Positions 1 to 64,000 of a DNA stretch of 64,000 nt are shown piece by piece. The DNA is taken from contig NZ_CP021378.1 in assembly GCF_002215495.1 (NCBI RefSeq), forward strand, positions 828,417 through 892,416, given 5' to 3'. The stretch's first letter is position 1; each line of letters begins with the position of its first letter. The position numbers were made by a program, and so were the translations under genes. Below the pieces are notes generated by a model, which was not told where the DNA came from, ran no database searches, and saw nothing but the letters and a program-made list of their open reading frames with translations. Source of the DNA: Porphyrobacter sp. CACIAM 03H1. Its GTDB lineage: Bacteria > Pseudomonadota > Alphaproteobacteria > Sphingomonadales > Sphingomonadaceae.

Positions 1-1
1 C

Positions 2-562
2 GCCATGATCGGCCCGGATGGCGCGATCATGGGCACCTATCGCAAGAGCCACATTCCCGACGGGCCGGGCTACGAGGAAAAGTACTATTTCCGCCCGGGC
101 AATGACGGGTTCAAGGTGTGGGATGTACCGGGCGAGGACGGCGCGCGGGTGCGCGTGGGCGTCGGCATCTGCTGGGACCAGTGGTATCCCGAAGCCGCCC
201 GCGTGATGGCGTTGCTGGGCGCGGAACTGCTGATGTACCCGACCGCGATCGGCTCGGAACCCTATGATCCCGGCCTCGACACCAGCCGGATGTGGCGGCG
301 CGCAATGCTCGGCCATGCGGTGTCGAACTGCATGCCGGTGGTGGCGGCCAATCGCATCGGCGAGGAGTGCGGGCAGCGCTTCTACGGCCACTCCTTCATC
401 ACCGACGAATGGGGCGATTTCCTCGCCGAGTACGGTGCCGGGGAGAGCGGCGTGCTGGTCGCCCGGCTCGACCTCGCGCGCGCGGCGACGCACCGCGCCG
501 GCATGGGCTTCTTCCGCGACCGCCGCCCGCAGCTCTACGGACGCATCGCCGAGGACATCTAG
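2..562 (+). CDS. aguB: N-carbamoylputrescine amidase, C-terminal part (5' end outside window)
   Basis: The gene enters from the left edge, so its N-terminus and true start are not visible. Carbon-nitrogen hydrolases of this family convert N-carbamoylputrescine to putrescine, CO2 and ammonia in the agmatine route of polyamine synthesis, in the cytoplasm. The visible 185 residues hold the nitrilase-fold catalytic lysine in YRKSHIP (codon 44-46) and the nucleophile cysteine in GICWDQWYPE (codon 170-172). The GICWDQ context and the tail FFRDRRPQLYG are typical of the AguB branch rather than of general amidases. The catalytic glutamate lies upstream of the window. folK follows after 13 bases on the same strand; no functional link between them is known. 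Confidence 0.85.
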   Translation, partial: AMIGPDGAIMGTYRKSHIPDGPGYEEKYYFRPGNDGFKVWDVPGEDGARVRVGVGICWDQWYPEAARVMALLGAELLMYPTAIGSEPYDPGLDTSRMWRRAMLGHAVSNCMPVVAANRIGEECGQRFYGHSFITDEWGDFLAEYGAGESGVLVARLDLARAATHRAGMGFFRDRRPQLYGRIAEDI

Positions 563-575
563 GCGCGGGGTCTGA

Positions 576-1076
576 TTGAGCAGCACCTACCTGATCGCGC
601 TGGGGAGCAACCGGTGGCACCACCTCTACGGCGCGCCGGGTGGGGTAGTGCGCGCGGCAATGGAGGAGCTTGCCGCCTTCGGCACCGTCACCGCCCGCTC
701 GCCCGTAGTGACGACCCCGGCGATGGGCGCGGCGCGGCGGCGCTTCGCCAATGCCGCGCTGGTGCTCGAGACCGAGCTCGCCCCGCCGGCGCTGCTCGCA
801 GGCCTCAAGCGCACCGAGCGCAGCTTCGGTCGGCGCCGCGGCCAGCGCTGGGGTGACCGGGTGCTCGATTGCGACATCGTGCTGTGGAGTGGCGGGGTCT
901 GGCGCTCGGGCGTGCGGGGCGAGGGCCTCGCCATCCCTCACCCGGCCTTTGCCGCAAGGGCCTTCGTGCTCGACCCGGCCTGCCGCATCGCCCGGCAGTG
1001 GCGCGATCCGCGCAGCGGATTGACCCTCGCCCAGTCCCAAGCCCGCTTGACCCGCCCGCGCCCCCTGCCTAGGTGA
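576..1076 (+). CDS. folK: 2-amino-4-hydroxy-6-hydroxymethyldihydropteridine diphosphokinase
   Basis: HPPK transfers pyrophosphate from ATP to 6-hydroxymethyl-7,8-dihydropterin, the step before dihydropteroate synthase in folate synthesis. The 166-residue length fits the family. Visible marks are LIALGSNR at the N-terminus and the signature RRRGQRWGDRVLDCDIVLW, which carries the conserved Arg-Trp and Asp-Cys-Asp residues for Mg-ATP binding. A proline-bearing motif IPHPAFAARAFVLDP follows, as expected. The start is TTG at 576; it is the only start placing LGSN close to the N-terminus, and a GGGG stretch lies just upstream. The gene is 13 bases after aguB. The C-terminus is basic and slightly extended. 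Confidence 0.92.
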   Translation: MSSTYLIALGSNRWHHLYGAPGGVVRAAMEELAAFGTVTARSPVVTTPAMGAARRRFANAALVLETELAPPALLAGLKRTERSFGRRRGQRWGDRVLDCDIVLWSGGVWRSGVRGEGLAIPHPAFAARAFVLDPACRIARQWRDPRSGLTLAQSQARLTRPRPLPR

Positions 1077-1106
1077 GCGCGCTCGCCGCGAAAAGGCGCA
1101 GCGCGT

Positions 1107-1182
1107 GGGCCCGTAGCTCAGTAGGTAGAGCAGCTGACTTTTAATCAGCGGGTCACAGGTTCGAATCCTGTCGGGCTCACCA
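1107..1182 (+). tRNA. tRNA-Lys (anticodon TTT)
   Basis: Seventy-six bases fold as a tRNA. The acceptor stem GGGCCCG (1107-1113) pairs with CGGGCTC (1172-1178) with one G-U pair, followed by ACCA encoded in the DNA. The anticodon stem GCTGA/TCAGC encloses the loop CTTTTAA with anticodon TTT at 1140-1142. The TpsiC arm carries GGTTCGAATCC. It sits between folK and the DUF305 gene. Confidence 0.97.
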
Positions 1183-1295
1183 CTCTATCTGCTCGTCCGA
1201 ACGGTCTGTGGCGCCTGTGCCACGGCGTGGCGCGCGCTGGTGAACATCGCGCCGGACCCGGCGGTTCTCTCCGCATCATCGCGAGGGAGACGAGC

Positions 1296-1802
1296 ATGGG
1301 ACCGCAGCAAGACAGCACCGCCAGCACCCCCTACTGGCGCTTCATGGCGATGATCGCGGCCGGAACGGTGGTGATGTTCGGCCTGATGTATCTCAACACC
1401 TACGCCCCCGACCACGTCTTCTGGAGCGAGACGCGGTTCTGGATGGCCTTCGTCATGGGCGCGGCGATGATGGTGGTGATGCTCGCCTTCATGTGGGGGA
1501 TGTATCCGAGCCGGACGCGCAACCTGATCGTCCTTGCCGTCGCGGCGTTGGTCTTCGCGCTTTCCCTTTGGCTGGTGCGCAGCCAGCGCACCGTGACCGA
1601 CACCGAATACATGCGTGCGATGATCCCGCACCACTCGATCGCGATCCTGACCAGCACCCGCGCGCAGATCCGCGATCCCAGGGTGCGCGCCCTGGCCGAC
1701 GAAATCGCAGCGACCCAGCGCCGCGAGATCGCCGAGATGAAGGCGCTGATCGCCGACATCGAGGCGAACGGCGTGCAGGCGCAGCCCGCCGCCCCCCGCT
1801 GA
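1296..1802 (+). CDS. DUF305-family membrane protein
   Basis: This 168-residue protein has three hydrophobic segments (near residues 14-34, 46-66 and 76-94) followed by a C-terminal DUF305-type helical region with the motif MRAMIPHHSIAI. In characterised DUF305 relatives, His-His and Met-rich motifs of this kind are linked to copper or other metal handling, but no substrate can be assigned here. ATG at 1296 is preferred over upstream in-frame starts because a GAGGGAGA ribosome site lies just before it and the hydrophobic stretch then begins near the N-terminus. The neighbouring tRNA and the MliC-like lipoprotein gene give no functional context. Confidence 0.8.
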   Translation: MGPQQDSTASTPYWRFMAMIAAGTVVMFGLMYLNTYAPDHVFWSETRFWMAFVMGAAMMVVMLAFMWGMYPSRTRNLIVLAVAALVFALSLWLVRSQRTVTDTEYMRAMIPHHSIAILTSTRAQIRDPRVRALADEIAATQRREIAEMKALIADIEANGVQAQPAAPR

Positions 1803-1808
1803 GCGGCC

Positions 1809-2129
1809 TCACATTCCCCGCGGCACGGCCACCTTCCGGCAGGTCATCGGCGCCATCCGGCCCACGGTCCAGATCGCCTCGTCGCCCTTGTTCCAGAACT
1901 GGTGCGTGGGGCTCATGTATTTCGCGCCCGAGGCCGAGCGGTCCGCGGAAATGGTGACGGGGGCATTGTCGTTCATCTGTACCATCACCCGGTCGCCATC
2001 GAGCATGTCGACCTTCAGCCGCGTGCCGTTGCCGCAATCGAAATAGCTGCTCGCGCCCGGCCCGCCGACGCTCTGGGTGCAGCCCGCCAGTGCCAACGCC
2101 CCGAGTGTGAAAAGGATAACCTGTTTCAT
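1809..2129 (-). CDS. MliC-family lipoprotein (C-type lysozyme inhibitor-like)
   Basis: A 106-residue lipoprotein with a signal peptide and lipobox LAGC (Cys16). The mature part contains SYFDCGNGTRLKV and a later conserved cysteine (MTCRK), the pattern of the MliC/DUF3160-like fold in which two cysteines form a disulfide. Family members sit in the periplasm on a membrane and inhibit C-type lysozyme; the inhibitory loop was not checked here. It is convergent with the DUF305 gene, with 6 bases between the stops. It lies in its own short unit downstream of the transporter gene on the same strand. Confidence 0.75.
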   Translation of the reverse strand: MKQVILFTLGALALAGCTQSVGGPGASSYFDCGNGTRLKVDMLDGDRVMVQMNDNAPVTISADRSASGAKYMSPTHQFWNKGDEAIWTVGRMAPMTCRKVAVPRGM

Positions 2130-2186
2130 GTGCCTCTCTCCCTCCGTTTGGACGGAGGGTATGGCCGGAGCGTGGCGTTTTTGTGG

Positions 2187-2909
2187 CTAGGCCTGGGCCG
2201 TCCTCGCATCGAGCCAGCGTGCCGCCTGCACCCCGAAGGTGATGAGGAAGGGCACCATCACGAGGCTGAGGAACACCTTGGCCAGCACCTGCCCGATCAT
2301 CAGGTCGGTGATGTCGAACTCGCCGTAAAAGGCGAGCGTGATGAAGATCACCGAATCGACCGCCTGGCTGAGCGCCGAGGCCACCGCGCCGCGCACCATC
2401 AGGCCGATCGTGCTCTCGCCGCTGCCGCTCCCGCGCAGGCGGTCGAAGATCCAGATGTTGAGCAGCAGCGAGGTGATGTAGCTCGCCGGTCCCGCCATCC
2501 ACACGCGCCATGTCGACTGGTGCACACGCTCGAAGGCGGCGAGATCGTCGGGGCGGAAGGCGAGCATCTCCGAGGAGGCGGGCAGGGCCAGCACCAGCTG
2601 CATCAGCACCGCCGACAGCCCCAGCGGCAGGAAGCCCCACCAAACGATCCGCTTGGCCGCCTCGCGCCCGTAGAGCTGCGACAGCGTGCTCGAGATCACC
2701 ACCAGCAGCAGGAAGGGGAAGATGCCGCTCTCCACCGCAAGATCGGTCGGCCACAGCTGCACCTGCTTGAAGGCGAGCACGCCTGCCAGCACCGTCATCC
2801 CGCCATAGAGCAGCGTGAAGACGAACATGCCGAGGGGCATTGCGATGCCTGAAGGCGCGGTGGCGGCGAAGGGGGCGGCGGCCGGAACGGCGGGTGCGGG
2901 CGTGTCCAT
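2187..2909 (-). CDS. VUT-family transporter (queuosine precursor transporter-like, YhhQ)
   Basis: A 240-residue integral membrane protein with about six hydrophobic helices. Motifs of the vitamin uptake transporter/YhhQ family are visible: STWRVWMAGPASYITS, FDRLRG and SQAVDSVIFITLAF, where family members bind the 7-deazaguanine precursor preQ0/preQ1 for queuosine tRNA modification. ATG at 2909 is chosen because the first helix starts about 27 residues later; the reading frame stays open upstream, but that part reads as unrelated basic sequence. Specificity for a queuosine precursor is inferred from the family. The gene is divergent from the nucleoside transporter, with about 215 bases between them. 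Confidence 0.85.
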   Translation of the reverse strand: MDTPAPAVPAAAPFAATAPSGIAMPLGMFVFTLLYGGMTVLAGVLAFKQVQLWPTDLAVESGIFPFLLLVVISSTLSQLYGREAAKRIVWWGFLPLGLSAVLMQLVLALPASSEMLAFRPDDLAAFERVHQSTWRVWMAGPASYITSLLLNIWIFDRLRGSGSGESTIGLMVRGAVASALSQAVDSVIFITLAFYGEFDITDLMIGQVLAKVFLSLVMVPFLITFGVQAARWLDARTAQA

Positions 2910-3124
2910 CGGGCCAAGTGCTAGCCAGCGCGCCGGCAAAAGAAAAGCGCACTCGCACTGCCTGTCACCGCACTTTGCCCACGGCTTCTGGCCGCCCCAT
3001 GCCGCATCGCCGCTTGCAAGTGCCCGCGCAAACTGCCACGCCAAGCGTGTGCGTGCCGGAGCGGGGCTGCGGCGCGTGAGGGGTCGACACGCTTTCCCAG
3101 CCAGAACAAGGGCCATTCGCTGCC

Positions 3125-4603
3125 GTGAACGAGAGTATCACGTCCATCCTGCTGAGCCTTGCCGGCGTGCTCGCCATTCTTGCCATCGCCTTTGCGCTGT
3201 CATCGGCCAGGCGCCAGATCAACCTCAGGGTGGTTGGCTCGGCCTTCGCGTTGCAGGCGCTGACCGCGCTCGTCGTGCTGCGCACCGATGCCGGCGTGGC
3301 GGTGATCGGGGGGCTGTCGCAGGGCGTGATCGCGCTGCTCGATTTCTCCAAGATCGGCATCACCTCGGTGTTCGGGCCGATGGAGAACAACCCCTTCGCC
3401 AACACCTTCGTGATCGCCGCGCTGCCGGTGATCGTGTTCTTCGCTGCGATCGTCTCGATCCTCTACCATCTCGGGATCATGCAGCGGCTGGTGCGCTGGG
3501 TCGGCGGGGCGATCGGCTGGATCACCGGGATCAGCAAGGTCGAGGCGCTGGGTGCAGCGGCCAACATCTTCGTCGGCCAGTCTGAAAGCCCGCTGGTGGT
3601 GCGCCCCTATCTCGCGGCGCTCAGCCCGGCAGGCCTGTTCACGCTGATGAGCGTCGGCATGGCCGGCGTGGCGGGAACGATCCTTGCCGCCTATGCGAGC
3701 TTCATCGGCGAGGAGGCCGTGCCCTTCCTGCTCGCGGCCGCCTTCATGTCGGCGCCGGGCGGCATTCTCATGGCCAAGATCATGATGCCTGACGTGGGCG
3801 GCCCGGGCGGCCACGATCACGCCATCGGCGTAGCCGCGGTTGCCCGTGCGCGCGGCAAGACCAACGCCCTTACCGAGGCGACCCGGGTGGTGATGTACGA
3901 CGAGAACGGGCAGGAGGTCGAACTCCCGCAGGCCCGCATCAGCGCGGTCGGCCCGGCCTCGATCCTCGAAGGCGGCGCCAAGGCCGACGAGGTGAGCGCG
4001 GCGGAGACTTTCGAGGAAGGCCAGCGCCCCGCCAACATCATCGAGGCCGCCGCGCAAGGGACCCAGACCGGGGTCAAGCTCGCGGTCGCGGTCGGCGCGA
4101 TGGTGATGGTGTTCGTCGCCCTCGTGGCGCTAGCCAACGGGATGCTGGCGGGCATCGGCACCGGCATCGTTAACCTCGCCGCCGGCGCGGGAAGTCCGCT
4201 ATCGCCCGAGGTCGCAGCGTGGCTCGAGGGGATCAGCTTTCAGAAACTGCTCGGCTACATCTTCGCGCCGGTGATGTTCCTGATCGGCATTTCCGACTGG
4301 GACCAGGCGCAGATCGCGGGCGGGCTGTTCGGGACCAAGATCGTGCTCAACGAATTCGTCGCCTTTATCGATCTGGGCGCCATGGGGCCGGGCGAACTGA
4401 CGATGCGCAGCCGCGCGATCATCACTTTCGCGCTGTGCGGCTTTGCCAATTTCTCCTCGATCGCGATCCAGATGGCGGTGACCGGAGGCCTCGCGCCCAA
4501 CCAGCGCCCGGTGATCGCGAAGCTCGGATTGAAGGCGCTCGCCGCCGGAAGTCTCGCCAACCTGATGAGCGCGGCGCTCGCCAGCCTGTTTCTGCCATAC
4601 TGA
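3125..4603 (+). CDS. Concentrative nucleoside transporter (CNT/NupC family)
   Basis: CNT proteins import nucleosides across the inner membrane by H+ or Na+ symport. The 492-residue sequence shows the N-terminal gating helices, the nucleoside-binding signature GQSESPLVVRPY, and a C-terminal core with NEFVAFIDLG and ALCGFANFSSIAIQ. These match the Nucleos_tra2_N, gate and Nucleos_tra2_C segments in order. Between the halves is an insert of about 90 hydrophilic residues (3790-4060, rich in Gly, Glu and Ala) that makes the protein longer than the roughly 400 residues of enterobacterial NupC. The start is GTG at 3125. A stem-loop follows the stop at 4609-4629. Confidence 0.92.
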   Translation: MNESITSILLSLAGVLAILAIAFALSSARRQINLRVVGSAFALQALTALVVLRTDAGVAVIGGLSQGVIALLDFSKIGITSVFGPMENNPFANTFVIAALPVIVFFAAIVSILYHLGIMQRLVRWVGGAIGWITGISKVEALGAAANIFVGQSESPLVVRPYLAALSPAGLFTLMSVGMAGVAGTILAAYASFIGEEAVPFLLAAAFMSAPGGILMAKIMMPDVGGPGGHDHAIGVAAVARARGKTNALTEATRVVMYDENGQEVELPQARISAVGPASILEGGAKADEVSAAETFEEGQRPANIIEAAAQGTQTGVKLAVAVGAMVMVFVALVALANGMLAGIGTGIVNLAAGAGSPLSPEVAAWLEGISFQKLLGYIFAPVMFLIGISDWDQAQIAGGLFGTKIVLNEFVAFIDLGAMGPGELTMRSRAIITFALCGFANFSSIAIQMAVTGGLAPNQRPVIAKLGLKALAAGSLANLMSAALASLFLPY

Positions 4604-4608
4604 CCGGT

Positions 4609-4629
4609 GCCCTGCCCCCTTGGCAGGGC
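4609..4629 (+). terminator. Stem-loop after the nucleoside transporter gene
   Basis: A perfect 8-bp stem GCCCTGCC/GGCAGGGC with a five-base loop, starting 5 bases after the transporter stop codon. There is no T-tract, so it may slow or partially stop transcription, or protect the 3' end, rather than act as a strong intrinsic terminator. Confidence 0.5.
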
Positions 4630-4656
4630 CTCCCCGGCAGGTGTAAGGCGCCCGGC

Positions 4657-5598
4657 ATGACCAATATCGCCCCCGGCATCGCCTCCGTCAGCCTCGCCCA
4701 GCCGCTCGAAACCATCGCCGACGAGCTGGGCCGCAGCTTTTCCGAATACGGCTTTGCCGTGGTGCGCGATCACGGGATCCCGCAGGAACTGATCGACGAG
4801 GCGGAAGCCGTCTCGAAGGCGTTCTTCGCCCTGCCGGACGCAGTCAAGCGCGCCTACCGGATCGAAGGCGGCGGCGGTGCGCGCGGCTACACCCCCTTCG
4901 GCACCGAGAAGGCCAAGGACGCCGAGGTGTTCGACCTCAAGGAGTTCTGGCACGTCGGCCGCGATCTGCCGCAGGGCCACCCGCTCGCGGAGTTCATGGC
5001 CCCCAACATCTGGCCCGCCGAGGTCGCGGGCTTCCGCGAGACCATGAGCGCGCTGTTCGCCGCTTTCGAGACGGCAGGAGCCCGCGTGCTCGAGGCGATC
5101 GCCCTGCACCTCGGACGCCCGCGCGATTTCTTCGCGGCGAGCGTCGAGGATGGCAATTCGGTGATGCGCCTGCTCCACTACCCGCCGCTCGGCGAAGGCG
5201 CGCCCGAAGGGGCGATCCGCGCTGCCGCGCATGGCGACATCAACACCATCACCCTGCTGCTCGGCGCAGAGGAGGCGGGGCTCGAACTGCTGACCCGGCA
5301 AGGCGAATGGCTGCCGATCCCGGCGGTGAAGGGCGCGCTGGTCATCAATGTCGGCGACATGCTCGAACGCCAGACCGCCGGCCGGCTGCGCTCGACCACG
5401 CACCGGGTGGTGAACCCGCGCGGCGAGGCGGCGAAGCGTTCGCGCTACTCGATGCCGTTCTTCCTGCATTTCCGGCCCGACTTCCTGATCGAGCCCCTGC
5501 CCGAGTGCATCGATCCGGACGCCGCGACTCCGCCGCCCGCGCCGATCACCGCGCATGATTTCCTGATGCAGCGCCTGCGCGAGATCAATCTCGCCTGA
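4657..5598 (+). CDS. Isopenicillin N synthase-family 2-oxoglutarate/Fe(II) oxygenase
   Basis: A 313-residue cytosolic oxygenase of the plant-like 2OG-Fe(II) superfamily. The N-terminal DIOX_N region includes FAVVRDHGIP. The metal triad is complete: His192 and Asp194 (AAHGDIN) and His249 (STTHRVVNP). The 2-oxoglutarate-binding Arg263-x-Ser265 pair (RYS) is also present. Relatives hydroxylate or desaturate small molecules; the substrate cannot be read from the sequence. ATG at 4657 gives the normal N-terminus. The nucleoside transporter is 53 bases upstream, so co-transcription is possible but a stem-loop lies between them. Because the nearest neighbours are a purine transporter and a 7-deazaguanine-type transporter, a nucleobase-related substrate is conceivable, but this is speculation. 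Confidence 0.85.
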   Translation: MTNIAPGIASVSLAQPLETIADELGRSFSEYGFAVVRDHGIPQELIDEAEAVSKAFFALPDAVKRAYRIEGGGGARGYTPFGTEKAKDAEVFDLKEFWHVGRDLPQGHPLAEFMAPNIWPAEVAGFRETMSALFAAFETAGARVLEAIALHLGRPRDFFAASVEDGNSVMRLLHYPPLGEGAPEGAIRAAAHGDINTITLLLGAEEAGLELLTRQGEWLPIPAVKGALVINVGDMLERQTAGRLRSTTHRVVNPRGEAAKRSRYSMPFFLHFRPDFLIEPLPECIDPDAATPPPAPITAHDFLMQRLREINLA

Positions 5599-5864
5599 CA
5601 TCGCACGCGAAGCACGCTTCGTCGGCCTGCCCCTGAAATGGGCGCGGCGTTGCTGCGATGCAACACCACTCCGTGCAACCCGCTGACTCCGAGGGTTTTT
5701 TCGGCGCGCGGGCGGAGCGTTTCCGCAAAATCGACGGCCTGACGCGAAGAGAGTCTTGAAACTGTCACAGAACCGTCGCTTTTCCGCAAGCCAGCGGGCC
5801 TAGGGCTGCCCGGCATCGACCTCTCCCAATCACGATTTCCATTTCGCAAACAGGGGCCTCAACC

Positions 5865-8800
5865 ATGAAGCTTAAGTATCTCCTTGCCGCGAGCATCGTC
5901 AGCCTCGCCGCGACGACCACGATCGCTACGCCGGCTTTCGCGCAGGAAACCACTTCGTCGGTTCGCGGTAACGTGACCGACCAGAGCGGCGCGCCCATTG
6001 CCGGTGCGACCGTCACCGTGACCCACGTTCCCTCGGGCACGACCTCGACCCAGACCACCGACGCGAGCGGCGGCTTCAACGCGGCCGGCCTGCGTCTCGG
6101 CGGCCCCTTCAACGTCACCGTGACCGCCGACGGCTTCGAGACCGTCGAGCAGGAAATCGGCTTCCTCACCGCCGGCCAGGCCCAGCGCCTCAGCGTCGCG
6201 CTGGTCGAGCAGGGCCAGGCGATCGTCGTTTCCGGCGCGCGCCAGACCTCGTCGATCAAGCTCGCCACCGGCGCCGCCACCGTGCTTAGCGCCCGCGACA
6301 TCCTCGGCGTCGCCAACATCAACCGCGACATCCGCAACCTCGCCGCGCGCAACCCGCTCGTTAACCTCGATGCGACCAACAACGGCGCGATCAGCATCGC
6401 CGGCGCCAACAACCGCTACAACCGCTTCACCATCGACGGCGTGGCCTTCGGCGACCCCTTCGGCCTCGAATCGGGCGGCCTTGTCTCGGCCCGTGGCCCG
6501 GTGCCGCTTGACGCGATCGGCGAATTCGCCGTCGAAATCGCTCCGGTGGACATCCAGCAGGGCTTCTTCCAGGGCGGCGCGATCAACGCGCAGCTCAAGT
6601 CGGGCGGCAACCGCTTCACCTTCCTCGGCGGCGCCTACTATCAGGACGACAGCCTGCGCGGCGAGCGCGCGCGCGAACTGACCCGTGTCGGCGCCTTCGA
6701 ATCGCAGATCTACACGGCGCAGGTCACCGGCCCGATCATCAAGGACAAGCTGTTCTTCGCGGTCACCTACGAGCGCACCCGCGACACCGTGCCTTCGGAA
6801 GTGGCGCCCTCGCAGCTCGGCATCACCGATGCGCAGCTCACCCGGATCAGCGACATCGCCCGCAATACCTACCAGTTCGACACGCTGGGCGTTGCCAATG
6901 ACATCGTCGAGAGCGACGACAAGCTCGTCACCAAGCTCGACTGGAACGTCGCCGACGGTCACCGTCTGAGCGCAACCTACATCTGGAACGAAAGCGCGCT
7001 GCTCGCCGGCCAGACCGGCGTGGGCCAGATCAACGCCAACAACCCGACCTTCAACCTGCTGTCGAACAACTACACGCAGGGCGCGAAGAATCACTTCGGG
7101 ATGATCCAGTCGAACAACCAGTGGTCGGACAACTTCTCGACCATGCTGCGCGTGTCCTACGCCGACTACGTGCGCCTGCAGGTGCCGATCGGCGGCAACC
7201 GCGACTTCGGCCAGTTCCAGGTCTGCCTTGCCGACAACCCCTCGGCGCCGCCGCTGGTCTGCCCGGCCGGGACCCGCCGTCTCCAGTTCGGCCCTGACAT
7301 CAGCCGTCAGGCCAACGAGCTCGACAGCCAGAGCCTGAACATCGAATTCGCCGCGACGCTCAACCTCAACAACCACACCGTCAAGGTGATCGCCGAGCGC
7401 CGTACGCAGGACATCCGCAACCTCTTCGCCCAGCGCGTTTCGGGTGCGTGGTACTTCGACGGGATCAGCGACCTGCAGGCCCGCCGCGCCAACGAAGTCG
7501 ACATCGCCGTGCCGCTGCGCGGCGGCATCGACACCGTGACCGCGGACTTCCAGAACAACTCGTGGACCTTCGGGATCATGGACACGATCGACGTGACCGA
7601 CACCCTGACCGTGGTGGCCGGCATGCGTTACGACCTGTTCGACACGCCCGACCGTCCCTTTGCCAACGACGCCTTCCTCGGCCGCTTCGGCTTCTCGAAC
7701 ACTGCCACGCTCAACGGGCGTGACCTGTTCCAGCCGCGCTTCGGCATCAACTGGCAGCCGACCGACCGCCTGACGGTGCGCGGTTCGGCGGGGATCTTCG
7801 GCGGCGGCAACCCCAACGTCTGGATCTCGAACAACTACTCGAACCCCGGCCCGACGATCGGCCGCGTGCAGGTCCGCCGCGTGCCCGGCGCCACCCCGGC
7901 GCAGGACACCTTCACCGTTTCGGGCGTCACCGGCCTGTCGGCGGCGCAGCAGAACGCCATCGGCGCCGCCACGCTCAACAATGTCTCGGGCGGCACGGGC
8001 GTTCCGCAGGCGCTGGTCGATGCGATCCGCACCACCGGCACCGCCGCCTCGCCGACCAACGCGCTGGATCCGAACTTCGAGGTGCTCTCGCAGTGGCGCT
8101 TCTCGGGCTCGGTCGACTACGAAGCCGACCTCGGCTTCCTCGGCGATGGCTGGACCTTCGGTGCGGACGTGGTCTATTCGAAGCAGCGCAACGCGCTGGA
8201 GTGGACCGACCTGCGCTCGGTGCCGAACGGCACCCTGCCCGATGGCCGGACCCGCTACACCGTGCTCCCCGGCCAGGGCACCACGGTGAACACCGACGTC
8301 CTGCTGACCAACACCGGTTTCGGTGACAGCTGGAACATCGTCGGCCGCTTCGACAAGCGCTTCGACAGCGGCTTCTTCTTCAACGGCGCCTATACCTATG
8401 GCGACGTTCAGGATCAGAACCCGGGCACCTCGTCGGTGGCGTTCTCGAACTACCAGAACACCGCCGTGCTCGATCCGAACTTCGCCGCGCAGGGCATCTC
8501 GAACTACCAGCGCGACCACCAGTTCCGACTGGTGGCGGGCTATGACAACGAGCTGTTCGGCGACAACATCACCCGCGTCGAGTTCTTCTACAACGTGCGT
8601 TCGGGCCAGCGTTACAGCTACACCTTCGCCGATCAGGCCGCCGGCACCGCCCGGTCGACCGTTCTCGGGGTGACCGGCCGCAACGAGCGCGGTCTGCTCT
8701 ACGTGCCGAACGTGAGCAGCCCGACCGCCGATTCGCGCGTGCTCTATGCCCCGAACTTCGACTTCACCGGCTTCCAGCAGTTCGTGCTGAATTCGGAGCT

Positions 8801-9185
8801 GGCGGACTTCCAGGGCCAGATCGCGCCGAAGAACATCGCCAAGACCCCGTGGGTGCACAAGCTCGACCTGTCGGTGCGCCAGCAGGTTCCGCTGCCGCTC
8901 GGCGGGAAGATGGAACTGTCGATGGAAATGGAGAACGTCCTCAACTTCATCGACAAGGACTGGGGCACGATCCGTCAGGTCGGCTTCCCCTACACCGCGC
9001 CGATCGTGAACGTGCGCTGCCTGACCACTCCGGGCAACGCCGCGAGCGTCGCCACGGTGGCCCAGCCCTGCGCCCAGTACCTCTACGAGAACCGTTCGGG
9101 CACGACCTTCCGTGCGCCTGTCGAAGCGACCAACATCAACGGGTCGCTGTGGGGCGTGCGCTTCGGGGTGCGCGTGCTGTTCTGA
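5865..9185 (+). CDS. TonB-dependent receptor with carboxypeptidase-regulatory-like N-terminal domain (Oar-like)
   Basis: A 1106-residue outer-membrane protein. A signal peptide ends at about residue 26 (TPAFAQE). Residues about 30-110 form a CarboxypepD_reg-like beta-sandwich (SVRGNVTDQSGAPIAGATV, then DASGGF). A plug domain follows, and then a long beta-barrel closes with the C-terminal aromatic strand ending VRFGVRVLF. Oar-like receptors take up large substrates or act in surface interaction; the ligand is unknown. The 266-base upstream region is non-coding and probably carries its promoter. A strong terminator follows 26 bases after the stop. Codon use matches that of a highly expressed gene (heavy use of GGC, ACC and AAC). 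Confidence 0.93.
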   Translation: MKLKYLLAASIVSLAATTTIATPAFAQETTSSVRGNVTDQSGAPIAGATVTVTHVPSGTTSTQTTDASGGFNAAGLRLGGPFNVTVTADGFETVEQEIGFLTAGQAQRLSVALVEQGQAIVVSGARQTSSIKLATGAATVLSARDILGVANINRDIRNLAARNPLVNLDATNNGAISIAGANNRYNRFTIDGVAFGDPFGLESGGLVSARGPVPLDAIGEFAVEIAPVDIQQGFFQGGAINAQLKSGGNRFTFLGGAYYQDDSLRGERARELTRVGAFESQIYTAQVTGPIIKDKLFFAVTYERTRDTVPSEVAPSQLGITDAQLTRISDIARNTYQFDTLGVANDIVESDDKLVTKLDWNVADGHRLSATYIWNESALLAGQTGVGQINANNPTFNLLSNNYTQGAKNHFGMIQSNNQWSDNFSTMLRVSYADYVRLQVPIGGNRDFGQFQVCLADNPSAPPLVCPAGTRRLQFGPDISRQANELDSQSLNIEFAATLNLNNHTVKVIAERRTQDIRNLFAQRVSGAWYFDGISDLQARRANEVDIAVPLRGGIDTVTADFQNNSWTFGIMDTIDVTDTLTVVAGMRYDLFDTPDRPFANDAFLGRFGFSNTATLNGRDLFQPRFGINWQPTDRLTVRGSAGIFGGGNPNVWISNNYSNPGPTIGRVQVRRVPGATPAQDTFTVSGVTGLSAAQQNAIGAATLNNVSGGTGVPQALVDAIRTTGTAASPTNALDPNFEVLSQWRFSGSVDYEADLGFLGDGWTFGADVVYSKQRNALEWTDLRSVPNGTLPDGRTRYTVLPGQGTTVNTDVLLTNTGFGDSWNIVGRFDKRFDSGFFFNGAYTYGDVQDQNPGTSSVAFSNYQNTAVLDPNFAAQGISNYQRDHQFRLVAGYDNELFGDNITRVEFFYNVRSGQRYSYTFADQAAGTARSTVLGVTGRNERGLLYVPNVSSPTADSRVLYAPNFDFTGFQQFVLNSELADFQGQIAPKNIAKTPWVHKLDLSVRQQVPLPLGGKMELSMEMENVLNFIDKDWGTIRQVGFPYTAPIVNVRCLTTPGNAASVATVAQPCAQYLYENRSGTTFRAPVEATNINGSLWGVRFGVRVLF

Positions 9186-9211
9186 TCGCGTCGCGCAAGC
9201 GAACCACTTAG

Positions 9212-9241
9212 AAGGGCGGCCCGGTAACGGGCCGCCCTTTT
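9212..9241 (+). terminator. Rho-independent terminator of the Oar-like receptor gene
   Basis: A perfect 12-bp stem AAGGGCGGCCCG/CGGGCCGCCCTT with a GTAA tetraloop, ending in a short run of T. It lies between the receptor stop (9185) and the stop of the convergent sensor kinase gene (9274). Confidence 0.9.
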
Positions 9242-9273
9242 GCTTTGGGAGCCGTGGCGACCGCCGGGCCGGA

Positions 9274-12264
9274 TCAGGAACGAGCCATGCGCGCCGCGCC
9301 GGCCGCTGCCGAACGGTCGGCCTCGGCCAGCAGCGCCGCGGCCAGCGCCGCGCAAGTCGCGGCGTCGGCGCCGCCCGTCAGGGCGCGCTCGAGCGCGCCG
9401 GCGGCTTTGCCCAGCGCCGCTTCGCCGAACATCGCCGCTGTGCCCGCCAGCTTGTGCAGCAGCCGGGCGAGGTCTTCGGCCTGATCCCGTGACGCTTCCG
9501 GCCCTGATGTTCCGAGCCGTCCTGCGGCAAGCTCCGCCCCCACCGCCGCCAGAGCTTCCGCGCGCCGCGCCTCCCAGCGCGCCACCAGCCGCGGCGAGCG
9601 CGCGAGGGCCGAGGCGCGTTCCGACCGGTCGAGAGGAATGCGCGCGACCGGCGCATCGCTGTCCCGCGCCTCGACGATCCGCGTCGGCAGCCAGCGTTGC
9701 AGGGCGCGGGCGAGCTGGGCGAAGACCACCGGCTTGGCGAGATGCCCCTGCATCCCCGCCGCCCGCGTCGCAGCGACATCCTCGGGGAAGGCATTGGCCG
9801 TGAGCGCGATCACCGGCAGCAGCCCGGGACCGATCCCCTCGTCACGGATCGCGCGGGTCGCTGCGAGCCCGTCGCAGTCGGGCATCTGCACGTCCATCAG
9901 AACCAGATCATAGGGACGCCCGCGCATGACCTGGTCGATCACCATCGCGATCGCCTCGTTGCCGTCATGCGCCAGATCGACCTGCTGGCCGCAGCGCTGG
10001 AGCATCTCGCCGATCAGCTCGCGGTTGATGTCGTGATCCTCCGCGAGGAGGATGCGCGACGGGGCGAGCGCCGCCGGGGCGAGGTCGGCGGCCGTTGGCG
10101 TCCCGGGCAGGGCCACCATGTCCTGCGCGGGCGGGGCGAGCGTCGCGGGCAGCACCAGTGTGAAGCGGGAGCCTTCGCCGGGCACGCTTTCGACCTCGAT
10201 CCGCCCTCCCAGCAGCGCGGCCAGCTGGCGGCTGATCGACAGGCCGAGACCCGTCCCCCCGAACCGCCGGGCGGTGCTCGCCTCGCCTTGCGTGAAGGGA
10301 TGGAAGATCGTCTCGAGCTGGCGCGGGCTGATCCCGATGCCGCTGTCGGCGATGGTGATCCGCACCTCCTGGCGGCACACCCGGTAGCTGACCCGGATGT
10401 GCCCCGCCTCGGTGAATTTGACCGCGTTGCCGATCAGGTTGAGCAGGATCTGCCGCAGCCGCAGCCCGTCGGTCAGCACCCAAGGCGGGCGGTCCTCGGA
10501 ATAGCGGGAAGCGGGATCCCCGCCGCCATCGCATGAGACCTCGAGCGTCAGCCCCTTGCGGCTCGCCGCAGGGCGGTGGAGCGCGGCGCATTCGGCTATG
10601 CTGGCGTGAAGGTTGACCGGCGCGCGGTCGATCGCGAACTGCCCGCTCTCGATCTTGCTGAGATCGAGCACGTCGTTGAGCAGCATCATCATCGACCGGC
10701 CCGACTGCACGATCAGCTCGGCAAAGCGCCGCTGGTCGGCCGCCAGCTCGCCCTGAAGCATCAGCTCGGCGAAGCCCAGCACCCCGTTCATCGGGGTGCG
10801 GATCTCATGGCTCATGTTGGCGAGGAATTCGGACTTGGCCCGCGCCGCGTTCTCGGCGTTGCGGCGGGCGCGGGTGAGCAGCAGTTCGAGCTCGACCCTC
10901 TCGGTCACGTCCCGGGCCGCCACCACCACGCCCTCGCGCGCGCCGGTCTGCGGATCGTGGAACACCGCGCAATCGGCCTCAAGGAAGACCGGAGAGCCGT
11001 CAGGCGCGTCGGCGAAGCGGCGATAGGTCACGCGCTCGTGCACGCTGGTGCCGTCGAGCAGCCGCTCCAGCGCCTGCACCGTGCGGTCATGCGCATCGGG
11101 GTGCAGGCGCGCGGTGAGATGCTTGCCGATATAGGTCTCGGGCGGCACCCCCATCACGGTGCGCACCGAGGGCGAGGCATAGGTGCACACGCCCGAAAGA
11201 TCGAAGCGCAGGATCGCGTCGGTGATGTTGTCGGCGAGCAGATCGACCTCGCGCTTGCCGGCCGCGAGCTGTGCCACCATGCGGTCGCGTCCGGCGAGGA
11301 TCGCGGCGACCGGCAGGCCGGTGAGGAAATTGGCGGCGATGAAGGCCTGCAGCAGGTGCAACTGGGCGATGCCCCCGCCGCTCGCCGCCGCGATCGGACC
11401 CTCGCCCGCGAAGGTCATCGCGCCTGCCACCACTGCCACCCCGACGACATTGAGCGCGCTGCCGAGGCTGCCCAAACGGAAGGCGTGGAGGAGGGTGACC
11501 GGCTGGATCAGGAACATCAACGGGTAGAGCGTCTGGTCGAACACCAGATAGGCGCTGACCATCCCGCCGCCGAGCAGGACGACAGCTTCGGGCATGCGCG
11601 CCGGTGCCGGGGCGAGGCGGCCACGCAGCCGGTCTGTCGCCAGCAGCGCGGCAGGCACGATCAACACCATCGCCATGCTGTCGGTGAGAAACCACGTCAC
11701 CGCGCCGGCGCGCAGCTGTTCGAGGCTCGTGCCCATGGCCGGCAGCGCCACCAGCGCCGAGAGCACCGGCCCCACCAGCCCGCCCGCCCACACGAAGCGG
11801 GCGAGATCGCCGAGGCGGTTCATGTCGGGCGGTGCCCGGCCCGGCACCCGTGTGAGGGCCAGCACGGCGACGATTTCGACCACGTTGGCGAGCGAGAAGA
11901 ACAGCGCGATACTGTCGGGCAGCTGCACCACCACGTTGGCCGCAAGGCTCGCGGCGAAGCATGCGACGAGGAAGGGCACCTCGCAGCGGAGCCCGGCACG
12001 CAGCAGAACCGCGACGGCGCAGGCGTTGGCGAGCCAGATCGGGCTGACGGTATCGCCCGCGCGCGACAGCATGAGGCTGAGGCAGGCGAGCGCGAGATAC
12101 CCCGCGCCGCCGATCAGCGCCGCAAGCAGACTGCGCCGGTCAGGCGGCCCGACCGCGATTCCGGCAAGCGCCAGCGCGTTGCGGATCAGAGCGAAGCCCG
12201 CCCCGGCCTCGCGGGCAGCCGGGCGCACGGCTGCGTACGACGGCGCCTTGCGGGCGACGCCCAT
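9274..12264 (-). CDS. MASE1-PAS hybrid histidine kinase with receiver and Hpt domains
   Basis: A 996-residue membrane sensor kinase. Residues about 45-325 are a multi-helix MASE1 sensory region. A PAS domain spans about 338-455. HisKA carries the phospho-accepting His486 in ANMSHEIRTPMNG. The ATPase domain spans about 590-705, with N-box NLIGNAVKF and G-boxes DSGIGI and GGTGLGLSI. The receiver has phospho-acceptor Asp791 (LVLMDVQMPD), and the C-terminal Hpt has His937 (LHKLAGTAAMF). It can therefore run a complete internal His-Asp-His phosphorelay and pass phosphate to a separate regulator, which is not encoded next to it. The signal sensed by MASE1 is unknown. The start at 12264 is divergent from the TonB gene. 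Confidence 0.93.
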   Translation of the reverse strand: MGVARKAPSYAAVRPAAREAGAGFALIRNALALAGIAVGPPDRRSLLAALIGGAGYLALACLSLMLSRAGDTVSPIWLANACAVAVLLRAGLRCEVPFLVACFAASLAANVVVQLPDSIALFFSLANVVEIVAVLALTRVPGRAPPDMNRLGDLARFVWAGGLVGPVLSALVALPAMGTSLEQLRAGAVTWFLTDSMAMVLIVPAALLATDRLRGRLAPAPARMPEAVVLLGGGMVSAYLVFDQTLYPLMFLIQPVTLLHAFRLGSLGSALNVVGVAVVAGAMTFAGEGPIAAASGGGIAQLHLLQAFIAANFLTGLPVAAILAGRDRMVAQLAAGKREVDLLADNITDAILRFDLSGVCTYASPSVRTVMGVPPETYIGKHLTARLHPDAHDRTVQALERLLDGTSVHERVTYRRFADAPDGSPVFLEADCAVFHDPQTGAREGVVVAARDVTERVELELLLTRARRNAENAARAKSEFLANMSHEIRTPMNGVLGFAELMLQGELAADQRRFAELIVQSGRSMMMLLNDVLDLSKIESGQFAIDRAPVNLHASIAECAALHRPAASRKGLTLEVSCDGGGDPASRYSEDRPPWVLTDGLRLRQILLNLIGNAVKFTEAGHIRVSYRVCRQEVRITIADSGIGISPRQLETIFHPFTQGEASTARRFGGTGLGLSISRQLAALLGGRIEVESVPGEGSRFTLVLPATLAPPAQDMVALPGTPTAADLAPAALAPSRILLAEDHDINRELIGEMLQRCGQQVDLAHDGNEAIAMVIDQVMRGRPYDLVLMDVQMPDCDGLAATRAIRDEGIGPGLLPVIALTANAFPEDVAATRAAGMQGHLAKPVVFAQLARALQRWLPTRIVEARDSDAPVARIPLDRSERASALARSPRLVARWEARRAEALAAVGAELAAGRLGTSGPEASRDQAEDLARLLHKLAGTAAMFGEAALGKAAGALERALTGGADAATCAALAAALLAEADRSAAAGAARMARS

Positions 12265-12427
12265 GGCGGCATCAGGCGGATCGCTGCCGCCGTGCCGATC
12301 GTGATTGTCTGCGCGCCCGATCGCTGCGCTCCATCGCCAATTGCCCCCATGTTGCTATAGTGGGTTAGGGCGGATTGCAGAGACAACTGCATCCGGAATG
12401 GAGTTAACGGCAGGCAGGCGAGCGGCG

Positions 12428-13153
12428 ATGGCAACACCACAACCCTTCGGCGCCCGGCGCAAGCGGCTCAGCTGGCCGCTGATCGCGGGCATTGTCCTGC
12501 TGCACATCGCCGCGCTTTACGGTCTCGCCCGCGCGCTCGCGCCCGACATCACCGCCGCGGTCGAGCGCGAGGTGGTGTCGGCCTTCAGCATCGCCACGCC
12601 CCCGCCGCCCCCCCCGCCCCCGCCGGAAAATCGCCCCGAACCGGATGAAGGCGCGCAAGGCGCGCCCGGGCGGGAGGCGGTGGCGAAGCCCGTGACCGCA
12701 CAGCCGCCCAGGGTGCGGGTCAGGCAAGACGAGCCGCTCCCGCGCGCCGCATCGACCGGCACCGCGAACCGCTCGGGCGCGGCGGCGGCAGGCGAGGGCA
12801 CCGGCGCGGCGGGCACGGGGCTGGGCACCGGCAGCGGCAATTCCGGCAGCGGGCGCGGCGGGGTAGCGGTCTCGAAGCCCGTCCACATCTCCGGCAGCAT
12901 CGACAATGCCCGCGACTTTCCCGTGCCTCCCGGCGGGCGCGAGGCGCGGCGCGGCACGCAGGTCATCGTGCGCGTGACCGTGGGCACCGATGGGCGCGCG
13001 CGCGATTGCAGCATCTACCGCCCCAGCCCCGATCCCGAGGCCGACCGCATCACCTGCCGCCTCGTCGAGAGCCGCCTCGGCTTCCGCCCGGCGCGCGATG
13101 CGGCCGGCAATCCGGTCGCCGCGCCCTTCTACTGGCGCCAGCAGTGGTTCTGA
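12428..13153 (+). CDS. TonB-family energy transducer
   Basis: A 241-residue inner-membrane-anchored periplasmic protein. It has a basic N-terminus, one transmembrane helix (about residues 17-36), a Pro-rich stretch with nine prolines in a row (about 60-68), a Gly/Ala/Ser-rich linker and a C-terminal TonB domain (about 165-241) with RRGTQVIVRVTVGTDGRA. Such proteins couple ExbB/ExbD proton flow to outer-membrane receptors; no exbBD genes lie nearby. Two TonB-dependent receptors in this window are potential partners. ATG 12428 is chosen with a GGCAGGCGAG region upstream. An in-frame ATG at 12398 would add ten residues (MELTAGRRAA) and cannot be excluded. Confidence 0.85.
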   Translation: MATPQPFGARRKRLSWPLIAGIVLLHIAALYGLARALAPDITAAVEREVVSAFSIATPPPPPPPPPENRPEPDEGAQGAPGREAVAKPVTAQPPRVRVRQDEPLPRAASTGTANRSGAAAAGEGTGAAGTGLGTGSGNSGSGRGGVAVSKPVHISGSIDNARDFPVPPGGREARRGTQVIVRVTVGTDGRARDCSIYRPSPDPEADRITCRLVESRLGFRPARDAAGNPVAAPFYWRQQWF

Positions 13154-13232
13154 TGCGACCGGTGGCGGAATAATCCTGACCAGCATTACGTTTCGGCAAA
13201 ACTTGCTGATATAGCGGGGCCAGACGAGGGGT

Positions 13233-14279
13233 ATGCGAGTGACGGCCATCCATCCTGTGATCCTGTGCGGCGGCGGCGGCACGCGCCTGTGGCCTGTGAG
13301 CCGCAAGGCGCTGCCCAAGCCGTTCCTGCCGCTGCTGGGCGAGGAGACGCTGTTCGAACAGGCGGTGCGCCGGGTTGCCGGAGACGATCGCTTCGCCCCG
13401 CCGATCGTGGTCGCGGGTGCGGACCATGCCGATCTGATCGAAGCGCAGCTCGGCCCGGCGTCGGGAGCGCGGCTGGTGATCGAGCCGGCGGCGAGGAACA
13501 CCGCGCCCGCCATCGCGCTTGCCGCCGCGTTGCTGCCCGAGGACGCGGTGATGCTGGTCTGCCCGAGCGACCACCACATCGCCGACACCGACGCCTTCCG
13601 CGCCTCCGCCCTTGCCGCGGCGGCATTGGCGCGCGAGGATCATCTCGTGAGTTTCGGCATCGCCGCCGACCGGCCCGAAACCGGCTACGGATACCTGCGC
13701 CGCGGCGCGCCGCTGGCCGGGGGCTACGCGATCCGCGAATTCGTCGAAAAGCCCGATCGGGCGCGGGCCGAAGCCTATCTCGCAAGCGGCGAATACAGCT
13801 GGAACGGCGGGATTTTCGCCTTCCGCGCCGGGCACCTGCTGGCGGAACTCGCCGCGCACCGCCCCGACATGGCGCGCCTAGTGGCAGAGGCGGTCGCGGG
13901 CGGCCGGTGGGAGGGCGCGCGCTTCCATCCCGCGCCGGCGCCCTTCGCCGCGATCGCGGGGGATTCGATCGATTATGCCGTCATGGAGAACACCGCCCGC
14001 GCGGCGATGGTGCCGGCCGACATGGGCTGGTCCGATATCGGCAACTGGGCCGCGCTCGCCGAGGCGCTGGCTGGCGAGGCTGACGGGCTGGGCAATGTCG
14101 TGCGCGGGGCGGTCGATCTGGCGGACTGCCGCGATGTCTTCGCCACCACCGACGGGCCGCGCATCTCGGCCGTGGGGCTCGAGGGGGTGTGCATCGTCGT
14201 CTCGGACGGCGAGGTTCTGGTCACCACGCGCGACGGCGCGCAGGGTGTGGGCAAGCTGCCGGGGGCAATGAGCCAGTGA
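13233..14279 (+). CDS. manC: Mannose-1-phosphate guanylyltransferase
   Basis: The enzyme makes GDP-mannose from mannose-1-phosphate and GTP, supplying mannose and fucose units for surface polysaccharide. The 348-residue protein is the short, monofunctional type: a nucleotidyltransferase domain with pyrophosphorylase signature VILCGGGGTRLWPVSRKALPKPF, FVEKP, YSWNGGIF and DMGWSDIGNW. A short beta-helix tail follows, without the C-terminal cupin isomerase domain of bifunctional enzymes. The isomerase is instead supplied by the next gene, whose GTG start overlaps this stop (GTGA at 14276-14279), so the two are almost certainly translated together. Confidence 0.93.
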   Translation: MRVTAIHPVILCGGGGTRLWPVSRKALPKPFLPLLGEETLFEQAVRRVAGDDRFAPPIVVAGADHADLIEAQLGPASGARLVIEPAARNTAPAIALAAALLPEDAVMLVCPSDHHIADTDAFRASALAAAALAREDHLVSFGIAADRPETGYGYLRRGAPLAGGYAIREFVEKPDRARAEAYLASGEYSWNGGIFAFRAGHLLAELAAHRPDMARLVAEAVAGGRWEGARFHPAPAPFAAIAGDSIDYAVMENTARAAMVPADMGWSDIGNWAALAEALAGEADGLGNVVRGAVDLADCRDVFATTDGPRISAVGLEGVCIVVSDGEVLVTTRDGAQGVGKLPGAMSQ

Positions 14280-15076
14280 CCGCGCGCCGGCTCTCCACGC
14301 TGATGGTCGAGAAGGTCTGGGGCCGCGAGGTGCTGCCTGCTCCCTTCGCTGCGCCGCCCGGCACGCGCATCGGCGAAATCTGGTTCGAACCCCCGCCCGA
14401 ATTGCCGCAGGTGCTGGTCAAGTATCTGTTCACGAGCGAGAAACTCTCGGTGCAGGTGCACCCCTCCGAGGCCACCGCGCTTCCCGGCGAGGCGGGCAAG
14501 GAGGAGTGCTGGCTGGTGCTCGATGCCGAGGAGGGGGCTGAGCTTGCCATCGGCTTCGCGCGGGAGGTGACGCGCGAGGAGATCGCCGCAGCGGCGCGCG
14601 ACGGCAGCATCGAGACGCTGCTCGCCTGGTACCCGGCGCAGGCAGGCGACCTGTTCTACCTTCCGGCCGGCACCGTCCACGCCATCGGCCCCGGCCTCGC
14701 GCTGGTCGAGGTGCAGCAGACCAGCGACACCACCTTCCGCCTCTACGACTACGGCCGCCCGCGCGAACTGCATCTCGAGCGGGCCCTCGCTGTCGCTTCG
14801 GGAGGGGTCTATGCGCCCGGGAACAAGGGCTCGGTAACCGCGGGGCCGGTTCTGGTCGATGGTCCGCACTTCCGGCTCGACCGGATCGAGGGCGCCCCCG
14901 ATGCGGCGACTTCGGCGGCGTGGAGCGGGGCGCTGCTGGCGCTGCCGCTGGCGGGCGAGATCGCTGCGAAGGACGGATCGGCCCGGGCGGCGGCGGGGGA
15001 GTGCCTGGTGGCGGACGGTCTCGACAGTCTCGATTTCGGCGGGGCGCAGGTGACTCTGCTGGCGCGGGCGGCCTAG
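14276..15076 (+). CDS. manA: Class I mannose-6-phosphate isomerase
   Basis: This Zn-dependent cupin interconverts fructose-6-P and mannose-6-P, the entry into GDP-mannose synthesis. In the 266-residue protein the metal-binding motif QVHPSE and the second-strand PAGTVHAIGPG, followed by EVQQTSDTTFRLYDYGR, are clear. The length is short compared with about 390 residues for enterobacterial ManA, but normal for the compact class seen in many Gram-positives and sphingomonads. GTG at 14276 overlaps the manC stop. It is convergent with bphP; the two stops overlap by 4 bases (15073-15076). Confidence 0.88.
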   Translation: MTARRLSTLMVEKVWGREVLPAPFAAPPGTRIGEIWFEPPPELPQVLVKYLFTSEKLSVQVHPSEATALPGEAGKEECWLVLDAEEGAELAIGFAREVTREEIAAAARDGSIETLLAWYPAQAGDLFYLPAGTVHAIGPGLALVEVQQTSDTTFRLYDYGRPRELHLERALAVASGGVYAPGNKGSVTAGPVLVDGPHFRLDRIEGAPDAATSAAWSGALLALPLAGEIAAKDGSARAAAGECLVADGLDSLDFGGAQVTLLARAA

Positions 15077-17625
15077 GCCGGCTCCGCGCCGACCAGCAGT
15101 CGCTCGATTTCGGTCATGCCGTAGGGCTTGCGCAGCACCGCCGCCGCACCCAGCCGCTCGAAGCTCGCAGCTCCTTCGGCATAGCCCGTCGCCAGCACGA
15201 AACGCACGCCCGCCGCGCGCAGGGCCTCGGCGATTGGCTCGGAGCTTTCCCCGCCGAGGTTGAAGTCGATGATCGCGAAATCGGGCGGGCTCTCGGCGAT
15301 CGCCGCCAGCGCGCCGGTGACCGAGCTTTCCAGCCGCACCTCTGCCACCCCGAGGCGTTTCAGGTTCTCCTCGGTGTCGAGCGCGATGATGATGCTGTCC
15401 TCCACCACCAGCACACGAGCGGGCGCATCGGGGGGCAGGCGGTCGGCGCGCAGCGGATCGGGCGGGGGCGGGGCGAGACGCCGCCCGGGCGCATCGGGTG
15501 CGGCAAGATAGCGCGCGGGGACGAGGAATTCCGCCTCCACCCCGCCGAGCTTGTAGCGCACGTCCGCCTCGCCGCCGAGATCATGCGGGATCGAGCGGGT
15601 GATGATCGTCGAGCCGAAGCCATGGCGCGTGGGTGCGGTCACCGGCGGCCCGCCGCTCTCGCGCCAGCGCAGCGCCAGATCGCCGAAGGCGGTGCGCGCG
15701 AGGCTGACCTCGACCGTCCCGGCGCGGGCCGAGAGGCTGCCGTATTTGGCGCTGTTGGTCGCCAGCTCGTGCACCACCAGCGCCAGGATGGTGTAGGCCT
15801 CCGGCGTCACCAGCACATCATCGCCGCTCAGGCGGAAACGTGCGCGAGCCTCGCCGCTATAGGGCGCAAGCTCGGCTTCGATCAGCCGCGCGAGGCTCGC
15901 CGGGCCCCAGTTCTTGGCGGTGATGTTGTCGTGCGCGCTCGCCAGCGCGGCGATGCGCCCGCCGATGATCGCGGCAAAGCCGGGCACCGACAGCGCCTCG
16001 GCCTGCGACTGCGACACCAGCGCGCGGATCAGGCCGAGGATGTTGCGAACGCGGTGGTTCAGTTCGGCGATCAGCAGGTCCTGCTGCTCGGCCGCGCGGG
16101 CGCGCTCGCGCGTCAGATCCTCGCTCATCCGCAGGATCACCTCGATCAGCGTGCGGCGCAGGCGCGCGGCGATCTCGCATTCCTCGGCGCTCCAGTCCGC
16201 CGAGTGGCCCCGCACGGTTTCCTGCCAGGCCGAAAAGCTCGCGCGCGGCTGGAGCAGTTCGCCGGGCGCGGCGACCGCCTTGTTCGGATCGCCCGCCCAT
16301 TGCACCACCCGTTCGAGCGGGCGGCGCCACAGCACCAGCGCATCGCGCGTGCCGCGCGACAGCGGCAGCACCAGCGCGCCGGCCGCCCGGTGCGCGAAGG
16401 GCGCGGCCTCGGCGATCTGATCGGCAAGGCGGGTGGTGGCGTGGGTCGCCCCGCCAAGCGTCGTCGCCAGCAGCGGCGCGACGGCACGGAAGGCGTCCTC
16501 GTCGGGCGCATCGCCGCTGGCGCGATATTCCCCGTCGGCAAAGAGCGAGATGCCGTCGTGCTGGATCGTGCCGCGCAGCAGCTCCTCGATCATCGGCAGG
16601 CTGTCGGCGAGGCTGACCCCGCCCGCCAGGCGCAGCAGCAGCCGGTCGTTCAATTGCCGCGCTCGTTCGCGCAAGCCTTCGGCCTGCGCCACCAGAATGC
16701 GGTCGAGCATCAGCGAGAAGGTCTGGCTGAGCAGTTCGGCCACGGTGCGCAGCGAATAGGGCGGCAGGCGCGCTTCGCGGTGGTGGCACGAGATCATGCC
16801 CCACAGCCGGTCGTGCCGGACGATCGCGATCGCCAGCGAGGCGCCCACCCCCATGTTGCGCATATAGGCGAGGTGCATTTGCGAGTGCGCGCGCAGCATC
16901 GACATCGACAGGTCGAGCGGGGTGTCCTCCGGCCCCAGCGCGGGGACAATGGGCACGGGCTCGGCGGTCATGTCGGCGATGACGCGGAAGCGGTTGCGGC
17001 GGAACAGCTCGCGCGCCTGCTGCGGAATGTCGGCGGCGGGATAGCGCAGGCCCTTGAAGGGTTCGAGGCTCTCGTCCTTGTCCTCGGCGATCACCTCGCC
17101 GCTTTCGTCGGGATGGAAGCGGTAGACCATCACCCGGTCATAAGCGGTCATCTGCCGCACCAGCCGCGCCGCCGTATCGCACAGCGCGGCGAGGCTGGCG
17201 GCCTGTTCGAGCTGGGCGATGACAGGGACGATCATGCTGACATGGTCGGCAAAGTCGCTCGCGGCGTGGGGCTCGAACTCGATCACCGACAGGCCGCAGG
17301 AGCGGTGCACGGCGCAGTCGAAACGGGTGCCCGTGCCGGCAAGATCGAGCCCGAAGCGGCGTTCGAGCGCGTCCACCCCCGCAAGTCCGCCGAGCGCCTG
17401 TTCGAGGGTGGCGAGGGACGCGGGCGCGAGAATGGCGGCGAGCGGGGTGCCGGGGGCGGGGATTTCGGCAAGGCCCAGCAAGTCTGCCACGTTGGCCGAG
17501 GCGTGCACCACCTGCCCCGCGCCATCGGCGGCCAGCAATCCGCCGAAGCTCTGGATCGCGGCGATGTGGTGGATCGGCTCGCGGTCGCATTCGGTGAGCG
17601 TGTCGCTGCGCTGGTGGAGGTTCAT
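15073..17625 (-). CDS. bphP: Bacteriophytochrome: PAS-GAF-PHY photosensor with HWE histidine kinase and C-terminal receiver
   Basis: An 850-residue red/far-red photoreceptor kinase. The biliverdin-attaching cysteine is Cys13 in ECDREPIHHIAAIQSFG. The chromophore-pocket signature is YPAADIP (Asp199), followed by HLAYMRNMG (His251). The PHY domain carries the tongue motif PRASF (about 460). The kinase is the HWE type: phospho-acceptor His524 (ELNHRVRN), the N-box HELATNSAKYG with His619, and W654-R-E656. A receiver follows at residues about 737-845 with Asp787 and Lys833. The fused receiver may act as a phosphate sink or as the output. The start ATG overlaps the bphO stop (ATGA, 17622-17625), so the chromophore-making enzyme and the receptor are translationally coupled. 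Confidence 0.95.
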   Translation of the reverse strand: MNLHQRSDTLTECDREPIHHIAAIQSFGGLLAADGAGQVVHASANVADLLGLAEIPAPGTPLAAILAPASLATLEQALGGLAGVDALERRFGLDLAGTGTRFDCAVHRSCGLSVIEFEPHAASDFADHVSMIVPVIAQLEQAASLAALCDTAARLVRQMTAYDRVMVYRFHPDESGEVIAEDKDESLEPFKGLRYPAADIPQQARELFRRNRFRVIADMTAEPVPIVPALGPEDTPLDLSMSMLRAHSQMHLAYMRNMGVGASLAIAIVRHDRLWGMISCHHREARLPPYSLRTVAELLSQTFSLMLDRILVAQAEGLRERARQLNDRLLLRLAGGVSLADSLPMIEELLRGTIQHDGISLFADGEYRASGDAPDEDAFRAVAPLLATTLGGATHATTRLADQIAEAAPFAHRAAGALVLPLSRGTRDALVLWRRPLERVVQWAGDPNKAVAAPGELLQPRASFSAWQETVRGHSADWSAEECEIAARLRRTLIEVILRMSEDLTRERARAAEQQDLLIAELNHRVRNILGLIRALVSQSQAEALSVPGFAAIIGGRIAALASAHDNITAKNWGPASLARLIEAELAPYSGEARARFRLSGDDVLVTPEAYTILALVVHELATNSAKYGSLSARAGTVEVSLARTAFGDLALRWRESGGPPVTAPTRHGFGSTIITRSIPHDLGGEADVRYKLGGVEAEFLVPARYLAAPDAPGRRLAPPPPDPLRADRLPPDAPARVLVVEDSIIIALDTEENLKRLGVAEVRLESSVTGALAAIAESPPDFAIIDFNLGGESSEPIAEALRAAGVRFVLATGYAEGAASFERLGAAAVLRKPYGMTEIERLLVGAEPA

Positions 17626-18212
17626 GACGCAGCGCCTTCCGGCACCTGCGCACCCTCGGCGACGGCGAGAAAGTGGGCAAAGACCGCCTCGGCCGCGCGG
17701 GTCGCCCCTTCGGCCTCCTCGATACCGGCGGGGCGTTCGACCCTCTCCCTGAGGCCCTGCCAGAAGGTCATCATTGCCCCGTCATCGAGAAAGGCCACCG
17801 GCCAGGTGCCGCCGCCGATGCGGGCGACCTGCTTGGCGATCGCGCGATTGCCGAGCGCCGATCCGGCCAGCACCCAGGCCGTGCCGAGCGCGTGCCCTGC
17901 GCCGGTCCGGCCGAGAGTGAAGAGCGGCGCCGGGGCGGGAAGGGCGCAGTCGAGGGCAGCAAGGTCGCGCGCGATCAGCCCGGATTGCGGCGGCGGGGCG
18001 AGGCCGCGCGGCGCATGGGCCCCGATCCACGCTTCCAGCGGCGCGCGGGCGGCGTGTTGCAGGGCGAGGAAGCGGGCATAGTCGGCGCGGGTCTGCCATC
18101 CGCTTGCTGCCTGCATCGCGTGGTCGAGCAGGTCGTGCGCGGCCATCGTCGCGGTGCGCAGATGCGCGCGCAGGCTTTCGCGCGGGTCTGCATTGTCCAT
18201 GACCGGTGCCAT
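17622..18212 (-). CDS. bphO: Biliverdin-producing heme oxygenase
   Basis: It opens heme to biliverdin IX-alpha, CO and iron, supplying the chromophore for BphP. The 196-residue length and the N-terminal LRTATMAAHDLLDHAM, with the proximal iron-ligand His26, fit the HemO/BphO group. A GHALGTAWVLAGSALGNRAI helix corresponds to the glycine-rich distal helix. ATG at 18212 has an AGGACGG ribosome site about 8 bases upstream; a second in-frame ATG at 18200 is the alternative. It is the first gene of a two-gene operon with bphP. A TGT-N12-ACA inverted repeat lies 84 bases upstream of the start. Confidence 0.88.
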   Translation of the reverse strand: MAPVMDNADPRESLRAHLRTATMAAHDLLDHAMQAASGWQTRADYARFLALQHAARAPLEAWIGAHAPRGLAPPPQSGLIARDLAALDCALPAPAPLFTLGRTGAGHALGTAWVLAGSALGNRAIAKQVARIGGGTWPVAFLDDGAMMTFWQGLRERVERPAGIEEAEGATRAAEAVFAHFLAVAEGAQVPEGAAS

Positions 18213-18292
18213 ACCACCCGTCCTTCCCGTCCGAATCGACCACTAAGCCGATCTGCCGCACGATCCCGAGTGTAAGGCAAATTAGGCAATCA

Positions 18293-18316
18293 ATATGTAC
18301 AGATATTGTTACATAT
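18293..18316. promoter_or_regulatory. TGT-N12-ACA inverted repeat upstream of bphO-bphP (PpsR/CrtJ-type box candidate)
   Basis: Perfect 7-bp arms ATATGTA (18293-18299) and TACATAT (18310-18316) are separated by 10 bases. They contain TGT at 18296-18298 and ACA at 18311-18313, exactly 12 bases apart. TGT-N12-ACA is the established recognition sequence of PpsR/CrtJ, the redox- or light-responsive repressor of photosynthesis genes in purple bacteria. The site lies in the 146-base gap upstream of bphO. The motif is seen directly; use by PpsR is inference, and no ppsR gene is in the window. Confidence 0.6.
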
Positions 18317-18358
18317 GTAGGCCGCCATGGCAATCGCCCGCGCGCATCGGGCATCGGT

Positions 18359-18658
18359 TCAGGGGGCGAGCAGCCGCCCGCCTTCCTTCTTCACCGCCGC
18401 CTCGAGCGGGCCTTTCATCACCGAGAGCAGCAGCGGCAGGTCCATCTCGATCACCACCTCGTGATCGCGCACCTCGACGCCGCCGGGAATGGCCTGGCCC
18501 ATCACCTCGGCGGTGATGTTCATGCGGTCCTCATGCGGCCAGCCGGTGGTGACCCTGGCGAGGCCTGCAGGGAAGAAGCCGCCGATCTCGTCGGCATGGG
18601 CGCGCATCCGGCGGCGGACCTCTTCCTTCGTGAGGTTGTGGGGAAGGGTCACGCGCAT
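18359..18658 (-). CDS. Polyhydroxyalkanoic acid system family protein
   Basis: A 99-residue soluble protein resembling the PHA_gran_rgn family of small proteins found with PHA granule genes in some bacteria. Supporting features are the N-terminal LPHNLTKEEVRRRMRAHADEI helix and the strand pattern VEVRDHEVVIEMDLPLLLSVM, ending with a basic, granule-type tail. Function is not established even within the family. It is 3 bases downstream of the XpaC-like gene on the same strand and so probably part of that operon. No PHA synthase lies nearby. Confidence 0.7.
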   Translation of the reverse strand: MRVTLPHNLTKEEVRRRMRAHADEIGGFFPAGLARVTTGWPHEDRMNITAEVMGQAIPGGVEVRDHEVVIEMDLPLLLSVMKGPLEAAVKKEGGRLLAP

Positions 18659-18661
18659 GGC

Positions 18662-19480
18662 TCAGCGCTCCTGTTTGGTCGGCAGGGCCGCGAAATCGGG
18701 CAGGGGCACGCCGGTGTCGGGCATTCCGGTCATGTCCTCGAGCGCCTCGGCCCCTCCGTAGCGGTATTCGAGATAGCGGCTCTTGATCGCGAGATCGTCG
18801 AGCGCGCCCTCGGCAAGGCGGCGGGTGACGCGGTCGACCTCGCCCGAGAGCTTCTCGAGGCTTTCGGTCAGGCGTTCGTCGGCAGTCTTGCCGGCGTGTT
18901 CTTCGGCGCGCAGATGCACGGGGATCTTGCGGTAGTTGTCGATCGTCTCGGGGATGTATTCGCCCACGAGCTCGCGCACCTCGGCCATCGCCGGTTCGTT
19001 GTCGCCGAGGCCCTTCAATTGCAGCCCCAGCGCATCGAGCTGCACGCCCAGCCGGTCGACCAGCGCCTGCGCGGGCGGGGGCAGGGCGGGGCGCTGCGCC
19101 TCGAGCCACAGCTCGGTGCGCGCGACCATCTGGTGCGGGTTGCCCTGCTTCAGCTCCTCGCGGCGCGGGGTCTTCACCTTCCCGGTCGCGGCAAACATGG
19201 CGAAGACGATGGCGGTGAGCGCCACCACCGTCATCACGCCCCAGAAGCCGATCCCGCCGATGATCGCACCCGTGATCCCGGCCCCGACATAGAGCGCGAG
19301 CAGCGTCAGGACGATATTGCGCGCCTTCCTGAGCAGCGCCTTCGTCTTGACCTCGGCCGAGGCCTTGCCGATGCTTGCCCCGCGCGGCGCAGGGCGGTGG
19401 GTGCCGCCCTCGCGCTGGGTGACGAGGCTCCGCTTGGCCTCGCGCAGGATGCGGTCGGATTCTCGGGTGCTGTCGGGCAT
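18662..19480 (-). CDS. XpaC-like protein (5-bromo-4-chloroindolyl phosphate hydrolysis family)
   Basis: A 272-residue protein with a basic N-terminal stretch, two adjacent transmembrane helices (about residues 53-98) and a long cytoplasmic helical domain (LVDRLGVQLDALGLQLKGL, then SLEKLSGEVDRVTRRL). This is the layout of the XpaC family. XpaC genes typically sit beside telA-type genes, as here: the start codon shares one base with the telA stop (TAATG). The pair is associated with toxic-anion (tellurite) and envelope stress phenotypes in other bacteria, but the mechanism is unknown. The PHA-type gene follows on the same strand. Confidence 0.8.
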   Translation of the reverse strand: MPDSTRESDRILREAKRSLVTQREGGTHRPAPRGASIGKASAEVKTKALLRKARNIVLTLLALYVGAGITGAIIGGIGFWGVMTVVALTAIVFAMFAATGKVKTPRREELKQGNPHQMVARTELWLEAQRPALPPPAQALVDRLGVQLDALGLQLKGLGDNEPAMAEVRELVGEYIPETIDNYRKIPVHLRAEEHAGKTADERLTESLEKLSGEVDRVTRRLAEGALDDLAIKSRYLEYRYGGAEALEDMTGMPDTGVPLPDFAALPTKQER

Positions 19481-20691
19481 TATCTATCCAGCGCCAGCAG
19501 CGAGGGCGTCTGCGCGGCGACCTTGGCCTGGGCCTGGGCCTGGCCTTCGGCGCGGGCGATGTAGCCCTTGGACTTCTCGACCTCGGCGGTCAGCACGGTG
19601 ACGGTCTGCTTCATCGAATCGAGCGCGCGGACCTTGAAGTTGTCGACCTCGTCCATCGTGTCGTAGATGTTCTGGAAGGCGCGCTGGAGCGTTTCGAGCG
19701 GGATGGTGCTCGAGGCCGCCTGCTCGTGGATCTGCGCGGTCTGCTCGCGCAGCAGCGTGCTGGTCGAATCGATGATGTCGCTGGTGGTCTTGTTGAGCGC
19801 GGTGATCTGCCCCAGCACCAGCCGCTGGTTGGTCATCGCCTGCGCCACGGTGACGGCAGTGCGCAGCGCGCCGACCGTGGTGGTGCTGGCGCGGTCGACG
19901 CCCTTCACCAGTTCGACATTGTTCTTCTTGACCAGGTCGAGCGCGAGATAGCCCTGCACGCTCACCGCCATCTGCGTCAGCAGGTCCTGCGTGCGCTGGC
20001 GGACATAGAACAACGCGCTCTCGCGCAGCGCCTTGGCCTTGGCGGGGTCGGAGCTGTCGAGCTCCAGCGCCTTCTGCTCGAGCCGTTCGTCGAGCGTCTT
20101 GGCGATGTGGATCATCTGCTCCAGCTCGCCCATCGCGGTCCACAGCTTCTGGCGCTCGGTATCGATCGCGGCGTTGTCGAGATGCAGCTCCTTCTTGCCG
20201 CTTTCGAGCCGCTGGAGGATCGAGGCGATGTGCCCCTGCGCGGAGGTGTAGCTGTCGAAGTAGTTCTTGATCTTGTTGCCGAAGGGGATGAGCCCGAGGA
20301 TCTTGCGCGGCCCCGACAGCTTGCCCTGCCGTCCGGGATCGAGATCCTCGACCGTGCGGCGCAGTTCGGCGAGATCCTTGCCCACGCTGCCGTCGGCATC
20401 CATCGCGCGCACCGGGCGGTCGAGGAAGCGGTTCGACATGGCGGCGGCGGCGCGGATCTGCTCCTGGCCCATGCGGGTGATCTGGTCGACCTTCTCCCCG
20501 AAGGCCGGGGAATTGGCATCGACCGAGACCAGTTCGTTCACGAAGGCATCGACCTTGGTGTCGAGCTTCGACTTCTGCTCGGAGGTGACCGGCACCAGCC
20601 CCGCGGCCTGCTCGGGCGCGACCTGGGGCACCGGATCGGGCGGGGTGAGGGTGAAGTCCGTCGCGGTCGCCGTCTTGGTTTCGGTGCTCAT
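19480..20691 (-). CDS. telA: Toxic anion resistance protein (TelA family)
   Basis: A 403-residue, mostly helical cytosolic protein of the TelA/KlaA family. Visible family traits are the LSGPRKILGLIPFGNKIKNYF segment (about residues 125-145), DNAAIDTERQKLW and the heptad-rich C-terminal half with ANG-free coiled-coil helices. Members confer tellurite or other toxic-anion resistance in some hosts and may act in the cell envelope. ATG 20691 (MSTETK) with an ACGAGG site is preferred over upstream in-frame codons that would add an unrelated 21-residue tail. It is the first gene of the telA-xpaC-PHA-type operon and is divergent from the DUF389 gene. Confidence 0.85.
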   Translation of the reverse strand: MSTETKTATATDFTLTPPDPVPQVAPEQAAGLVPVTSEQKSKLDTKVDAFVNELVSVDANSPAFGEKVDQITRMGQEQIRAAAAMSNRFLDRPVRAMDADGSVGKDLAELRRTVEDLDPGRQGKLSGPRKILGLIPFGNKIKNYFDSYTSAQGHIASILQRLESGKKELHLDNAAIDTERQKLWTAMGELEQMIHIAKTLDERLEQKALELDSSDPAKAKALRESALFYVRQRTQDLLTQMAVSVQGYLALDLVKKNNVELVKGVDRASTTTVGALRTAVTVAQAMTNQRLVLGQITALNKTTSDIIDSTSTLLREQTAQIHEQAASSTIPLETLQRAFQNIYDTMDEVDNFKVRALDSMKQTVTVLTAEVEKSKGYIARAEGQAQAQAKVAAQTPSLLALDR

Positions 20692-20907
20692 GCCTCGTCT
20701 CGTGCTCCCTCTGGGCCACCGCGCCACGCAAGGCGCGAAAACGGTCGTGCCCACTGTATTAGTAATCTAAAACACGCCTTTCAAGCGCGCGCACGCATGC
20801 TACGCTCGAAACCCCCCTCCCGTCCATGCCCGCAAGCCCCGCTTGGCATTCCGGCGCGGCGCGGGCTAGGTTGCGGGCAAGGCAGGCAAAATGCGAGGGG
20901 CCCGACA

Positions 20908-22407
20908 ATGAACGAGACCACCGATCAGGCCCCGCTCGGCGGTGTGCTCGCCGCGGTGCGTGAATGGTGGACCGTGCACGTCATCGGCCGCGTCGACCAG
21001 GCCGAGGTGACCGAGCGCCGCCGCGAGGACGGCCAGCTGTCCGAACACTACCTGTTCATGACCGCGATGAGCGGCGCCATCGCGATCCTCGGCCTGCTGC
21101 TGTCCTCGCCGGCGGTGGTGATCGGGGCGATGCTGCTCTCGCCGCTGATGGGGCCGATCATGGGCCTCGGCTTCGCGCTCGCGATCGGGGACTGGGACTG
21201 GCTCAAGCAATGCCTGCGCACGCTGGTGATCGGCAGCGTGATGGCGGTGCTGCTGTGCGCGGTGCTGGTGTTCGTCTCGCCCATACAGGCCGTCACCAGC
21301 GAGATCGCGGCCCGCACCCGGCCCAACTTGTTCGACCTGTTCGTGGCGCTGTTCTCGGCGCTCGCCGGGGCCTATGCCATGATCCGCGGGCGCGAGGGGG
21401 CGATCGTCGGCGTCGCCATCGCCACTGCGCTGATGCCGCCGCTCGCGGTGGTCGGCTACGGCCTTGCCACCTGGAACTGGACGGTGTTCTCCGGCGCGCT
21501 GCTGCTGTTCGTGACCAACTTCATCACCATCGCGCTCACCGCCTTCGGCATGGCCAAGCTCTACGGCTTCCGCGCCAACCTGTCGAAGGGCCAGTCGCAG
21601 GTGCAGAACTTCATGGTGGTGGCGGTGTTCATCGCGCTGGCCGTGCCGCTCGGCTTCTCGCTCCAGCGGATCGCGTGGGAGGCCAACGCCCAGCGCATCG
21701 TGCGCAGCGAGATCCGTGCGCAGTTCGACGACCGCTCGCAGCTCGATCTCCTGGAGATCGATTTCGCCGCCGCCCCGGTGGGGGTCCATGCGGTGATCTT
21801 CACGCCGCTGCTGCAGCCCGGGGTCGAGACGCGGGTGGAGCGCGCGCTGGCCGAGCGGCTGGACGAGCCGGTCAAGCTCGATCTGGTGCAATACGAGGTC
21901 GGCACCAATGCCACCGCCGCCGAGCGGGCGCAGCTTTCCGCCGCCCGCGAACGCGATGAGCGCGCCGCAACCTCGCGCGCCGAGGCGCTGACGGCGCGGC
22001 TGGCGCTGGCTGCGGGGGTGGGGCCGGGCGAGGTCCTGATCGACAACGCCCGCCGCCGCGCGCTGGTGCGGGCGAAGCGGCTGGAGGGGGCGAGCCTTGC
22101 GACCTACCGCGCGCTCGAGGCGCGCATCGCCGCGAGCGAACCCGAATGGCGGATCGAACTGGTCCCGCCGACCGCCGCCCTTCCGGACGCGATCGCCTTC
22201 GCCGAGGGCGCGCCGACCGAGGCGGGCGCCCGCGCGCTGGCGCTGACCGGCTGGGCGGCGCAGCGGCTGGGCCGTGCGGTGGTGCTCACCGGCCCCGCCG
22301 AAAGCGCCGAGGCAGCCGCCGAAGTGCTGCGCGAGGCAGGCGTCGCCGCAGAAACCCGCGCGGGCGCGGCCCCCTTGCGCGCAAGCTGGGCGGAGGAGGC
22401 GGACTAG
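20908..22407 (+). CDS. DUF389-family integral membrane protein
   Basis: A 499-residue protein. Its N-terminal half has the DUF389 hydrophobic domain with about six helices (AILGLLLSSPAVVIGAMLLSPLMGPIMGLGFA, ATALMPPLAVVGYGLA). The C-terminal half (from about residue 250) is soluble and Ala/Glu-rich, with repeated alpha-beta patterns resembling OmpA-like or BON-like elements, but no clear family. DUF389 proteins are of unknown function. ATG 20908 is chosen over the much longer open frame upstream, which overlaps telA on the other strand. It is divergent from telA, with about 215 bases between the starts. Confidence 0.85.
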   Translation: MNETTDQAPLGGVLAAVREWWTVHVIGRVDQAEVTERRREDGQLSEHYLFMTAMSGAIAILGLLLSSPAVVIGAMLLSPLMGPIMGLGFALAIGDWDWLKQCLRTLVIGSVMAVLLCAVLVFVSPIQAVTSEIAARTRPNLFDLFVALFSALAGAYAMIRGREGAIVGVAIATALMPPLAVVGYGLATWNWTVFSGALLLFVTNFITIALTAFGMAKLYGFRANLSKGQSQVQNFMVVAVFIALAVPLGFSLQRIAWEANAQRIVRSEIRAQFDDRSQLDLLEIDFAAAPVGVHAVIFTPLLQPGVETRVERALAERLDEPVKLDLVQYEVGTNATAAERAQLSAARERDERAATSRAEALTARLALAAGVGPGEVLIDNARRRALVRAKRLEGASLATYRALEARIAASEPEWRIELVPPTAALPDAIAFAEGAPTEAGARALALTGWAAQRLGRAVVLTGPAESAEAAAEVLREAGVAAETRAGAAPLRASWAEEAD

Positions 22408-22532
22408 CCCGCCCGCCGGTCCGCCTGCTCTGTTGGCGGGATGCCAGGCACCGGTCGTCCCGATCGCGCACACCGCTGCGGAACGATCGCCGGCGCGGGC
22501 GCTACCCCAGCGCAGCCGGAAGGAGTCGAGCC

Positions 22533-22889
22533 ATGGAAGATGCGCGGGTGTGGGAGTTCGAACGGAGCCTTTGGACCGGTGGTCCCGAGACCTACGAGGC
22601 GCTGATCGACGACGAATGCCTGATGGTCCTGCCGGCACAGCCCTATGTCTTCACGGCCGAGCAGGCGATCGCCGCCGTCGAGGACACACCGCGCTGGTCG
22701 GAAGTGACCTTCAGCGAGGAGCAGGTCGTGCGTCCCCAGGAGGGGCTGATCGTCCTGTCCTACAGGGCCGAGGCGAAGCGTTCCGACCGCAGCTATGTCG
22801 CGTTCTGCACCAGCACCATCCGCAGGCTGGCCCATGACGAATGGCGGGTGGTGCAGCACCAGCAGACCGTGCCGCTCACCGCCGGCTGA
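22533..22889 (+). CDS. DUF4440/SnoaL-like (NTF2-fold) protein
   Basis: A 118-residue cytosolic protein with the NTF2-like pattern: an N-terminal helix (VWEFERSLWTGGPETYEALIDDE), followed by long strands ending with EWRVVQHQQTVPL, the typical DUF4440 C-terminal strand. NTF2-fold proteins act as small-molecule enzymes, binding proteins or assembly factors; nothing more specific can be said. ATG 22533 has a near-perfect GGAAGGAG ribosome site at 22518-22525. The tiny proline-rich gene follows after 30 bases. Confidence 0.8.
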   Translation: MEDARVWEFERSLWTGGPETYEALIDDECLMVLPAQPYVFTAEQAIAAVEDTPRWSEVTFSEEQVVRPQEGLIVLSYRAEAKRSDRSYVAFCTSTIRRLAHDEWRVVQHQQTVPLTAG

Positions 22890-22919
22890 ACCCTATGCCG
22901 ATCTCGAGGAGATACGATC

Positions 22920-23096
22920 GTGGCCACCATCCCGCCGACTGAGCCCGACACCGTCGAGCCCGCTGCCCCGCCCGAGGAGGCGCCGCCGCAACCTGCCGAA
23001 CCCTACAGGTCGCCGCCGCCCGAAACCGAGCCGACCCCGCCCGATATTGACGAGCCCGGTCGCGGTCCCGACGAGGCCCCGCCCGAGAAGATCTGA
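22920..23096 (+). CDS. Small proline- and glutamate-rich protein (58 aa)
   Basis: A 58-residue frame with GTG start, preceded at a good distance by GAGGAGA. About a third of the residues are proline, in PP, PPP and EP repeats mixed with Glu and Asp (for example PPETEPTPPDIDEPG), so the protein is acidic and likely disordered. There is no signal peptide. Similar short Pro-rich proteins are common near stress and envelope genes in sphingomonads. It lies 30 bases after the DUF4440 gene, so co-transcription is likely. A GGGCCC-type hairpin without a T-run follows. The ribosome site and the spacing support it, but proof of translation is lacking. Confidence 0.55.
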   Translation: MATIPPTEPDTVEPAAPPEEAPPQPAEPYRSPPPETEPTPPDIDEPGRGPDEAPPEKI

Positions 23097-23138
23097 CGGG
23101 CCCGCTGACGGGGCCCGGAGGTTCAGCCTTGAATCGTC

Positions 23139-24872
23139 TCAGGCCGCCAGCTGGATCGGGACGATCTCGCCCGCGAGGTAGAGCTTCTTCGCCTTGGCGC
23201 GGCTGAGCTTGCCCGACGAAGTGCGGGGCAGGGTGCGCGGAGGCACGAGTTCGACGATGCAGCTCATGCCGGTGACCGAGCGCACCTTGTCGGCGATCTG
23301 GTCGCGCAGGCGGATGCGCTCCTCGGGGTCGGAGACCTTGCAGTGGACCAGCACCGCGGGCGCTTCCTCGCCGTTCTCCATCTCGATGGCGAAGGCGGCA
23401 ATGTCGCCGTGGTTGAAGCCGGGAAGCTGCTCCACGGCCCACTCGATGTCCTGCGGCCAGTGGTTCTTGCCGTTGATGATGATCATGTCCTTCGCCCGGC
23501 CGACGATGAACAGGTAGCCCTTGGCGGTGTAGCCCATGTCGCCGGTGTCGAGCCAGCCGTCAGCCAGGCAGTCGGCCGTGGCTTCCTCGTTGCGGAAGTA
23601 GGAATGCATGACGGAGGGGCCGCGGCACCACACCTTGCCGATCTGGTGATCGCCCTTCGTCGTGCCGTCCTCGCCCCGGATCGCGACTTCCATGTCCGGG
23701 AGCGGCTTGCCGCAATTGACGATCGCCCGGTAGCGCGCCGGGCGGGAGAGATCGCGCGGGGCGCCCGAGAGGCGCTCTTCCTCGACCAGCTCGACCCGGA
23801 TGCCCTCGCCCGGCGGCATCACCGTCACCGCGAGCACCGCCTCGGCAAGGCCGTAGGAGGGGGTGAAGCTCGCCGCCTTGAAGCCTGCCTCGGCGAAGGC
23901 GTTGACGAAGTTCTGCATCACGTCCGGGCGGATCATGTCCGCGCCGTTGCCCGCGATCCGCCAGCGCGACAGGTCGAAACGTTCGGCGACGTGGCTCTGG
24001 CTCGAGATGCGGCGCGCGCAGATGTCGTAACCGAAGGTGGGGGAATAGGAGAGCGTGTTGCCCGGGTTGCGGCTGATCATGTCGAGCCACGCCAGCGGGC
24101 GGCGGGCGAAGGCATCGGGCTTGAGGTAGTCGCCCGAAACCTGGTTGGCGATCAGCGAGAGCAGGCAGCCGACGAGGCCCATGTCGTGATACCACGGCAG
24201 CCAGCTGACGCAGCGGTCGTTGGTGCCGAGGTTCATCGTCTCGGCGTGGCCGTAGAGATTGTGCAGCAGCGCCCGGTGGGTCACGGCGACGCCGGTCGGG
24301 AAGCGGGTCGAGCCGGAGGAATACTGGAGGTAGCAGATGTCGTCTGGGCTGGCCTCGGGCAGGGTGACCTCGGGAGCCTCGCGGCGGGCGAAGTCCTGCC
24401 AGCTTTCGGCGGCGCAGCCCTGCCGGGCCGCGGCGGCGGCGGCCATCTCGGCGATCTCCTCGGGGTAGAGGAGAAGCTTGGGATCGGAGCTCATCAGCTG
24501 GATCGCCAGCTGGTCGATGTAGTTGTCCTTGCCCCCGAAGGTGGTCGGCAGCGGCAGCGGCACCGGCCAGGCGCCGGCATAGACGCAGGCGCAGAACAGC
24601 GCGGCGAACTCCGCGCCGGTCTCGGCGATGAGGGCGACGCGGTCCTCCTTGCCGATCCCCGCCGCGACCAGCCTGCGTGCCATGACCAATGCATCTTCGC
24701 GCATGGTCGTATAGGGGTAGACGCGCGCCAGTTCGCCACGCATGTCGTGGAAGTTGAGCCCCTTCAGGCTCTGCGCGGCATAGTCGATCGCTTCGTTGAA
24801 GGTTGCGAATTGCGCACGGATTCGCGGCAGGTCGCAATCGTTCGGCGTCGGCGTCAGGGCGGCGTCGGTCAT
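23139..24872 (-). CDS. Fatty acyl-AMP ligase (FAAL-type adenylation enzyme)
   Basis: It adenylates a fatty acid, normally for transfer to an acyl carrier protein rather than to CoA. The 577 residues carry the P-loop LQYSSGSTRFPTG, the FAAL-typical LPWYHDMGLVG, the hinge GRAKDMIIINGKNHWPQDIE and the C-terminal catalytic Lys in RTSSGKLSR. The wording of these motifs matches stand-alone FAALs used in lipid or polyketide assembly. No carrier-protein, polyketide-synthase or sphingolipid-synthesis gene is next to it, so the acceptor is unknown. Sphingomonads make sphingolipids, and an acyl-AMP supply for that is possible but unproven. It is divergent from recX. Confidence 0.88.
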   Translation of the reverse strand: MTDAALTPTPNDCDLPRIRAQFATFNEAIDYAAQSLKGLNFHDMRGELARVYPYTTMREDALVMARRLVAAGIGKEDRVALIAETGAEFAALFCACVYAGAWPVPLPLPTTFGGKDNYIDQLAIQLMSSDPKLLLYPEEIAEMAAAAAARQGCAAESWQDFARREAPEVTLPEASPDDICYLQYSSGSTRFPTGVAVTHRALLHNLYGHAETMNLGTNDRCVSWLPWYHDMGLVGCLLSLIANQVSGDYLKPDAFARRPLAWLDMISRNPGNTLSYSPTFGYDICARRISSQSHVAERFDLSRWRIAGNGADMIRPDVMQNFVNAFAEAGFKAASFTPSYGLAEAVLAVTVMPPGEGIRVELVEEERLSGAPRDLSRPARYRAIVNCGKPLPDMEVAIRGEDGTTKGDHQIGKVWCRGPSVMHSYFRNEEATADCLADGWLDTGDMGYTAKGYLFIVGRAKDMIIINGKNHWPQDIEWAVEQLPGFNHGDIAAFAIEMENGEEAPAVLVHCKVSDPEERIRLRDQIADKVRSVTGMSCIVELVPPRTLPRTSSGKLSRAKAKKLYLAGEIVPIQLAA

Positions 24873-25015
24873 GGTTTTTCAGCGATACCCGTCAGTTGCG
24901 GCGCGGTTCATGGTGGCACCCCTTCCGCGCTCTGGCATAACCCCGTGTCGCCGGGCATAGTCCGGCGTCTTCCAGAGTTCGCATTTGATAAGGAAAGTGG
25001 CACGAATAAGGCGAA

Positions 25016-25678
25016 ATGGTTTCAGGTAAAGCGAATTCGTCATCGACCGGTCGTGATGCCGGGGAGGATCGCCGCGTCCGGCGGCGGGGCGAGCGGCGGG
25101 CCAAACCCCCGCTCACCGAGGCGAATTTGCGCGACCTTGCGCTGCATTACGCCGCCCGCTTCGCGTCCACGGGGGCGCGGCTCGAGGCCTATCTTTCGCG
25201 CAAGATCAGGGAACGCGGCCTGGCCGAGGATTCCGACGGGCGGACCATCGATCCCGATCTCCCCGCGCTCGTCGCCCGGCTGGCGGAACTGGGCTATGTC
25301 GATGACGATGCCTATGCCCGGATGCGCGCCCGCGATCTGGGGGCGCGGGGCTACGGCGCGCGGCGTGTGGAGGAGAGCCTGCGCCATGCCGGGGTCGGCG
25401 ATGCATTGCGTGCCGCCCATGCTCCGGGCGAGGCGGCGAGCCGCCACGCCGCGGTGCTGATGGCGAGGAAGCGCCGGCTCGGCCCCTTCGGCAGGGCGGA
25501 GGACGAGGCCGATCCGCTCGTGGCAGGCAAGGCCCGCGAAAAAGCCGTTGCAGCAATGCTGCGCGCAGGCCACCAGTACGAGCATGTGAAGGCCATCCTC
25601 GCCGCCGCGCGGATCGAGGATGTCGAGGAATGGCTCGCCGAGGCGGGCGATGATGAAGGGATCGAAGGGCAATGGTGA
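25016..25678 (+). CDS. recX: Regulatory protein RecX
   Basis: RecX binds and restrains RecA filaments during recombination and the SOS response. The 220-residue protein is mostly helical, made of repeated three-helix units: LARLAELGYVDDDAYARMRARDLGARGYGARRVEESL and VAAMLRAGHQYEHVKAIL. It starts with a basic, disordered tail of about 30 residues. It is not beside recA here. The DUF192 gene starts inside its last codons (7-base overlap, 25672-25678), implying coupled translation. ATG 25016 is the start that keeps the family-length protein. Confidence 0.88.
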   Translation: MVSGKANSSSTGRDAGEDRRVRRRGERRAKPPLTEANLRDLALHYAARFASTGARLEAYLSRKIRERGLAEDSDGRTIDPDLPALVARLAELGYVDDDAYARMRARDLGARGYGARRVEESLRHAGVGDALRAAHAPGEAASRHAAVLMARKRRLGPFGRAEDEADPLVAGKAREKAVAAMLRAGHQYEHVKAILAAARIEDVEEWLAEAGDDEGIEGQW

Positions 25679-26190
25679 GGCACATTCTGGCCGCAGCGGG
25701 GCTGACGCTGGGAACGCTTGCTGCCTGTTCCCCCGGCGGGGGCGCGACTGCGACTGCGCAGAGCCCAGCGCCGCCCGCCGCCACCGCCGCCGCGCGCCAC
25801 CCTGTCTCGGGGCTTCGGGTGATCGACCTCACCGTGGAGCGCGGGGGCAAGCGGCTGCCCTTCCGGGTTGAGCTTGCCGACACGCCCGAGGCCCAGGCGC
25901 GCGGGCTGATGTTCCGCACCCAGCTCGGCGACAACGAGGGGATGATCTTCCCCTCCGCCGTGCCCGAGACGCGCAGCTTCTGGATGAAGAACACGCCCCT
26001 GTCGCTCGACATCATCTTCATCGGGCCGGACGGGCGGATCGCCAACATCGCGGCGAACACCGTGCCCTATTCGCTCGATTCGGTGACCTCGAAGGGGCTG
26101 GCGAGCGCGGTGCTGGAACTGCGCGCCGGTCGGGCGAAGGAACTGGGGATCGTGCCGGGCGACAAGGTGAGTTACAGCCTGCCCCGGTGA
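25672..26190 (+). CDS. DUF192-domain lipoprotein
   Basis: A 172-residue secreted lipoprotein. It has a signal peptide with lipobox LAAC (Cys19), an Ala/Pro-rich spacer and a DUF192 domain (about residues 50-170) with ARGLMFRTQLGDNEGMIF and SFWMKNTPLSLDIIFI. DUF192 members are small beta-rich proteins of unknown function. It overlaps the end of recX by 7 bases. The complex I subunit gene follows after 44 bases on the same strand, so a recX-DUF192-NDUFA12-DUF2155 operon is plausible. Confidence 0.85.
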   Translation: MVRHILAAAGLTLGTLAACSPGGGATATAQSPAPPAATAAARHPVSGLRVIDLTVERGGKRLPFRVELADTPEAQARGLMFRTQLGDNEGMIFPSAVPETRSFWMKNTPLSLDIIFIGPDGRIANIAANTVPYSLDSVTSKGLASAVLELRAGRAKELGIVPGDKVSYSLPR

Positions 26191-26234
26191 TCTCCCCCTT
26201 GGCGCTCCCCGCCAATTCGGCTAGGCGCGCCTCC

Positions 26235-26666
26235 ATGGGAATCCTGATGAAGATCTTCACCTGGTGGGACGGTGCCACCATCGGCACCCACCTCTGGGCG
26301 AGCCGCGCCAAGGGCGAGCACGTCGGCACCGATGCCGCCGGCAACAAGTATTACCGCGCTCGCCCCAAGGCAGCGGGGCCGAACGACGGCTCCTACACCA
26401 GCCGCGAAAAGCGCTGGGTGATCTACAACGGCGCCAACGATGCCAGCCGCGTGCCGTCCGAATGGCATGGCTGGCTCCACGGCACCTATGACGAGGTGCC
26501 CGAAAGCCACCTGCCGCCGCCCAAGGTGTGGGAGGTGGACTACACCCCCAACGCCACCGGCACCGCGGCCGCCTATCGCCCGCAGGGTGCGCTCGAGCGT
26601 GGCGGCCAGCGTGCGCGCGCCGTCGGCGATTACGAGGCCTGGACCCCCGGCGCCGCGGACAGCTGA
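26235..26666 (+). CDS. NADH dehydrogenase (complex I) accessory subunit, NDUFA12 type
   Basis: This 143-residue protein belongs to the NDUFA12/B17.2 family, one of the few accessory subunits shared by alphaproteobacterial and mitochondrial complex I. The motifs are KIFTWWDGATIGTHLW, KYYRA, RWVIYNG and the conserved WHGWLHGTYDEVPESHL core. It sits on the matrix/cytoplasmic side of the enzyme. ATG 26235 (MGILMKIF) is chosen because it aligns with family N-termini and is preceded by a non-coding stretch; a frame opening 48 bases further upstream adds unrelated residues. The DUF2155 lipoprotein gene follows after 8 bases. Its presence supports an alphaproteobacterial host. Confidence 0.93.
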   Translation: MGILMKIFTWWDGATIGTHLWASRAKGEHVGTDAAGNKYYRARPKAAGPNDGSYTSREKRWVIYNGANDASRVPSEWHGWLHGTYDEVPESHLPPPKVWEVDYTPNATGTAAAYRPQGALERGGQRARAVGDYEAWTPGAADS

Positions 26667-26674
26667 GGCACCGC

Positions 26675-27283
26675 GTGCGGGCCTTTGTCCTCGTCCTGCC
26701 GCTGTGCCTTGCGGCGTGCGACTATTTCGCCGCGCCCGAGGGCGAGGCGGTCAAGGTCCCGCTCGAGGATGCGACGCCCGCGCCTGCGGCCGCCGCCACG
26801 GCTGCGCCCGCCAATGATTACGGCGCGACCCCGATGAACGAGCGCGTCGCGGTGCTCGGCCTGCTCAACAAGCGCAACAACGTGTCCGAAGAGCTCCGCC
26901 TCAAGCCCGGCGAGGCGCGCGAGGTGGGACCGGTGATCGTGCGCGTCTCCGCCTGCGAGCGCACCGCGCCCTGGGAGATGCCGCAGCAGACCGGCGCCTT
27001 CGTGCAGGTCGACATCCGCGAGCGGGGCGCGGCGCAGCACCGCCGCGTGTTCTCGGGCTGGATGTTCCTTGAAAGCCCGAGCCTCAATGTCGTCGAGCAC
27101 CCGATCTACGATGTCTGGGTCAAGGATTGCACGATGAGCTTCCCGGGCGAGGAGGGCCCCGCCTCGCCCAAGGCCGAAGCCTCCGGCCGTCCGGCCGCCG
27201 GTGCCTCGGCCTCGCCCTCGGCTGCGGCGACGCCCGCTGCCCCTGCTCCCGCCGTTCCGGCTCCCGCGCCGCCTGCGACATAG
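26675..27283 (+). CDS. DUF2155-domain lipoprotein
   Basis: A 202-residue protein with GTG start, signal peptide and lipobox LAAC (Cys15). A DUF2155 domain follows at about residues 50-155 (VRVSACERTAPWEMPQQTGAFVQVDI, then FSGWMFLESPSLNVVEHPIYDVWVKDC). The tail is a Pro/Ala-rich low-complexity region. The family is largely alphaproteobacterial and of unknown function, commonly next to the NDUFA12 gene, as here. Its last 178 bases (27106-27283) overlap the 3' end of aat on the other strand, so the tail and part of the core are encoded in shared DNA. See findings. Confidence 0.85.
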   Translation: MRAFVLVLPLCLAACDYFAAPEGEAVKVPLEDATPAPAAAATAAPANDYGATPMNERVAVLGLLNKRNNVSEELRLKPGEAREVGPVIVRVSACERTAPWEMPQQTGAFVQVDIRERGAAQHRRVFSGWMFLESPSLNVVEHPIYDVWVKDCTMSFPGEEGPASPKAEASGRPAAGASASPSAAATPAAPAPAVPAPAPPAT

Positions 27284-27933
27284 CCCCCGGCAAAGGCGCG
27301 CCACGCCATGCCGAGGCTGGCGGGCGGCTGCCCCTGCGCGCGTTCGACCAGCCGCCGGTAATCCGCCTGCGACAGTTCGCGTGCGCCCATCGAACGCAGG
27401 TGCTCGGTCATGAACTGGCAGTCGAGCAGCACCATCCCCGCGCGCCGCATCAGCGCCACCAGCCAGGCGAGCGCGACCTTGCTCGCATCGGGCACCCGGC
27501 TGAACATGGATTCGCCGCAGAACACCCGGTCGAAGCTGACGCCGTAGAGCCCGCCGACCAGCTCGGGTTCCCCGCCCGCGCCCTCCTGCCAGCACTCCAC
27601 CGAATGGGCATGCCCGGCGCGGTGGAGGCCGAGATAGGACTGGACGATGCGTTCGCTGATCCAGGTCTCGGGATGGTCGGGGCGCGGCTCGGCGCAGGCG
27701 CGGATCACCTGTTCGAAGGCGCGGTCGACCGTCACCGTGAAACGGTCCGCGCGGATCACCTTCTTCAACGACTTCGACAGGTGCAGCCCCTCGAGCGGAA
27801 TGATCGCCCGCTCGCGCGGCTCGACCCAGAACACCTCCGGATCCTCGCGCCGGTCGGCCATCGGGAAGATCCCGCTGCGATAGGCGAGCAGAAGGGTCTC
27901 GACGGGGATGGGAGGGCGGCTGGGCGCGTGCAT
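27106..27933 (-). CDS. aat: Leucyl/phenylalanyl-tRNA-protein transferase
   Basis: Aat attaches Leu or Phe to N-terminal Arg or Lys of proteins, marking them for ClpS/ClpAP. The 275-residue protein shows the family motifs LLLAYRSGIFPMAD, GGLYGVSFDRVFCGESMFS, ASKVAL and LLDCQ. ATG 27933 (MHAPSRPP) is taken; a TTG at 27948 is in frame but unlikely. After about residue 222 a Gly/Ala-rich extension ends in PGKLIVQSLTQTS, which is antisense to the DUF2155 core. Related sphingomonad Aat proteins carry a similar TS-ending tail, as far as I recall, which would mean this overlap is normal for them. Confidence 0.9.
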   Translation of the reverse strand: MHAPSRPPIPVETLLLAYRSGIFPMADRREDPEVFWVEPRERAIIPLEGLHLSKSLKKVIRADRFTVTVDRAFEQVIRACAEPRPDHPETWISERIVQSYLGLHRAGHAHSVECWQEGAGGEPELVGGLYGVSFDRVFCGESMFSRVPDASKVALAWLVALMRRAGMVLLDCQFMTEHLRSMGARELSQADYRRLVERAQGQPPASLGMAWRAFAGGYVAGGAGAGTAGAGAAGVAAAEGEAEAPAAGRPEASALGEAGPSSPGKLIVQSLTQTS

Positions 27934-28027
27934 GGTTGCAGCGCACAATACATGGCCGCCCCCCGCGAGGCAAAGAGGATTGCCTATCCCGGATGCCTTG
28001 GCTAAGGGGCGCGCTCCAACGTGCTGC

Positions 28028-28103
28028 AGGGGTGTAGCTCAGCTGGTAGAGCATCGGTCTCCAAAACCGAGGGCCACGGGTTCGAATCCTGTCACCCCTG
28101 CCA
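28028..28103 (+). tRNA. tRNA-Trp (anticodon CCA)
   Basis: The acceptor stem AGGGGTG (28028-28034) pairs with CACCCCT (28093-28099), then G and an encoded CCA. The anticodon stem TCGGT/ACCGA holds the loop CTCCAAA, anticodon CCA. The TpsiC loop GGTTCGAATCC is intact. It precedes secE-nusG, the usual alphaproteobacterial order. Confidence 0.97.
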
Positions 28104-28293
28104 TTTTCCCGCCATCGCCGTCCGCCCGCCGCTCTCTTGCAATCGCGGCCCCGTGCGCGTAAGGGCGTCGGCGTCTTTCCGACATCGGCAGATCATCCAG
28201 CCCCTCCGGCGACCTTGTCCCGGGCGGCGCGGAGCCCTACCTGAAAGCCGGCCGGACGAGACGAGAAGGCATTACGCGAAGGAACGAGGCTGC

Positions 28294-28536
28294 ATGGCCG
28301 ACAAGATGATCGCCCCCAAGGACGGGGCCGAAGAGAAGAAGCGCAAGACCTCGCCCGCCGAGTTCTTCAACCAGGTCAAGGCCGAGACGAACAAGATCGT
28401 CTGGCCGACCCGCGAGGAGACGGTGCGCACGGCGATCTTCGTGTTCATCTTCATGCTGATCCTCTCGCTGTTCTTCCTCGGCATCGACAGCGCCTTCGGT
28501 GCGATCGTGCGCGCGCTGATCGGCCTGCTGCAGTAG
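28294..28536 (+). CDS. secE: Preprotein translocase subunit SecE
   Basis: The 80-residue single-helix SecE is a core part of the SecYEG channel in the inner membrane. Diagnostic features are EFFNQVKAETNKIVWPTREET before one transmembrane helix (TAIFVFIFMLILSLFFLGI). ATG 28294 follows the long open frame that runs through the tRNA; only this start gives the normal short family length. nusG follows after 56 bases. Confidence 0.95.
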   Translation: MADKMIAPKDGAEEKKRKTSPAEFFNQVKAETNKIVWPTREETVRTAIFVFIFMLILSLFFLGIDSAFGAIVRALIGLLQ

Positions 28537-28592
28537 GCCGAGCCGCGCCTCCCGATTCCCTGCCCGTCAGACCCATTTTCCAAGGACGACCC

Positions 28593-29129
28593 ATGGCCCG
28601 CTGGTACATCATCCACGCTTACTCCGGTTTCGAGAACAAGGTGCGCGACGCGATCATCGCCGAGGCCGAACGCCTCGGCCTCAGTGAAGGCGTCGAGGAA
28701 GTGCAGGTCCCGACCGAGACCGTGACCGAGGTGAAGCGCGGCAAGAAGGTCCAGGTCGAACGCAAGTTCATGCCCGGCTACGTGCTCGCCAAGCTGAACA
28801 TGACCGACGACATCTACCACCTCGTCAAGAACACCCCCAAGGTCACCGGCTTCCTCGGCTCAGGCAACAAGCCGCAGCCGATCTCCGAACGCGAGGCCGC
28901 GCGCTATTTCGGCGGGGTGGAAGAGGCCAAGGCCGCGCCCAAGCGCGACATCAGCGTCGATTACGAGATCGGCGATTCGGTCAAGGTCAACGCCGGGCCC
29001 TTCGCGAGCTTCAACGGGATCGTGGAAGAGCTCGATTTCGACAAGCAGAAGGTCAAGGTCTCGGTCTCGATCTTCGGCCGCGCGACCCCGGTGGAACTGG
29101 GCTTCGAGGAAGTCGAACTGGTGAAGTGA
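28593..29129 (+). CDS. nusG: Transcription termination/antitermination protein NusG
   Basis: NusG binds RNA polymerase and links it to Rho and ribosomes. The 178 residues show the NGN domain (RWYIIHAYSGFENKV, then RKFMPGYVLAKL) and the KOW domain (GDSVKVNAGPFASFNGIVEE). It has an AAGGAC ribosome site and follows secE in the conserved order. Normally rplK would come next, but here 2.4 kb of other DNA intervenes. Confidence 0.97.
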   Translation: MARWYIIHAYSGFENKVRDAIIAEAERLGLSEGVEEVQVPTETVTEVKRGKKVQVERKFMPGYVLAKLNMTDDIYHLVKNTPKVTGFLGSGNKPQPISEREAARYFGGVEEAKAAPKRDISVDYEIGDSVKVNAGPFASFNGIVEELDFDKQKVKVSVSIFGRATPVELGFEEVELVK

Positions 29130-29164
29130 GGGGCCTGCGGCCTGCCCGCTTGGCTTTGCCCCTT

Positions 29165-29232
29165 CCGTTCGTGTCGAGCGCAGTCGAGACACCGGCACGC
29201 CGAGGCCTCTCGACTGCGCTCGAGGCGAACGG
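29165..29232. repeat. Dispersed palindromic repeat (CGAGCGCAGTCGAG type)
   Basis: Two 26-base arms, 29165-29190 and 29207-29232, are inverted with two mismatches around a 16-base centre; each contains TCGAGCGCAGTCGAGA. Palindromic units with this core are widespread in intergenic regions of alphaproteobacteria, especially sphingomonads. It stands between nusG and the small Cys-rich gene and may stabilise or terminate the nusG transcript. Confidence 0.7.
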
Positions 29233-29256
29233 ACGCAGGACGGGCAGGGTGCAGGT

Positions 29257-29442
29257 GTGAAGACCCGTCCCGGCATCTGCCAGAAGAAGCGCCGCTTCGA
29301 CACGCGTGAGGCGGCCGAGGCGGTTGCGGTTGCGGCCGACACACCCTTGCGCGCCTACAAGTGCGCGCTGTGCCGCCGCTTCCACCTCACCAGCCGCACC
29401 AAGGGCCTGCGCGTCCCGCGCGTCGCGGATGAGCGGCCCTGA
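29257..29442 (+). CDS. Small Cys-rich (zinc-ribbon-like) protein
   Basis: A 61-residue basic protein with cysteines at 8, 36 and 39 and His43 in the pattern CQKKRRF...YKCALCRRFHLTSRTKG. The CxxC and His spacing suggest a small metal- or nucleic-acid-binding knuckle. Short proteins ending in FHLTS-like motifs recur in alphaproteobacterial genomes without a known function. The start is GTG at 29257. It follows the palindromic repeat downstream of nusG and is the last recognisable gene before the AT-richer segment. Confidence 0.65.
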   Translation: MKTRPGICQKKRRFDTREAAEAVAVAADTPLRAYKCALCRRFHLTSRTKGLRVPRVADERP

Positions 29443-30000
29443 CCCCGCCCCGCCTCCCGGACCGGCGAAGTTTACAAAGTTGACACTGTAAACTTCGGTT
29501 TCCTACGGGAATTCCATAGCTGTTTCATCGGCTTGCTCGGCAAAACCGAAGTTGACACTGTGTTTTGCGTTTTCTCCGCCTGATCGGGGAGCCAGACAGC
29601 CCTGAGCGGCGATGGCGCGCGGCATCGACAACGCGAAAGAACCGCCCGAGGCTAGCGGCAAGCACCCCGGTAGGAAAGCGCGCCAAGCGTCCGCTTTCGG
29701 GAGTGCCGTTAAGCTGCGCGAATGGCGGCAAGTGGGTGGAAATCGGTCATCCGTTTCTTCGCTCGCCAGCGACAGTTTCGCGCGCCATTCCCAGCCGTTC
29801 GGCTTGTTGGTTCGCTGCCCTAAAAGCTGACGCTTGCTCGATACCAACGGCATCAGGCTGCTCCAGCTGCCTTCGCAAAATTTGCGGTGGGTATTGGCCC
29901 CTACCGTCCCGCTCTGGTTGGGGCAGCCATGCTTTTCGCTTGCTGCCCATCTTTATTCCAAAGTTGAATCCGCGCCCCGCTTAAACGATGGTGACGGTGC
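29443..30000. other. Gene-free segment with AAGTTGACACTGT direct repeats
   Basis: No supportable gene lies here. AAGTTGACACTGT occurs twice (29477-29489 and 29549-29561). The first copy is embedded in a GTTTACA/TGTAAAC inverted repeat (29470-29493). Base composition drops compared with the flanks. Short frames on both strands have no start-site support and read as noncoding repeat. The segment leads into the HEPN-like gene and may contain its promoter. Confidence 0.6.
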
Positions 30001-30807
30001 ATGGACAAATCAAAGCAATCAGAGCTGCTGGACGCAATCGGTGTTTGGATCAAAGCACTTGATAGCTATCCTGGCTTTCGGGAGTGGCAGAGGAAAAAGG
30101 TGGGAGCAGTGCTGTCGCTGGTGGAGGGTTTCCCGATAAGGGATGATGACCTCCCAGGGGAATTCCAATTCACAGCTGAGATTAATCGCCAGCATGAGGC
30201 CATATTGGCTTACCTAAGCCTGGCTCAATCCTTTTACACCCTGCAACAGTGCGAATTCTATTTCCGGCGCTACCCCTTTGCTCACCTACCAGTGAGCAAG
30301 GAGGATCACATACGCAACATGTGCGAGATGTATTTCAATCGCTTTTATGAATTCAAAGAGCGACTAAAGCGCTGCCTCAATGCTGTGGATGCGACCATAG
30401 AAGGCACCATTAACACAGGCCCTGTTTTGAAGAGTTTTGCCAAGGATTTTGATCAGGAGCTGAGAGCCCGCAACAGCATCCATCACCATGAGCGATTTGA
30501 TGATGGCGCCATACACGGCATCGGGCTGGCCCTGATCATGGGCTACAGCGACAAGGTAGGCCCTGGCTGGAGGGATGTGGCCAACAGAGGCTACCGCCGT
30601 TCCTCGGCTGAATGGGCCGCTCGCGTGAAGCGGCGCAGTAAGATGGTAGAAACCTATCTGGAGGCTGTCGCGGGGGCCATGCTCGACATGTGCTCCTATT
30701 TGCAGCCCGAGGCTGCAAAGGCATCAGTTACCCCCAGCGTTACCCGAAGTGCGAAAAGCCCCGCAGCTCGCGCTGCCAAACCGGTCAAAAAACCTAAGCG
30801 ATCATAA
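30001..30807 (+). CDS. HEPN-like protein of unknown function
   Basis: A 268-residue, largely helical protein I do not recognise as a named family. Residues 157-163 read RNSIHHH: Arg157-Asn158 followed by His161-His163 fits the RX4-6H motif with the polar second residue typical of HEPN RNases. The C-terminus is Lys/Ala/Pro-rich (PAARAAKPVKKPKRS). Its DNA is visibly AT-richer than the rest: the stretch 30181-30240 has 28 G/C of 60, and codons such as ATA, TTG and AGG, rare elsewhere here, are frequent. This points to recent transfer. It is a single gene with no partner antitoxin visible beside it. RNase activity is inference. Confidence 0.6.
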   Translation: MDKSKQSELLDAIGVWIKALDSYPGFREWQRKKVGAVLSLVEGFPIRDDDLPGEFQFTAEINRQHEAILAYLSLAQSFYTLQQCEFYFRRYPFAHLPVSKEDHIRNMCEMYFNRFYEFKERLKRCLNAVDATIEGTINTGPVLKSFAKDFDQELRARNSIHHHERFDDGAIHGIGLALIMGYSDKVGPGWRDVANRGYRRSSAEWAARVKRRSKMVETYLEAVAGAMLDMCSYLQPEAAKASVTPSVTRSAKSPAARAAKPVKKPKRS

Positions 30808-31026
30808 TGGTGTACATTGTGGAAGCACTAGACCTCGAACCTATGATCAGTTGATGAAGGGTCCGCGACCCTACGGCAGTTTTTACCGATTTGTCACCAA
30901 AAGAGGACGGTCAATAATCTGCCCGTTGCGGCCACTTCTCAACCGCAAAGCGTGAGTCCGATATGGGGTCGCTAGCCGAAAGGCAGGTTCTGGCCGGAAC
31001 GGGGTTGAAGCCGCCATCCCTCGATC

Positions 31027-31051
31027 GTCGCCCCGGACTTGATCGGGGGTC
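31027..31051. repeat. CCCCGGACTTGATCGGGG palindromic intergenic repeat
   Basis: The sequence CGCCCCGGACTTGATCGGGG within 31027-31051 is a well-known dispersed intergenic palindrome of alphaproteobacteria. Here one arm is CCCCG (31031-31035) and the other CGGGG (31044-31048); a base is missing compared with the common form. No function is known; it often follows or separates genes. Confidence 0.65.
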
Positions 31052-31307
31052 AGGCTTTTCTTCCTCTGCGCGCGAAGGGAGGGCAGCCAAGCCCCTTGTC
31101 GAGCACGGGCGACGAGCGGGGGACGGGTCGCGGCATTTCCTACACCTCTGGCAGCCGCTACGATGCGCCCCGGTTCTTTCCCATCCTTGTGCCCGGCCTG
31201 CGAGGCCGCCCGATGCCCGGGGCGCGAAACAAGGCCCCGCTTCCCTGTCCGTCCGCTTGGCGGATTCGGGTGGTAGCGTCTGAAAGTGCTAGGGAAATAG
31301 CGGTGCC

Positions 31308-31334
31308 ACAAAGCGGACAGGGTGTCCGCTTTGT
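31308..31334. promoter_or_regulatory. Perfect 12-bp inverted repeat upstream of rplK
   Basis: ACAAAGCGGACA (31308-31319) and TGTCCGCTTTGT (31323-31334) are exact inverted copies around GGG. It is roughly 200 bases before rplK and has no T-run behind it. It could be a protein-binding site, an mRNA hairpin or the arm of a dispersed element. It is unrelated to the other two repeats in this gap. Confidence 0.5.
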
Positions 31335-31531
31335 CCGCTTGGGCTGCGCTGCCGCCACAGGCGGGTTGCTTTTTTCCCGGCTTGCGCCTAGGCGCGCGCC
31401 TTCGCTCGGGCTTCGGCTCCGGGTGATTCCGTGCGGGAGCCCTCGCCATGCACAAGGCAGGGGCGTTCGACCGCTTAACATGAGCCGGGCTGGAAGCAGC
31501 GCGGCAAGAGTGCGAACAGGAGCAAGGCCTC

Positions 31532-31963
31532 ATGGCCAAGAAAATCGAAGGCTATATCAAGCTGCAGGTGCCCGCGGGCTCTGCAACCCCCTCGCCGCCG
31601 ATCGGCCCGGCGCTGGGTCAGCGCGGCGTGAACATCATGGAATTCTGCAAGGCGTTCAACGCCGCCACGCAGGAAATGGAAAAGGGCATGCCGATCCCGA
31701 CGGTCATCACCGTCTACGGTGACCGTTCCTTCACCTTCGTCACCAAGACCGCGCCGGCGACCTACTTCATCAAGAAGGCCGCCAACCTCAAGTCGGGCTC
31801 GAAGGAGCCGGGCAAGGTCTCGGCCGGAACCATCAAGAGCTCGCAGATCCGCGAGATCGCCGAAGCCAAGATGGTCGATCTTAACGCGAACGACATCGAA
31901 CAGGCGATGAAGATCATCGCCGGCAGCGCCCGCTCGATGGGCCTCGAAGTGGTGGAGGGCTAA
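31532..31963 (+). CDS. rplK: 50S ribosomal protein L11
   Basis: L11 forms the stalk base of the large subunit with 23S rRNA and is needed for the GTPase centre and RelA signalling. All 143 residues match the family: [40 protein letters not shown] at the N-terminus and [12 protein letters not shown] at the end. The ATG at 31532 has AGGAGCAAGG just before it. rplA starts 4 bases after the stop; in many bacteria L1 represses translation of this operon by binding its leader. Confidence 0.98.
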
Positions 31964-31967
31964 GACC

Positions 31968-32660
31968 ATGGGCAAGATCACGAAGAAGGCCAAGGTGCTG
32001 GCCTCGCTCGACCGCGAGAAGCTCTACACCATCGAGGAAGCGCTGGGCGTGCTGCGCCAGTTCAAGGGCAAGTTCGACGAGACCGTCGAAGTCGCCATGA
32101 ACCTCGGCGTCGACCCGCGTCACGCCGACCAGATGGTGCGCGGCATGGTGTCGCTGCCCTCGGGCACCGGCAAGGACGTGAAGGTCGCGGTCTTCGCGCG
32201 CGGCGACAATGCCGAGAAGGCGCTGGCCGCCGGTGCCGACAAGGTCGGTGCGGAGGACCTCATGGAAGACATGATGGCCGGCAACCTCGACTATGACCGC
32301 GTGATCGCCTCGCCCGACATGATGGGCGTGGTGGGTCGTCTGGGCAAGGTGCTTGGTCCCAAGGGCCTGATGCCGAACCCGAAGCTCGGCACCGTGACCC
32401 CGAACGTCGCCCAGGCCGTCAAGGACGCCAAGGCCGGTCAGGTCGAGTTCCGCGTCGAGAAGCAGGGCATTATCCACTCGGGCATCGGCAAGCTGAGCTT
32501 CTCCGATGACGCGCTGAAGGCCAACTTCAAGGCGCTGACCGAAGCCGTCGTGAAGTCCAAGCCCTCGGGCGCCAAGGGCAAGTATGTCCGCAAGGTCTCG
32601 CTGACCTCGTCGATGGGCCCGGGCCTCAAGGTCGACCTGTCGGAAGTGGAAGGCGCGTAA
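31968..32660 (+). CDS. rplA: 50S ribosomal protein L1
   Basis: L1 binds 23S rRNA in the L1 stalk near the E site and is the translational repressor of rplKA in characterised bacteria. The 230-residue protein contains [22 protein letters not shown], the family signature. It is followed by a strong terminator, and rplJ-rplL, usually next, are absent from this window. Confidence 0.98.
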
Positions 32661-32688
32661 GCCCTCTCCTGCCGAACTGCTGAATACG

Positions 32689-32723
32689 AAAAGGGGTCGG
32701 AAGCCGCGCTTCCGGCCCCTTTT
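32689..32723 (+). terminator. Rho-independent terminator of rplKA
   Basis: AAAAGGGG-T-CGGAAG pairs with CTTCCG-G-CCCCTTTT around a short GC-rich loop, ending in TTTT. It lies 28 bases after the rplA stop, so rplKA ends as a closed unit here. Confidence 0.93.
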
Positions 32724-32803
32724 GCGTCGGGCGGCGGGGGAAAGGCGACCGGTGGCGGATCATCGGCCCCGCGGAGGGGGTAGCCCCTGCGAAGGAGCGC
32801 CCC

Positions 32804-33019
32804 ATGCTGAAAGCCGCCATCGTTCTCATCCTGCTCGCCACGGTCCTTGCGACCTACCTCACCGATTCGTTCATCGCCCCGCCGATCGGCGCGGCGCTGC
32901 TGTTCGGCGTGCTGCTGGCCGGCTGGCTCTACAACCGGGGCGACAGCCGCGCGAACCGGCGCCGGTCGGAGGAGGCCACCCGCCACCAGCGCGAGGAACG
33001 CGCGCGCGGCGACAAGTAG
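32804..33019 (+). CDS. Small membrane protein (71 aa)
   Basis: Two hydrophobic helices (residues 4-20 and 27-43) are followed by a highly charged Arg/Glu-rich tail, the arrangement of small inner-membrane proteins with a cytosolic tail. No family was recognised. The ATG has a GAAGGAG ribosome site, which is why this short frame is kept. It lies after the rplKA terminator and is likely monocistronic or co-transcribed with the next small gene. Confidence 0.6.
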   Translation: MLKAAIVLILLATVLATYLTDSFIAPPIGAALLFGVLLAGWLYNRGDSRANRRRSEEATRHQREERARGDK

Positions 33020-33144
33020 GCCGGCGACCGGGCGTCATGGGTCGTTTGACCCCTTGCGTTTCTTCCCGATTGCACCATCTTCTTTCACGGTCGCGCGGAA
33101 CCTCTCCCCTTCCCCGCCCGCGCGCCGTGAAAGAGGTTCGCACC

Positions 33145-33462
33145 ATGCCTGTTCCTTCCGAACGTCTGGCCGGATGGCTGTCGCTCAAGTGGCTTGTCGC
33201 AGGGGTAGCGCTCGCGGCTGACGGGCTGCTGCTCAGTTACGATCTGCGACTCGGCCTTGCAGCGGGTTCGCTGCTGGCGGTCGTGACCGTGATCTGGCTC
33301 TACATCGCGCTGCGCTACGGCTCGCTCAGCGGTACGCCCTCGGTGCGGATGGTGCCGGTCGAGCGGGCGCGCCAGCAGGAGAACCTGCGGCGCATGGCGG
33401 CAGCGCGCGACTTTGCGCGCTCAGGCGCGCAGCAGGGCGCGGATCCGGCCCAGCGCCCCTGA
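33145..33462 (+). CDS. Small membrane protein (105 aa)
   Basis: Two hydrophobic helices (about residues 14-32 and 35-56) are followed by a basic and then Ala/Arg-rich tail. No family was recognised. ATG 33145 is preceded by AAGAGG. The last 42 bases overlap the 3' end of the acetyltransferase gene on the other strand. Function unknown. Confidence 0.55.
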   Translation: MPVPSERLAGWLSLKWLVAGVALAADGLLLSYDLRLGLAAGSLLAVVTVIWLYIALRYGSLSGTPSVRMVPVERARQQENLRRMAAARDFARSGAQQGADPAQRP

Positions 33463-34320
33463 CTGCTCGGCGAGCGCCTTGGCGCCCGCTACCCCTGCGT
33501 CGAATCCTGCCCGCGCGCCGAGCAGGGTGCGGTTGGCGAGCGTCGGCTCGAGCAGCACGAGGCTCGAGCACGCCGCCGAATGCGTTCCGAACATTTCCTT
33601 GTGCGCCCCGTCCCCCTCGGTGAAGTCGAACCAGCGGAAGCGCCTTTCCGCGAACAGCCGTTCGAGCGCATCCATCTGCAGCACCGTGCCGACCGAAAGC
33701 CGCGCCCAGTCGGGATCGTAGCCGAGGTGGGCATAGACCAGCGTCTCGCCCGCGACCGGCAGGGACAGGTAGGCGACCGGCGCGCCGCCCGCATGGAGCA
33801 GGAAGGCGCGCATCAGCCCCGCCTCCGCCGCCTCCATCATCGCCCGGCGCGCAGGCTCGTCGCCCGGCAGCCCGGCATCGAGCAGCCGCGCCTGATAGGT
33901 GCGCGCCGAGAGCGGCAGGGCGGCGGCGAGGAAGGCCGCGATCTCGGCAGGGGTGCGGTGTTCGGTGACGGTGTAGCCGCCCGCTTCCTCGGCCAGCTTC
34001 CTCGCCTTGCGCCGCAGGGTCGAGCGGGTCTTTCCCGAGAACCGGCCCATGTAGGCCTCGAAATCCTGCCCCATGTCGATGAAGTGGCGGCGGTAATCCT
34101 GCCGGCCGCCGGCGATGAAGCCCGGATAGCGCGCGGTGACGGCGGCGAGGCTTGCGGTCGGGGCTGAGAGCACCCGTACCCCGTCGCGCCCGCTAGGCGG
34201 GGCATCGGGCAGGGCGCCGGCCAGCACGTCCTCGAGGCTGAAGGCCCAGGTCGATAGACTGCGCGGCACGCTCAGCAGGCGGCGCGAGCCGAGGGTGAAG
34301 TCGATTGCCGCGCTGGCCAT
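33421..34320 (-). CDS. GNAT-family acyltransferase (FemAB/CelD-like)
   Basis: A 299-residue protein with a GNAT-like double fold of the FemAB/BioF2/CelD type. The signature stretch is PVAYLSLPVAGETLVYAHLGYDPDW, then a RFRWFDFTEGDGAHKEMFG core. Such proteins modify polysaccharides or amino acids. ATG 34320 gives the family N-terminus (upstream frame is unrelated basic sequence). It lies 13 bases downstream of the polysaccharide deacetylase gene, so the two likely act together in cell-surface polysaccharide processing. A second, unrelated-length member of this group is at 62716-63882. Confidence 0.78.
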   Translation of the reverse strand: MASAAIDFTLGSRRLLSVPRSLSTWAFSLEDVLAGALPDAPPSGRDGVRVLSAPTASLAAVTARYPGFIAGGRQDYRRHFIDMGQDFEAYMGRFSGKTRSTLRRKARKLAEEAGGYTVTEHRTPAEIAAFLAAALPLSARTYQARLLDAGLPGDEPARRAMMEAAEAGLMRAFLLHAGGAPVAYLSLPVAGETLVYAHLGYDPDWARLSVGTVLQMDALERLFAERRFRWFDFTEGDGAHKEMFGTHSAACSSLVLLEPTLANRTLLGARAGFDAGVAGAKALAEQSGALGRIRALLRA

Positions 34321-34333
34321 GCCGGCTGCCCCT

Positions 34334-35314
34334 TCAGAGCGCGCCGTAGAGCGTGTTGGAGACCAGCTGCTCGGCCAGCCGCCGCCCGGTGCGCATCGCG
34401 CTCGCCGGGAGCGGCTGCGCGCTCGCGCCGGTGAGGCGCAGGACGGGCGGAGTGTGGGCATAGGTGCCGGTCGTCACGCCGCGCATGGTCGCGAGCGTCT
34501 TGACGAGCCCGCCGAAGCGGCGGCGCACGATGTGGTTCACCGCCAGCTTGCGGCGGTTGATGAGCTCGAAGGAATGGCTCACGAGCGTGAAGCTGTCGCG
34601 GTCGCTGTCGCGGGCATGGCGGATCGCGCCGAGCATCTCGCCCAGCGTCAGCGCGGTGATCTGGGCATGGCGCAAGCCGCCGCCCATCGTGCCGATGCTG
34701 CCGACCGGCACCTCGATCACCCCCATGTGGCCGACCGGATCGCGGTCCTCGCTGCCGAGGCTGATCGCGCAGGCGCTCGCGCCCACGAGGGCGGGGCAGT
34801 GGCTCGAATCGTAGTCGATCCCGTTCGCCGCGAGCGCGCGCAGCGTGTTGTCGTCGGCGCCGTAATTGCCCGCGCGGAAGGCGACCGGGGCAGGGGCTCC
34901 GGCGGCGATCAGCGTGGCGCGGGCATAGTCGAGGATCGCGCATTGCTCCTCGAAGGGGAAATCGGCGAGGTTATGGCCGGTCGCCTTCGAGGGCAGCGGA
35001 TTGGCGCTTCCGGCGATGGCCAGCCATTCGGTGTGGCAGTGGAGCTGCACGTCCTGCCCGGCCTCGAGGATCGGCCCGACGATGTCCTCGATCGCGGCAA
35101 CGCCCCACACCAGCGCAGGCATCGGGTCGACGAAGAACACCGCCTTCTGACCGTATTGGGCCAGCAATTGCAGCTTGTGAGTGATGCCCGCAGGACCTTC
35201 CGGCGTGATGCAGGCGATCGAGCGGGCGTAATTGTCCGCCCGGTCGACCGTGCCCGGCCCGGTATAGAGACCCGAGGAATACTCGGTGTCGATGGTGATG
35301 AACACGCGGGTCAT
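34334..35314 (-). CDS. Polysaccharide deacetylase (NodB-type)
   Basis: A 326-residue protein of carbohydrate esterase 4 fold. Visible features are the catalytic-base Asp motif ITIDTEY near the N-terminus, the metal-binding HCHTEW and a later AFRAGNYG loop (R and N). No signal peptide is seen, so it may act in the cytosol or be attached elsewhere. Relatives remove acetyl groups from surface sugars or lipid-linked intermediates; several sphingomonad copies sit with glycan-modifying genes. The start is ATG at 35314. It lies just upstream of the FemAB/CelD-like gene. Confidence 0.85.
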   Translation of the reverse strand: MTRVFITIDTEYSSGLYTGPGTVDRADNYARSIACITPEGPAGITHKLQLLAQYGQKAVFFVDPMPALVWGVAAIEDIVGPILEAGQDVQLHCHTEWLAIAGSANPLPSKATGHNLADFPFEEQCAILDYARATLIAAGAPAPVAFRAGNYGADDNTLRALAANGIDYDSSHCPALVGASACAISLGSEDRDPVGHMGVIEVPVGSIGTMGGGLRHAQITALTLGEMLGAIRHARDSDRDSFTLVSHSFELINRRKLAVNHIVRRRFGGLVKTLATMRGVTTGTYAHTPPVLRLTGASAQPLPASAMRTGRRLAEQLVSNTLYGAL

Positions 35315-35369
35315 GCAAGGCTGGCATAGCAGCCAAGGGTTAAAGCGAGGTGATGATGTTTCCTGCCGG

Positions 35370-36132
35370 TCAGATCCCGCCGGGGGTGAAGTCGTGGCCG
35401 TGGGTGGCGAGCCCGCCGGTCAGGCTGTCGCAGCAGCTTCTCAGCGCCTCGGCCGAGGTCGAGCGGACCACGAAATTCGCCCCCACCCGCCCTTCGCGGA
35501 AGAAGGGGTAGGAGCCGATCTGGCAACCCTCGTGCGCGGCCTCGACCTCGCGCAGCAGCGCGGCGACCTCGCTTTCGGCGACCCAGCAGCCGATCGTTTC
35601 GGACAGCAGCGGCGCGCCGCCTTCGAGCTGGCCGGTGAGCGCGTCGAGCATTCCGGCGGTGATGTGGGGCACGCCCGCCATCAGGAACAGGTTGCCGCGC
35701 CGGATGCCGGGCGCGCCGGACATGCGGTTGGGGATCAGCTCCGAACCCTCGGGCACCCGGGCCATGCGCAGGCGCCCTTCATTGAGGCCGCCGCGGGTTT
35801 CGTAATACCTCTCGAGCAGCGCGCGGGCCTCGGGGGTGGATCACCACCGGCACGCCGAGCGCGGCGGCGACCGCATCGACGGTGATGTCGTCATGGGTCG
35901 GCCCGATTCCGCCGGTGGTGAACAGGTAGTCGTAGGCGGCCCGCAGCGCGTTGACCGCCTCGACGATCCGGCTCTCCACGTCCGGCACCACCCGCACCTC
36001 GGCAAGGCGGATGCCCTGCACCTGCAACCAGCTGGCGACCTGTGCGATGTTCTTGTCCTGCGTGCGGCCGGAGAGGATTTCGTCGCCGATGACGATGAGC
36101 CCGGCGGTCCAGATCTTGTCGGGAGAGGTCAT
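35370..36132 (-). pseudogene. Competence/damage-inducible CinA-like (MoaB/Mog-domain) gene with a frameshift
   Basis: The N-terminal part (36132 down to about 35840) encodes the molybdopterin-binding domain of the CinA family: GLIVIGDEILSGRTQDKN and TTGGIGPTHDDIT. The frame then shifts by one base in a run of five G (35832-35836), and the rest of the family sequence (IPNRMSGAPGIRRGNLFLMAGVP) continues in a second frame to the stop at 35370. Removing one G gives a continuous protein of 253 residues with a typical HPEARALLERYYETRGGLNEGRL junction. Either the gene is inactivated or the base is a sequencing error. CinA-like proteins are of uncertain function, sometimes linked to NAD-related hydrolysis. 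Confidence 0.85.
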
Positions 36133-36191
36133 GGGCTGTGGTTAGGCCAAGGCGGGCGCAATCGGAAGAGATTACCGCCCGCCTTTCGCCC

Positions 36192-37700
36192 TTATTCCGC
36201 CGCTTCGAGCTGCTCCTCGCCGCGCTGCGCGTTCGCGCCCGGCTTGGTGAAGGTGAGGATCCCGTCGGTGAGCGGATCCTCCTTCATGCGCTTCCTGTCG
36301 ATCACGTATTCCTGGTTGAGCCGCCAGGGATAGCTGACCGAGTTCCTCGGCATGATGTGCTTGCCGCGCTGGATGTAGCCGCTCGAAAAATCGAACACGT
36401 CGTCCTCGATGATCGCGGCCTCACCCTCGGGGGTCAGCACCGGGGTGGCGATCGCCGTGCCGGTCGCGCGCATATGCTCGAGCACGCGGCACACGTAGTC
36501 CGAATTGATGTCGGCCCGCAGGGTCCAGCTGGCGTTGAGATAGCCGAACACCACCGCAAGGTTGGGCAGGTTCGAGAACATGCAGCCCTTGTAGTAGAAC
36601 CGCTCGTTGAACTGCACCGGCTCGCCGTCGACGCTGACCGCGATCTTGCCGGCGACCGCCAGCTTCAGGCCGGTCGCGGTGACGACGATGTCGGCAGGCA
36701 GGAATTGCCCGTCGGTCAGCCGCACGCCGCCCTTCTCGAACTTCGCGATATGGCCGGTGACGACGCTCGCCTTGCCCGCCTTCATCGCGCGGAACAGGTC
36801 CTCGTCTGGCACGAGGCACAGGCGCTGTTCCCACGGGTTGTAGGGCGGGGTGAAGGCTGATTTGTCGTAATCCTTGCCGAGCGCCTTCTCGATCTTCTTG
36901 TAGAGCGCGTCCTTCACCTTCTGCGGGTTATCGCGCGCCAGCTTGAAGCTGAAGTCCTGCATCTTGATGTTCTTGAACCGGGTGATCCGGTACGCGAGCT
37001 TTTCGGGCAGGATGGCGCGCAGGAAGTTGGCGATGGCGTCCTTTGCCGGCCGGGTGAACATCCACGTCGGCGTGCGCTGGAGCATGGTCACGTGCCCCGC
37101 CTCGCGCGCCATCGAGGGGACGATGGTCACCGCGGTCGCCCCCGATCCGATCACCACCACGTTCTTGCCCTTGTAGTCGAGATCGTCGGGCCAGAACTGC
37201 GGGTGCAGCACCTGACCGTCGAACTCGCCGAAATCGAAGCCCGGATCATAGGGCTCGTCGTAGTCGTAATAGCCTGCGCCGAGGTAGAGGAAGTTCGCGG
37301 TCATGCGGGTGCGCGAACCGTCGGCCTTCTCCATCTCGACGTGCCAGCGCGCCTCGTCGTGGCGGAAATCGGCGCTGATCACCTTGTGGCCGAAGCGGAT
37401 GTGCGGGCGGATGCCGCGCTCGTCGACGATCCGGTCGAGATATTCGAGGATCGCGGGGGCATCGGCGATCGACTTCTCGTGCCGCCAGGGCTCGAAATCG
37501 AAGCCCAGCGTGTGCATGTCGCTGTCCGAGCGGATGCCGGGATAGCGGAACAGGTCCCAGGTGCCGCCGAGATTGTCGCGCCGCTCTACGATGCAATAGC
37601 TGTGGTGCGGGGCCTTCATCTCCATGTGCGCGGCCATGCCGATGCCGGAAATGCCGGCGCCGACGATCAGGACGTCGAAATCGGGTGGTGATGCAAGCAT
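36192..37700 (-). CDS. Flavin-containing monooxygenase, Baeyer-Villiger type
   Basis: A 502-residue FAD/NADPH enzyme. The FAD Rossmann motif is GAGISGIGMAAHMEM and the NADPH motif is GSGATAVTIVPSM. The Baeyer-Villiger fingerprint FxGxxxHxxxWP is exact: FDGQVLHPQFWP. These enzymes insert oxygen next to a carbonyl, turning ketones into esters. ATG 37700 is preceded by GAGAGAGAGG; a longer open frame upstream is unsupported. It is divergent from a TonB receptor gene and near fatty-acyl-CoA and thiolase genes, which suggests growth on a cyclic or long-chain ketone, perhaps a terpenoid or steroid. The substrate is inferred only. Confidence 0.88.
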   Translation of the reverse strand: MLASPPDFDVLIVGAGISGIGMAAHMEMKAPHHSYCIVERRDNLGGTWDLFRYPGIRSDSDMHTLGFDFEPWRHEKSIADAPAILEYLDRIVDERGIRPHIRFGHKVISADFRHDEARWHVEMEKADGSRTRMTANFLYLGAGYYDYDEPYDPGFDFGEFDGQVLHPQFWPDDLDYKGKNVVVIGSGATAVTIVPSMAREAGHVTMLQRTPTWMFTRPAKDAIANFLRAILPEKLAYRITRFKNIKMQDFSFKLARDNPQKVKDALYKKIEKALGKDYDKSAFTPPYNPWEQRLCLVPDEDLFRAMKAGKASVVTGHIAKFEKGGVRLTDGQFLPADIVVTATGLKLAVAGKIAVSVDGEPVQFNERFYYKGCMFSNLPNLAVVFGYLNASWTLRADINSDYVCRVLEHMRATGTAIATPVLTPEGEAAIIEDDVFDFSSGYIQRGKHIMPRNSVSYPWRLNQEYVIDRKRMKEDPLTDGILTFTKPGANAQRGEEQLEAAE

Positions 37701-38006
37701 GACGGGGCCTCTCTCTCCCTTGTTGACACCGATGTAACCACAGGCCTCGGGCAAAAGCGAGTCTTGAATGGCAAATTGCAACCGACCATCCGCCGGACGT
37801 CACCGGTCCGGACCGGGGGCAAGATTCTTGTCTTTACAGCGCCTGCCATCGCATCATTGCTGCGCTGCAACAGGGGATGTGGCATTTTTGCTACTGTCTA
37901 TCATAAGTTGGCTATGACTCTTGTTAGGCGGCGCGGCGCTGATAGTTTCCTCTCCACAAGCCAAGACCGGCAACAAGACCGGCTGGAATGTGGAGAGAGG
38001 ACAGCC
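37701..38006. promoter_or_regulatory. Divergent promoter region of the monooxygenase and TonB receptor
   Basis: These 306 non-coding bases hold the start regions of both divergent genes. They include AT-rich patches (37858-37916) suitable for promoters and a ribosome site GAGAGAGGA just before 38007. No clear operator palindrome was found, only a weak GCAAATTGC element near 37771. Confidence 0.5.
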
Positions 38007-40583
38007 ATGACGCGCAAGTTCGCAACCTTCGCCTGCGGCCTGATGGCCTGCAGCGCATTGACCACCCCCGCCTTTGCCCAGGACGAGGATACCGACGCCC
38101 AGGCCACCCGCAACGCCGATAACGTCATCATCGTGACCGCGACCCGGCGCGCGCAGGACGTGCAGGACATTCCGCTCGCGGTGACAGCCATCGCGCCGCA
38201 GCAGCTCGAGGCGCAGCGCGTCGTCAACATCCAGCAGATCTCGGCCCTCGCGCCCTCGTTCACCGCCAGCCAGGCGCAGCTCGCCTCGGGCTCGGTGGTG
38301 CTGCGCGTGCGCGGTATCGGGACGACCTCGAACAACATCGGCTTCGAAAGCGCGGTCGGCATCTTCATCGACGGCGCCTACCAGGCCCGTCCGGGCGTGG
38401 CGCTCAGCGAATTCGTCGACGTGGAACGCGTCGAAGTGCTGCGCGGCCCGCAGGGCACGCTGTTCGGCCGCAACACCTCGGCAGGCGCGCTCAACATCAC
38501 CAACGCCCGGCCCGACGTGACCGAGTTCGGCGGCTTCGTGAACGCCGAATACGGCAATTTCGACGAAGTCAGCCTGCAGGGCGCGGTCAACCTGCCGATC
38601 GTGAAGGACACCGTCGCGGTGCGCCTCACCGGTGCCTTCCGTCAGCGTGACGGCTTCCTTACGGTGGTCGACCGCACCGGCCGCGAGGTCGGCGACACCA
38701 ACGATGTCGACCAGTGGCTGGTGCGCGGCCAGATCGGCTGGGATACCGAAAGCGGCCTGCGCGGGCGCATCATCGCCGACTACTCGAAGAGCCAGTCGAG
38801 CTGCTGCGGCGCGATCGAGCTCTACCAGACCCCGCTGGTGACTGGCGGAGCCTACGCCGCGGTCGGGCTGGGGGCGAACGGCGGCAACGGCCAGCCCTTC
38901 GTCAGCCCCGCCCCGCGCGACAATGCCGCCTTCGAGCGGGCGATGGACAACCGCATCGTCTCGGCCAACTTCGCGCCCCAGGCCGATATCGACAACTACG
39001 GCGTGACCGGCGAACTCGAATTCCCGGTCTCCGACAACGCCGACCTCATCTTCATCGGCTCCTACCGCAAGTACCAGAGCTTCGAGCGTTACGATTCCGA
39101 CTTCACCGGGCTCGACATCTTCAACGTGCCGGGTCTCGACCTCGAGATCGACAACTGGACCGCGGAACTGCGGCTCCAGGGGGAGACCTTCGAGGGCAAG
39201 CTCAACTATATGATCGGCGGGTTCTATTCCGACGAGCAGATCGACCAGTCGGTCAGCTTCGCGCTCGGGCAGGACTACGGCGAGAACGTGGGCGCGTTGC
39301 TGTTCCCGGCCACCGGTGGGGCGCTCGGGCCGAACCCGCTGACCGTGTTCACCGGCCGCGATCCGGCCGGCACGACCAACACCAACCGCTTCCAGCAGGA
39401 CGCCAAGAGCTACGCGATCTTCACGCACAACTCGCTGGAGATCACCGACGGGCTCGAGCTGACCCTCGGCGCGCGCTATTCGTGGGAAGACAAGTCGGGC
39501 GGGTTCACCCAGACCGCGGTGAACAACCAGATCTGTCCGGCAACGCTCAACGCGATCGGCGCCGGCACCGGTCCGGCGGTGGTGCCCGCGGCGCTGCGGC
39601 CGACCTTCGTGGCGCTGGGCTGCTTCGGCTTCACCGCGCCCGCCAGCCTGCCGCAGGCCGCCGTCCTGCCGCTGCCGCGCACCTTCCAGTCCAACTTCAA
39701 GGACGAGGAGCTGATCTACACTATCAAGCTCGGCTACGAGTTCAGCCCCTTCGTGACCTCCTATGCGAGCTTCACCCACGGCTACAAGGCGGGCGGGATC
39801 AACCTCGACACCACCGCAGCGGTGGGCGGGGCCGATCCGACCTTCCTGTCGGAAGAGGTCGATGCCTGGGAACTGGGCGTCAAGGGTCAGACCCCGAACG
39901 GCGCGCTGACGCTCAACATCGCGGCCTTCTACGAGGAGTTCACCAACTTCCAGGTGCTCGAGTTCACCGGCACGGCCTTCGCCACCTTCAACGTGCCGAT
40001 TGCCGAGACCCGGGGTGTGGAAATCGAAAGCCTTATCCGGCCCAACGACGAGCTGACCTTCAACCTCGCCGCGACCTTCCTCGAGGCGAGCTATCCGAAG
40101 GACTGCGCCGGCAACCAGACCGCGCCGCAGGTGGTGTCGCTGTGCGGCTATGACCTGACCAACGCGCCGCAGGTGGTCGCGCTGGCGGGGGCGATGTGGG
40201 AGAAGCCGATCAGCGATTCGGCGGAATTCTTCATCACCGGCCAGGTCCGCATGGAGAGCGACCAGCGCACCTCGACTCAGGCGATTGTCCCGCCGACGGT
40301 GGCGGCAGGCTCGTCGCAGGCGACGGTCATCGCCGCGGCCGCGGCCCAGCCGCTGATCATCGCTGACGTGCAGGACGGCAAGGCCTTCGTGAACCTGCGC
40401 GCCGGCCTGCGCTTTGCCGACGGTGCCTATGCGATCGAAGGCTGGGTCAACAACCTGACCGACGAGGTGGTGCGCGGGGTGACCTTCAACACCACGCTGC
40501 GCGGCTCGGGCGCGGCCAACTCGCGCTCGGCCTTCACCCTGCCGCCGCGCCAGTACGGCGTCACGCTGCGCGCGAAGTTCTGA
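38007..40583 (+). CDS. TonB-dependent receptor (catabolic, substrate unknown)
   Basis: An 858-residue outer-membrane protein with a signal peptide ending TPAFAQDE and the TonB-box-like stretch NVIIVTATRRAQDVQDIPLAVTAI. Then come the plug domain with VEVLRGPQGTLFGRNTSAGALNI and a beta-barrel of about 22 strands ending YGVTLRAKF. This form resembles the large family used in sphingomonads and Caulobacter for uptake of hydrophobic or oligosaccharide substrates. Beside the Baeyer-Villiger enzyme and beta-oxidation-type genes it could import a cyclic hydrocarbon or ketone. ATG 38007 has GAGAGAGGA ahead of it. Confidence 0.92.
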   Translation: MTRKFATFACGLMACSALTTPAFAQDEDTDAQATRNADNVIIVTATRRAQDVQDIPLAVTAIAPQQLEAQRVVNIQQISALAPSFTASQAQLASGSVVLRVRGIGTTSNNIGFESAVGIFIDGAYQARPGVALSEFVDVERVEVLRGPQGTLFGRNTSAGALNITNARPDVTEFGGFVNAEYGNFDEVSLQGAVNLPIVKDTVAVRLTGAFRQRDGFLTVVDRTGREVGDTNDVDQWLVRGQIGWDTESGLRGRIIADYSKSQSSCCGAIELYQTPLVTGGAYAAVGLGANGGNGQPFVSPAPRDNAAFERAMDNRIVSANFAPQADIDNYGVTGELEFPVSDNADLIFIGSYRKYQSFERYDSDFTGLDIFNVPGLDLEIDNWTAELRLQGETFEGKLNYMIGGFYSDEQIDQSVSFALGQDYGENVGALLFPATGGALGPNPLTVFTGRDPAGTTNTNRFQQDAKSYAIFTHNSLEITDGLELTLGARYSWEDKSGGFTQTAVNNQICPATLNAIGAGTGPAVVPAALRPTFVALGCFGFTAPASLPQAAVLPLPRTFQSNFKDEELIYTIKLGYEFSPFVTSYASFTHGYKAGGINLDTTAAVGGADPTFLSEEVDAWELGVKGQTPNGALTLNIAAFYEEFTNFQVLEFTGTAFATFNVPIAETRGVEIESLIRPNDELTFNLAATFLEASYPKDCAGNQTAPQVVSLCGYDLTNAPQVVALAGAMWEKPISDSAEFFITGQVRMESDQRTSTQAIVPPTVAAGSSQATVIAAAAAQPLIIADVQDGKAFVNLRAGLRFADGAYAIEGWVNNLTDEVVRGVTFNTTLRGSGAANSRSAFTLPPRQYGVTLRAKF

Positions 40584-40622
40584 GCGCGCTCGACAGTTAG
40601 CTCCGAAAAGGAGCGGGAGAGG

Positions 40623-40655
40623 GGGCGGTTCGCGCGGAGCGAGCCGCCCTTTCCT
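40623..40655 (+). terminator. Terminator of the TonB receptor gene
   Basis: GGGCGG and GCCGCCC arms are extended inward by GTTCGC/GAGCGA pairing with some G-U pairs, followed by the pyrimidine-rich run TTTCCTTTTCTCTC. It lies 39 bases after the receptor stop. Confidence 0.7.
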
Positions 40656-40678
40656 TTTCTCTCTCAGTTGCCGGACAT

Positions 40679-40708
40679 TGAAAAGGCGGCCCCTTGCAGG
40701 GCCGCCTT
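40679..40708 (-). terminator. Terminator of the acyl-CoA dehydrogenase gene
   Basis: Arms AAGGCGGCCC (40683-40692) and GGGCCGCCTT (40699-40708) are perfect inverted copies around a six-base loop. Read on the minus strand the hairpin is followed by TTTT, as expected for a gene on that strand whose stop is at 40734. Confidence 0.88.
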
Positions 40709-40733
40709 CGCAGTTCGTCAATCTGATGCTGCC

Positions 40734-41897
40734 TTACATGCTGCGGGCTATGAGCATCTTCATGATCTCGTTCGATCCGCCGTAGATGCGGGCGATGCGG
40801 GTGTCGCGGTACATGCGGGCGATGGCGTAATCGTTGATGTAGCCCGCGCCGCCGTGGAACTGGAGGCACTTGTCGACCACTTCCGATTGCAGCTCGGTCA
40901 CCCAGTACTTCGCCATGCTCGCGGTCGCCACGTCGAGCTTGCCTTCAAGCAGCTTGGCGATGCAGTCGTTGACGAAAACCCGCGCCGCCGTCCCGCGCGC
41001 CTTGAGGTCCGCGAGGGTGAACTGGGTATTCTGGAAATCCCAGATCGTCTTGCCGAAGGCCTTGCGGTTCTTGACGTATTCGACCGTCACGTCGAGCGCC
41101 TTCTCGATCCCGGCGATCGCGCCCATCGCGATCACCAGGCGTTCCTGCGGCAGCTCGCCCATCAGCTGGTAGAAGCCGCGCCCCTCGATCCCGCCGAGCA
41201 GGTTGTCGGCCGGCACGAAGACGTTGTCGAAGAACAGTTCCGAGGTGTCCTGCGCGTCGAGCCCGATCTTGTCGAGCTTGCGCCCGCGGGTGAAGCCTTC
41301 CGCGCCCTCGGTTTCCAGCAGCAGCAGCGAGATGCCCTTGGCGCCCTCGTTCGGATCGGTCTTGGCGACGACGATGATGAAGTCGGCGAGCTGGCCGTTC
41401 GAGATCCAGGTCTTGGATCCGTTGAGGCGGTAGCCGTTGCCGTCCTTGAGTGCGGTGGTCTTGATCGACTGCAAGTCCGAACCGGCATCAGGCTCGCTCA
41501 TGGCGATCGCGCTGACGAGATCGCCGGAGACGAGGCGGGGGAGGTATTTCTGCTTCTGCTCCTCGGTGCCGTGGCGCACGAGGTAGGGCAGGATGATGGT
41601 GTTGTGGAGCGAGGCGCCGAAGCCGTCGACGCCGTATTCGCCCTGCTTGGAGATCACCACCATGTCGTGGCGGAAGTCGCCGCCGTGGCCGCCATATTCG
41701 GTCGGCACCGACACGCCGAGCAGGCCGGCGGCACCCGCCTCGCGCCAGAACTCGCGTTCCACCATCCCGTCCTCGCGCCACTTCTCGACTCGCTTCTGGG
41801 GCGCGTGTTGGGCATAGAACTTGCCGACCGCGTCGGCGAAAATGGCGATTTCCTCGTCTTCCATGAAGGCGGGCTGGGGCACGTCGATGACGGGCAT
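40734..41897 (-). CDS. Acyl-CoA dehydrogenase
   Basis: This FAD enzyme introduces the alpha-beta double bond into acyl-CoA. The 387 residues include the FAD-binding stretch AIAMSEPDAGSDLQSI, the middle-domain HGGAGYINDY and the catalytic base Glu in YGGSNEIMK. ATG 41897 (MPVIDVP) is preceded by AGGAGAGAGAGG; a longer frame is contiguous with the crotonase gene but lacks support. It follows crotonase on the same strand after 38 bases, so the two form a unit divergent from the two thiolases. Confidence 0.92.
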   Translation of the reverse strand: MPVIDVPQPAFMEDEEIAIFADAVGKFYAQHAPQKRVEKWREDGMVEREFWREAGAAGLLGVSVPTEYGGHGGDFRHDMVVISKQGEYGVDGFGASLHNTIILPYLVRHGTEEQKQKYLPRLVSGDLVSAIAMSEPDAGSDLQSIKTTALKDGNGYRLNGSKTWISNGQLADFIIVVAKTDPNEGAKGISLLLLETEGAEGFTRGRKLDKIGLDAQDTSELFFDNVFVPADNLLGGIEGRGFYQLMGELPQERLVIAMGAIAGIEKALDVTVEYVKNRKAFGKTIWDFQNTQFTLADLKARGTAARVFVNDCIAKLLEGKLDVATASMAKYWVTELQSEVVDKCLQFHGGAGYINDYAIARMYRDTRIARIYGGSNEIMKMLIARSM

Positions 41898-41935
41898 GGT
41901 GGTTCCTCTCTCTCCTGATCCCTGAAGGCTGGCGC

Positions 41936-42709
41936 TTACTTGCCGGTCCAGTTGGGCTTGCGCTTCTCGGCGAAGGCCGCCGCGCCCTCGCGGGCGTCGT
42001 GGCTGACGAAGACGGGGCCGATCAGCTCGCCCTGCTTGGCGTAGCGATCTTCCATCGCCCACCCGCGCGACTGCTTCAGAACCTGCTTCGACACCTTCAC
42101 CGCCAGCGGGCCGTTCGCCGCGATCCGCGCGGCGAGCGCCTTGGCACCCTCGAGCGCGCTGCCCTCGGTCACCTCGTTGATGAGGCCGAGCTGGTAGGCG
42201 CGGGCCGCGTCGATGAAGTCGCCGGTCAGCGCCAGTTCCATCGCGATCCGCTCGGGAATCTGGTCGGGGAGCATCATCACGCCCCCGGCGGCCGCGACGA
42301 GGCCGCGCTTCACTTCGGGGATGCCGAACTTGGCATTGGCGTTGGCGACCACGAGATCGCAGGCGATCATCAGCTCGAGGCCCCCGGCCAGCGCATAGCC
42401 CTCGACCGCAGCGATCAGCGGCTTCTGCGGCGGAGCCTGCACCACGCCGCCGAAGCCGCGGCCCGGAACGGAGGGGGATTCGCCGCGCAGGAAGCCCTTG
42501 AGGTCCATGCCCGAACAGAAGGTCCCGCCCGCGCCGGTGAGGATGCCGACCCGCAGGTCGTCTTCCGCGTCGAGCCGGTCCATCGCCGCCGCGATCGCCT
42601 CGGAGGCGGCCTTGGTCATGGCGTTCTTGGCTTCAGGGCGGTTGATGGTGACGATGAGGACGCCGTCCTCGACTTCGGTCAGCACTTCGGGGGCAGCGGT
42701 GTCGCTCAC
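41936..42709 (-). CDS. Enoyl-CoA hydratase/isomerase (crotonase) family protein
   Basis: Crotonases hydrate or isomerise enoyl-CoA in beta-oxidation-type pathways. The 257-residue protein has the oxyanion-hole motif GAGGTFCSGMDL and the core AVEGYALAGGLELMIACDLVVA. Glu in IPEVKRGLVAA is at the position where catalytic acid residues are found. GTG 42709 is taken because AGGAGAGAG lies just upstream; the in-frame ATG at 42736 adds nine residues without a comparable site. It is the first gene of the minus-strand unit and shares a 118-base promoter region with the thiolase gene. Confidence 0.9.
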   Translation of the reverse strand: MSDTAAPEVLTEVEDGVLIVTINRPEAKNAMTKAASEAIAAAMDRLDAEDDLRVGILTGAGGTFCSGMDLKGFLRGESPSVPGRGFGGVVQAPPQKPLIAAVEGYALAGGLELMIACDLVVANANAKFGIPEVKRGLVAAAGGVMMLPDQIPERIAMELALTGDFIDAARAYQLGLINEVTEGSALEGAKALAARIAANGPLAVKVSKQVLKQSRGWAMEDRYAKQGELIGPVFVSHDAREGAAAFAEKRKPNWTGK

Positions 42710-42734
42710 GGGGCTCTCTCCTATCGAATTTGCC

Positions 42735-42754
42735 ATTGCGTTTCGAAACGCAAT
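42735..42754. promoter_or_regulatory. Perfect 20-bp palindrome between crotonase and thiolase genes
   Basis: The sequence ATTGCGTTTCGAAACGCAAT is its own reverse complement over all 20 bases. It lies in the 118-base region between two divergent genes of the fatty-acid/ketone catabolic block, 26 bases before the crotonase start and 74 bases before the thiolase start. Perfect palindromes of this length in such a position fit a TetR-family repressor operator controlling both directions. The regulator itself is not in the window. Confidence 0.75.
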
Positions 42755-42827
42755 TCTTGTGCCACTGGTGCAGTCGGTTTACGGACGCGTCAACCGCATT
42801 TTCGCTAGAACGAGAGAGGAGTCTCCC

Positions 42828-44096
42828 ATGGCCGAAGCCTATATCATCGACGCAGTGCGCACCCCGCGCGGGATCGGCAAGCAGGGCAAGGGCGCGCTCG
42901 CCGCGTGCCACCCGCAGCACCTTGCCGCCACCGTTCTGAAGGCGATCAAGGAGCGCAACAATCTCGACACGGCGACGGTCGACGACGTGATCTGGTCGGT
43001 GAGCACGCAGGACGGGATGCAGGCGGGCGACATGGGCCGCATGGCCGCGCTCGATGCGGGCTACGACATCACCTCGTCCGGCACCACGCTCGATCGCTTC
43101 TGCGGCGGCGGCATCACCAGCGTCGCGCTGGCAGCCGCGCAGGTGATGAGCGGGATGGAGGATTGCGTCGTCGCCGGCGGGACCGAGATGATGAGCCTCA
43201 CCGCCGCGATGAGCCAGGAGAAGATGCGCGCCGGGATCAAGCCGCCGATGATGGGCAGCTACAACGAGCGGCTCCAGAAGGTGCACCCGCAATCGCACCA
43301 GGGCATCTGCGGCGATGCGATTGCCTCGATGGAAGGCTTCACCCGCGAGGAACTGGACGAAGTCGGCTACCGCTCGCAGCAGCGCGCGGCCGAGGCAATC
43401 GCCGAAGGGCGCTTCGCCAAGTCGGTGGTGCCGGTGGTGGCCGATGACGGCACGGTGCTGCTCGACCGCGAGGAATATCCGCGCCCGCAGACCACGATGG
43501 AAGACCTCGCCAAGCTGGAGCCGGCCTTCCCCAAGATCGCCGATGTTCCGCTGGACGAGCAGGGCACGACCTTCCGCAAGCTCATCAACCAGAAGTATCC
43601 CGATCTCGAGATCAAGCACTTCCACCATGCGGGCAACTCCTCGGGCGTGGTCGACGGCGCGGCCGCCGTGCTGATCACCTCGAAGGACTACGCGCAAAAG
43701 CACGGCCTCAAGCCCCGCGCCCGCATCGTCGCCACCGCCAACATGGGCGATGATCCCACGCTGATGCTCAACGCCCCCGTGCCTGCGGCGAAGAAGGTGC
43801 TGGCCAAGGCGGGCCTCACCAAGGACGATATCGACCTCTACGAAATCAACGAGGCTTTCGCCGTGGTCGCCGCCAAGTTCGTGCGCGATCTCGAACTCGA
43901 TTGGGACAAGGTCAACGTCAACGGCGGCTCGATCGCGCTCGGGCACCCGATCGGCGCCACGGGTTCGATCCTGATCGGCACCGTGGTCGACGAGCTGGAG
44001 CGTCGCGGCGGGCGTTATGGCCTCGTGACGATGTGCGCGGCGGGCGGCATGGCCCCGGCGATCATCGTCGAGCGCGTGGACGGCTTCGTCGACTGA
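42828..44096 (+). CDS. Acetyl-CoA acyltransferase (thiolase II-type)
   Basis: Thiolases cleave 3-ketoacyl-CoA with CoA or condense acetyl-CoA units. The 422 residues carry the nucleophile Cys in [12 protein letters not shown], the His in [11 protein letters not shown] and the second Cys in [11 protein letters not shown] 42828 is preceded by GAGAGAGGAG. It is the first gene of the plus-strand unit and is followed, 11 bases after the stop, by a second thiolase-like gene. Together with the crotonase and dehydrogenase it supplies a full beta-oxidation-like set. Confidence 0.93.
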
Positions 44097-44107
44097 GAGA
44101 CACGCGC

Positions 44108-45634
44108 ATGATCGCTGACAACACGCCCGTCATCATCGGGGTCGGGCAGTATTCGGAACGGGTCGGAGAGCCCGGTTACGAAGCCCTGTCCTACATGGAC
44201 CTTGCCGGACGGGCGCTGGGGGCAGCGATTGCGGATAGCGGGGCGAGTGGGTCGGTCGCGGGCGCGATCGACACCCTCGCCGCGATCCGCGCCTTCGAAA
44301 TGTCGCGGCCTGACCGCAAGCCGCCCTTCGGCGCGGCGGACAATGTGCCGCGCGCGATTGCCAAGCGGGTCGGGGCTGATCCGAAGCGGGCGATCCTCAC
44401 CACCACCGGCGGTCAGACCAACCAGCAATTGGTGGGCGAGTTTGCGAGCGCGATTGCGGCGGGCGACAGTGCTTGTGCGGTCATCGTCGGCAGCGAGGCG
44501 ATTTCGACCGTGCTGGCGCTCACCGCCAAGGGCGAGATTCCCGATTGGTCGGAAGAAATCGGCGGCGACTTCGAGGATCAGGGCTTCGGGGTCGAGGAAC
44601 TGCTCGAACCCGTGCTGTTCATGCACGGAGCGAGCGGGGCGATCCCGCTCTATGCGCTGGCGGAGAACGCGCGGCGCCACCGGCTGGGCATGGGGCTGGA
44701 GGAATACCGGCTGGAAATCGGCAGGCTGTTCGCGCCCTTCACCAAGGTTGCCGCTGCCAACCCGCATTCGGCCGCGCCGGTGGAGCGCACCGCGGAGGAA
44801 CTCGCCACCGTCACCGACCGCAACCGGATCGTGGCGGAACCCTATCCGCGCATGACGGTCGCCCGCGATCAGGTGAACCAGGCGGCGGCGGTGATCGTCG
44901 CGAGCGCCGGGCTGGCCCGCGAATTGGGCGTGCCCGAGGACAAGTGGGTGCATATCCACGCGGTGACCGCCGCGACCGAGCTGAAGCTCTCGCAGCGGCC
45001 CGATCTGGCGGGCAATCCGGCGAGCCTTGCCAGCGTCGATGCGGCCTTGGCGCGCGCGGGGAAGGGGATCGGCGACATCCGCTACCTCGACTTCTATTCC
45101 TGCTTCGCGATCCCCGTGTTCAACCAGTGCGACCACTTCGGCCTTTCGGCGGATGACCCGCGCGGGCTGACGCTGACGGGGGGACTCCCCTTCTTCGGCG
45201 GGGCCGGGAACAACTACTCGGCCCATGCCATCGCGGAAGCCGTGCAGCGGGTGCGCGCCGATCGCGGCTCCTTCGCGCTGGTGGGCGCGAATGGCGGGTG
45301 GATGAGCAAATATGCGACCGGCATCTACTCGACCGAACCTGCCGACTGGTCAGCGAATGACCGCTTCGCCGTGCTCCCCAAGGCGACCGACAAGGTGCCG
45401 CTGGCGAAAGGCCCGATAGATGCCGCGACGGTCGAGACCTACACCATCAACCGCGGTCCCAAGGGCGCCGAGGCGATCTTCATCGGCCGCTCGGACGCGG
45501 GCGAGCGGGTGGTGGGCAATGCCGACCTGACCGATGTCGCCACCGCCGAGGTCTTCGAGAGCGGCGAGCCCTTCGGCAAGCGGCTGTCGCTGACGCAGGA
45601 CGAACGCGGGCGGACTTTGGGGCGGGTGGCGTAA
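44108..45634 (+). CDS. Second thiolase-like protein (acetyl-CoA acetyltransferase, SCP2-thiolase-like)
   Basis: A 508-residue protein with an N-terminal thiolase domain (VIIGVGQYSERVGEPG, GDSACAVIVGSEAIST) and a C-terminal half without the classical GHP motif. It has instead FYSCFAIPVFNQCDHFGLS, GGLPFFGGAGNNY and GANGGWMSKYA, as in SCP2-type and lipid-transfer-type thiolases. These often act on branched, steroid or aromatic side-chain acyl-CoAs, in line with the Baeyer-Villiger and crotonase genes here. ATG 44108 lies 11 bases after the previous stop, so both are likely co-transcribed. Confidence 0.85.
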   Translation: MIADNTPVIIGVGQYSERVGEPGYEALSYMDLAGRALGAAIADSGASGSVAGAIDTLAAIRAFEMSRPDRKPPFGAADNVPRAIAKRVGADPKRAILTTTGGQTNQQLVGEFASAIAAGDSACAVIVGSEAISTVLALTAKGEIPDWSEEIGGDFEDQGFGVEELLEPVLFMHGASGAIPLYALAENARRHRLGMGLEEYRLEIGRLFAPFTKVAAANPHSAAPVERTAEELATVTDRNRIVAEPYPRMTVARDQVNQAAAVIVASAGLARELGVPEDKWVHIHAVTAATELKLSQRPDLAGNPASLASVDAALARAGKGIGDIRYLDFYSCFAIPVFNQCDHFGLSADDPRGLTLTGGLPFFGGAGNNYSAHAIAEAVQRVRADRGSFALVGANGGWMSKYATGIYSTEPADWSANDRFAVLPKATDKVPLAKGPIDAATVETYTINRGPKGAEAIFIGRSDAGERVVGNADLTDVATAEVFESGEPFGKRLSLTQDERGRTLGRVA

Positions 45635-45635
45635 T

Positions 45636-45752
45636 CCCCTCCCGCTTGCGGGAGGGGAGCGAGACTTGGCGGCTTGCCGCCTAGTCGCAGCGGGGTGGGC
45701 CTGCGCGACGGTTCACTTGCCCACCCCCGGCCCCTCCCGCAGGCGGGAGGGG
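45636..45752. repeat. Double-hairpin intergenic repeat (CCCCTCCCGC type)
   Basis: Two hairpins, CCCCTCCCGC-TT-GCGGGAGGGG (45636-45657) and CCCCTCCCGC-AG-GCGGGAGGGG (45731-45752), flank an inner pair GGGGTGGGC/GCCCACCCC. This composite is a well-known dispersed intergenic element of alphaproteobacteria. It separates the thiolase gene from the convergent AhpD-like gene and could act as a bidirectional terminator. Confidence 0.8.
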
Positions 45753-45756
45753 AGAC

Positions 45757-46395
45757 TTAGCGCCTAGCCCCGCCGAGGAAATCCAGCGCGTCGAAGCCCT
45801 CGGGCGCGGGCACCTCCACCACCGGTTCATCGCGATCGTCGAACTCCGTCCGCAGCGCGCGGCTCATGATGGCGTGCATGTGGTAGAGGCAGGTGATGTA
45901 GGTGAGCTCGAGGATCTCCTCGTCGCTGAACGCCGCCTTCACCTCGGCGAACAGCGCGTCGGGCACCCGGCCCTGATGGCACACAAGCCGGTCGGCATAG
46001 GCGAGCGTGAGGCGCTCCCGCGCTTCGAACTCGTCCGACGTTTGCCACACCGGCAAGGCCGCGATCTTCGCCTCGCTGACCCCGAGGCCGCGCAAGGACT
46101 TGCAGTGCTGCGAGAACACGAATTGCGAGCCGGTCGCCCACCCCGCCCAGGTCTGCCCCAGCTCGCGCAGCACCGGATCGAGCTTCCTCTCGGGCGAGCG
46201 GTAATAAGCGAACCCTTGCGCGGCGTGGCGCAGCGTGTCGGGCGAATTGGCGAACACCGTCCACCAGTCCCCGCGCGTGCCGGTCGCGGTGCCCGGCTCG
46301 GCGACGGGATCGCGCTCCCCGAACAATTGCGCATAGAGCGGCTGGGCGACCTTGGCATCGGCCTCGGCGCGGGGCACTTCCCTCAGGCGCGGCAT
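45757..46395 (-). CDS. Carboxymuconolactone decarboxylase-family protein (AhpD-like)
   Basis: A 212-residue helical protein. The active-site region is GSQFVFSQHCKSLRGLGVSEAKI, the CMD-type stretch with His-Cys instead of the full CxxC of true AhpD, so peroxidase activity cannot be assumed. Members of this family act in aromatic ring catabolism or as thiol-dependent antioxidants. Its start overlaps the stop of the VOC gene by one base (TGATG). It lies beside a homogentisate-type enzyme gene, consistent with an aromatic route. Confidence 0.75.
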   Translation of the reverse strand: MPRLREVPRAEADAKVAQPLYAQLFGERDPVAEPGTATGTRGDWWTVFANSPDTLRHAAQGFAYYRSPERKLDPVLRELGQTWAGWATGSQFVFSQHCKSLRGLGVSEAKIAALPVWQTSDEFEARERLTLAYADRLVCHQGRVPDALFAEVKAAFSDEEILELTYITCLYHMHAIMSRALRTEFDDRDEPVVEVPAPEGFDALDFLGGARR

Positions 46396-46922
46396 CAGGC
46401 GTCCTCCGCCATTGTCGCGGGTGCGTGGCGTACGTCCTCCGGCCCGAAGGCGCGGGTGGTGGCGGCGAATTCGAGCATGATGCCGTTGGGGTCGGTGAAA
46501 TAGACCGAGCGCACGAACACCCCCTCGTGCATCTCACGCGCATAGCCCGAGGGGCTGTCGTCGTGGTTGAAGACCATGTGCGTGTGCGGCACGCCCGCCG
46601 CCTGCAACCGCTCGAGAGCCGCTTCCAGCTCGTTCTCCTCCATGTCGAAGGCGAGGTGGTTCATCGATCCCACCGCCGTCTTGGCGTCGAACGGGAACTT
46701 CTTCACCGAGGCGATCCCCGGCGCGGCGGGCGGTGCGTCCTTCCACCAGAAGAACGCCACCGCATTTCCCCCGCCGCAATCGAAGAAGAAGTGCTGGCCG
46801 CCGTCGGGCAGCTCCACCGTCTTGAACAGCGGCATACCGAGAACTTCGGTGTAGAACCGCGTCGTCTCCGCCATGTCGCGGCACACCAGCGCGATGTGGT
46901 TGATGCCCTTGGTCCTGATCAT
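46395..46922 (-). CDS. VOC-family (glyoxalase/dioxygenase-fold) protein
   Basis: A 175-residue metal-dependent VOC protein with two beta-alpha-beta-beta-beta units: NHIALVCRDMAETTRFYTEVLGM (metal His) and MNHLAFDMEENELEAALERL, then SVYFTDPNGIMLEFAAT with the metal Glu. Possible activities are extradiol dioxygenase, fosfomycin-type or lactoylglutathione lyase. ATG 46922 with AGGAGAG is preferred to a frame extended upstream. It is divergent from hppD with 126 bases between the starts, and the palindrome at 47007-47020 lies in that gap. Confidence 0.82.
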   Translation of the reverse strand: MIRTKGINHIALVCRDMAETTRFYTEVLGMPLFKTVELPDGGQHFFFDCGGGNAVAFFWWKDAPPAAPGIASVKKFPFDAKTAVGSMNHLAFDMEENELEAALERLQAAGVPHTHMVFNHDDSPSGYAREMHEGVFVRSVYFTDPNGIMLEFAATTRAFGPEDVRHAPATMAEDA

Positions 46923-47006
46923 CGGCTTGTCTCTCCTCCGGCGCGAGACTGCCCCGATCCGGCCCGGCTGGCAATGCTTGCGCGAATCGGCCATTTCGGG
47001 TAGATG

Positions 47007-47020
47007 GTTTCAATTGAAAC
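47007..47020. promoter_or_regulatory. 14-bp palindrome GTTTCAATTGAAAC upstream of hppD
   Basis: A perfect palindrome at 47007-47020 in the gap between the VOC gene and hppD, directly followed by TATATT (47021-47026), which resembles a -10 element. The GTTTC/GAAAC half-sites also occur inside the palindrome at 42735-42754, with a different spacing. A MarR, IclR or TetR-type regulator could bind here; no regulator gene is nearby. Confidence 0.6.
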
Positions 47021-47048
47021 TATATTCGCCGACGAGGGAGCGCCCGCG

Positions 47049-48164
47049 ATGAATGCACCGACCAAGGACCTGTTCGACAATCCCGCCGGGCTCGACGGGT
47101 TCGAGTTCGTCGAGTTCTGCGCGCCCGAGAAGGGGATGCTGGAACCGGTGTTCGAGGCGATGGGCTTCACCCGCGTCGCGCAGCACCGCTCGAAGGACGT
47201 GCACCTCTGGCGGCAGGGCGGCATCAACCTCATCGCCAATTACGAGCCGCGCAGCGCCGCATGGTATTTTGCCCGCGAGCACGGCCCGTCAGCCTGCGGC
47301 ATGGCTTTCCGCGTGCGCGACGCCGCCAAGGCCTATGAGCACCTGATCGCCAAGGGGGCCGAGCCCGTGGCCGTCCAGACCGGCGTGATGGAACTGCGCA
47401 TCCCCGCAATCCGCGGCATCGGCGGGGCGATCCTCTATCTGGTCGACCGCTACGAGGGCGCGGAAGGGGGCAACGGCCTCACCATCTACGACATCGACTT
47501 CGAGTATCTCCCCGGTATAGAGCGCCGCCCCGAGGGCGCGGGCTTCCATACCATCGATCACCTCACCCACAACGTCTACGGCGGGCGGATGAAGTACTGG
47601 GCGGATTATTACGAGACCCTGTTCAACTTCCGCGAGATCCGCTTCTTCGACATCAAGGGCGAATATACCGGCCTCACCTCCAAGGCCCTCACCGCGCCCG
47701 ACGGCAAGATCCGCATCCCGCTCAACGAAGAGGGCGAGGGCGGCAAGGGCCAGATCGAGGAGTTCCTGCGCGCCTTCAACGGCGAGGGCATCCAGCACAT
47801 CGCCCTCATCTGCGACGATCTCGTGAGCTGCTGGGACCGCCTCCAGAAGCTCGGCGTCCCCTTCATGACCGCGCCGCCCGCGACCTATTACGAGATGCTC
47901 GCCGAACGCCTCCCCGGCCACGGCGAGGATGTCGAGGCGCTGAAGATGCGGGGCATCCTGCTTGACGGGACCACCGAAGGCGGCTCTCCCCGCCTGCTGC
48001 TCCAGATCTTCGCCCAGGCGCAGGTCGGGCCGGTGTTCTTCGAATTCATCCAGCGGAAGGGCGACGAGGGCTTCGGCGAAGGCAACTTCAAGGCCCTGTT
48101 CGAAAGCATGGAGCGCGACCAGATCATCCGCGGCGTGCTCAACGTCGAGGAACCGGCGGAGTGA
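47049..48164 (+). CDS. hppD: 4-hydroxyphenylpyruvate dioxygenase
   Basis: This Fe(II) enzyme converts 4-hydroxyphenylpyruvate to homogentisate in tyrosine catabolism. The 371-residue two-domain VOC protein shows the three iron ligands: His in TIDHLTHNV, His in [11 protein letters not shown] and Glu in [11 protein letters not shown]. The ATG at 47049 (MNAPTKD) with GAGGGAG is chosen; an in-frame ATG at 47004 would add fifteen residues over the palindrome. Homogentisate 1,2-dioxygenase is not nearby, so the product may go to a distant route or to pigments. The next gene overlaps its stop (GTGA at 48161-48164). Confidence 0.95.
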
Positions 48165-48808
48165 TCGCCGCGCGGCCCGTCCTTGCCGCGACCATGCTGC
48201 TCGGTCTTGCGGGCTGCGGCGTGGCGGGCGCGCAGGACGATGCCGCGCCTCTGGCGGGCAAGGCCCGCGCCGATCTCTACCAGTGCGAAGGCTGCGAAGG
48301 CGCGCTCGAGGCCGATGCCGCTTCGCTCGCCAGCCATGCCGACATGGCTCCCGCCGGCGAACCGGGCGAGCCGCTGCGCATCGAAGGCACGGTCTATGCT
48401 GCAGGCGGCAAGTCACCCGCCGAGGGTGTGGTGATCTATGCCTACCAGACCAACGCCGCGGGGCTCTATGCGGGCGGCACCCCGGAAACCGAGGCCTCGC
48501 GCCGCCATGGGCGGCTGCGCGGCTGGGTGAAGACCGGCGCGGACGGGCGCTACAGCTTCGGCACGATCAAGCCCGCCCCCTACCCGGACGACACGATCCC
48601 GGCCCATGTCCACTTCACCATCCTCGAGCCGGGCAAACGCCCCTACTGGATCGACGACATCGTGTTCGACGGCGAGTTCGGGGTGACCGACGCCTATCGC
48701 CGCAGCATGACGAACAAGGGCGGCAACGGCATCGTCCCGGCCACCCGCGACGCGCGCGGCGTCTGGCAGGTGACCCGCGACATCATCCTTGAACGCCATC
48801 CCGAGTGA
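48161..48808 (+). CDS. Intradiol-dioxygenase-like lipoprotein
   Basis: A 215-residue protein with GTG start, a signal peptide and lipobox LAGC (Cys19), then a catechol-dioxygenase-like beta-sandwich. The candidate iron ligands are Tyr in [11 protein letters not shown], Tyr in GRYSFGTI and the two His of PAHVHFTI, as in protocatechuate/catechol intradiol enzymes. It is unusual for such an enzyme to be lipid-anchored outside the cytoplasm; relatives with this layout exist but are little studied. It overlaps the end of hppD (GTGA), so the two are translated together. The substrate may be an aromatic met in the periplasm. Iron binding is inferred. Confidence 0.78.
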
Positions 48809-48822
48809 GAGAGCAGAGCGCC

Positions 48823-49383
48823 ATGACCCATCCCGTGAACCTCGCCGGCATCCACCACGCCGCCTATCGCTGCAAGGACGCGAAGGAGACGGTGGAGTGG
48901 TACGCCCGCGTGCTCGGCATGACCTACACCACCGCCTTTGCCGAGGACCACGTGCCCTCGACCGGCGAATATGATCCCTACATGCACATCTTCCTCGATG
49001 CGGGGAACGGCAACATCCTCGCCTTCTTCGAGCTGCCGAACCAGCCGGAGATGGGCAAAGACCCGAACACGCCGCAATGGGTGCAGCACCTCGCACTGAA
49101 AGTGCCTTCGGAGGAGGCGCTGCTGGCGGCCAAGGCGCATATCGAGGCTGAGGGGATCGACGTGCTCGGGCCGACGCATCACGGCATCTTCAAGTCGATC
49201 TACTTCTTCGATCCCAACGGCCACCGTGTGGAACTCGCCGCGGACATCGGCACGGCCGAGCAATACGAGGAACTCGCCCGCGTCGCCCCGGTGATGCTGG
49301 AGGAATGGTCGCAGACCAAGAAAGCCCCGCGCCACGCCGACTGGCTCCACGAGATTGCCCGGGCGCAGCACGCGGCGAAGTAA
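48823..49383 (+). CDS. VOC-family protein
   Basis: A 186-residue VOC protein: IHHAAYRCKDAKETVEWYARVLGM at the N-terminus, HLALKVPSEEALLAAKAHI in the second unit, and SIYFFDPNGHRVELAA with the metal Glu. It is most similar in layout to extradiol-type or glyoxalase-like single enzymes. ATG 48823 is taken over the in-frame GTG at 48805, since a GAGAGCAGAG stretch precedes it. It lies 14 bases after the dioxygenase-like gene, so it belongs to the same unit. Confidence 0.82.
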   Translation: MTHPVNLAGIHHAAYRCKDAKETVEWYARVLGMTYTTAFAEDHVPSTGEYDPYMHIFLDAGNGNILAFFELPNQPEMGKDPNTPQWVQHLALKVPSEEALLAAKAHIEAEGIDVLGPTHHGIFKSIYFFDPNGHRVELAADIGTAEQYEELARVAPVMLEEWSQTKKAPRHADWLHEIARAQHAAK

Positions 49384-49416
49384 TTCCTCTGCGGCGGAGC
49401 GTCTGCCTTTTAACAT

Positions 49417-49430
49417 TTGATCCAAAACAA
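49417..49430. promoter_or_regulatory. FNR-like box TTGAT-N4-AACAA upstream of bchE
   Basis: The sequence at 49417-49430 matches the FNR/FnrL consensus TTGAT-N4-ATCAA at nine of the ten defined positions (A for T in the second half). It lies 57 bases upstream of the bchE start, a position usual for FNR-type activation. BchE works without oxygen, and in purple bacteria FnrL controls such genes. The match is seen; its use is inferred. Confidence 0.55.
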
Positions 49431-49486
49431 AGCCGCAGCGCCGCGACTCCCCCACCTTGGGCCATCCTGAAGGGGGGAGTCGGCCC

Positions 49487-51100
49487 ATGCGCATCCTGTT
49501 CGTTCATCCCAACTACCGCTCGGGCGGTGCCGAGATCGCCGGGACATGGCCGCCCGCCTGGGTCGCCTATCTGACGGGGCCGCTCAAGCGCGCCGGGTTC
49601 CACGACATCACCTTCATCGACGCGATGACCGAAGGGCTGTCGGACGAGGAATTGGCCGATCGGATGCGCGCTCTCCAGCCCGACATCGTCGGCACCACCG
49701 CCATCACCCCCTCGATCTACGCGGCGGAACGCGTGCTGGAGGTCGCGGCGCTCACCGTGCCGCGCGCGGTCAGGGTGCTGGGCGGCATCCATGCGACCTT
49801 CATGTATGCCCAGGTGCTCGCCGAAGCCCCGCATATCGACGTGATCGTGCGCGGGGAGGGCGAGGAGATCGCGGTGGAGCTGTTCACGGCGATCAAGGAG
49901 GGCCGCTGGCCGCACGAGGCGCGTGCGATCAGGGGCCTCGCCTTCCGCGAAGGTGAAAAGGTCGTCGCCACCGAGGCCGCCGACACGATCAAGGACATGG
50001 CCTCGATCAAGCCCGACTGGGACATCCTCGACTGGAACCAGTACACCTACATTCCCCTCGGCACCCGGGTCGCCATCCCCAACCTCGCGCGTGGCTGCCC
50101 CTTCACCTGCTCGTTCTGCTCGCAGTGGAAGTTCTGGCGCGACTACCGCGTGCGGGACCCGAAGGATGTCGTCGATGAAATCCAGGAGTTGCACGAAAAG
50201 CACGGCGTCGGCTTCTTCATCCTCGCCGACGAGGAACCGACCATCAACCGCAAGACCTTCATCAGGTTCTGCCAGGAACTGATCGACCGCGGCCTGCCCG
50301 ACAAGGTGAAGTGGGGCATCAACACCCGCGTCACCGACATCTATCGCGACAAGGAGCTGCTGTCCTTCTACCGCAAGGCAGGCCTCGTCCATGTCAGCCT
50401 CGGCACCGAGGCGGCGGCGCAGATGAAGCTCGACCGGTTCAACAAGGAAACCAAGGTCGAGGAGAACAAGGAGGCGATCCGCCTGCTGCGCGAGGCAGAC
50501 ATCTTCGTCGAGGCGCAGTTCATCGTCGGCCTCGACAACGAGACGCCAGAGCTGCTGGAGGAGACCTTCCAGATGGCGTGGGACTGGCAGCCCGATCTCG
50601 CCAACTGGGCGATGTACACGCCCTGGCCCTACACGCCGCTGTTCGAGACGCTGAAGGATCAGGTCGAGGTCCACGATTTCAGCAAGTACAACTTCGTCAC
50701 CCCGATCATGAAACCCGCCGCGATGGAGCGGGGCGAGCTGCTCGACGGGGTGATGAAGAACTACCGCCGCTTCTACATGAGGAAGGCGCTGTTCCACTAT
50801 CCGTGGCGCGGCACCGGCTTCCGGCGGCGCTATCTGCTGGGGTGCCTCTGGGCCTTCCTGCGCGCCGGGTTCAAGCGGACCTTCTACGATCTCGGCAAGG
50901 CGGGCTACTGGGGGCCGCAGACGAAGAAGAGCGTCGAGTTCCACTTCGACGAAAGCCGCGCCGCCGCGATCGATGCCGCCGCCGACTGGGAAACCGCCGC
51001 CGACCGCGCCGCGCAGGCGCAGGAGCGCCGCGAAGCTGTGCGCAGCCAGATGAAGCAGCGGGGTGAGCAACGCCGGCGGGACCGGATCGATGTCGATTGA
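49487..51100 (+). CDS. bchE: Anaerobic Mg-protoporphyrin IX monomethyl ester cyclase (B12-binding radical SAM)
   Basis: This enzyme closes the E ring of bacteriochlorophyll without oxygen. The 537 residues have an N-terminal B12-binding domain ([15 protein letters not shown]) and a radical SAM core with the Fe-S cysteines in [16 protein letters not shown]. The C-terminus is long and ends in a charged tail. The start ATG 49487 has AGGGGGGA upstream. The next gene, bchJ, overlaps its end, a recurrent order in phototrophs. B12-radical SAM enzymes can have other substrates (hopanoid, methyl transfer), but adjacency to bchJ supports bchE. Confidence 0.9.
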
Positions 51101-51695
51101 GGCTCGCCTTCAGGGGCGCCGCAAGCCCGGCGCGCTGATCGGGCCCAATGCGGTGCTCAAGGCGGTGGAGGTGATGGAGGAGCGGCTCGGGGCTGCCGAG
51201 ACCCGCGCGATCCTTCTCGATGCGCAGATTCACCGCCTGCCTTCGGGCGAGCACATGATCCCCGAGATCGAGGCGCTTCGGCTCCACCGCTGGCTGTCGC
51301 TGCACGATCCGATGGGCGCCTTCGTCGTTGCCGAGGAGGCGGGCCTGCGCACTGCCGACTACATAATCGCCAACCGTATCCCGCGCGCGGTCTGCTGGCT
51401 GCTGCGGCGCCTTCCGCCGATGCTGGCCGCGCCGCTGCTGATGGCGGCGATCAGGAAGCACGCCTGGACCTTCATCGGCGCGGGGGCCTTTGCCGCGAAG
51501 GGGGCGTGGGGCTTCACCATCGACCGCTCCGCCGCGGACGATCCCACCATGCCGCCCGACAGCCTGTTCCACTGGTATGCGGCGGTCTTCACCCGGCTCT
51601 ACCGCGAGCTGGTGGCGGCGGGCTGCACCTGCACGGTGATCGAGCCCGGCTGCGAGATCGTGCCGCGCCGGGACTACCGCATCGCCCGCGCCTAG
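51090..51695 (+). CDS. bchJ: Bacteriochlorophyll 4-vinyl reductase-type protein BchJ
   Basis: A 201-residue protein with [39 protein letters not shown] and WTFIGAGAF, matching BchJ; the C-terminal part ([12 protein letters not shown]) resembles V4R-like folds. BchJ is described as a 4-vinyl reductase or as a pathway-support protein; its role is debated. ATG 51090 overlaps the end of bchE by 11 bases; a GTG at 51063 is the longer alternative. The pair lies outside a photosynthesis gene cluster: no other bch, puf or crt gene is seen in the window. Confidence 0.85.
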
Positions 51696-52672
51696 CTGGC
51701 GGGCGGGGTGCCGCAGGCGAGGCGGATTTCGTTGTTCTCGAGATCGTAGGTGAGCGTGGAGCAGTGGGCGATCTGGTTGCGGCCGATGCGGGTCAGCATG
51801 TCGACCCGCCCGCGCGGCTTGCGTTCGGAGACGACGATCTCGTTCGGGTCGAAGCGCGGATCGTTCTCCCCCGCCTCGCCGACATTGCGGGCCTTGCCGT
51901 AATCCGCGAGCCGCACCGCAAAGCGGTCGATCAGCAGGTCGCCGAGTTCCAGAGGCCGGGCGAGGCGCATCATCCGCGTGCGGCGCTCCACCCCGAAACG
52001 CATCCGCAGCTTGCCCTCGCTCCCGGGCAGGAACCCGCCGTCGAACCGCGTCGCGAGCCAGTTTGCGGTCGGCGCGGTAACGACATTGTCGGTGTAATCC
52101 GTGGCAAAAATTGCCTTGAGCCTTCGCCCGTCGGCGTCGATCTCGGTCCCCACCCGCATTGCGCGCTGTCCGGCAAAGCGTTGGAGCGGGAAGCGCTGGA
52201 CCGTCTGTTCCCCGACCGGTGCGGCAAGCGGCATGACGATGCGCTTGTAGGGCAGGTTATGGATGCCGATCATGCCGTCGGCGAGCATTGTGGGCAACCC
52301 GAAGCTCCACATCACCGGCAGGGTTGCCTTGCGGTCGCCGAAATCGGCAATCCGCAATGTGCCGGCCGATTTCAGCACATCGCCATTGCCGTAATCCCAG
52401 TGGGTCTGGAACGTGGCGCCCCACCCCAGACGCACCACGATTCTGGGATCGATGGCCGCCGGGCCCGAGGCGTCGGCGGTGACCAGCAGGCGCAACGGCG
52501 TGCCGTCGATCACCACGGTGATGATGTGGTCTGGCGGGAGCACCAGCTCCTCGGCAGGGGTTTTCCGTTCGGCGGTGACGACGATGCCGGGGCCGGCGTC
52601 AGGCGCGTCCTGTGCGGCGAGCGGAAGCGGGGTCAGGACGAAAGCGGCGAACAGCGGCAGACGGAATGACAT
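51692..52672 (-). CDS. Secreted protein of unknown function
   Basis: A 326-residue protein with an N-terminal signal peptide ending AAQDAP and a beta-rich body rich in VV, RL and GD turns. I do not recognise a family. A stretch HIITVVIDGTPLRLLVTADASG could form an aspartyl-protease-like (retropepsin) strand with one Asp, but the second half is not evident. It may be a periplasmic or outer-membrane protein. The stop overlaps bchJ's end by 4 bases, convergent. Confidence 0.5.
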   Translation of the reverse strand: MSFRLPLFAAFVLTPLPLAAQDAPDAGPGIVVTAERKTPAEELVLPPDHIITVVIDGTPLRLLVTADASGPAAIDPRIVVRLGWGATFQTHWDYGNGDVLKSAGTLRIADFGDRKATLPVMWSFGLPTMLADGMIGIHNLPYKRIVMPLAAPVGEQTVQRFPLQRFAGQRAMRVGTEIDADGRRLKAIFATDYTDNVVTAPTANWLATRFDGGFLPGSEGKLRMRFGVERRTRMMRLARPLELGDLLIDRFAVRLADYGKARNVGEAGENDPRFDPNEIVVSERKPRGRVDMLTRIGRNQIAHCSTLTYDLENNEIRLACGTPPAS

Positions 52673-52716
52673 GTCATTTCAACGTTTTTTCCTTAACCCG
52701 GTTCCCTTGCCCGGGC

Positions 52717-53040
52717 CTATTTCGGGCGCCGCGCCTTGCGATCCGCCTCGCGTTTCAGCTTGAGCAATTCCTCAATGTCGACCACCTCGGCACGGGCTTT
52801 CATCCACATCATGCCGCCTGTGCCCCACGCGAACATAACGATCAGGTAGAGCGCAAGGCCGATATGAAAGGTGGAACCTTCGGGTTGGCCGGACGCAAAC
52901 CACGCAAAGCCGCCGGTGATCGGTGCCAGCAGCGCCATCCAGACCACCGTCTGGCGCCAGCCCTCGCCATTGCGCGGGGCAATCTTGAAGCTCCACCGCC
53001 CGTAACGGGTGAGAATGAAGGGCTTGTCCTCGTCACGCAT
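52717..53040 (-). CDS. Small two-helix membrane protein
   Basis: A 107-residue protein with two transmembrane helices (about residues 31-50 and 58-80) and a basic cytosolic tail (LLKLKREADRKARRPK). No known family. It is the last gene of the SPFH-RHH operon, overlapping the RHH gene's stop by 8 bases, which makes translational coupling likely. It may act with the SPFH protein at the membrane. Confidence 0.6.
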   Translation of the reverse strand: MRDEDKPFILTRYGRWSFKIAPRNGEGWRQTVVWMALLAPITGGFAWFASGQPEGSTFHIGLALYLIVMFAWGTGGMMWMKARAEVVDIEELLKLKREADRKARRPK

Positions 53041-53248
53041 CGCTGTCTCCCTCGCTTGCCTTGCCCGCAGGCCGCCCGCGCTTGGCGGATTTGCTGACCT
53101 CGACTTTCACCCCGCGCCGCGCCAGCGCCTCGCGCAGCAGCATCTCGATCTCGGCGTTCACGCTGCGCAGCTCGGCATCGGCGAGCCGCTGGACCGCAGC
53201 GTGAAGCGCCGGATCGAGACGCAGGGCAAAGGCCTTCTTCGCACTCAT
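53033..53248 (-). CDS. Ribbon-helix-helix (Arc-like) DNA-binding protein
   Basis: A 71-residue basic protein. The N-terminal stretch KKAFALRLDPALHAAVQRLADAELRSVNAEIEMLLREAL has the Arc/MetJ strand-helix-helix pattern, with Lys/Arg residues on the strand for DNA contact. It may repress its own operon. Small RHH proteins are common antitoxins, but no toxin gene is adjacent. The start ATG at 53248 is 8 bases after the SPFH stop on the same strand. Its tail is Lys- and Gly-rich. Confidence 0.72.
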   Translation of the reverse strand: MSAKKAFALRLDPALHAAVQRLADAELRSVNAEIEMLLREALARRGVKVEVSKSAKRGRPAGKASEGDSDA

Positions 53249-53255
53249 GGCAGGA

Positions 53256-54158
53256 TCAGTAGAGCGATCCTGCATTGACCACCGGGGTCGTGTCGCGCTC
53301 GGAACAGAGCACCACCATCAGGTTCGACACCATCGCCGCGCGCCGCTCGTCGTCGAGGTGGACGACGTCCTTTTCGCTGAGCTGGGTCAGCGCCAGTTCG
53401 ACCATCGAGACCGCACCCTCGACCAGCTTGGCGCGCGCGGCGATCACCGCCTCGGCCTGCTGGCGGCGCAGCATCGCGCCGGCGATCTCGGGGGCATAGG
53501 CGAGGTGGGTGAGGCCGCATTCATCGACGGTGATCCCGGCGACCTGCAGCCGCTCGATCAGGGCGAGGCGCAGCTCCGCACCGACCTCCTCGTGGTTGCC
53601 GCGCAGGGTGACCTCGAGATGCTCGATATCGTCATAGGGATAGCGCGAACCGATTGCGCGCACCGCCGCCTCGATCTGGGCGGTGACGAACTCGCGGTAG
53701 TCGTCGACGTCGTAGAGCGCCTGCGCGGTGTCGGTGACGCGCCACACGACCTGCGCGGCCATTTCGATCGGGTTGCCGCGCGCGTCGTTGACCTTGATCT
53801 TCTCCGAGATGACGTTGTTGGCGCGCACAGCGATCTTGCTGCGGGTCAGCCACGGCAGGACCCAGCGCAGCCCCTCGTTGCGGTCTGTGCCCTTGTAGGC
53901 GCCGAACAGCTGGATCGCTGCGGCCTCGTTGGGGTTGATCATGTAGAAGCCGGTGAGGATGAACAGCCCGGCGACGCCGGTGACGATCGCGCCGATCACC
54001 TTGAGCCCGTCGGGATCCTCGGGCGCCATCGCGCCGATGAACAGCCAGACCGCCAGTGCCACCAGCACGAGGCTGGCGAGCAGCATCACATAGCCGCTCT
54101 GTGTCGTTGCCGGGACTTCCCGGCTGCGGTTGAGGGCAGGGGTATCGGATGGGGACAT
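53256..54158 (-). CDS. SPFH/band-7 domain membrane protein
   Basis: A 300-residue protein. It has two N-terminal transmembrane helices (about residues 24-43 and 55-73), then a band-7/SPFH core ([56 protein letters not shown]). A C-terminal helix ([27 protein letters not shown]) and a final [12 protein letters not shown] tail follow. Such proteins form large scaffolds or microdomains and guard membrane proteases. It is the first gene of the operon with the RHH protein. It is divergent from the TIR gene; the region between holds a repeated ATCAT operator candidate. Confidence 0.87.
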
Positions 54159-54184
54159 GACGAATCTCCGGTTTCAGTATTATT

Positions 54185-54205
54185 ATGATATCATATTTAT
54201 ATCAT
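54185..54205. promoter_or_regulatory. ATCAT-box palindrome between the SPFH operon and TIR gene
   Basis: ATGATATCAT (54185-54194) is a perfect 10-base palindrome, and ATATCAT (54199-54205) repeats its right half, giving three ATCAT-type half-sites (at 54185, 54190 and 54201). The surroundings are very AT-rich compared with the genome. It lies 27 bases upstream of the SPFH start, consistent with an operator for the operon's own RHH protein; binding is inferred. Confidence 0.6.
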
Positions 54206-54334
54206 GAGTCGGGTGCGTCAAGCGGATTTGCGACAAGCCATTCCGCGCGGATGCGCATCATCGCTTGGCGACGGGGGGCGTTTCGCGGTAGCAGGGGGCG
54301 ATCGGTCAACGATTGCAAAAGGGGGGCAGAATCA

Positions 54335-56335
54335 GTGGACAGCGCAGACGACGCCTCCTCCGGTGTCCCCCCCCTGCTGTTCGTCAGCTATTCGCGCGGC
54401 GATCTCGCTCGCACCCGTCCTGTCATCGACCTGCTCGAAGGGGCGGGATACGACGTGTGGTGGGACGGACGGCTCGAGGGCGGCGAGAACTATCTCCAGA
54501 CCACCGAGGCCGCGCTCGAGGGCGCGGATGCGGTGGTGGTGCTGTGGTCGGCCGCATCGACCCAGTCGCACTGGGTCCGCGACGAGGCCCAGCGCGGTCG
54601 CGAGCGCGGCTGCCTCGTGCCGCTGACGATTGACGGGACGATGGCCCCGCTCGGCTTCCGCCAGTTCCAGTTGCTCGACATCAGCGGCTGGGACGGCCAG
54701 CCCGGCAGCCCCGAGGCGGCGCGCATTCTCGTCGCGGTCAGGGCCAAGGCCGGGGCCGAACAGGGCACAGGCCAAGCGGCGCGCGTGCCGGTCGCGGCTG
54801 CCCCGGCTGTACCGACGGCGGTGCCTGCCGCCGCGCAGCTGGCGGGCGGGCCCGCGCTCTCGCGCCGCACCCTGATGATCGGCGTCGCGGGCGTGGCGGG
54901 AGCGGCGGGGCTGCTGGGCGCATGGCAGTTCGGGATTTTCGGCTCGCCAGCCTCGGCGGCGATCTCGATGGTGGTGCTGCCCTTCGCCAACGAGACCGGC
55001 GATCCGGCCAAGCAGTATTTCTCCGAGGGGCTCTCGCGCGAATTGCGCAGCGTGCTCGCCCGCAACCCGCGGCTCCAGGTCGCAGCGCCCACCTCCTCGA
55101 GCGTCATCCAGAGCGAGGACGATTTCGCCATCGGCCGCAAGCTCGGGGTCGGGCACATCCTGCGCGGCAGCGTCCAGCGCGACACCGCGCGGGTGCGGGT
55201 CAGTGCCGAACTGGTCGAGATCAAGGGCGGGCTGGTGCGCTGGGCCGAAACCTACGACCGCGCGCTCGAGGATGTCTTCGCGGTCCAGTCCGAGATCGCG
55301 CAGACCGTCGCGGTTTCGCTTGTCGCCGAGGTCGCTACTGCCAGCGAGGCGCAGAAGGCGGCGGCGGCGCAGCAGGATGTCGGCGGGACGCAGAACGTCG
55401 CCGCCTACGAGGCCTTTCTGCGCGGCTTTGCGCTCTACGAGGTCTCGGCCGGCACCGACAGCGACCGCGCGGCTCTGACGCAGTTCGACGCCGCGATCGC
55501 GGCCGACCCCGACTACGCCGCCGCCCATGCGATGCGCTCGACAATGCTGGCGGCAATCGCGAACAACGTGGCAAGCGGCGAGGCCGAATCCGCCGAGCTG
55601 TTCGGGGAAGCGATCGCGGCGGCCGAGCGCGCCCTCCAGATCGAGAAGCGCCTGCCGCGCGGGCACCTGGCGCTCGGCTTCGCGCTCAACAACGGGAAGC
55701 TGTCGCGAGCTGCGGCAACGCCCCATTTCCGCGCCGCGCAGGAGCTCGCGCCGGGCGATGCCGACGTTCTGCGCTCGGTCGCGGGCTTTCTCGCCTATGG
55801 CTCCGAGGTGCCGCAGGCCGAGCAGATGATTGCCAAGGTGCTCGCGCTCGATCCGCTCAATGCGCGCGCCTACCGTTCGGCGGGATATATTTCGCTGTTC
55901 GCGCGCGACTACCCGTCGGTCGTGTCGCGCATGGAACGCGGCCTGACGCTCAATCCGAGCCTGTCGAGCGCGCAGTTCGGCATCGCCATCGCGCGGCTGA
56001 TGCAGAACGATCCCGCCGGCGCGCTCAAGGCCGCCGAGGCAGAGGCCGGAGAGGCCTATGCGCTCACCGCCATCGCGGTGGCCAGGCACCGGCTCGGCGA
56101 TGCGGCAGGCTCCGATGCCGCGCTGTCGAAGCTGGCGAGCGCCTATGACGACAGCCACTACCAGCAGGCCCAGGTCCACGCCCAGCGCGGGAACACCGCA
56201 GAGGCGCTGGCGCAGCTGGAAACTGGCTATGCGATGCGCGATCCGGGGATGCTGTGGATGCCCAACGACCCGCTGCTCGATCCGCTGCGGGGCGAGGCGG
56301 CTTTCAAGAATTTGCTTTCGCGCCTCGGATCATGA
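54335..56335 (+). CDS. TIR-domain membrane protein with TolB-like and TPR regions
   Basis: A 666-residue protein. Residues about 12-145 form a TIR domain (LLFVSYSRGD, VWWDGRL, VVVLWSAASTQSHW) with a Glu84 at the position of the catalytic glutamate of TIR NADases. After a Pro/Ala linker comes one transmembrane helix (about 180-200). Next is a FlgO/TolB-like region (ISMVVLPFANETGD, GHILRGSVQRD) of the type found in adenylate-cyclase-like sensors, and a TPR series (about 370-660). The inner TIR and outer TPR suggest signal transfer across the inner membrane. GTG 54335, with AAGGGGGG ahead, is preferred to an upstream ATG. Function and NADase activity are inferred. Confidence 0.8.
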   Translation: MDSADDASSGVPPLLFVSYSRGDLARTRPVIDLLEGAGYDVWWDGRLEGGENYLQTTEAALEGADAVVVLWSAASTQSHWVRDEAQRGRERGCLVPLTIDGTMAPLGFRQFQLLDISGWDGQPGSPEAARILVAVRAKAGAEQGTGQAARVPVAAAPAVPTAVPAAAQLAGGPALSRRTLMIGVAGVAGAAGLLGAWQFGIFGSPASAAISMVVLPFANETGDPAKQYFSEGLSRELRSVLARNPRLQVAAPTSSSVIQSEDDFAIGRKLGVGHILRGSVQRDTARVRVSAELVEIKGGLVRWAETYDRALEDVFAVQSEIAQTVAVSLVAEVATASEAQKAAAAQQDVGGTQNVAAYEAFLRGFALYEVSAGTDSDRAALTQFDAAIAADPDYAAAHAMRSTMLAAIANNVASGEAESAELFGEAIAAAERALQIEKRLPRGHLALGFALNNGKLSRAAATPHFRAAQELAPGDADVLRSVAGFLAYGSEVPQAEQMIAKVLALDPLNARAYRSAGYISLFARDYPSVVSRMERGLTLNPSLSSAQFGIAIARLMQNDPAGALKAAEAEAGEAYALTAIAVARHRLGDAAGSDAALSKLASAYDDSHYQQAQVHAQRGNTAEALAQLETGYAMRDPGMLWMPNDPLLDPLRGEAAFKNLLSRLGS

Positions 56336-56387
56336 TAGCACCCCTCGGTCGCGCTCAATGGGGGGCGCGCATGAGGGGGTTGATTAC

Positions 56388-56636
56388 ATGAAGAAGATTG
56401 TGACCTTCGCCGCTGTCGCGGCTGGCGCCCTGGCGCTGTCGGCCTGCGGCGGCAAGACGGAAGAGGCCCCCGAGGCCGAACCGACCGCCGATGCCATGGC
56501 TGCCGAAACGCCCGCGGCGGATCCGGCCGAAGCCGCTGCCGAAGGCCTCGACCCGACCGGCAACCCGATCCCGCCGGCCGCGTCCGACAACCCGATTCCG
56601 CCCGAAGGCGAAGCCGCCGGCGCGACCGCCGAGTAA
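56388..56636 (+). CDS. Small acidic lipoprotein (82 aa)
   Basis: A signal peptide with lipobox LSAC (Cys20), then a low-complexity Glu/Ala/Pro region with repeated AEP, PPE and NPIPP motifs. No enzyme domain. Such proteins are envelope spacers or regulators. It lies 52 bases after the TIR gene, with GAGGGGG before its ATG at 56388, so it is probably co-transcribed. A perfect 12-bp hairpin follows the stop. Confidence 0.72.
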   Translation: MKKIVTFAAVAAGALALSACGGKTEEAPEAEPTADAMAAETPAADPAEAAAEGLDPTGNPIPPAASDNPIPPEGEAAGATAE

Positions 56637-56647
56637 TCGCTGGCCAG

Positions 56648-56675
56648 ACCCTGCGCGGCCGGTGCCGCGCAGGGT
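56648..56675. terminator. Bidirectional stem-loop after the lipoprotein gene
   Basis: ACCCTGCGCGGC (56648-56659) and GCCGCGCAGGGT (56664-56675) are perfect inverted copies with loop CGGT. It stands between the lipoprotein stop and the stop of the convergent protease gene. There is no clear T-run. Confidence 0.7.
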
Positions 56676-58178
56676 TCAATCTGTCACCAGCGTCATCCGG
56701 CGCCACGCGTCCTTCGGCAGCTTCTCCTGAAGCCACGCCCAGACCGTCCGGTGCGTCAACCGGACAAATCGGCTCGGATTCGCGCCATCCCCGCAAGCGT
56801 CAGCCATGCTGATCACGCCGATCAGAACCCTGCGCCGCTGCGCATCCTCGAGCACGAGCGGACCGCCGCTGTCGCCCTTGCAATTGTGCTGCCCCGATCC
56901 CGCCGCCGCGCACAGCACGGAACCCTTGCGGATATCCCGGAAATGGGTCGCATTGGTGCAGGACGCCTCGCTCATCAGGGTAACATCCCCGCGCCTGAGG
57001 CCGTCGGCCGGCCGCGGGTCGTCGGGCGAAGTCCGGCCCCAACCCAGAACGTCCACGTTGAGCCTGCCGGAGATCGGGCGGCTGGCCGGAGGGCGGGCAT
57101 CGACCGCCACGGGGCGGAACGGCCTCTCCCCGAACACTTTCCCGCGCGCAATCGGGCGGGTCTCGTCGAACCGGATCAGCGCAATGTCGAAGGCGTAGGT
57201 TGCGGGGGTGAAGGAATTGTGCCCGATGACCTCCCGGATCGGATAGGAAATGCCCTCCTGCTCGTTGAACGGGTTGTGCGCCCCGAGCCGGATCGCGTGC
57301 CCGCTGGTGGGGGTTACGCGCCCGCTGTCCTTGTGATCGAGACAGTGCGCCGCCGTGAGCACCCATCCGGGCGCAATCAGCGATCCTCCGCAGGCCACCC
57401 TTTGCCACGCCTCGAGCTTCCGCGTTCCCAGCTGCCTCGGGTGCTCGAGGATCGCCACCCAGTTGGCGCTTCCCGGGCGGAGCGGAATGCCCCGGTTGAC
57501 CCCGACCATGCGCGGTTCGTCCGAGGGATCAACTTCCGTGAGCTGCCCATCGCTTTCGACCTGCCCTTCGGCATCCGGAGCGCCTTCCGGCCTCGATGGA
57601 GGCAGGTCGGCATAGTCGATATCTCCGGATGGAACGGCGGCGGTGTCAGACGCCGGCTCCGGCTCCGGGGCCTGTGCCGGCGCGAGGGCCTCGCAGGCGT
57701 CCTGCTGGCCCGAGCGGCAGAGCCGGCCGACCAGATCGCGGGCGCGGGCGGCGTCGGCAGGGAGGAGGTCGCCCGAACCCAGTTCGTCCGCCAGCGTGCG
57801 GCAGGCTTCGAGCGATCCGCTGTCGCAGGCGCGCGAGAGGTAGGCGGTCACCACGGCAGAATTCGTGCCGCTCTCGTCCAGCGTCCGCGCGATCAGCATC
57901 AGCTCGCCGACGGTCGCGCAGGTCTCCGCCGCCTCCGCGACCGTTGCGGGGCTGTCGCACACCGGGCGCAACAGGGCGAGGGCGCGGGGGCGGTCGGCGA
58001 GGGGATCGTAGATGTCGGCAAGCCGCTTGCCGAGCGTGATGCAGGCGGCGCGCTCGCCCTTGCGGCATGCGGTGTCGAGCGTCCGGACCTCCCGCGGATC
58101 GGCCCGCGCCGGGGCCGCTCCCAGCACCGCGGCCGCCAGAACCAGACCCGCCAGCGCCGCCACTCGCTTGCCCATCAT
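56676..58178 (-). CDS. Secreted trypsin-like serine protease with Sel1-like cysteine repeats
   Basis: A 500-residue secreted protein. After a signal peptide (LGAAPARADP) come about 130 residues of helical repeats with paired cysteines of Sel1/TPR-like type (CRKGERAACITLG, CDSGSLEACRTLADEL, CRSGQQDACEAL). An acidic Pro-rich linker leads to a trypsin-fold S1 protease with the triad His in LTAAHC, Asp in YAFDIALIRF and Ser in CKGDSGGPLV. The substrate is unknown. A second, longer protein of the same plan lies directly upstream (58255-60567), separated by 76 bases. Confidence 0.88.
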   Translation of the reverse strand: MMGKRVAALAGLVLAAAVLGAAPARADPREVRTLDTACRKGERAACITLGKRLADIYDPLADRPRALALLRPVCDSPATVAEAAETCATVGELMLIARTLDESGTNSAVVTAYLSRACDSGSLEACRTLADELGSGDLLPADAARARDLVGRLCRSGQQDACEALAPAQAPEPEPASDTAAVPSGDIDYADLPPSRPEGAPDAEGQVESDGQLTEVDPSDEPRMVGVNRGIPLRPGSANWVAILEHPRQLGTRKLEAWQRVACGGSLIAPGWVLTAAHCLDHKDSGRVTPTSGHAIRLGAHNPFNEQEGISYPIREVIGHNSFTPATYAFDIALIRFDETRPIARGKVFGERPFRPVAVDARPPASRPISGRLNVDVLGWGRTSPDDPRPADGLRRGDVTLMSEASCTNATHFRDIRKGSVLCAAAGSGQHNCKGDSGGPLVLEDAQRRRVLIGVISMADACGDGANPSRFVRLTHRTVWAWLQEKLPKDAWRRMTLVTD

Positions 58179-58254
58179 CTTTCTCCCGCCTGTCCGGCAA
58201 ATATGCCCTCTTGCAGGATGTTGCGCAATTATCCCTCGGACGGGCCGGTCGCGG

Positions 58255-60567
58255 TCAGCGAGCCGTCGGTTCGGCCCTGAAGCCGGGCAGGTTCTCCTCC
58301 AGCCAGGCCTGTACCAGCGGGTGCCCGATCCGCACGTAGCGGCTTGGCTTGCCGGTGGTGCCGCAGGCCTTGCCCGCGCTCACCACCCCGATCAGGGTCG
58401 GAACACCCTTCTGGTCGCCATAGGTGACGAGCGGCCCGCCGCTGTCGCCGTCGCAGGCCTGCTCGCCGTTGGCGCCCGCCGCGCACAGGATCGAATCCCT
58501 GCGCAGGTCGCGAAAGGCGGTGAGCTGGGTGCATTCCTCCGCATCGCGCAGCATCAGCCGCGCCGCCTGCAAATAGGTGGGAATGCTGCCGGCGGCGGCC
58601 TGCGCGAAGTCGGACCGGTGCCGGTCGACGAACCGGGTGCGCCCGAAGCCGAAGGTGAACACCGGCGCGCCGGCACGGACCGGTCGCTGCGCCAGCGTGC
58701 GCCGGTCGAGGTTGATCCGCGCCACGCCGGTGACGAAGTCGCCCCTGGTGCCGCTGCGCGGGTCATATTCCACCAGCGCGATATCGAAGGCGTAGGTCTT
58801 GGGGTCGAAGCGCGGATGGCGGATCGCGCGGCGGATCGCGTAACTGTTGCCCTCGTCCTCGAACGGCCGGATCAGACCGAGCCGGACCCGATGGCCGCCG
58901 GTGACGATATCGGTGTTCTCGATGTCGACGAGGCAGTGGGCTGCGGTCACGATCCAGCCCGTGCGCACCAGACTACCCCCGCACAGCACCCTGTCCCCGC
59001 CCGAGACCTTGGTCCGCCCGATCTGCTCCGGCCGCCACAGCAGCGCCTGCCACGGCGCCTGCTCGAGCCGGGGTACCGCAAAGCCGCCGATCACCCGCGC
59101 GATACTGATGCACAGCGTATCGCTGTAGGTCACGCCCTCGAAGATCGCTGTGTTGGTCTGGCAGCGCTGCGCTGCGAATTCGGCGTCCTGCCGTTCGCGC
59201 TCCTCGCGCTCGATCCGTTCCTCTTCGGCGATCTCCTCGGGTGTCCGGATCGGCGGATCGTAGCCCTGCGCCAGCGGCGCGGGCGCGGCCGGATGGCTGA
59301 AGCGCACCAGGGCGTCGCAGGCCTTCGCCCGCCCGGCGTCGCATTGCACCAGATAGAGCTCTTCCGCCCGCGCCTGATCGAACAGCACCCTCGGGCCCTC
59401 CGCGAGCTCGTCGGCAAGGGTTTCGCAGGCCTCGCGCTCTCCCGCCTCGCAGCCGCGTGCGAGCAGGGCGACGGCGCGCCTCGCCTTCACATCTCTGTCG
59501 GCATCGCTGCTGCGGTTGAGCGTGTATTCGCCCGCTGGCTTGCACGCCGCGAAAGCCCCCGCCTCGCAGGCTGCGGAAAGTACCGCGATGGCGCGGTCGG
59601 GATCGAACAGCACGCTGTTCCAGCGGTAGAGCATCAGGCCGAGTTCGGTGCAGGACGCCAGCGTCCCGCCATCGCATTCCGGCGCAAGCAGCGGTTCGCG
59701 GGCAAGGTCGGCGGCTTGGCTGCAAGCTGGCAGATCCCCGCCCGCGCAGGCGCGCGCGAACAGGGCGGTGGCGGCTGCCCGTTCGTCCGGCCCCCGCGCA
59801 AAGGCCGCCTTCGCCAGAACGATGCAGGTCGAGGTGTCGCCGGCGGTGCAGGCCAGATCGCGATAGGCCAAGGTGCGCGGCCCCTCGCCATTTTCCGTCG
59901 CTTCCCAGTATTGCAGCGCATCGGCGCAGGCCTCGCGTCCGCCCGCGCGGCACTGCCGGTCGATGAGGGCGAGGCCCTCGGCAAGGCGGCGTCTGGTACG
60001 CGGCTCGGCCAGCAGCATGGCGGCCAAGGTCCGGCACGCCTCGGCGGTACCTTGCGATGTCCGGCAATCGGCCCGCAGGCCGGCCTCGACCTCGCGCGGA
60101 TCGGGCGGCGTGAGAGTGCAGTCGGCGGGGACCCCGAGACGGCAGGCCCGTGCCGTCAGCCATTCGGCCTCGACCTCGTCCTGCGGGGTGCCGCGGTGCA
60201 GCAGCAAGGCGGCGAGCTGCGCGCAGCCCGCGCCATCGGCGGCGTTGCAGGCCCGTCGGTAGAGCAGCTCCGCGACCGGTCGGATCTGGGGGCGGCCCTC
60301 GCCGCGCTGGAAGGCATCCCCGAGTGCGACGCAGCCGGCGGCACTCCCCTCGTTGCAGGCCGCCGCGGCCGCGTCGGCGGCGGCCGCCTCGCGGGCGGCG
60401 ACCTCGGGGAGCGGGTCCTGAGGAGCACGGTAGTGGTGGTTGACACCCCGCGGGTAGGCGATGGCGGCAGGCGCTTCGTCGGTTGTCGCCGCGCGCGCGC
60501 CCGACGCCAGCGCGAACACGGCCATCACCAGCATGGCCATGCGCAATGCCGCCCTGCTCCCGGCCAT
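58255..60567 (-). CDS. Secreted trypsin-like serine protease with a long Sel1-like repeat array
   Basis: A 770-residue protein of the same plan as its neighbour. It has a signal peptide (AVFALASGARAATT) and about 400 residues of Cys-paired repeats (CNEGSAAGCVALG, CNAADGAGCAQL, CRAGGREACADAL, CAGGDLPACSQ, CEAGEREACETLADEL). A charged helix (AEEERIEREERERQ) precedes an S1 protease with His in VTAAHC, Asp in YAFDIALVEY and Ser in CDGDSGGPLV. ATG 60567 is taken with GGGGAGA upstream. It is divergent from the SLOG-type gene. The array may bind a partner or a peptide and control the protease. Confidence 0.88.
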   Translation of the reverse strand: MAGSRAALRMAMLVMAVFALASGARAATTDEAPAAIAYPRGVNHHYRAPQDPLPEVAAREAAAADAAAAACNEGSAAGCVALGDAFQRGEGRPQIRPVAELLYRRACNAADGAGCAQLAALLLHRGTPQDEVEAEWLTARACRLGVPADCTLTPPDPREVEAGLRADCRTSQGTAEACRTLAAMLLAEPRTRRRLAEGLALIDRQCRAGGREACADALQYWEATENGEGPRTLAYRDLACTAGDTSTCIVLAKAAFARGPDERAAATALFARACAGGDLPACSQAADLAREPLLAPECDGGTLASCTELGLMLYRWNSVLFDPDRAIAVLSAACEAGAFAACKPAGEYTLNRSSDADRDVKARRAVALLARGCEAGEREACETLADELAEGPRVLFDQARAEELYLVQCDAGRAKACDALVRFSHPAAPAPLAQGYDPPIRTPEEIAEEERIEREERERQDAEFAAQRCQTNTAIFEGVTYSDTLCISIARVIGGFAVPRLEQAPWQALLWRPEQIGRTKVSGGDRVLCGGSLVRTGWIVTAAHCLVDIENTDIVTGGHRVRLGLIRPFEDEGNSYAIRRAIRHPRFDPKTYAFDIALVEYDPRSGTRGDFVTGVARINLDRRTLAQRPVRAGAPVFTFGFGRTRFVDRHRSDFAQAAAGSIPTYLQAARLMLRDAEECTQLTAFRDLRRDSILCAAGANGEQACDGDSGGPLVTYGDQKGVPTLIGVVSAGKACGTTGKPSRYVRIGHPLVQAWLEENLPGFRAEPTAR

Positions 60568-60725
60568 CCCCCTGTCTCCCCAATGCCTTGCGCGATGATG
60601 CCTGCTTCGCGGGACATCGTCAAACCTGCGCGCGCGGGGGTCGCTTCGCGGTTGCAAGCGGACGGGGTGAGCGATTAAGCACGATGCCACGCCCCGCGTC
60701 GGCGCGCGGGCAGGGGGGAGACGAC

Positions 60726-62705
60726 GTGCCGATGCCAGCCAGCCTGCCTGCCCCCGTCCGCGACAGCTGGCAGCCGCACCTTTCGCTCGGGATCACCGGG
60801 CACCGCGCCTCCAATCCCTCCTTCTCGGCCCACGCTTCCGCCATCGCCGCCGCGCTCGAGGCGCTGTTCGCGCGGATCGACACGATCTGTGCCGGGCTGC
60901 CGGGGACGCGCGGGGCGGTGCGGCTCCATTCGTTGCTGGTTGACGGCACCGATCAGGTCGCCGCCGAGATCGCGCTCGCCCGCGGGTGGGAACTGGCTGT
61001 GCCCATGCCCTTCGGCGCGGCGCTCAACTGCGCGATCAACGCCCATCCCCTGACGCTCACCGATGTCGACGCCGTGCTGGCAGGCCGGCCCGCAGCCGAT
61101 CCTGCGGTCGAGGCCAAAGCCGCCGCGATCCGCGCCATCACCGCCCGGGCGAGCCTGTTCGAACTCGCCGACCGCGATGCCGAGGTCGAGGCGCTGTGGC
61201 GCGCAAGCCTCGCCGCGCCCGACGACCGCGCCGCCGCGCGCGCCTTCGAGGCGCTCTCGTCCGACAACGTCGCGCTCGCCGGGCGGGTGATGATCGAGCG
61301 CACCGATCTCGTTATCGCGGTGTGGGACGGAAAGGTCGCGAACCTGCCCGGCGGCACCGGACACACCGTCACCGCCGCGCTGGCGATGGGCGCGCCGGTG
61401 CTGCTGATCGACCCGACGACGCCCGAATCCTGCCGCATCCTCGGGCGGCCCGAGGAACTGCGCCAGCCTGCCCCCGCCGAACCCGATTTCGCCCGGCTCG
61501 AGGCGATCATCCGCGCCGCAGTGGTGGTCGAGGGCTGGAGCCCGACGCTGCTCGCCGCCGAGCAGTGGCGCCCGCGCTCGAGCAAGGCCTTCGGCCTCTA
61601 TCGCCGGATCGAGGCGGTCTTCGGCGGCGGCGGGGCGGGGGCCTTCGGGTCGCTACGGGTGGATTACGAGGCGCCCGGCGCGATCGTCGGCGGCAGCGGG
61701 GCCGGGGTGGTGGCCGCGGCCGAGGCGATGCCCGGCGGCGATCCGCGCGTGGCGCGCGAGCTGGCGGCAGACATCCTGCCGCTGTTCGCCTGGGCCGACG
61801 GCGTGGCGAGCCGGCTCGCCGATGCCTACCGGTCGGGCATGTGCGTCAACTTCGTGCTCGCCGCGCTGGCGGTGATCATCGGCATCGCCTTCCTCCCGCT
61901 GGGGCTTGCGGAATACAAGTGGATCTTCGCCGGGATCGAGCTGCTGCTGCTCGGCGGGATTCTGGTGCTGACCGCGGCCGGATCGCGGCTCGGCTGGCAC
62001 CGGCGCTGGTTCGCGATGCGGCGCGTGGCCGAATATCTGCGCCATGCGCCGGCACTTCTGCTGCTCGGCGTAGCGCGGCCGACCGGGCGCTGGCCGAGAA
62101 GCGGAGGACAGGGCGGCGGCGGGGCGGAATGGCCCGAACACTTCGCCCGCCACGCGCTGCGCGATGTCGGCCTGCCTGCGGTCGCCGCCACGCGCGATTA
62201 CCTGCGCGCAGGGCTGGCGGGCACGGTATTGCCCCATGTCAGCGCCCAGCGCGCCTATCACACCGCCAAGGCGCACCGGCTGGAGACGGTCCACAGCCGG
62301 CTCGACCGGGTGGCGGCGACCTGCTTCAAGCTCGCGGTGGTCTCGGTGCTGGCCTATCTCCTGCTGAAGGGCGCGGGGCTGGCGGGAATGGCGCCCAAGG
62401 ACCTCGCGGCCGATCTCTCGCCGCTCTTCACCTTCTTCGGCGTCGCCTTCCCGACGCTCGGCGCGAACCTTTCAGGGATCCGCTATTTCGGAGATTTCGA
62501 ACGCTTCGGTGCGATCTCGCGGGTCGCGGCGGAAAAGCTGCGCGAGATCGAGGAGCGCATCGGCCTGCTGCTCTCGGGCGCGCCGGACGCCCTCACCTAC
62601 CACGCCGCCGCCGACCTGATCCACGCGCTCGACGAAGCGGTGGTCGAGGAGATCGCGAGCTGGCAGTCGGTGTTCGGCGCCAAGCACCTCGCCCTTCCTG
62701 CCTAA
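60726..62705 (+). CDS. SLOG-like N-terminal domain protein with SLATT-like transmembrane region
   Basis: A 659-residue protein. The N-terminus (about 15-260) has the SLOG-like Rossmann pattern: LSLGITGHR (residues 19-27), a helix, LLVDGTDQVAAEIALARGWELAVPMPF and DLVIAVWDGK, then GGTGHTVTAALAMGAPVLLID. Such folds bind nucleotides or nucleotide-derived ligands. The C-terminal half has two hydrophobic helices (about 370-425), a helical region, and two more (about 535-585), a SLATT-like layout. GTG 60726, after GGGGGGAGA, is chosen (ATG 60732 is an alternative). SLOG-SLATT proteins are proposed nucleotide-signal effectors that form pores; that function is inferred here. Confidence 0.65.
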   Translation: MPMPASLPAPVRDSWQPHLSLGITGHRASNPSFSAHASAIAAALEALFARIDTICAGLPGTRGAVRLHSLLVDGTDQVAAEIALARGWELAVPMPFGAALNCAINAHPLTLTDVDAVLAGRPAADPAVEAKAAAIRAITARASLFELADRDAEVEALWRASLAAPDDRAAARAFEALSSDNVALAGRVMIERTDLVIAVWDGKVANLPGGTGHTVTAALAMGAPVLLIDPTTPESCRILGRPEELRQPAPAEPDFARLEAIIRAAVVVEGWSPTLLAAEQWRPRSSKAFGLYRRIEAVFGGGGAGAFGSLRVDYEAPGAIVGGSGAGVVAAAEAMPGGDPRVARELAADILPLFAWADGVASRLADAYRSGMCVNFVLAALAVIIGIAFLPLGLAEYKWIFAGIELLLLGGILVLTAAGSRLGWHRRWFAMRRVAEYLRHAPALLLLGVARPTGRWPRSGGQGGGGAEWPEHFARHALRDVGLPAVAATRDYLRAGLAGTVLPHVSAQRAYHTAKAHRLETVHSRLDRVAATCFKLAVVSVLAYLLLKGAGLAGMAPKDLAADLSPLFTFFGVAFPTLGANLSGIRYFGDFERFGAISRVAAEKLREIEERIGLLLSGAPDALTYHAAADLIHALDEAVVEEIASWQSVFGAKHLALPA

Positions 62706-62715
62706 ATCCGCCGGC

Positions 62716-63882
62716 CTAGGCTTTCATCCCCCGCCGCCGCGCCGTCTGCGCGCGCATCACCTTGTCGAACAGAGCGCGCCGCGCCGGGCCGCCGATCGCC
62801 ACGGCGAAATCGCCGAAGGCGCGGCGGTCGGGCCACAGCGGGTCGTCGGGCGCGTCGGGGACGGTGCAGGTGTCGAACAGCGTCAGCCCCGCCGCCGCCG
62901 CCAACCCGGCGACCCGACGCATCAGCAGGCGGCCGGGCGCAAAGCTGCGGAACCGCTCGTCGAAGGCCATCTTGAAGCCGTAGCCGCGGCCGCGCTGGAC
63001 GAGCCAGCTGGTCATCGCCACGATCGTCTCGCCCGTCGTGAGGCTGGCGAGCCGCACTGCCCCGCGGCGATGGCCTTCGCGGATCACCTCGCGGAACAGC
63101 CCCGCGGTGGCGGCATGGCAGCCGAGCGCGCTCGCCGCACGCCCCTTCCACCCGGCCCGTTCGAGCGCGAGGAAGGCCCCCAGCCACGGCTCGCAGTCCT
63201 CCGCGTGATCGTGCAGCACCAGCCGCACCTCGCCGTGGGCTTCGGCAAGCTTGCGCTCGAGGCCGTCGAGCCGCTTGTCGAGCTTCTTCGCCGCCCGCGG
63301 GTCGCCCGCGCTTGCCCCCAGTCGCGCGGGTCGGGTGAAGCTGCGGCACTGGTGGAGTGCGCGGCCGTGCTCGGCGCACAGGCTCGCCAGCGCGAGGGTG
63401 GCGGGATCGTCGAGCGGGAGGGTGTCGGCATAGAGGCCGAGCGCCACCCCGGGATGGCGGTCGAGATGGCCGAGCAGGGCCTCCCAGAACACCTTCTCGG
63501 CCCCCGGGCGCACCAGCGGCGTGCCGATGAACTGGTTGGCGCTGTGCCAGCTCTGGCGGCTCGGCAACGGCCAGCGCCCGATCACCGGATCAAGCGTCAG
63601 CGGCATCGCGCCGAGCCAGCCGCCAGCCGCGTCCTCGACCACCGCGAGGCGCAGCGAGCGTTCGCGCCCGCAATGGCGCAGCGCGGGTTCCATGAACCAG
63701 TCGGCGGCAAAGACGTTGCCGGCCGCCGCGCAGGTGGCGAGCTCGGCCCAGCGCCGCCGGTCGGGCAGCAGCAGATTTCCCGGGCGGTGGAAGGCGACCC
63801 GCGCCGGCGCCACCCCGCGCGGGTGGGCCAGCGGGCGCGGGCGCGGTGCGATCTCCAGCGCGCTGTCGTCGAGCGGTTTCAC
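62716..63882 (-). CDS. GNAT/FemAB-like acyltransferase (CelD-type)
   Basis: A 388-residue protein with GTG start. The GNAT-like double domain of the FemAB/CelD group is seen in the C-terminal half: VRLASLTTGETIVAMTSWLVQRGRGYGFKMAFDERFRSFAPGRLL. Relatives take part in polysaccharide or cellulose-related modification. It is 10 bases from the SLOG-type gene, convergent. Its start overlaps the stop of the next gene (GTGA, 63879-63882), which continues off the window, so a larger cell-surface cluster probably follows. Confidence 0.72.
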   Translation of the reverse strand: MKPLDDSALEIAPRPRPLAHPRGVAPARVAFHRPGNLLLPDRRRWAELATCAAAGNVFAADWFMEPALRHCGRERSLRLAVVEDAAGGWLGAMPLTLDPVIGRWPLPSRQSWHSANQFIGTPLVRPGAEKVFWEALLGHLDRHPGVALGLYADTLPLDDPATLALASLCAEHGRALHQCRSFTRPARLGASAGDPRAAKKLDKRLDGLERKLAEAHGEVRLVLHDHAEDCEPWLGAFLALERAGWKGRAASALGCHAATAGLFREVIREGHRRGAVRLASLTTGETIVAMTSWLVQRGRGYGFKMAFDERFRSFAPGRLLMRRVAGLAAAAGLTLFDTCTVPDAPDDPLWPDRRAFGDFAVAIGGPARRALFDKVMRAQTARRRGMKA

Positions 63883-64000
63883 AGCAGGCCGATCCTCTGC
63901 CCCACGCGCCGCGCCGCCGCCCGCAGCCAGGGCGCGTGCGCGGCGGAATGTGCGGCGGGGTCGTAGGCGGGCAGGCCCACGCGGCGCATCACCGGGTTGA
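63879..64000 (-). CDS. C-terminal end of an unidentified gene (rest outside window)
   Basis: The last 39 full codons of a minus-strand gene are visible, ending RVGQRIGLL and a TGA at 63879-63881 that overlaps the GTG of the acyltransferase gene. The fragment (LPAYDP, then AAHAPWLRAAARRV) is basic and helical. No family can be named from it; the overlap shows it belongs to the same operon. Confidence 0.5.
   Translation of the reverse strand, partial: NPVMRRVGLPAYDPAAHSAAHAPWLRAAARRVGQRIGLL

Follow-up and report, generated by a model that had tools for sequence, protein, structure and literature searches.

Five adjoining genes in a 64,000-nucleotide stretch of the Porphyrobacter sp. CACIAM 03H1 genome (the window) raise the question of whether they act as one signalling module and, if so, which of them form its core. 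A preliminary description had read them as a single module in which an outside sensor and outside proteases are joined to a nucleotide signal inside the cell. Checking this reading against open reading frames and family scans confirmed that the five genes are real and had mostly been read correctly, and the idea of one such module was supported. Its core is two genes, the TIR receptor and SLOG-SLATT. They are flanked by a Band 7 gene on the left and a GNAT gene on the right, in the following order.

53256..54158, minus strand: Band 7/SPFH gene, left flank, outside the module
54335..56335, plus strand: TIR receptor gene, 666 aa
54371-54754, plus strand: TIR domain of the receptor (Glu84 codon at 54584-54586)
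about 54863-54940, plus strand: twin arginine and membrane helix of the receptor, after an unstructured linker
54953-56332, plus strand: CadC/TolB-like and TPR sensor part of the receptor
56388..56636, plus strand: small acidic lipoprotein, lipobox LSAC
56676..58178, minus strand: secreted S1 protease 1, 500 aa, with signal peptide, 3 Cys pairs and complete triad motifs
58255..60567, minus strand: secreted S1 protease 2, about 770 aa, with signal peptide and complete triad motifs
60726..62705, plus strand: SLOG-SLATT gene, 659 aa
60777-61535, plus strand: SLOG domain of SLOG-SLATT
61758-62681, plus strand: four-helix membrane/SLATT part of SLOG-SLATT
62716..63882, minus strand: GNAT acyltransferase gene (Acetyltransf_6), right flank, outside the module

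In G645, an assembly 89% complete, the same Band 7 left flank is followed by gamma-glutamyltransferase-like and katG-like genes (named by eye), and neither the TIR receptor nor SLOG-SLATT was found in that assembly.

The earlier domain calls were supported, TIR and trypsin/S1 being confirmed by the family scans and SLOG by a structure model. The window TIR scored 62.9 bits against the TIR_2 profile (cut-off 28), and its best matches among PDB sequences were a TIR domain protein (7uxr, E 8e-6), AbTIR, RPV1 and RUN1, with SARM1 reached only at E about 0.02. The protein has the TIR fold and the catalytic Glu of NADase-type TIRs. Glu84, which had been placed at the NADase position, was invariant in 31/31 sequences, and the seeds of a second TIR class (class b) carried a Glu four residues after a Trp in 10/10; NADase activity of the receptor is predicted. 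A twin arginine preceded the membrane helix in 31/31 sequences (three alignment rows being offset by one residue), and the membrane segment, rich in Ala/Gly, appears to resemble a Tat signal. The sensor part has the CadC periplasmic fold. The receptor lacks a cytoplasmic winged-helix DNA-binding domain, in whose place the TIR domain stands, and no HTH match was obtained in the family scan. The topology would place the TIR domain inside and the CadC-like/TPR part in the periplasm.

The SLOG-SLATT protein contains a Rossmann fold of SLOG type in which the nucleotide loops are conserved, in line with the SLOG-like start given in the preliminary description. This assignment was made from a structure model and VIA-align 2; by sequence, SLOG gave no match in Pfam, NCBIfam or PDB sequences, and a Foldseek search returned nothing below E 0.001. 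The TGHR motif was conserved in 50/51 rows reaching that position and GGT-x-x-T in 53/53. In the family scans the SLATT part scored below the cut-offs of both DUF4231 (E 3e-4, 21.5 against 24.7) and SLATT_1 (E 7e-7, 29.2 against 41). The LOG enzyme motif is GGxGTxxE. A reading of SLOG as a nucleosidase was dropped because the glutamate of that motif is not conserved, the corresponding column in 53 SLOG-SLATT sequences being mostly Ala, Val, Ser or Thr. The family comprises 687 protein clusters at E <= 1e-10, with no precomputed Pfam domain among the 120 matches listed, and was rare across a phylum sample (7/398 genomes, counting the source genome).

Linkage of the two core genes was scored in 121 loci, consisting of the best 80 of 132 SLOG-SLATT matches, the window and 40 more, using profiles for two TIR classes built from module loci (class b from ten of them). 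The 80 were found with SLOG-SLATT alone as the query, and a single cluster of close relatives accounts for 27 of them; the loci being related, p-values are overstated and cluster counts are given alongside. A TIR gene lay within 10.4 kb of SLOG-SLATT in 55 of these best 80 of 132 loci (22 of 29 clusters, drawn at 65% identity) and in 78/121 loci overall (41/58 clusters). Removal of L156-L160, which had been fetched with their TIR linkage known beforehand, left 73/116 loci and 37/54 clusters; the same contig was reached twice in some cases (L092/L151, L101/L152). Among 39 control regions, taken at round-number coordinates rather than drawn at random, a TIR was present in 1/39 and a protease of this kind in 0/39; since the TIR profiles were built from module loci, the controls were tested for these TIR families and not for all TIRs. 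Across the best 80 of 132 loci plus the window, the most widespread gene clusters were SLOG-SLATT (78 loci), TIR-TPR (50) and S1 protease (40), while further clusters occurred in 15 loci or fewer and mostly represented shared surroundings of close relatives. Co-occurrence in relatives, the test set by the preliminary description, held for three of the five genes.

The two core genes also co-occurred across 249 genomes of the family (33/35 versus 23/214). For this table 56/58 matches were used (the fragments G010 and G140 being left out), the strong-TIR cut-off of E about 1e-80 was chosen after the list had been seen, and the TIR searches scored no more than four candidates per genome. The 21 genomes of the genus carried both genes in 10 cases, neither in 9 and SLOG-SLATT only in 2; the last two (G636, G642) are fragmented assemblies, one with a cut protease, and in two of the nine the sensor part alone was weakly matched. 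In a mirror-tree comparison of 18 distant loci, SLOG-SLATT correlated with the sensor part (r 0.60) and with TIR (r 0.31, p 0.010), and SLOG with TIR (r 0.25, p 0.054); these values ignore species relatedness and were not counted as support. A search of 72,556 plasmid records gave one match, on a 1.8-Mb Novosphingobium replicon. Genes adjoining single loci include an integrase at L083, an HsdM fragment at L108 and a GmrSD gene at L142.

The TIR protein itself proved to be exchangeable. Linkage to a TIR was upheld, and the assumption of a fixed type of TIR protein was not, the partners beside SLOG-SLATT in other loci being quite different. Besides the CadC-like/TPR form, these carried a STAND-like NTPase with TPR (L076, both matches below threshold), WD40 repeats (L097 and L104, with TIR recognised by the class b profile, of which L104 is a seed), an FHA domain (L142), an FGE-sulfatase domain (L121, with a Pfam TIR match below the cut-off) or TPR (L128, L133, L136). 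The ThsB_TIR cut-off was passed by the TIRs of L128 (41.5), L133 (35.4) and L136 (24.1). Some membrane helices escape the simple hydropathy cut-off, so no absence of helices is claimed for these other partners. Nothing indicates more strongly that TIR and SLOG-SLATT constitute a signalling pair than this combination of many sensors with one effector across loci.

The secreted proteases were found to follow the receptor and not the effector. Both window proteases match the S1 profile and possess complete triads, as originally described. Protease 2 has 10 Cys pairs, in most cases spaced by about 35 residues, and the Sel1 likeness stands as far as Cys spacing only; the Pfam Sel1 cut-off was not reached (11.8 versus 30.7 for protease 2, with protease 1 not listed). 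The long Cys-paired repeats, once taken as a general part of the module, occur mainly in close relatives of the window locus. Proteases were present in 46/121 SLOG-SLATT loci, 44 of which had a TIR in the same locus; in the two exceptions the receptor was cut off by the contig end (L054) or the contig was that of the broken G636 locus (L051). Among 30 protease frames, taken from 21 of these loci, 26 contained all three triad motifs and nearly all had a hydrophobic signal-like segment (by eye). Where the receptor was of CadC type, meaning that it matched the sensor profile strongly, a protease was present in 44/52 loci (13/19 clusters), versus 0/26 loci (0/22 clusters) with other TIR types. In 20 regions with CadC-type receptors and no SLOG-SLATT, a protease lay nearby in 5 (L177 having the sensor part only, without TIR). 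The proteases go with the CadC-type receptor only and thus belong to the sensor side: their place in the module was upheld, as an add-on of this receptor, and a tie to SLOG-SLATT was not. Because CadC and ToxR undergo cutting in the periplasm, according to excerpts of PMC7593790, the likeliest role of the proteases would be to cut the receptor's sensor part, releasing or destroying it. The lipoprotein did not hold up as a member of the module. Clustering detected its gene in 15 of the best 80 of 132 loci and tblastn in 5 more, and all 20 are close relatives.

The best explanation of these data, which we consider somewhat probable, is a Thoeris-like signalling pathway with an outside-in TIR receptor and a SLOG-SLATT membrane effector. 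The receptor would be held by one membrane helix, its TIR domain facing the cytoplasm and its CadC-like/TPR sensor the periplasm. Association of the TIR domains and cleavage of NAD+ would follow an event at the envelope, which the secreted S1 proteases probably read or gate; the resulting ADP-ribose, or a cyclic or linked form of it, would bind the SLOG domain, upon which the four-helix SLATT part would open or disrupt the inner membrane and lead to growth arrest or death. The observed basis of the pathway comprises the domains, their conservation, the recurrent linkage, the exchange of TIR partners and the coupling of protease to receptor. We infer the topology, the NADase activity, the messenger, its binding by SLOG, the membrane effect, the protease target and the trigger. 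Quite conceivable, and proposed tentatively, is the specific reading in which a CadC-like sensor under the control of secreted proteases signals by a TIR-made NAD derivative and opens a SLOG-gated protein resembling a minimal TRPM2.

Possible, if somewhat doubtful, is an envelope or acid-stress pathway with no anti-phage role, in which the CadC-like part would sense pH, polyamines or damage to the envelope, with a controlled change in membrane permeability as the output; it is compatible with the Thoeris-like pathway. The CadC-like sensor itself, the location of the module at one site across close relatives and the Ion_trans_2-type genes adjoining some loci are consistent with such a role. A search of 50,697 phage records gave no match to the module, which also speaks for it, as does the result of a defence-island test. 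For that test the three non-core genes of 90-480 aa closest to the core were taken from each cluster (165 genes), and 150 of them were scanned against PADLOC. They matched 11 models with one or two members each, compared with 10 models with one each for 150 control genes, several of the control matches resembling housekeeping relatives. At these small numbers (150 versus 150 genes) there was no PADLOC enrichment near the module, and the immunity role suggested in the preliminary description did not gain support, the neighbouring genes matching no more defence models than the controls. A stress pathway fits poorly, however, with the patchy presence of the module across the genus and family and with the STAND-like, WD40, FHA or FGE-sulfatase parts on the TIR partner in other loci. 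The FGS component of conflict systems is presumably FGE-sulfatase-like. Excerpts of PMC7159879 list iSTAND and FGS parts among conflict-system components, which also argues against a stress pathway.

It is unlikely that the TIR protein works alone, by NAD+ depletion or as a scaffold, and that SLOG-SLATT is a nucleotide enzyme or clean-up factor instead of a gated effector. DprA/LOG-type folds are among the best matches of SLOG-SLATT, and in 43/121 loci no TIR was found near SLOG-SLATT, including some with complete flanks (L092, L101, L083, L151, L152). A strong TIR match was present elsewhere in G073, G127, G235 and G232, whose SLOG-SLATT locus lacks TIR; other such genomes had none. Conversely, 20 regions chosen for a TIR-TPR/sensor part without nearby SLOG-SLATT contained a single SLATT remnant. 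Against this stand the linkage of SLOG-SLATT to several unlike TIR partners, the fusion of SLOG to four membrane helices and the poor conservation of the LOG-motif glutamate position. That independent neighbours are held together by local synteny is highly improbable: gene order is conserved within the Erythrobacter/Porphyrobacter clade, but the same partners recur in changed order and orientation, with other neighbours differing, in records named Hyphomonadaceae, Caulobacterales, Novosphingobium and Lysobacter.

In open-licence PMC articles, a scope that does not include the Burroughs 2015 SLATT/SLOG survey, no description was found of the gene set, of a SLOG-SLATT fusion shared as partner by many TIR proteins, of a TIR receptor whose outside part is CadC-like or of secreted S1 proteases coupled to such a receptor. 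If the outside-in reading is true, the module would represent a class of TIR/SLOG-SLATT signalling in which one membrane effector serves many different sensors. With its sensor in the periplasm and secreted proteases beside it, a TIR receptor would then give bacteria a pathway laid out in the manner of an animal surface receptor. The Thoeris and SpbK TIR systems are triggered by phage capsid or portal proteins synthesised within the cell.

The closest known systems are compared as follows. In Thoeris type I, as described in part of PMC11204291, the SLOG domain of ThsA (SIR2-SLOG) senses cyclic ADP-ribose from the TIR protein ThsB. Both systems place a TIR partner beside a SLOG-domain protein, but here SLOG is fused to four membrane helices instead of SIR2, the window TIR belongs to a membrane receptor, and secreted proteases are added. 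In Thoeris type II (TIR and TM-macro ThsA), the TIR product causes the membrane effector to oligomerise and perturb the membrane (excerpts of PMC11204291 and PMC12847820); the TIR-to-membrane-effector layout is shared, whereas the sensor domain here is SLOG and not macro. The window TIR scored 14.1 bits against the ThsB-type profile PF08937 (cut-off 21.2), and the SLOG-SLATT protein P0003 has no SIR2, macro or caspase part of ThsA and no PADLOC model match, so the module was not filed as Thoeris. The best reading is that it works like Thoeris without being a member of it. Passages of PMC9503650 and PMC7159879 describe TIR beside 2TM SLATT in phages and in GAP1/conflict systems, with SLATT as a predicted membrane effector gated by ADP-ribose derivatives; TIR with SLATT is common to both, but here SLOG and a four-helix SLATT form one protein, the genomes are bacterial and the TIR partners are exchangeable. 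A GAP1/vWA-MoxR conflict system was dropped as a candidate, no such domain being found in any of the five proteins. In TRPM2, an ADP-ribose-binding SLOG domain can gate a channel, and the SLOG-fused membrane effector would, if the proposal is true, tie TIR chemistry to a similar ADP-ribose-gated membrane response. Finally, the CadC/ToxR one-component family combines one membrane helix with a periplasmic domain (part of PMC5430869). The window receptor shares the single helix and the CadC-like periplasmic domain, but carries TIR in place of the DNA-binding domain.

A small protein adjoining the SLOG-SLATT gene was matched to Pfam Ion_trans_2 in a family scan of the proteins of loci L142 and L133, at the following positions in the loci's own coordinates:

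L142:10408-10890, Ion_trans_2-type small protein, Pfam Ion_trans_2 match
L133:8260-8706, Ion_trans_2-type small protein, Pfam Ion_trans_2 match

Profile searching identified relatives of this protein in L141, L143, L128, L159, L078, L100, L103 and L105, and the family was present in 10 of the 121 loci found by SLOG-SLATT versus none of 59 other regions. A further relative, additional to these 10, lies at a greater distance from SLOG-SLATT in L140. The Ion_trans_2-type protein may be an additional partner or target.

Other genes were also noted in these surroundings. Small lipoprotein-like genes other than that of the window were seen by eye near SLOG-SLATT in distant loci (L074:7465-8094 and L098:201-593), and a tyrosine-type phage integrase gene (L083:12199-13392) directly follows a SLOG-SLATT gene that has no TIR gene nearby. 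To the left of the window's module, the Band 7 gene overlaps at its end with a small HicB-like gene (53033-53275; 23.3 bits against a cut-off of 21).

In L166, a SLATT remnant (10068-10289) corresponding to SLOG-SLATT residues 529-580 adjoins an intact TIR-TPR gene and a protease, and this locus is probably a decayed module. Separately, one TGA was reported within the SLOG-SLATT match of L224, from the related genome G632.

At L171:10127-11382, approximately 450 bases separate a class a TIR-TPR gene from a class b TIR in the opposite orientation. The mid-receptor membrane anchor of the TIR receptor (54863-54940) consists of RR followed by a weakly hydrophobic Ala/Gly stretch, an arrangement present in all 31 TIR receptor proteins, and by its sequence looks like a Tat signal.
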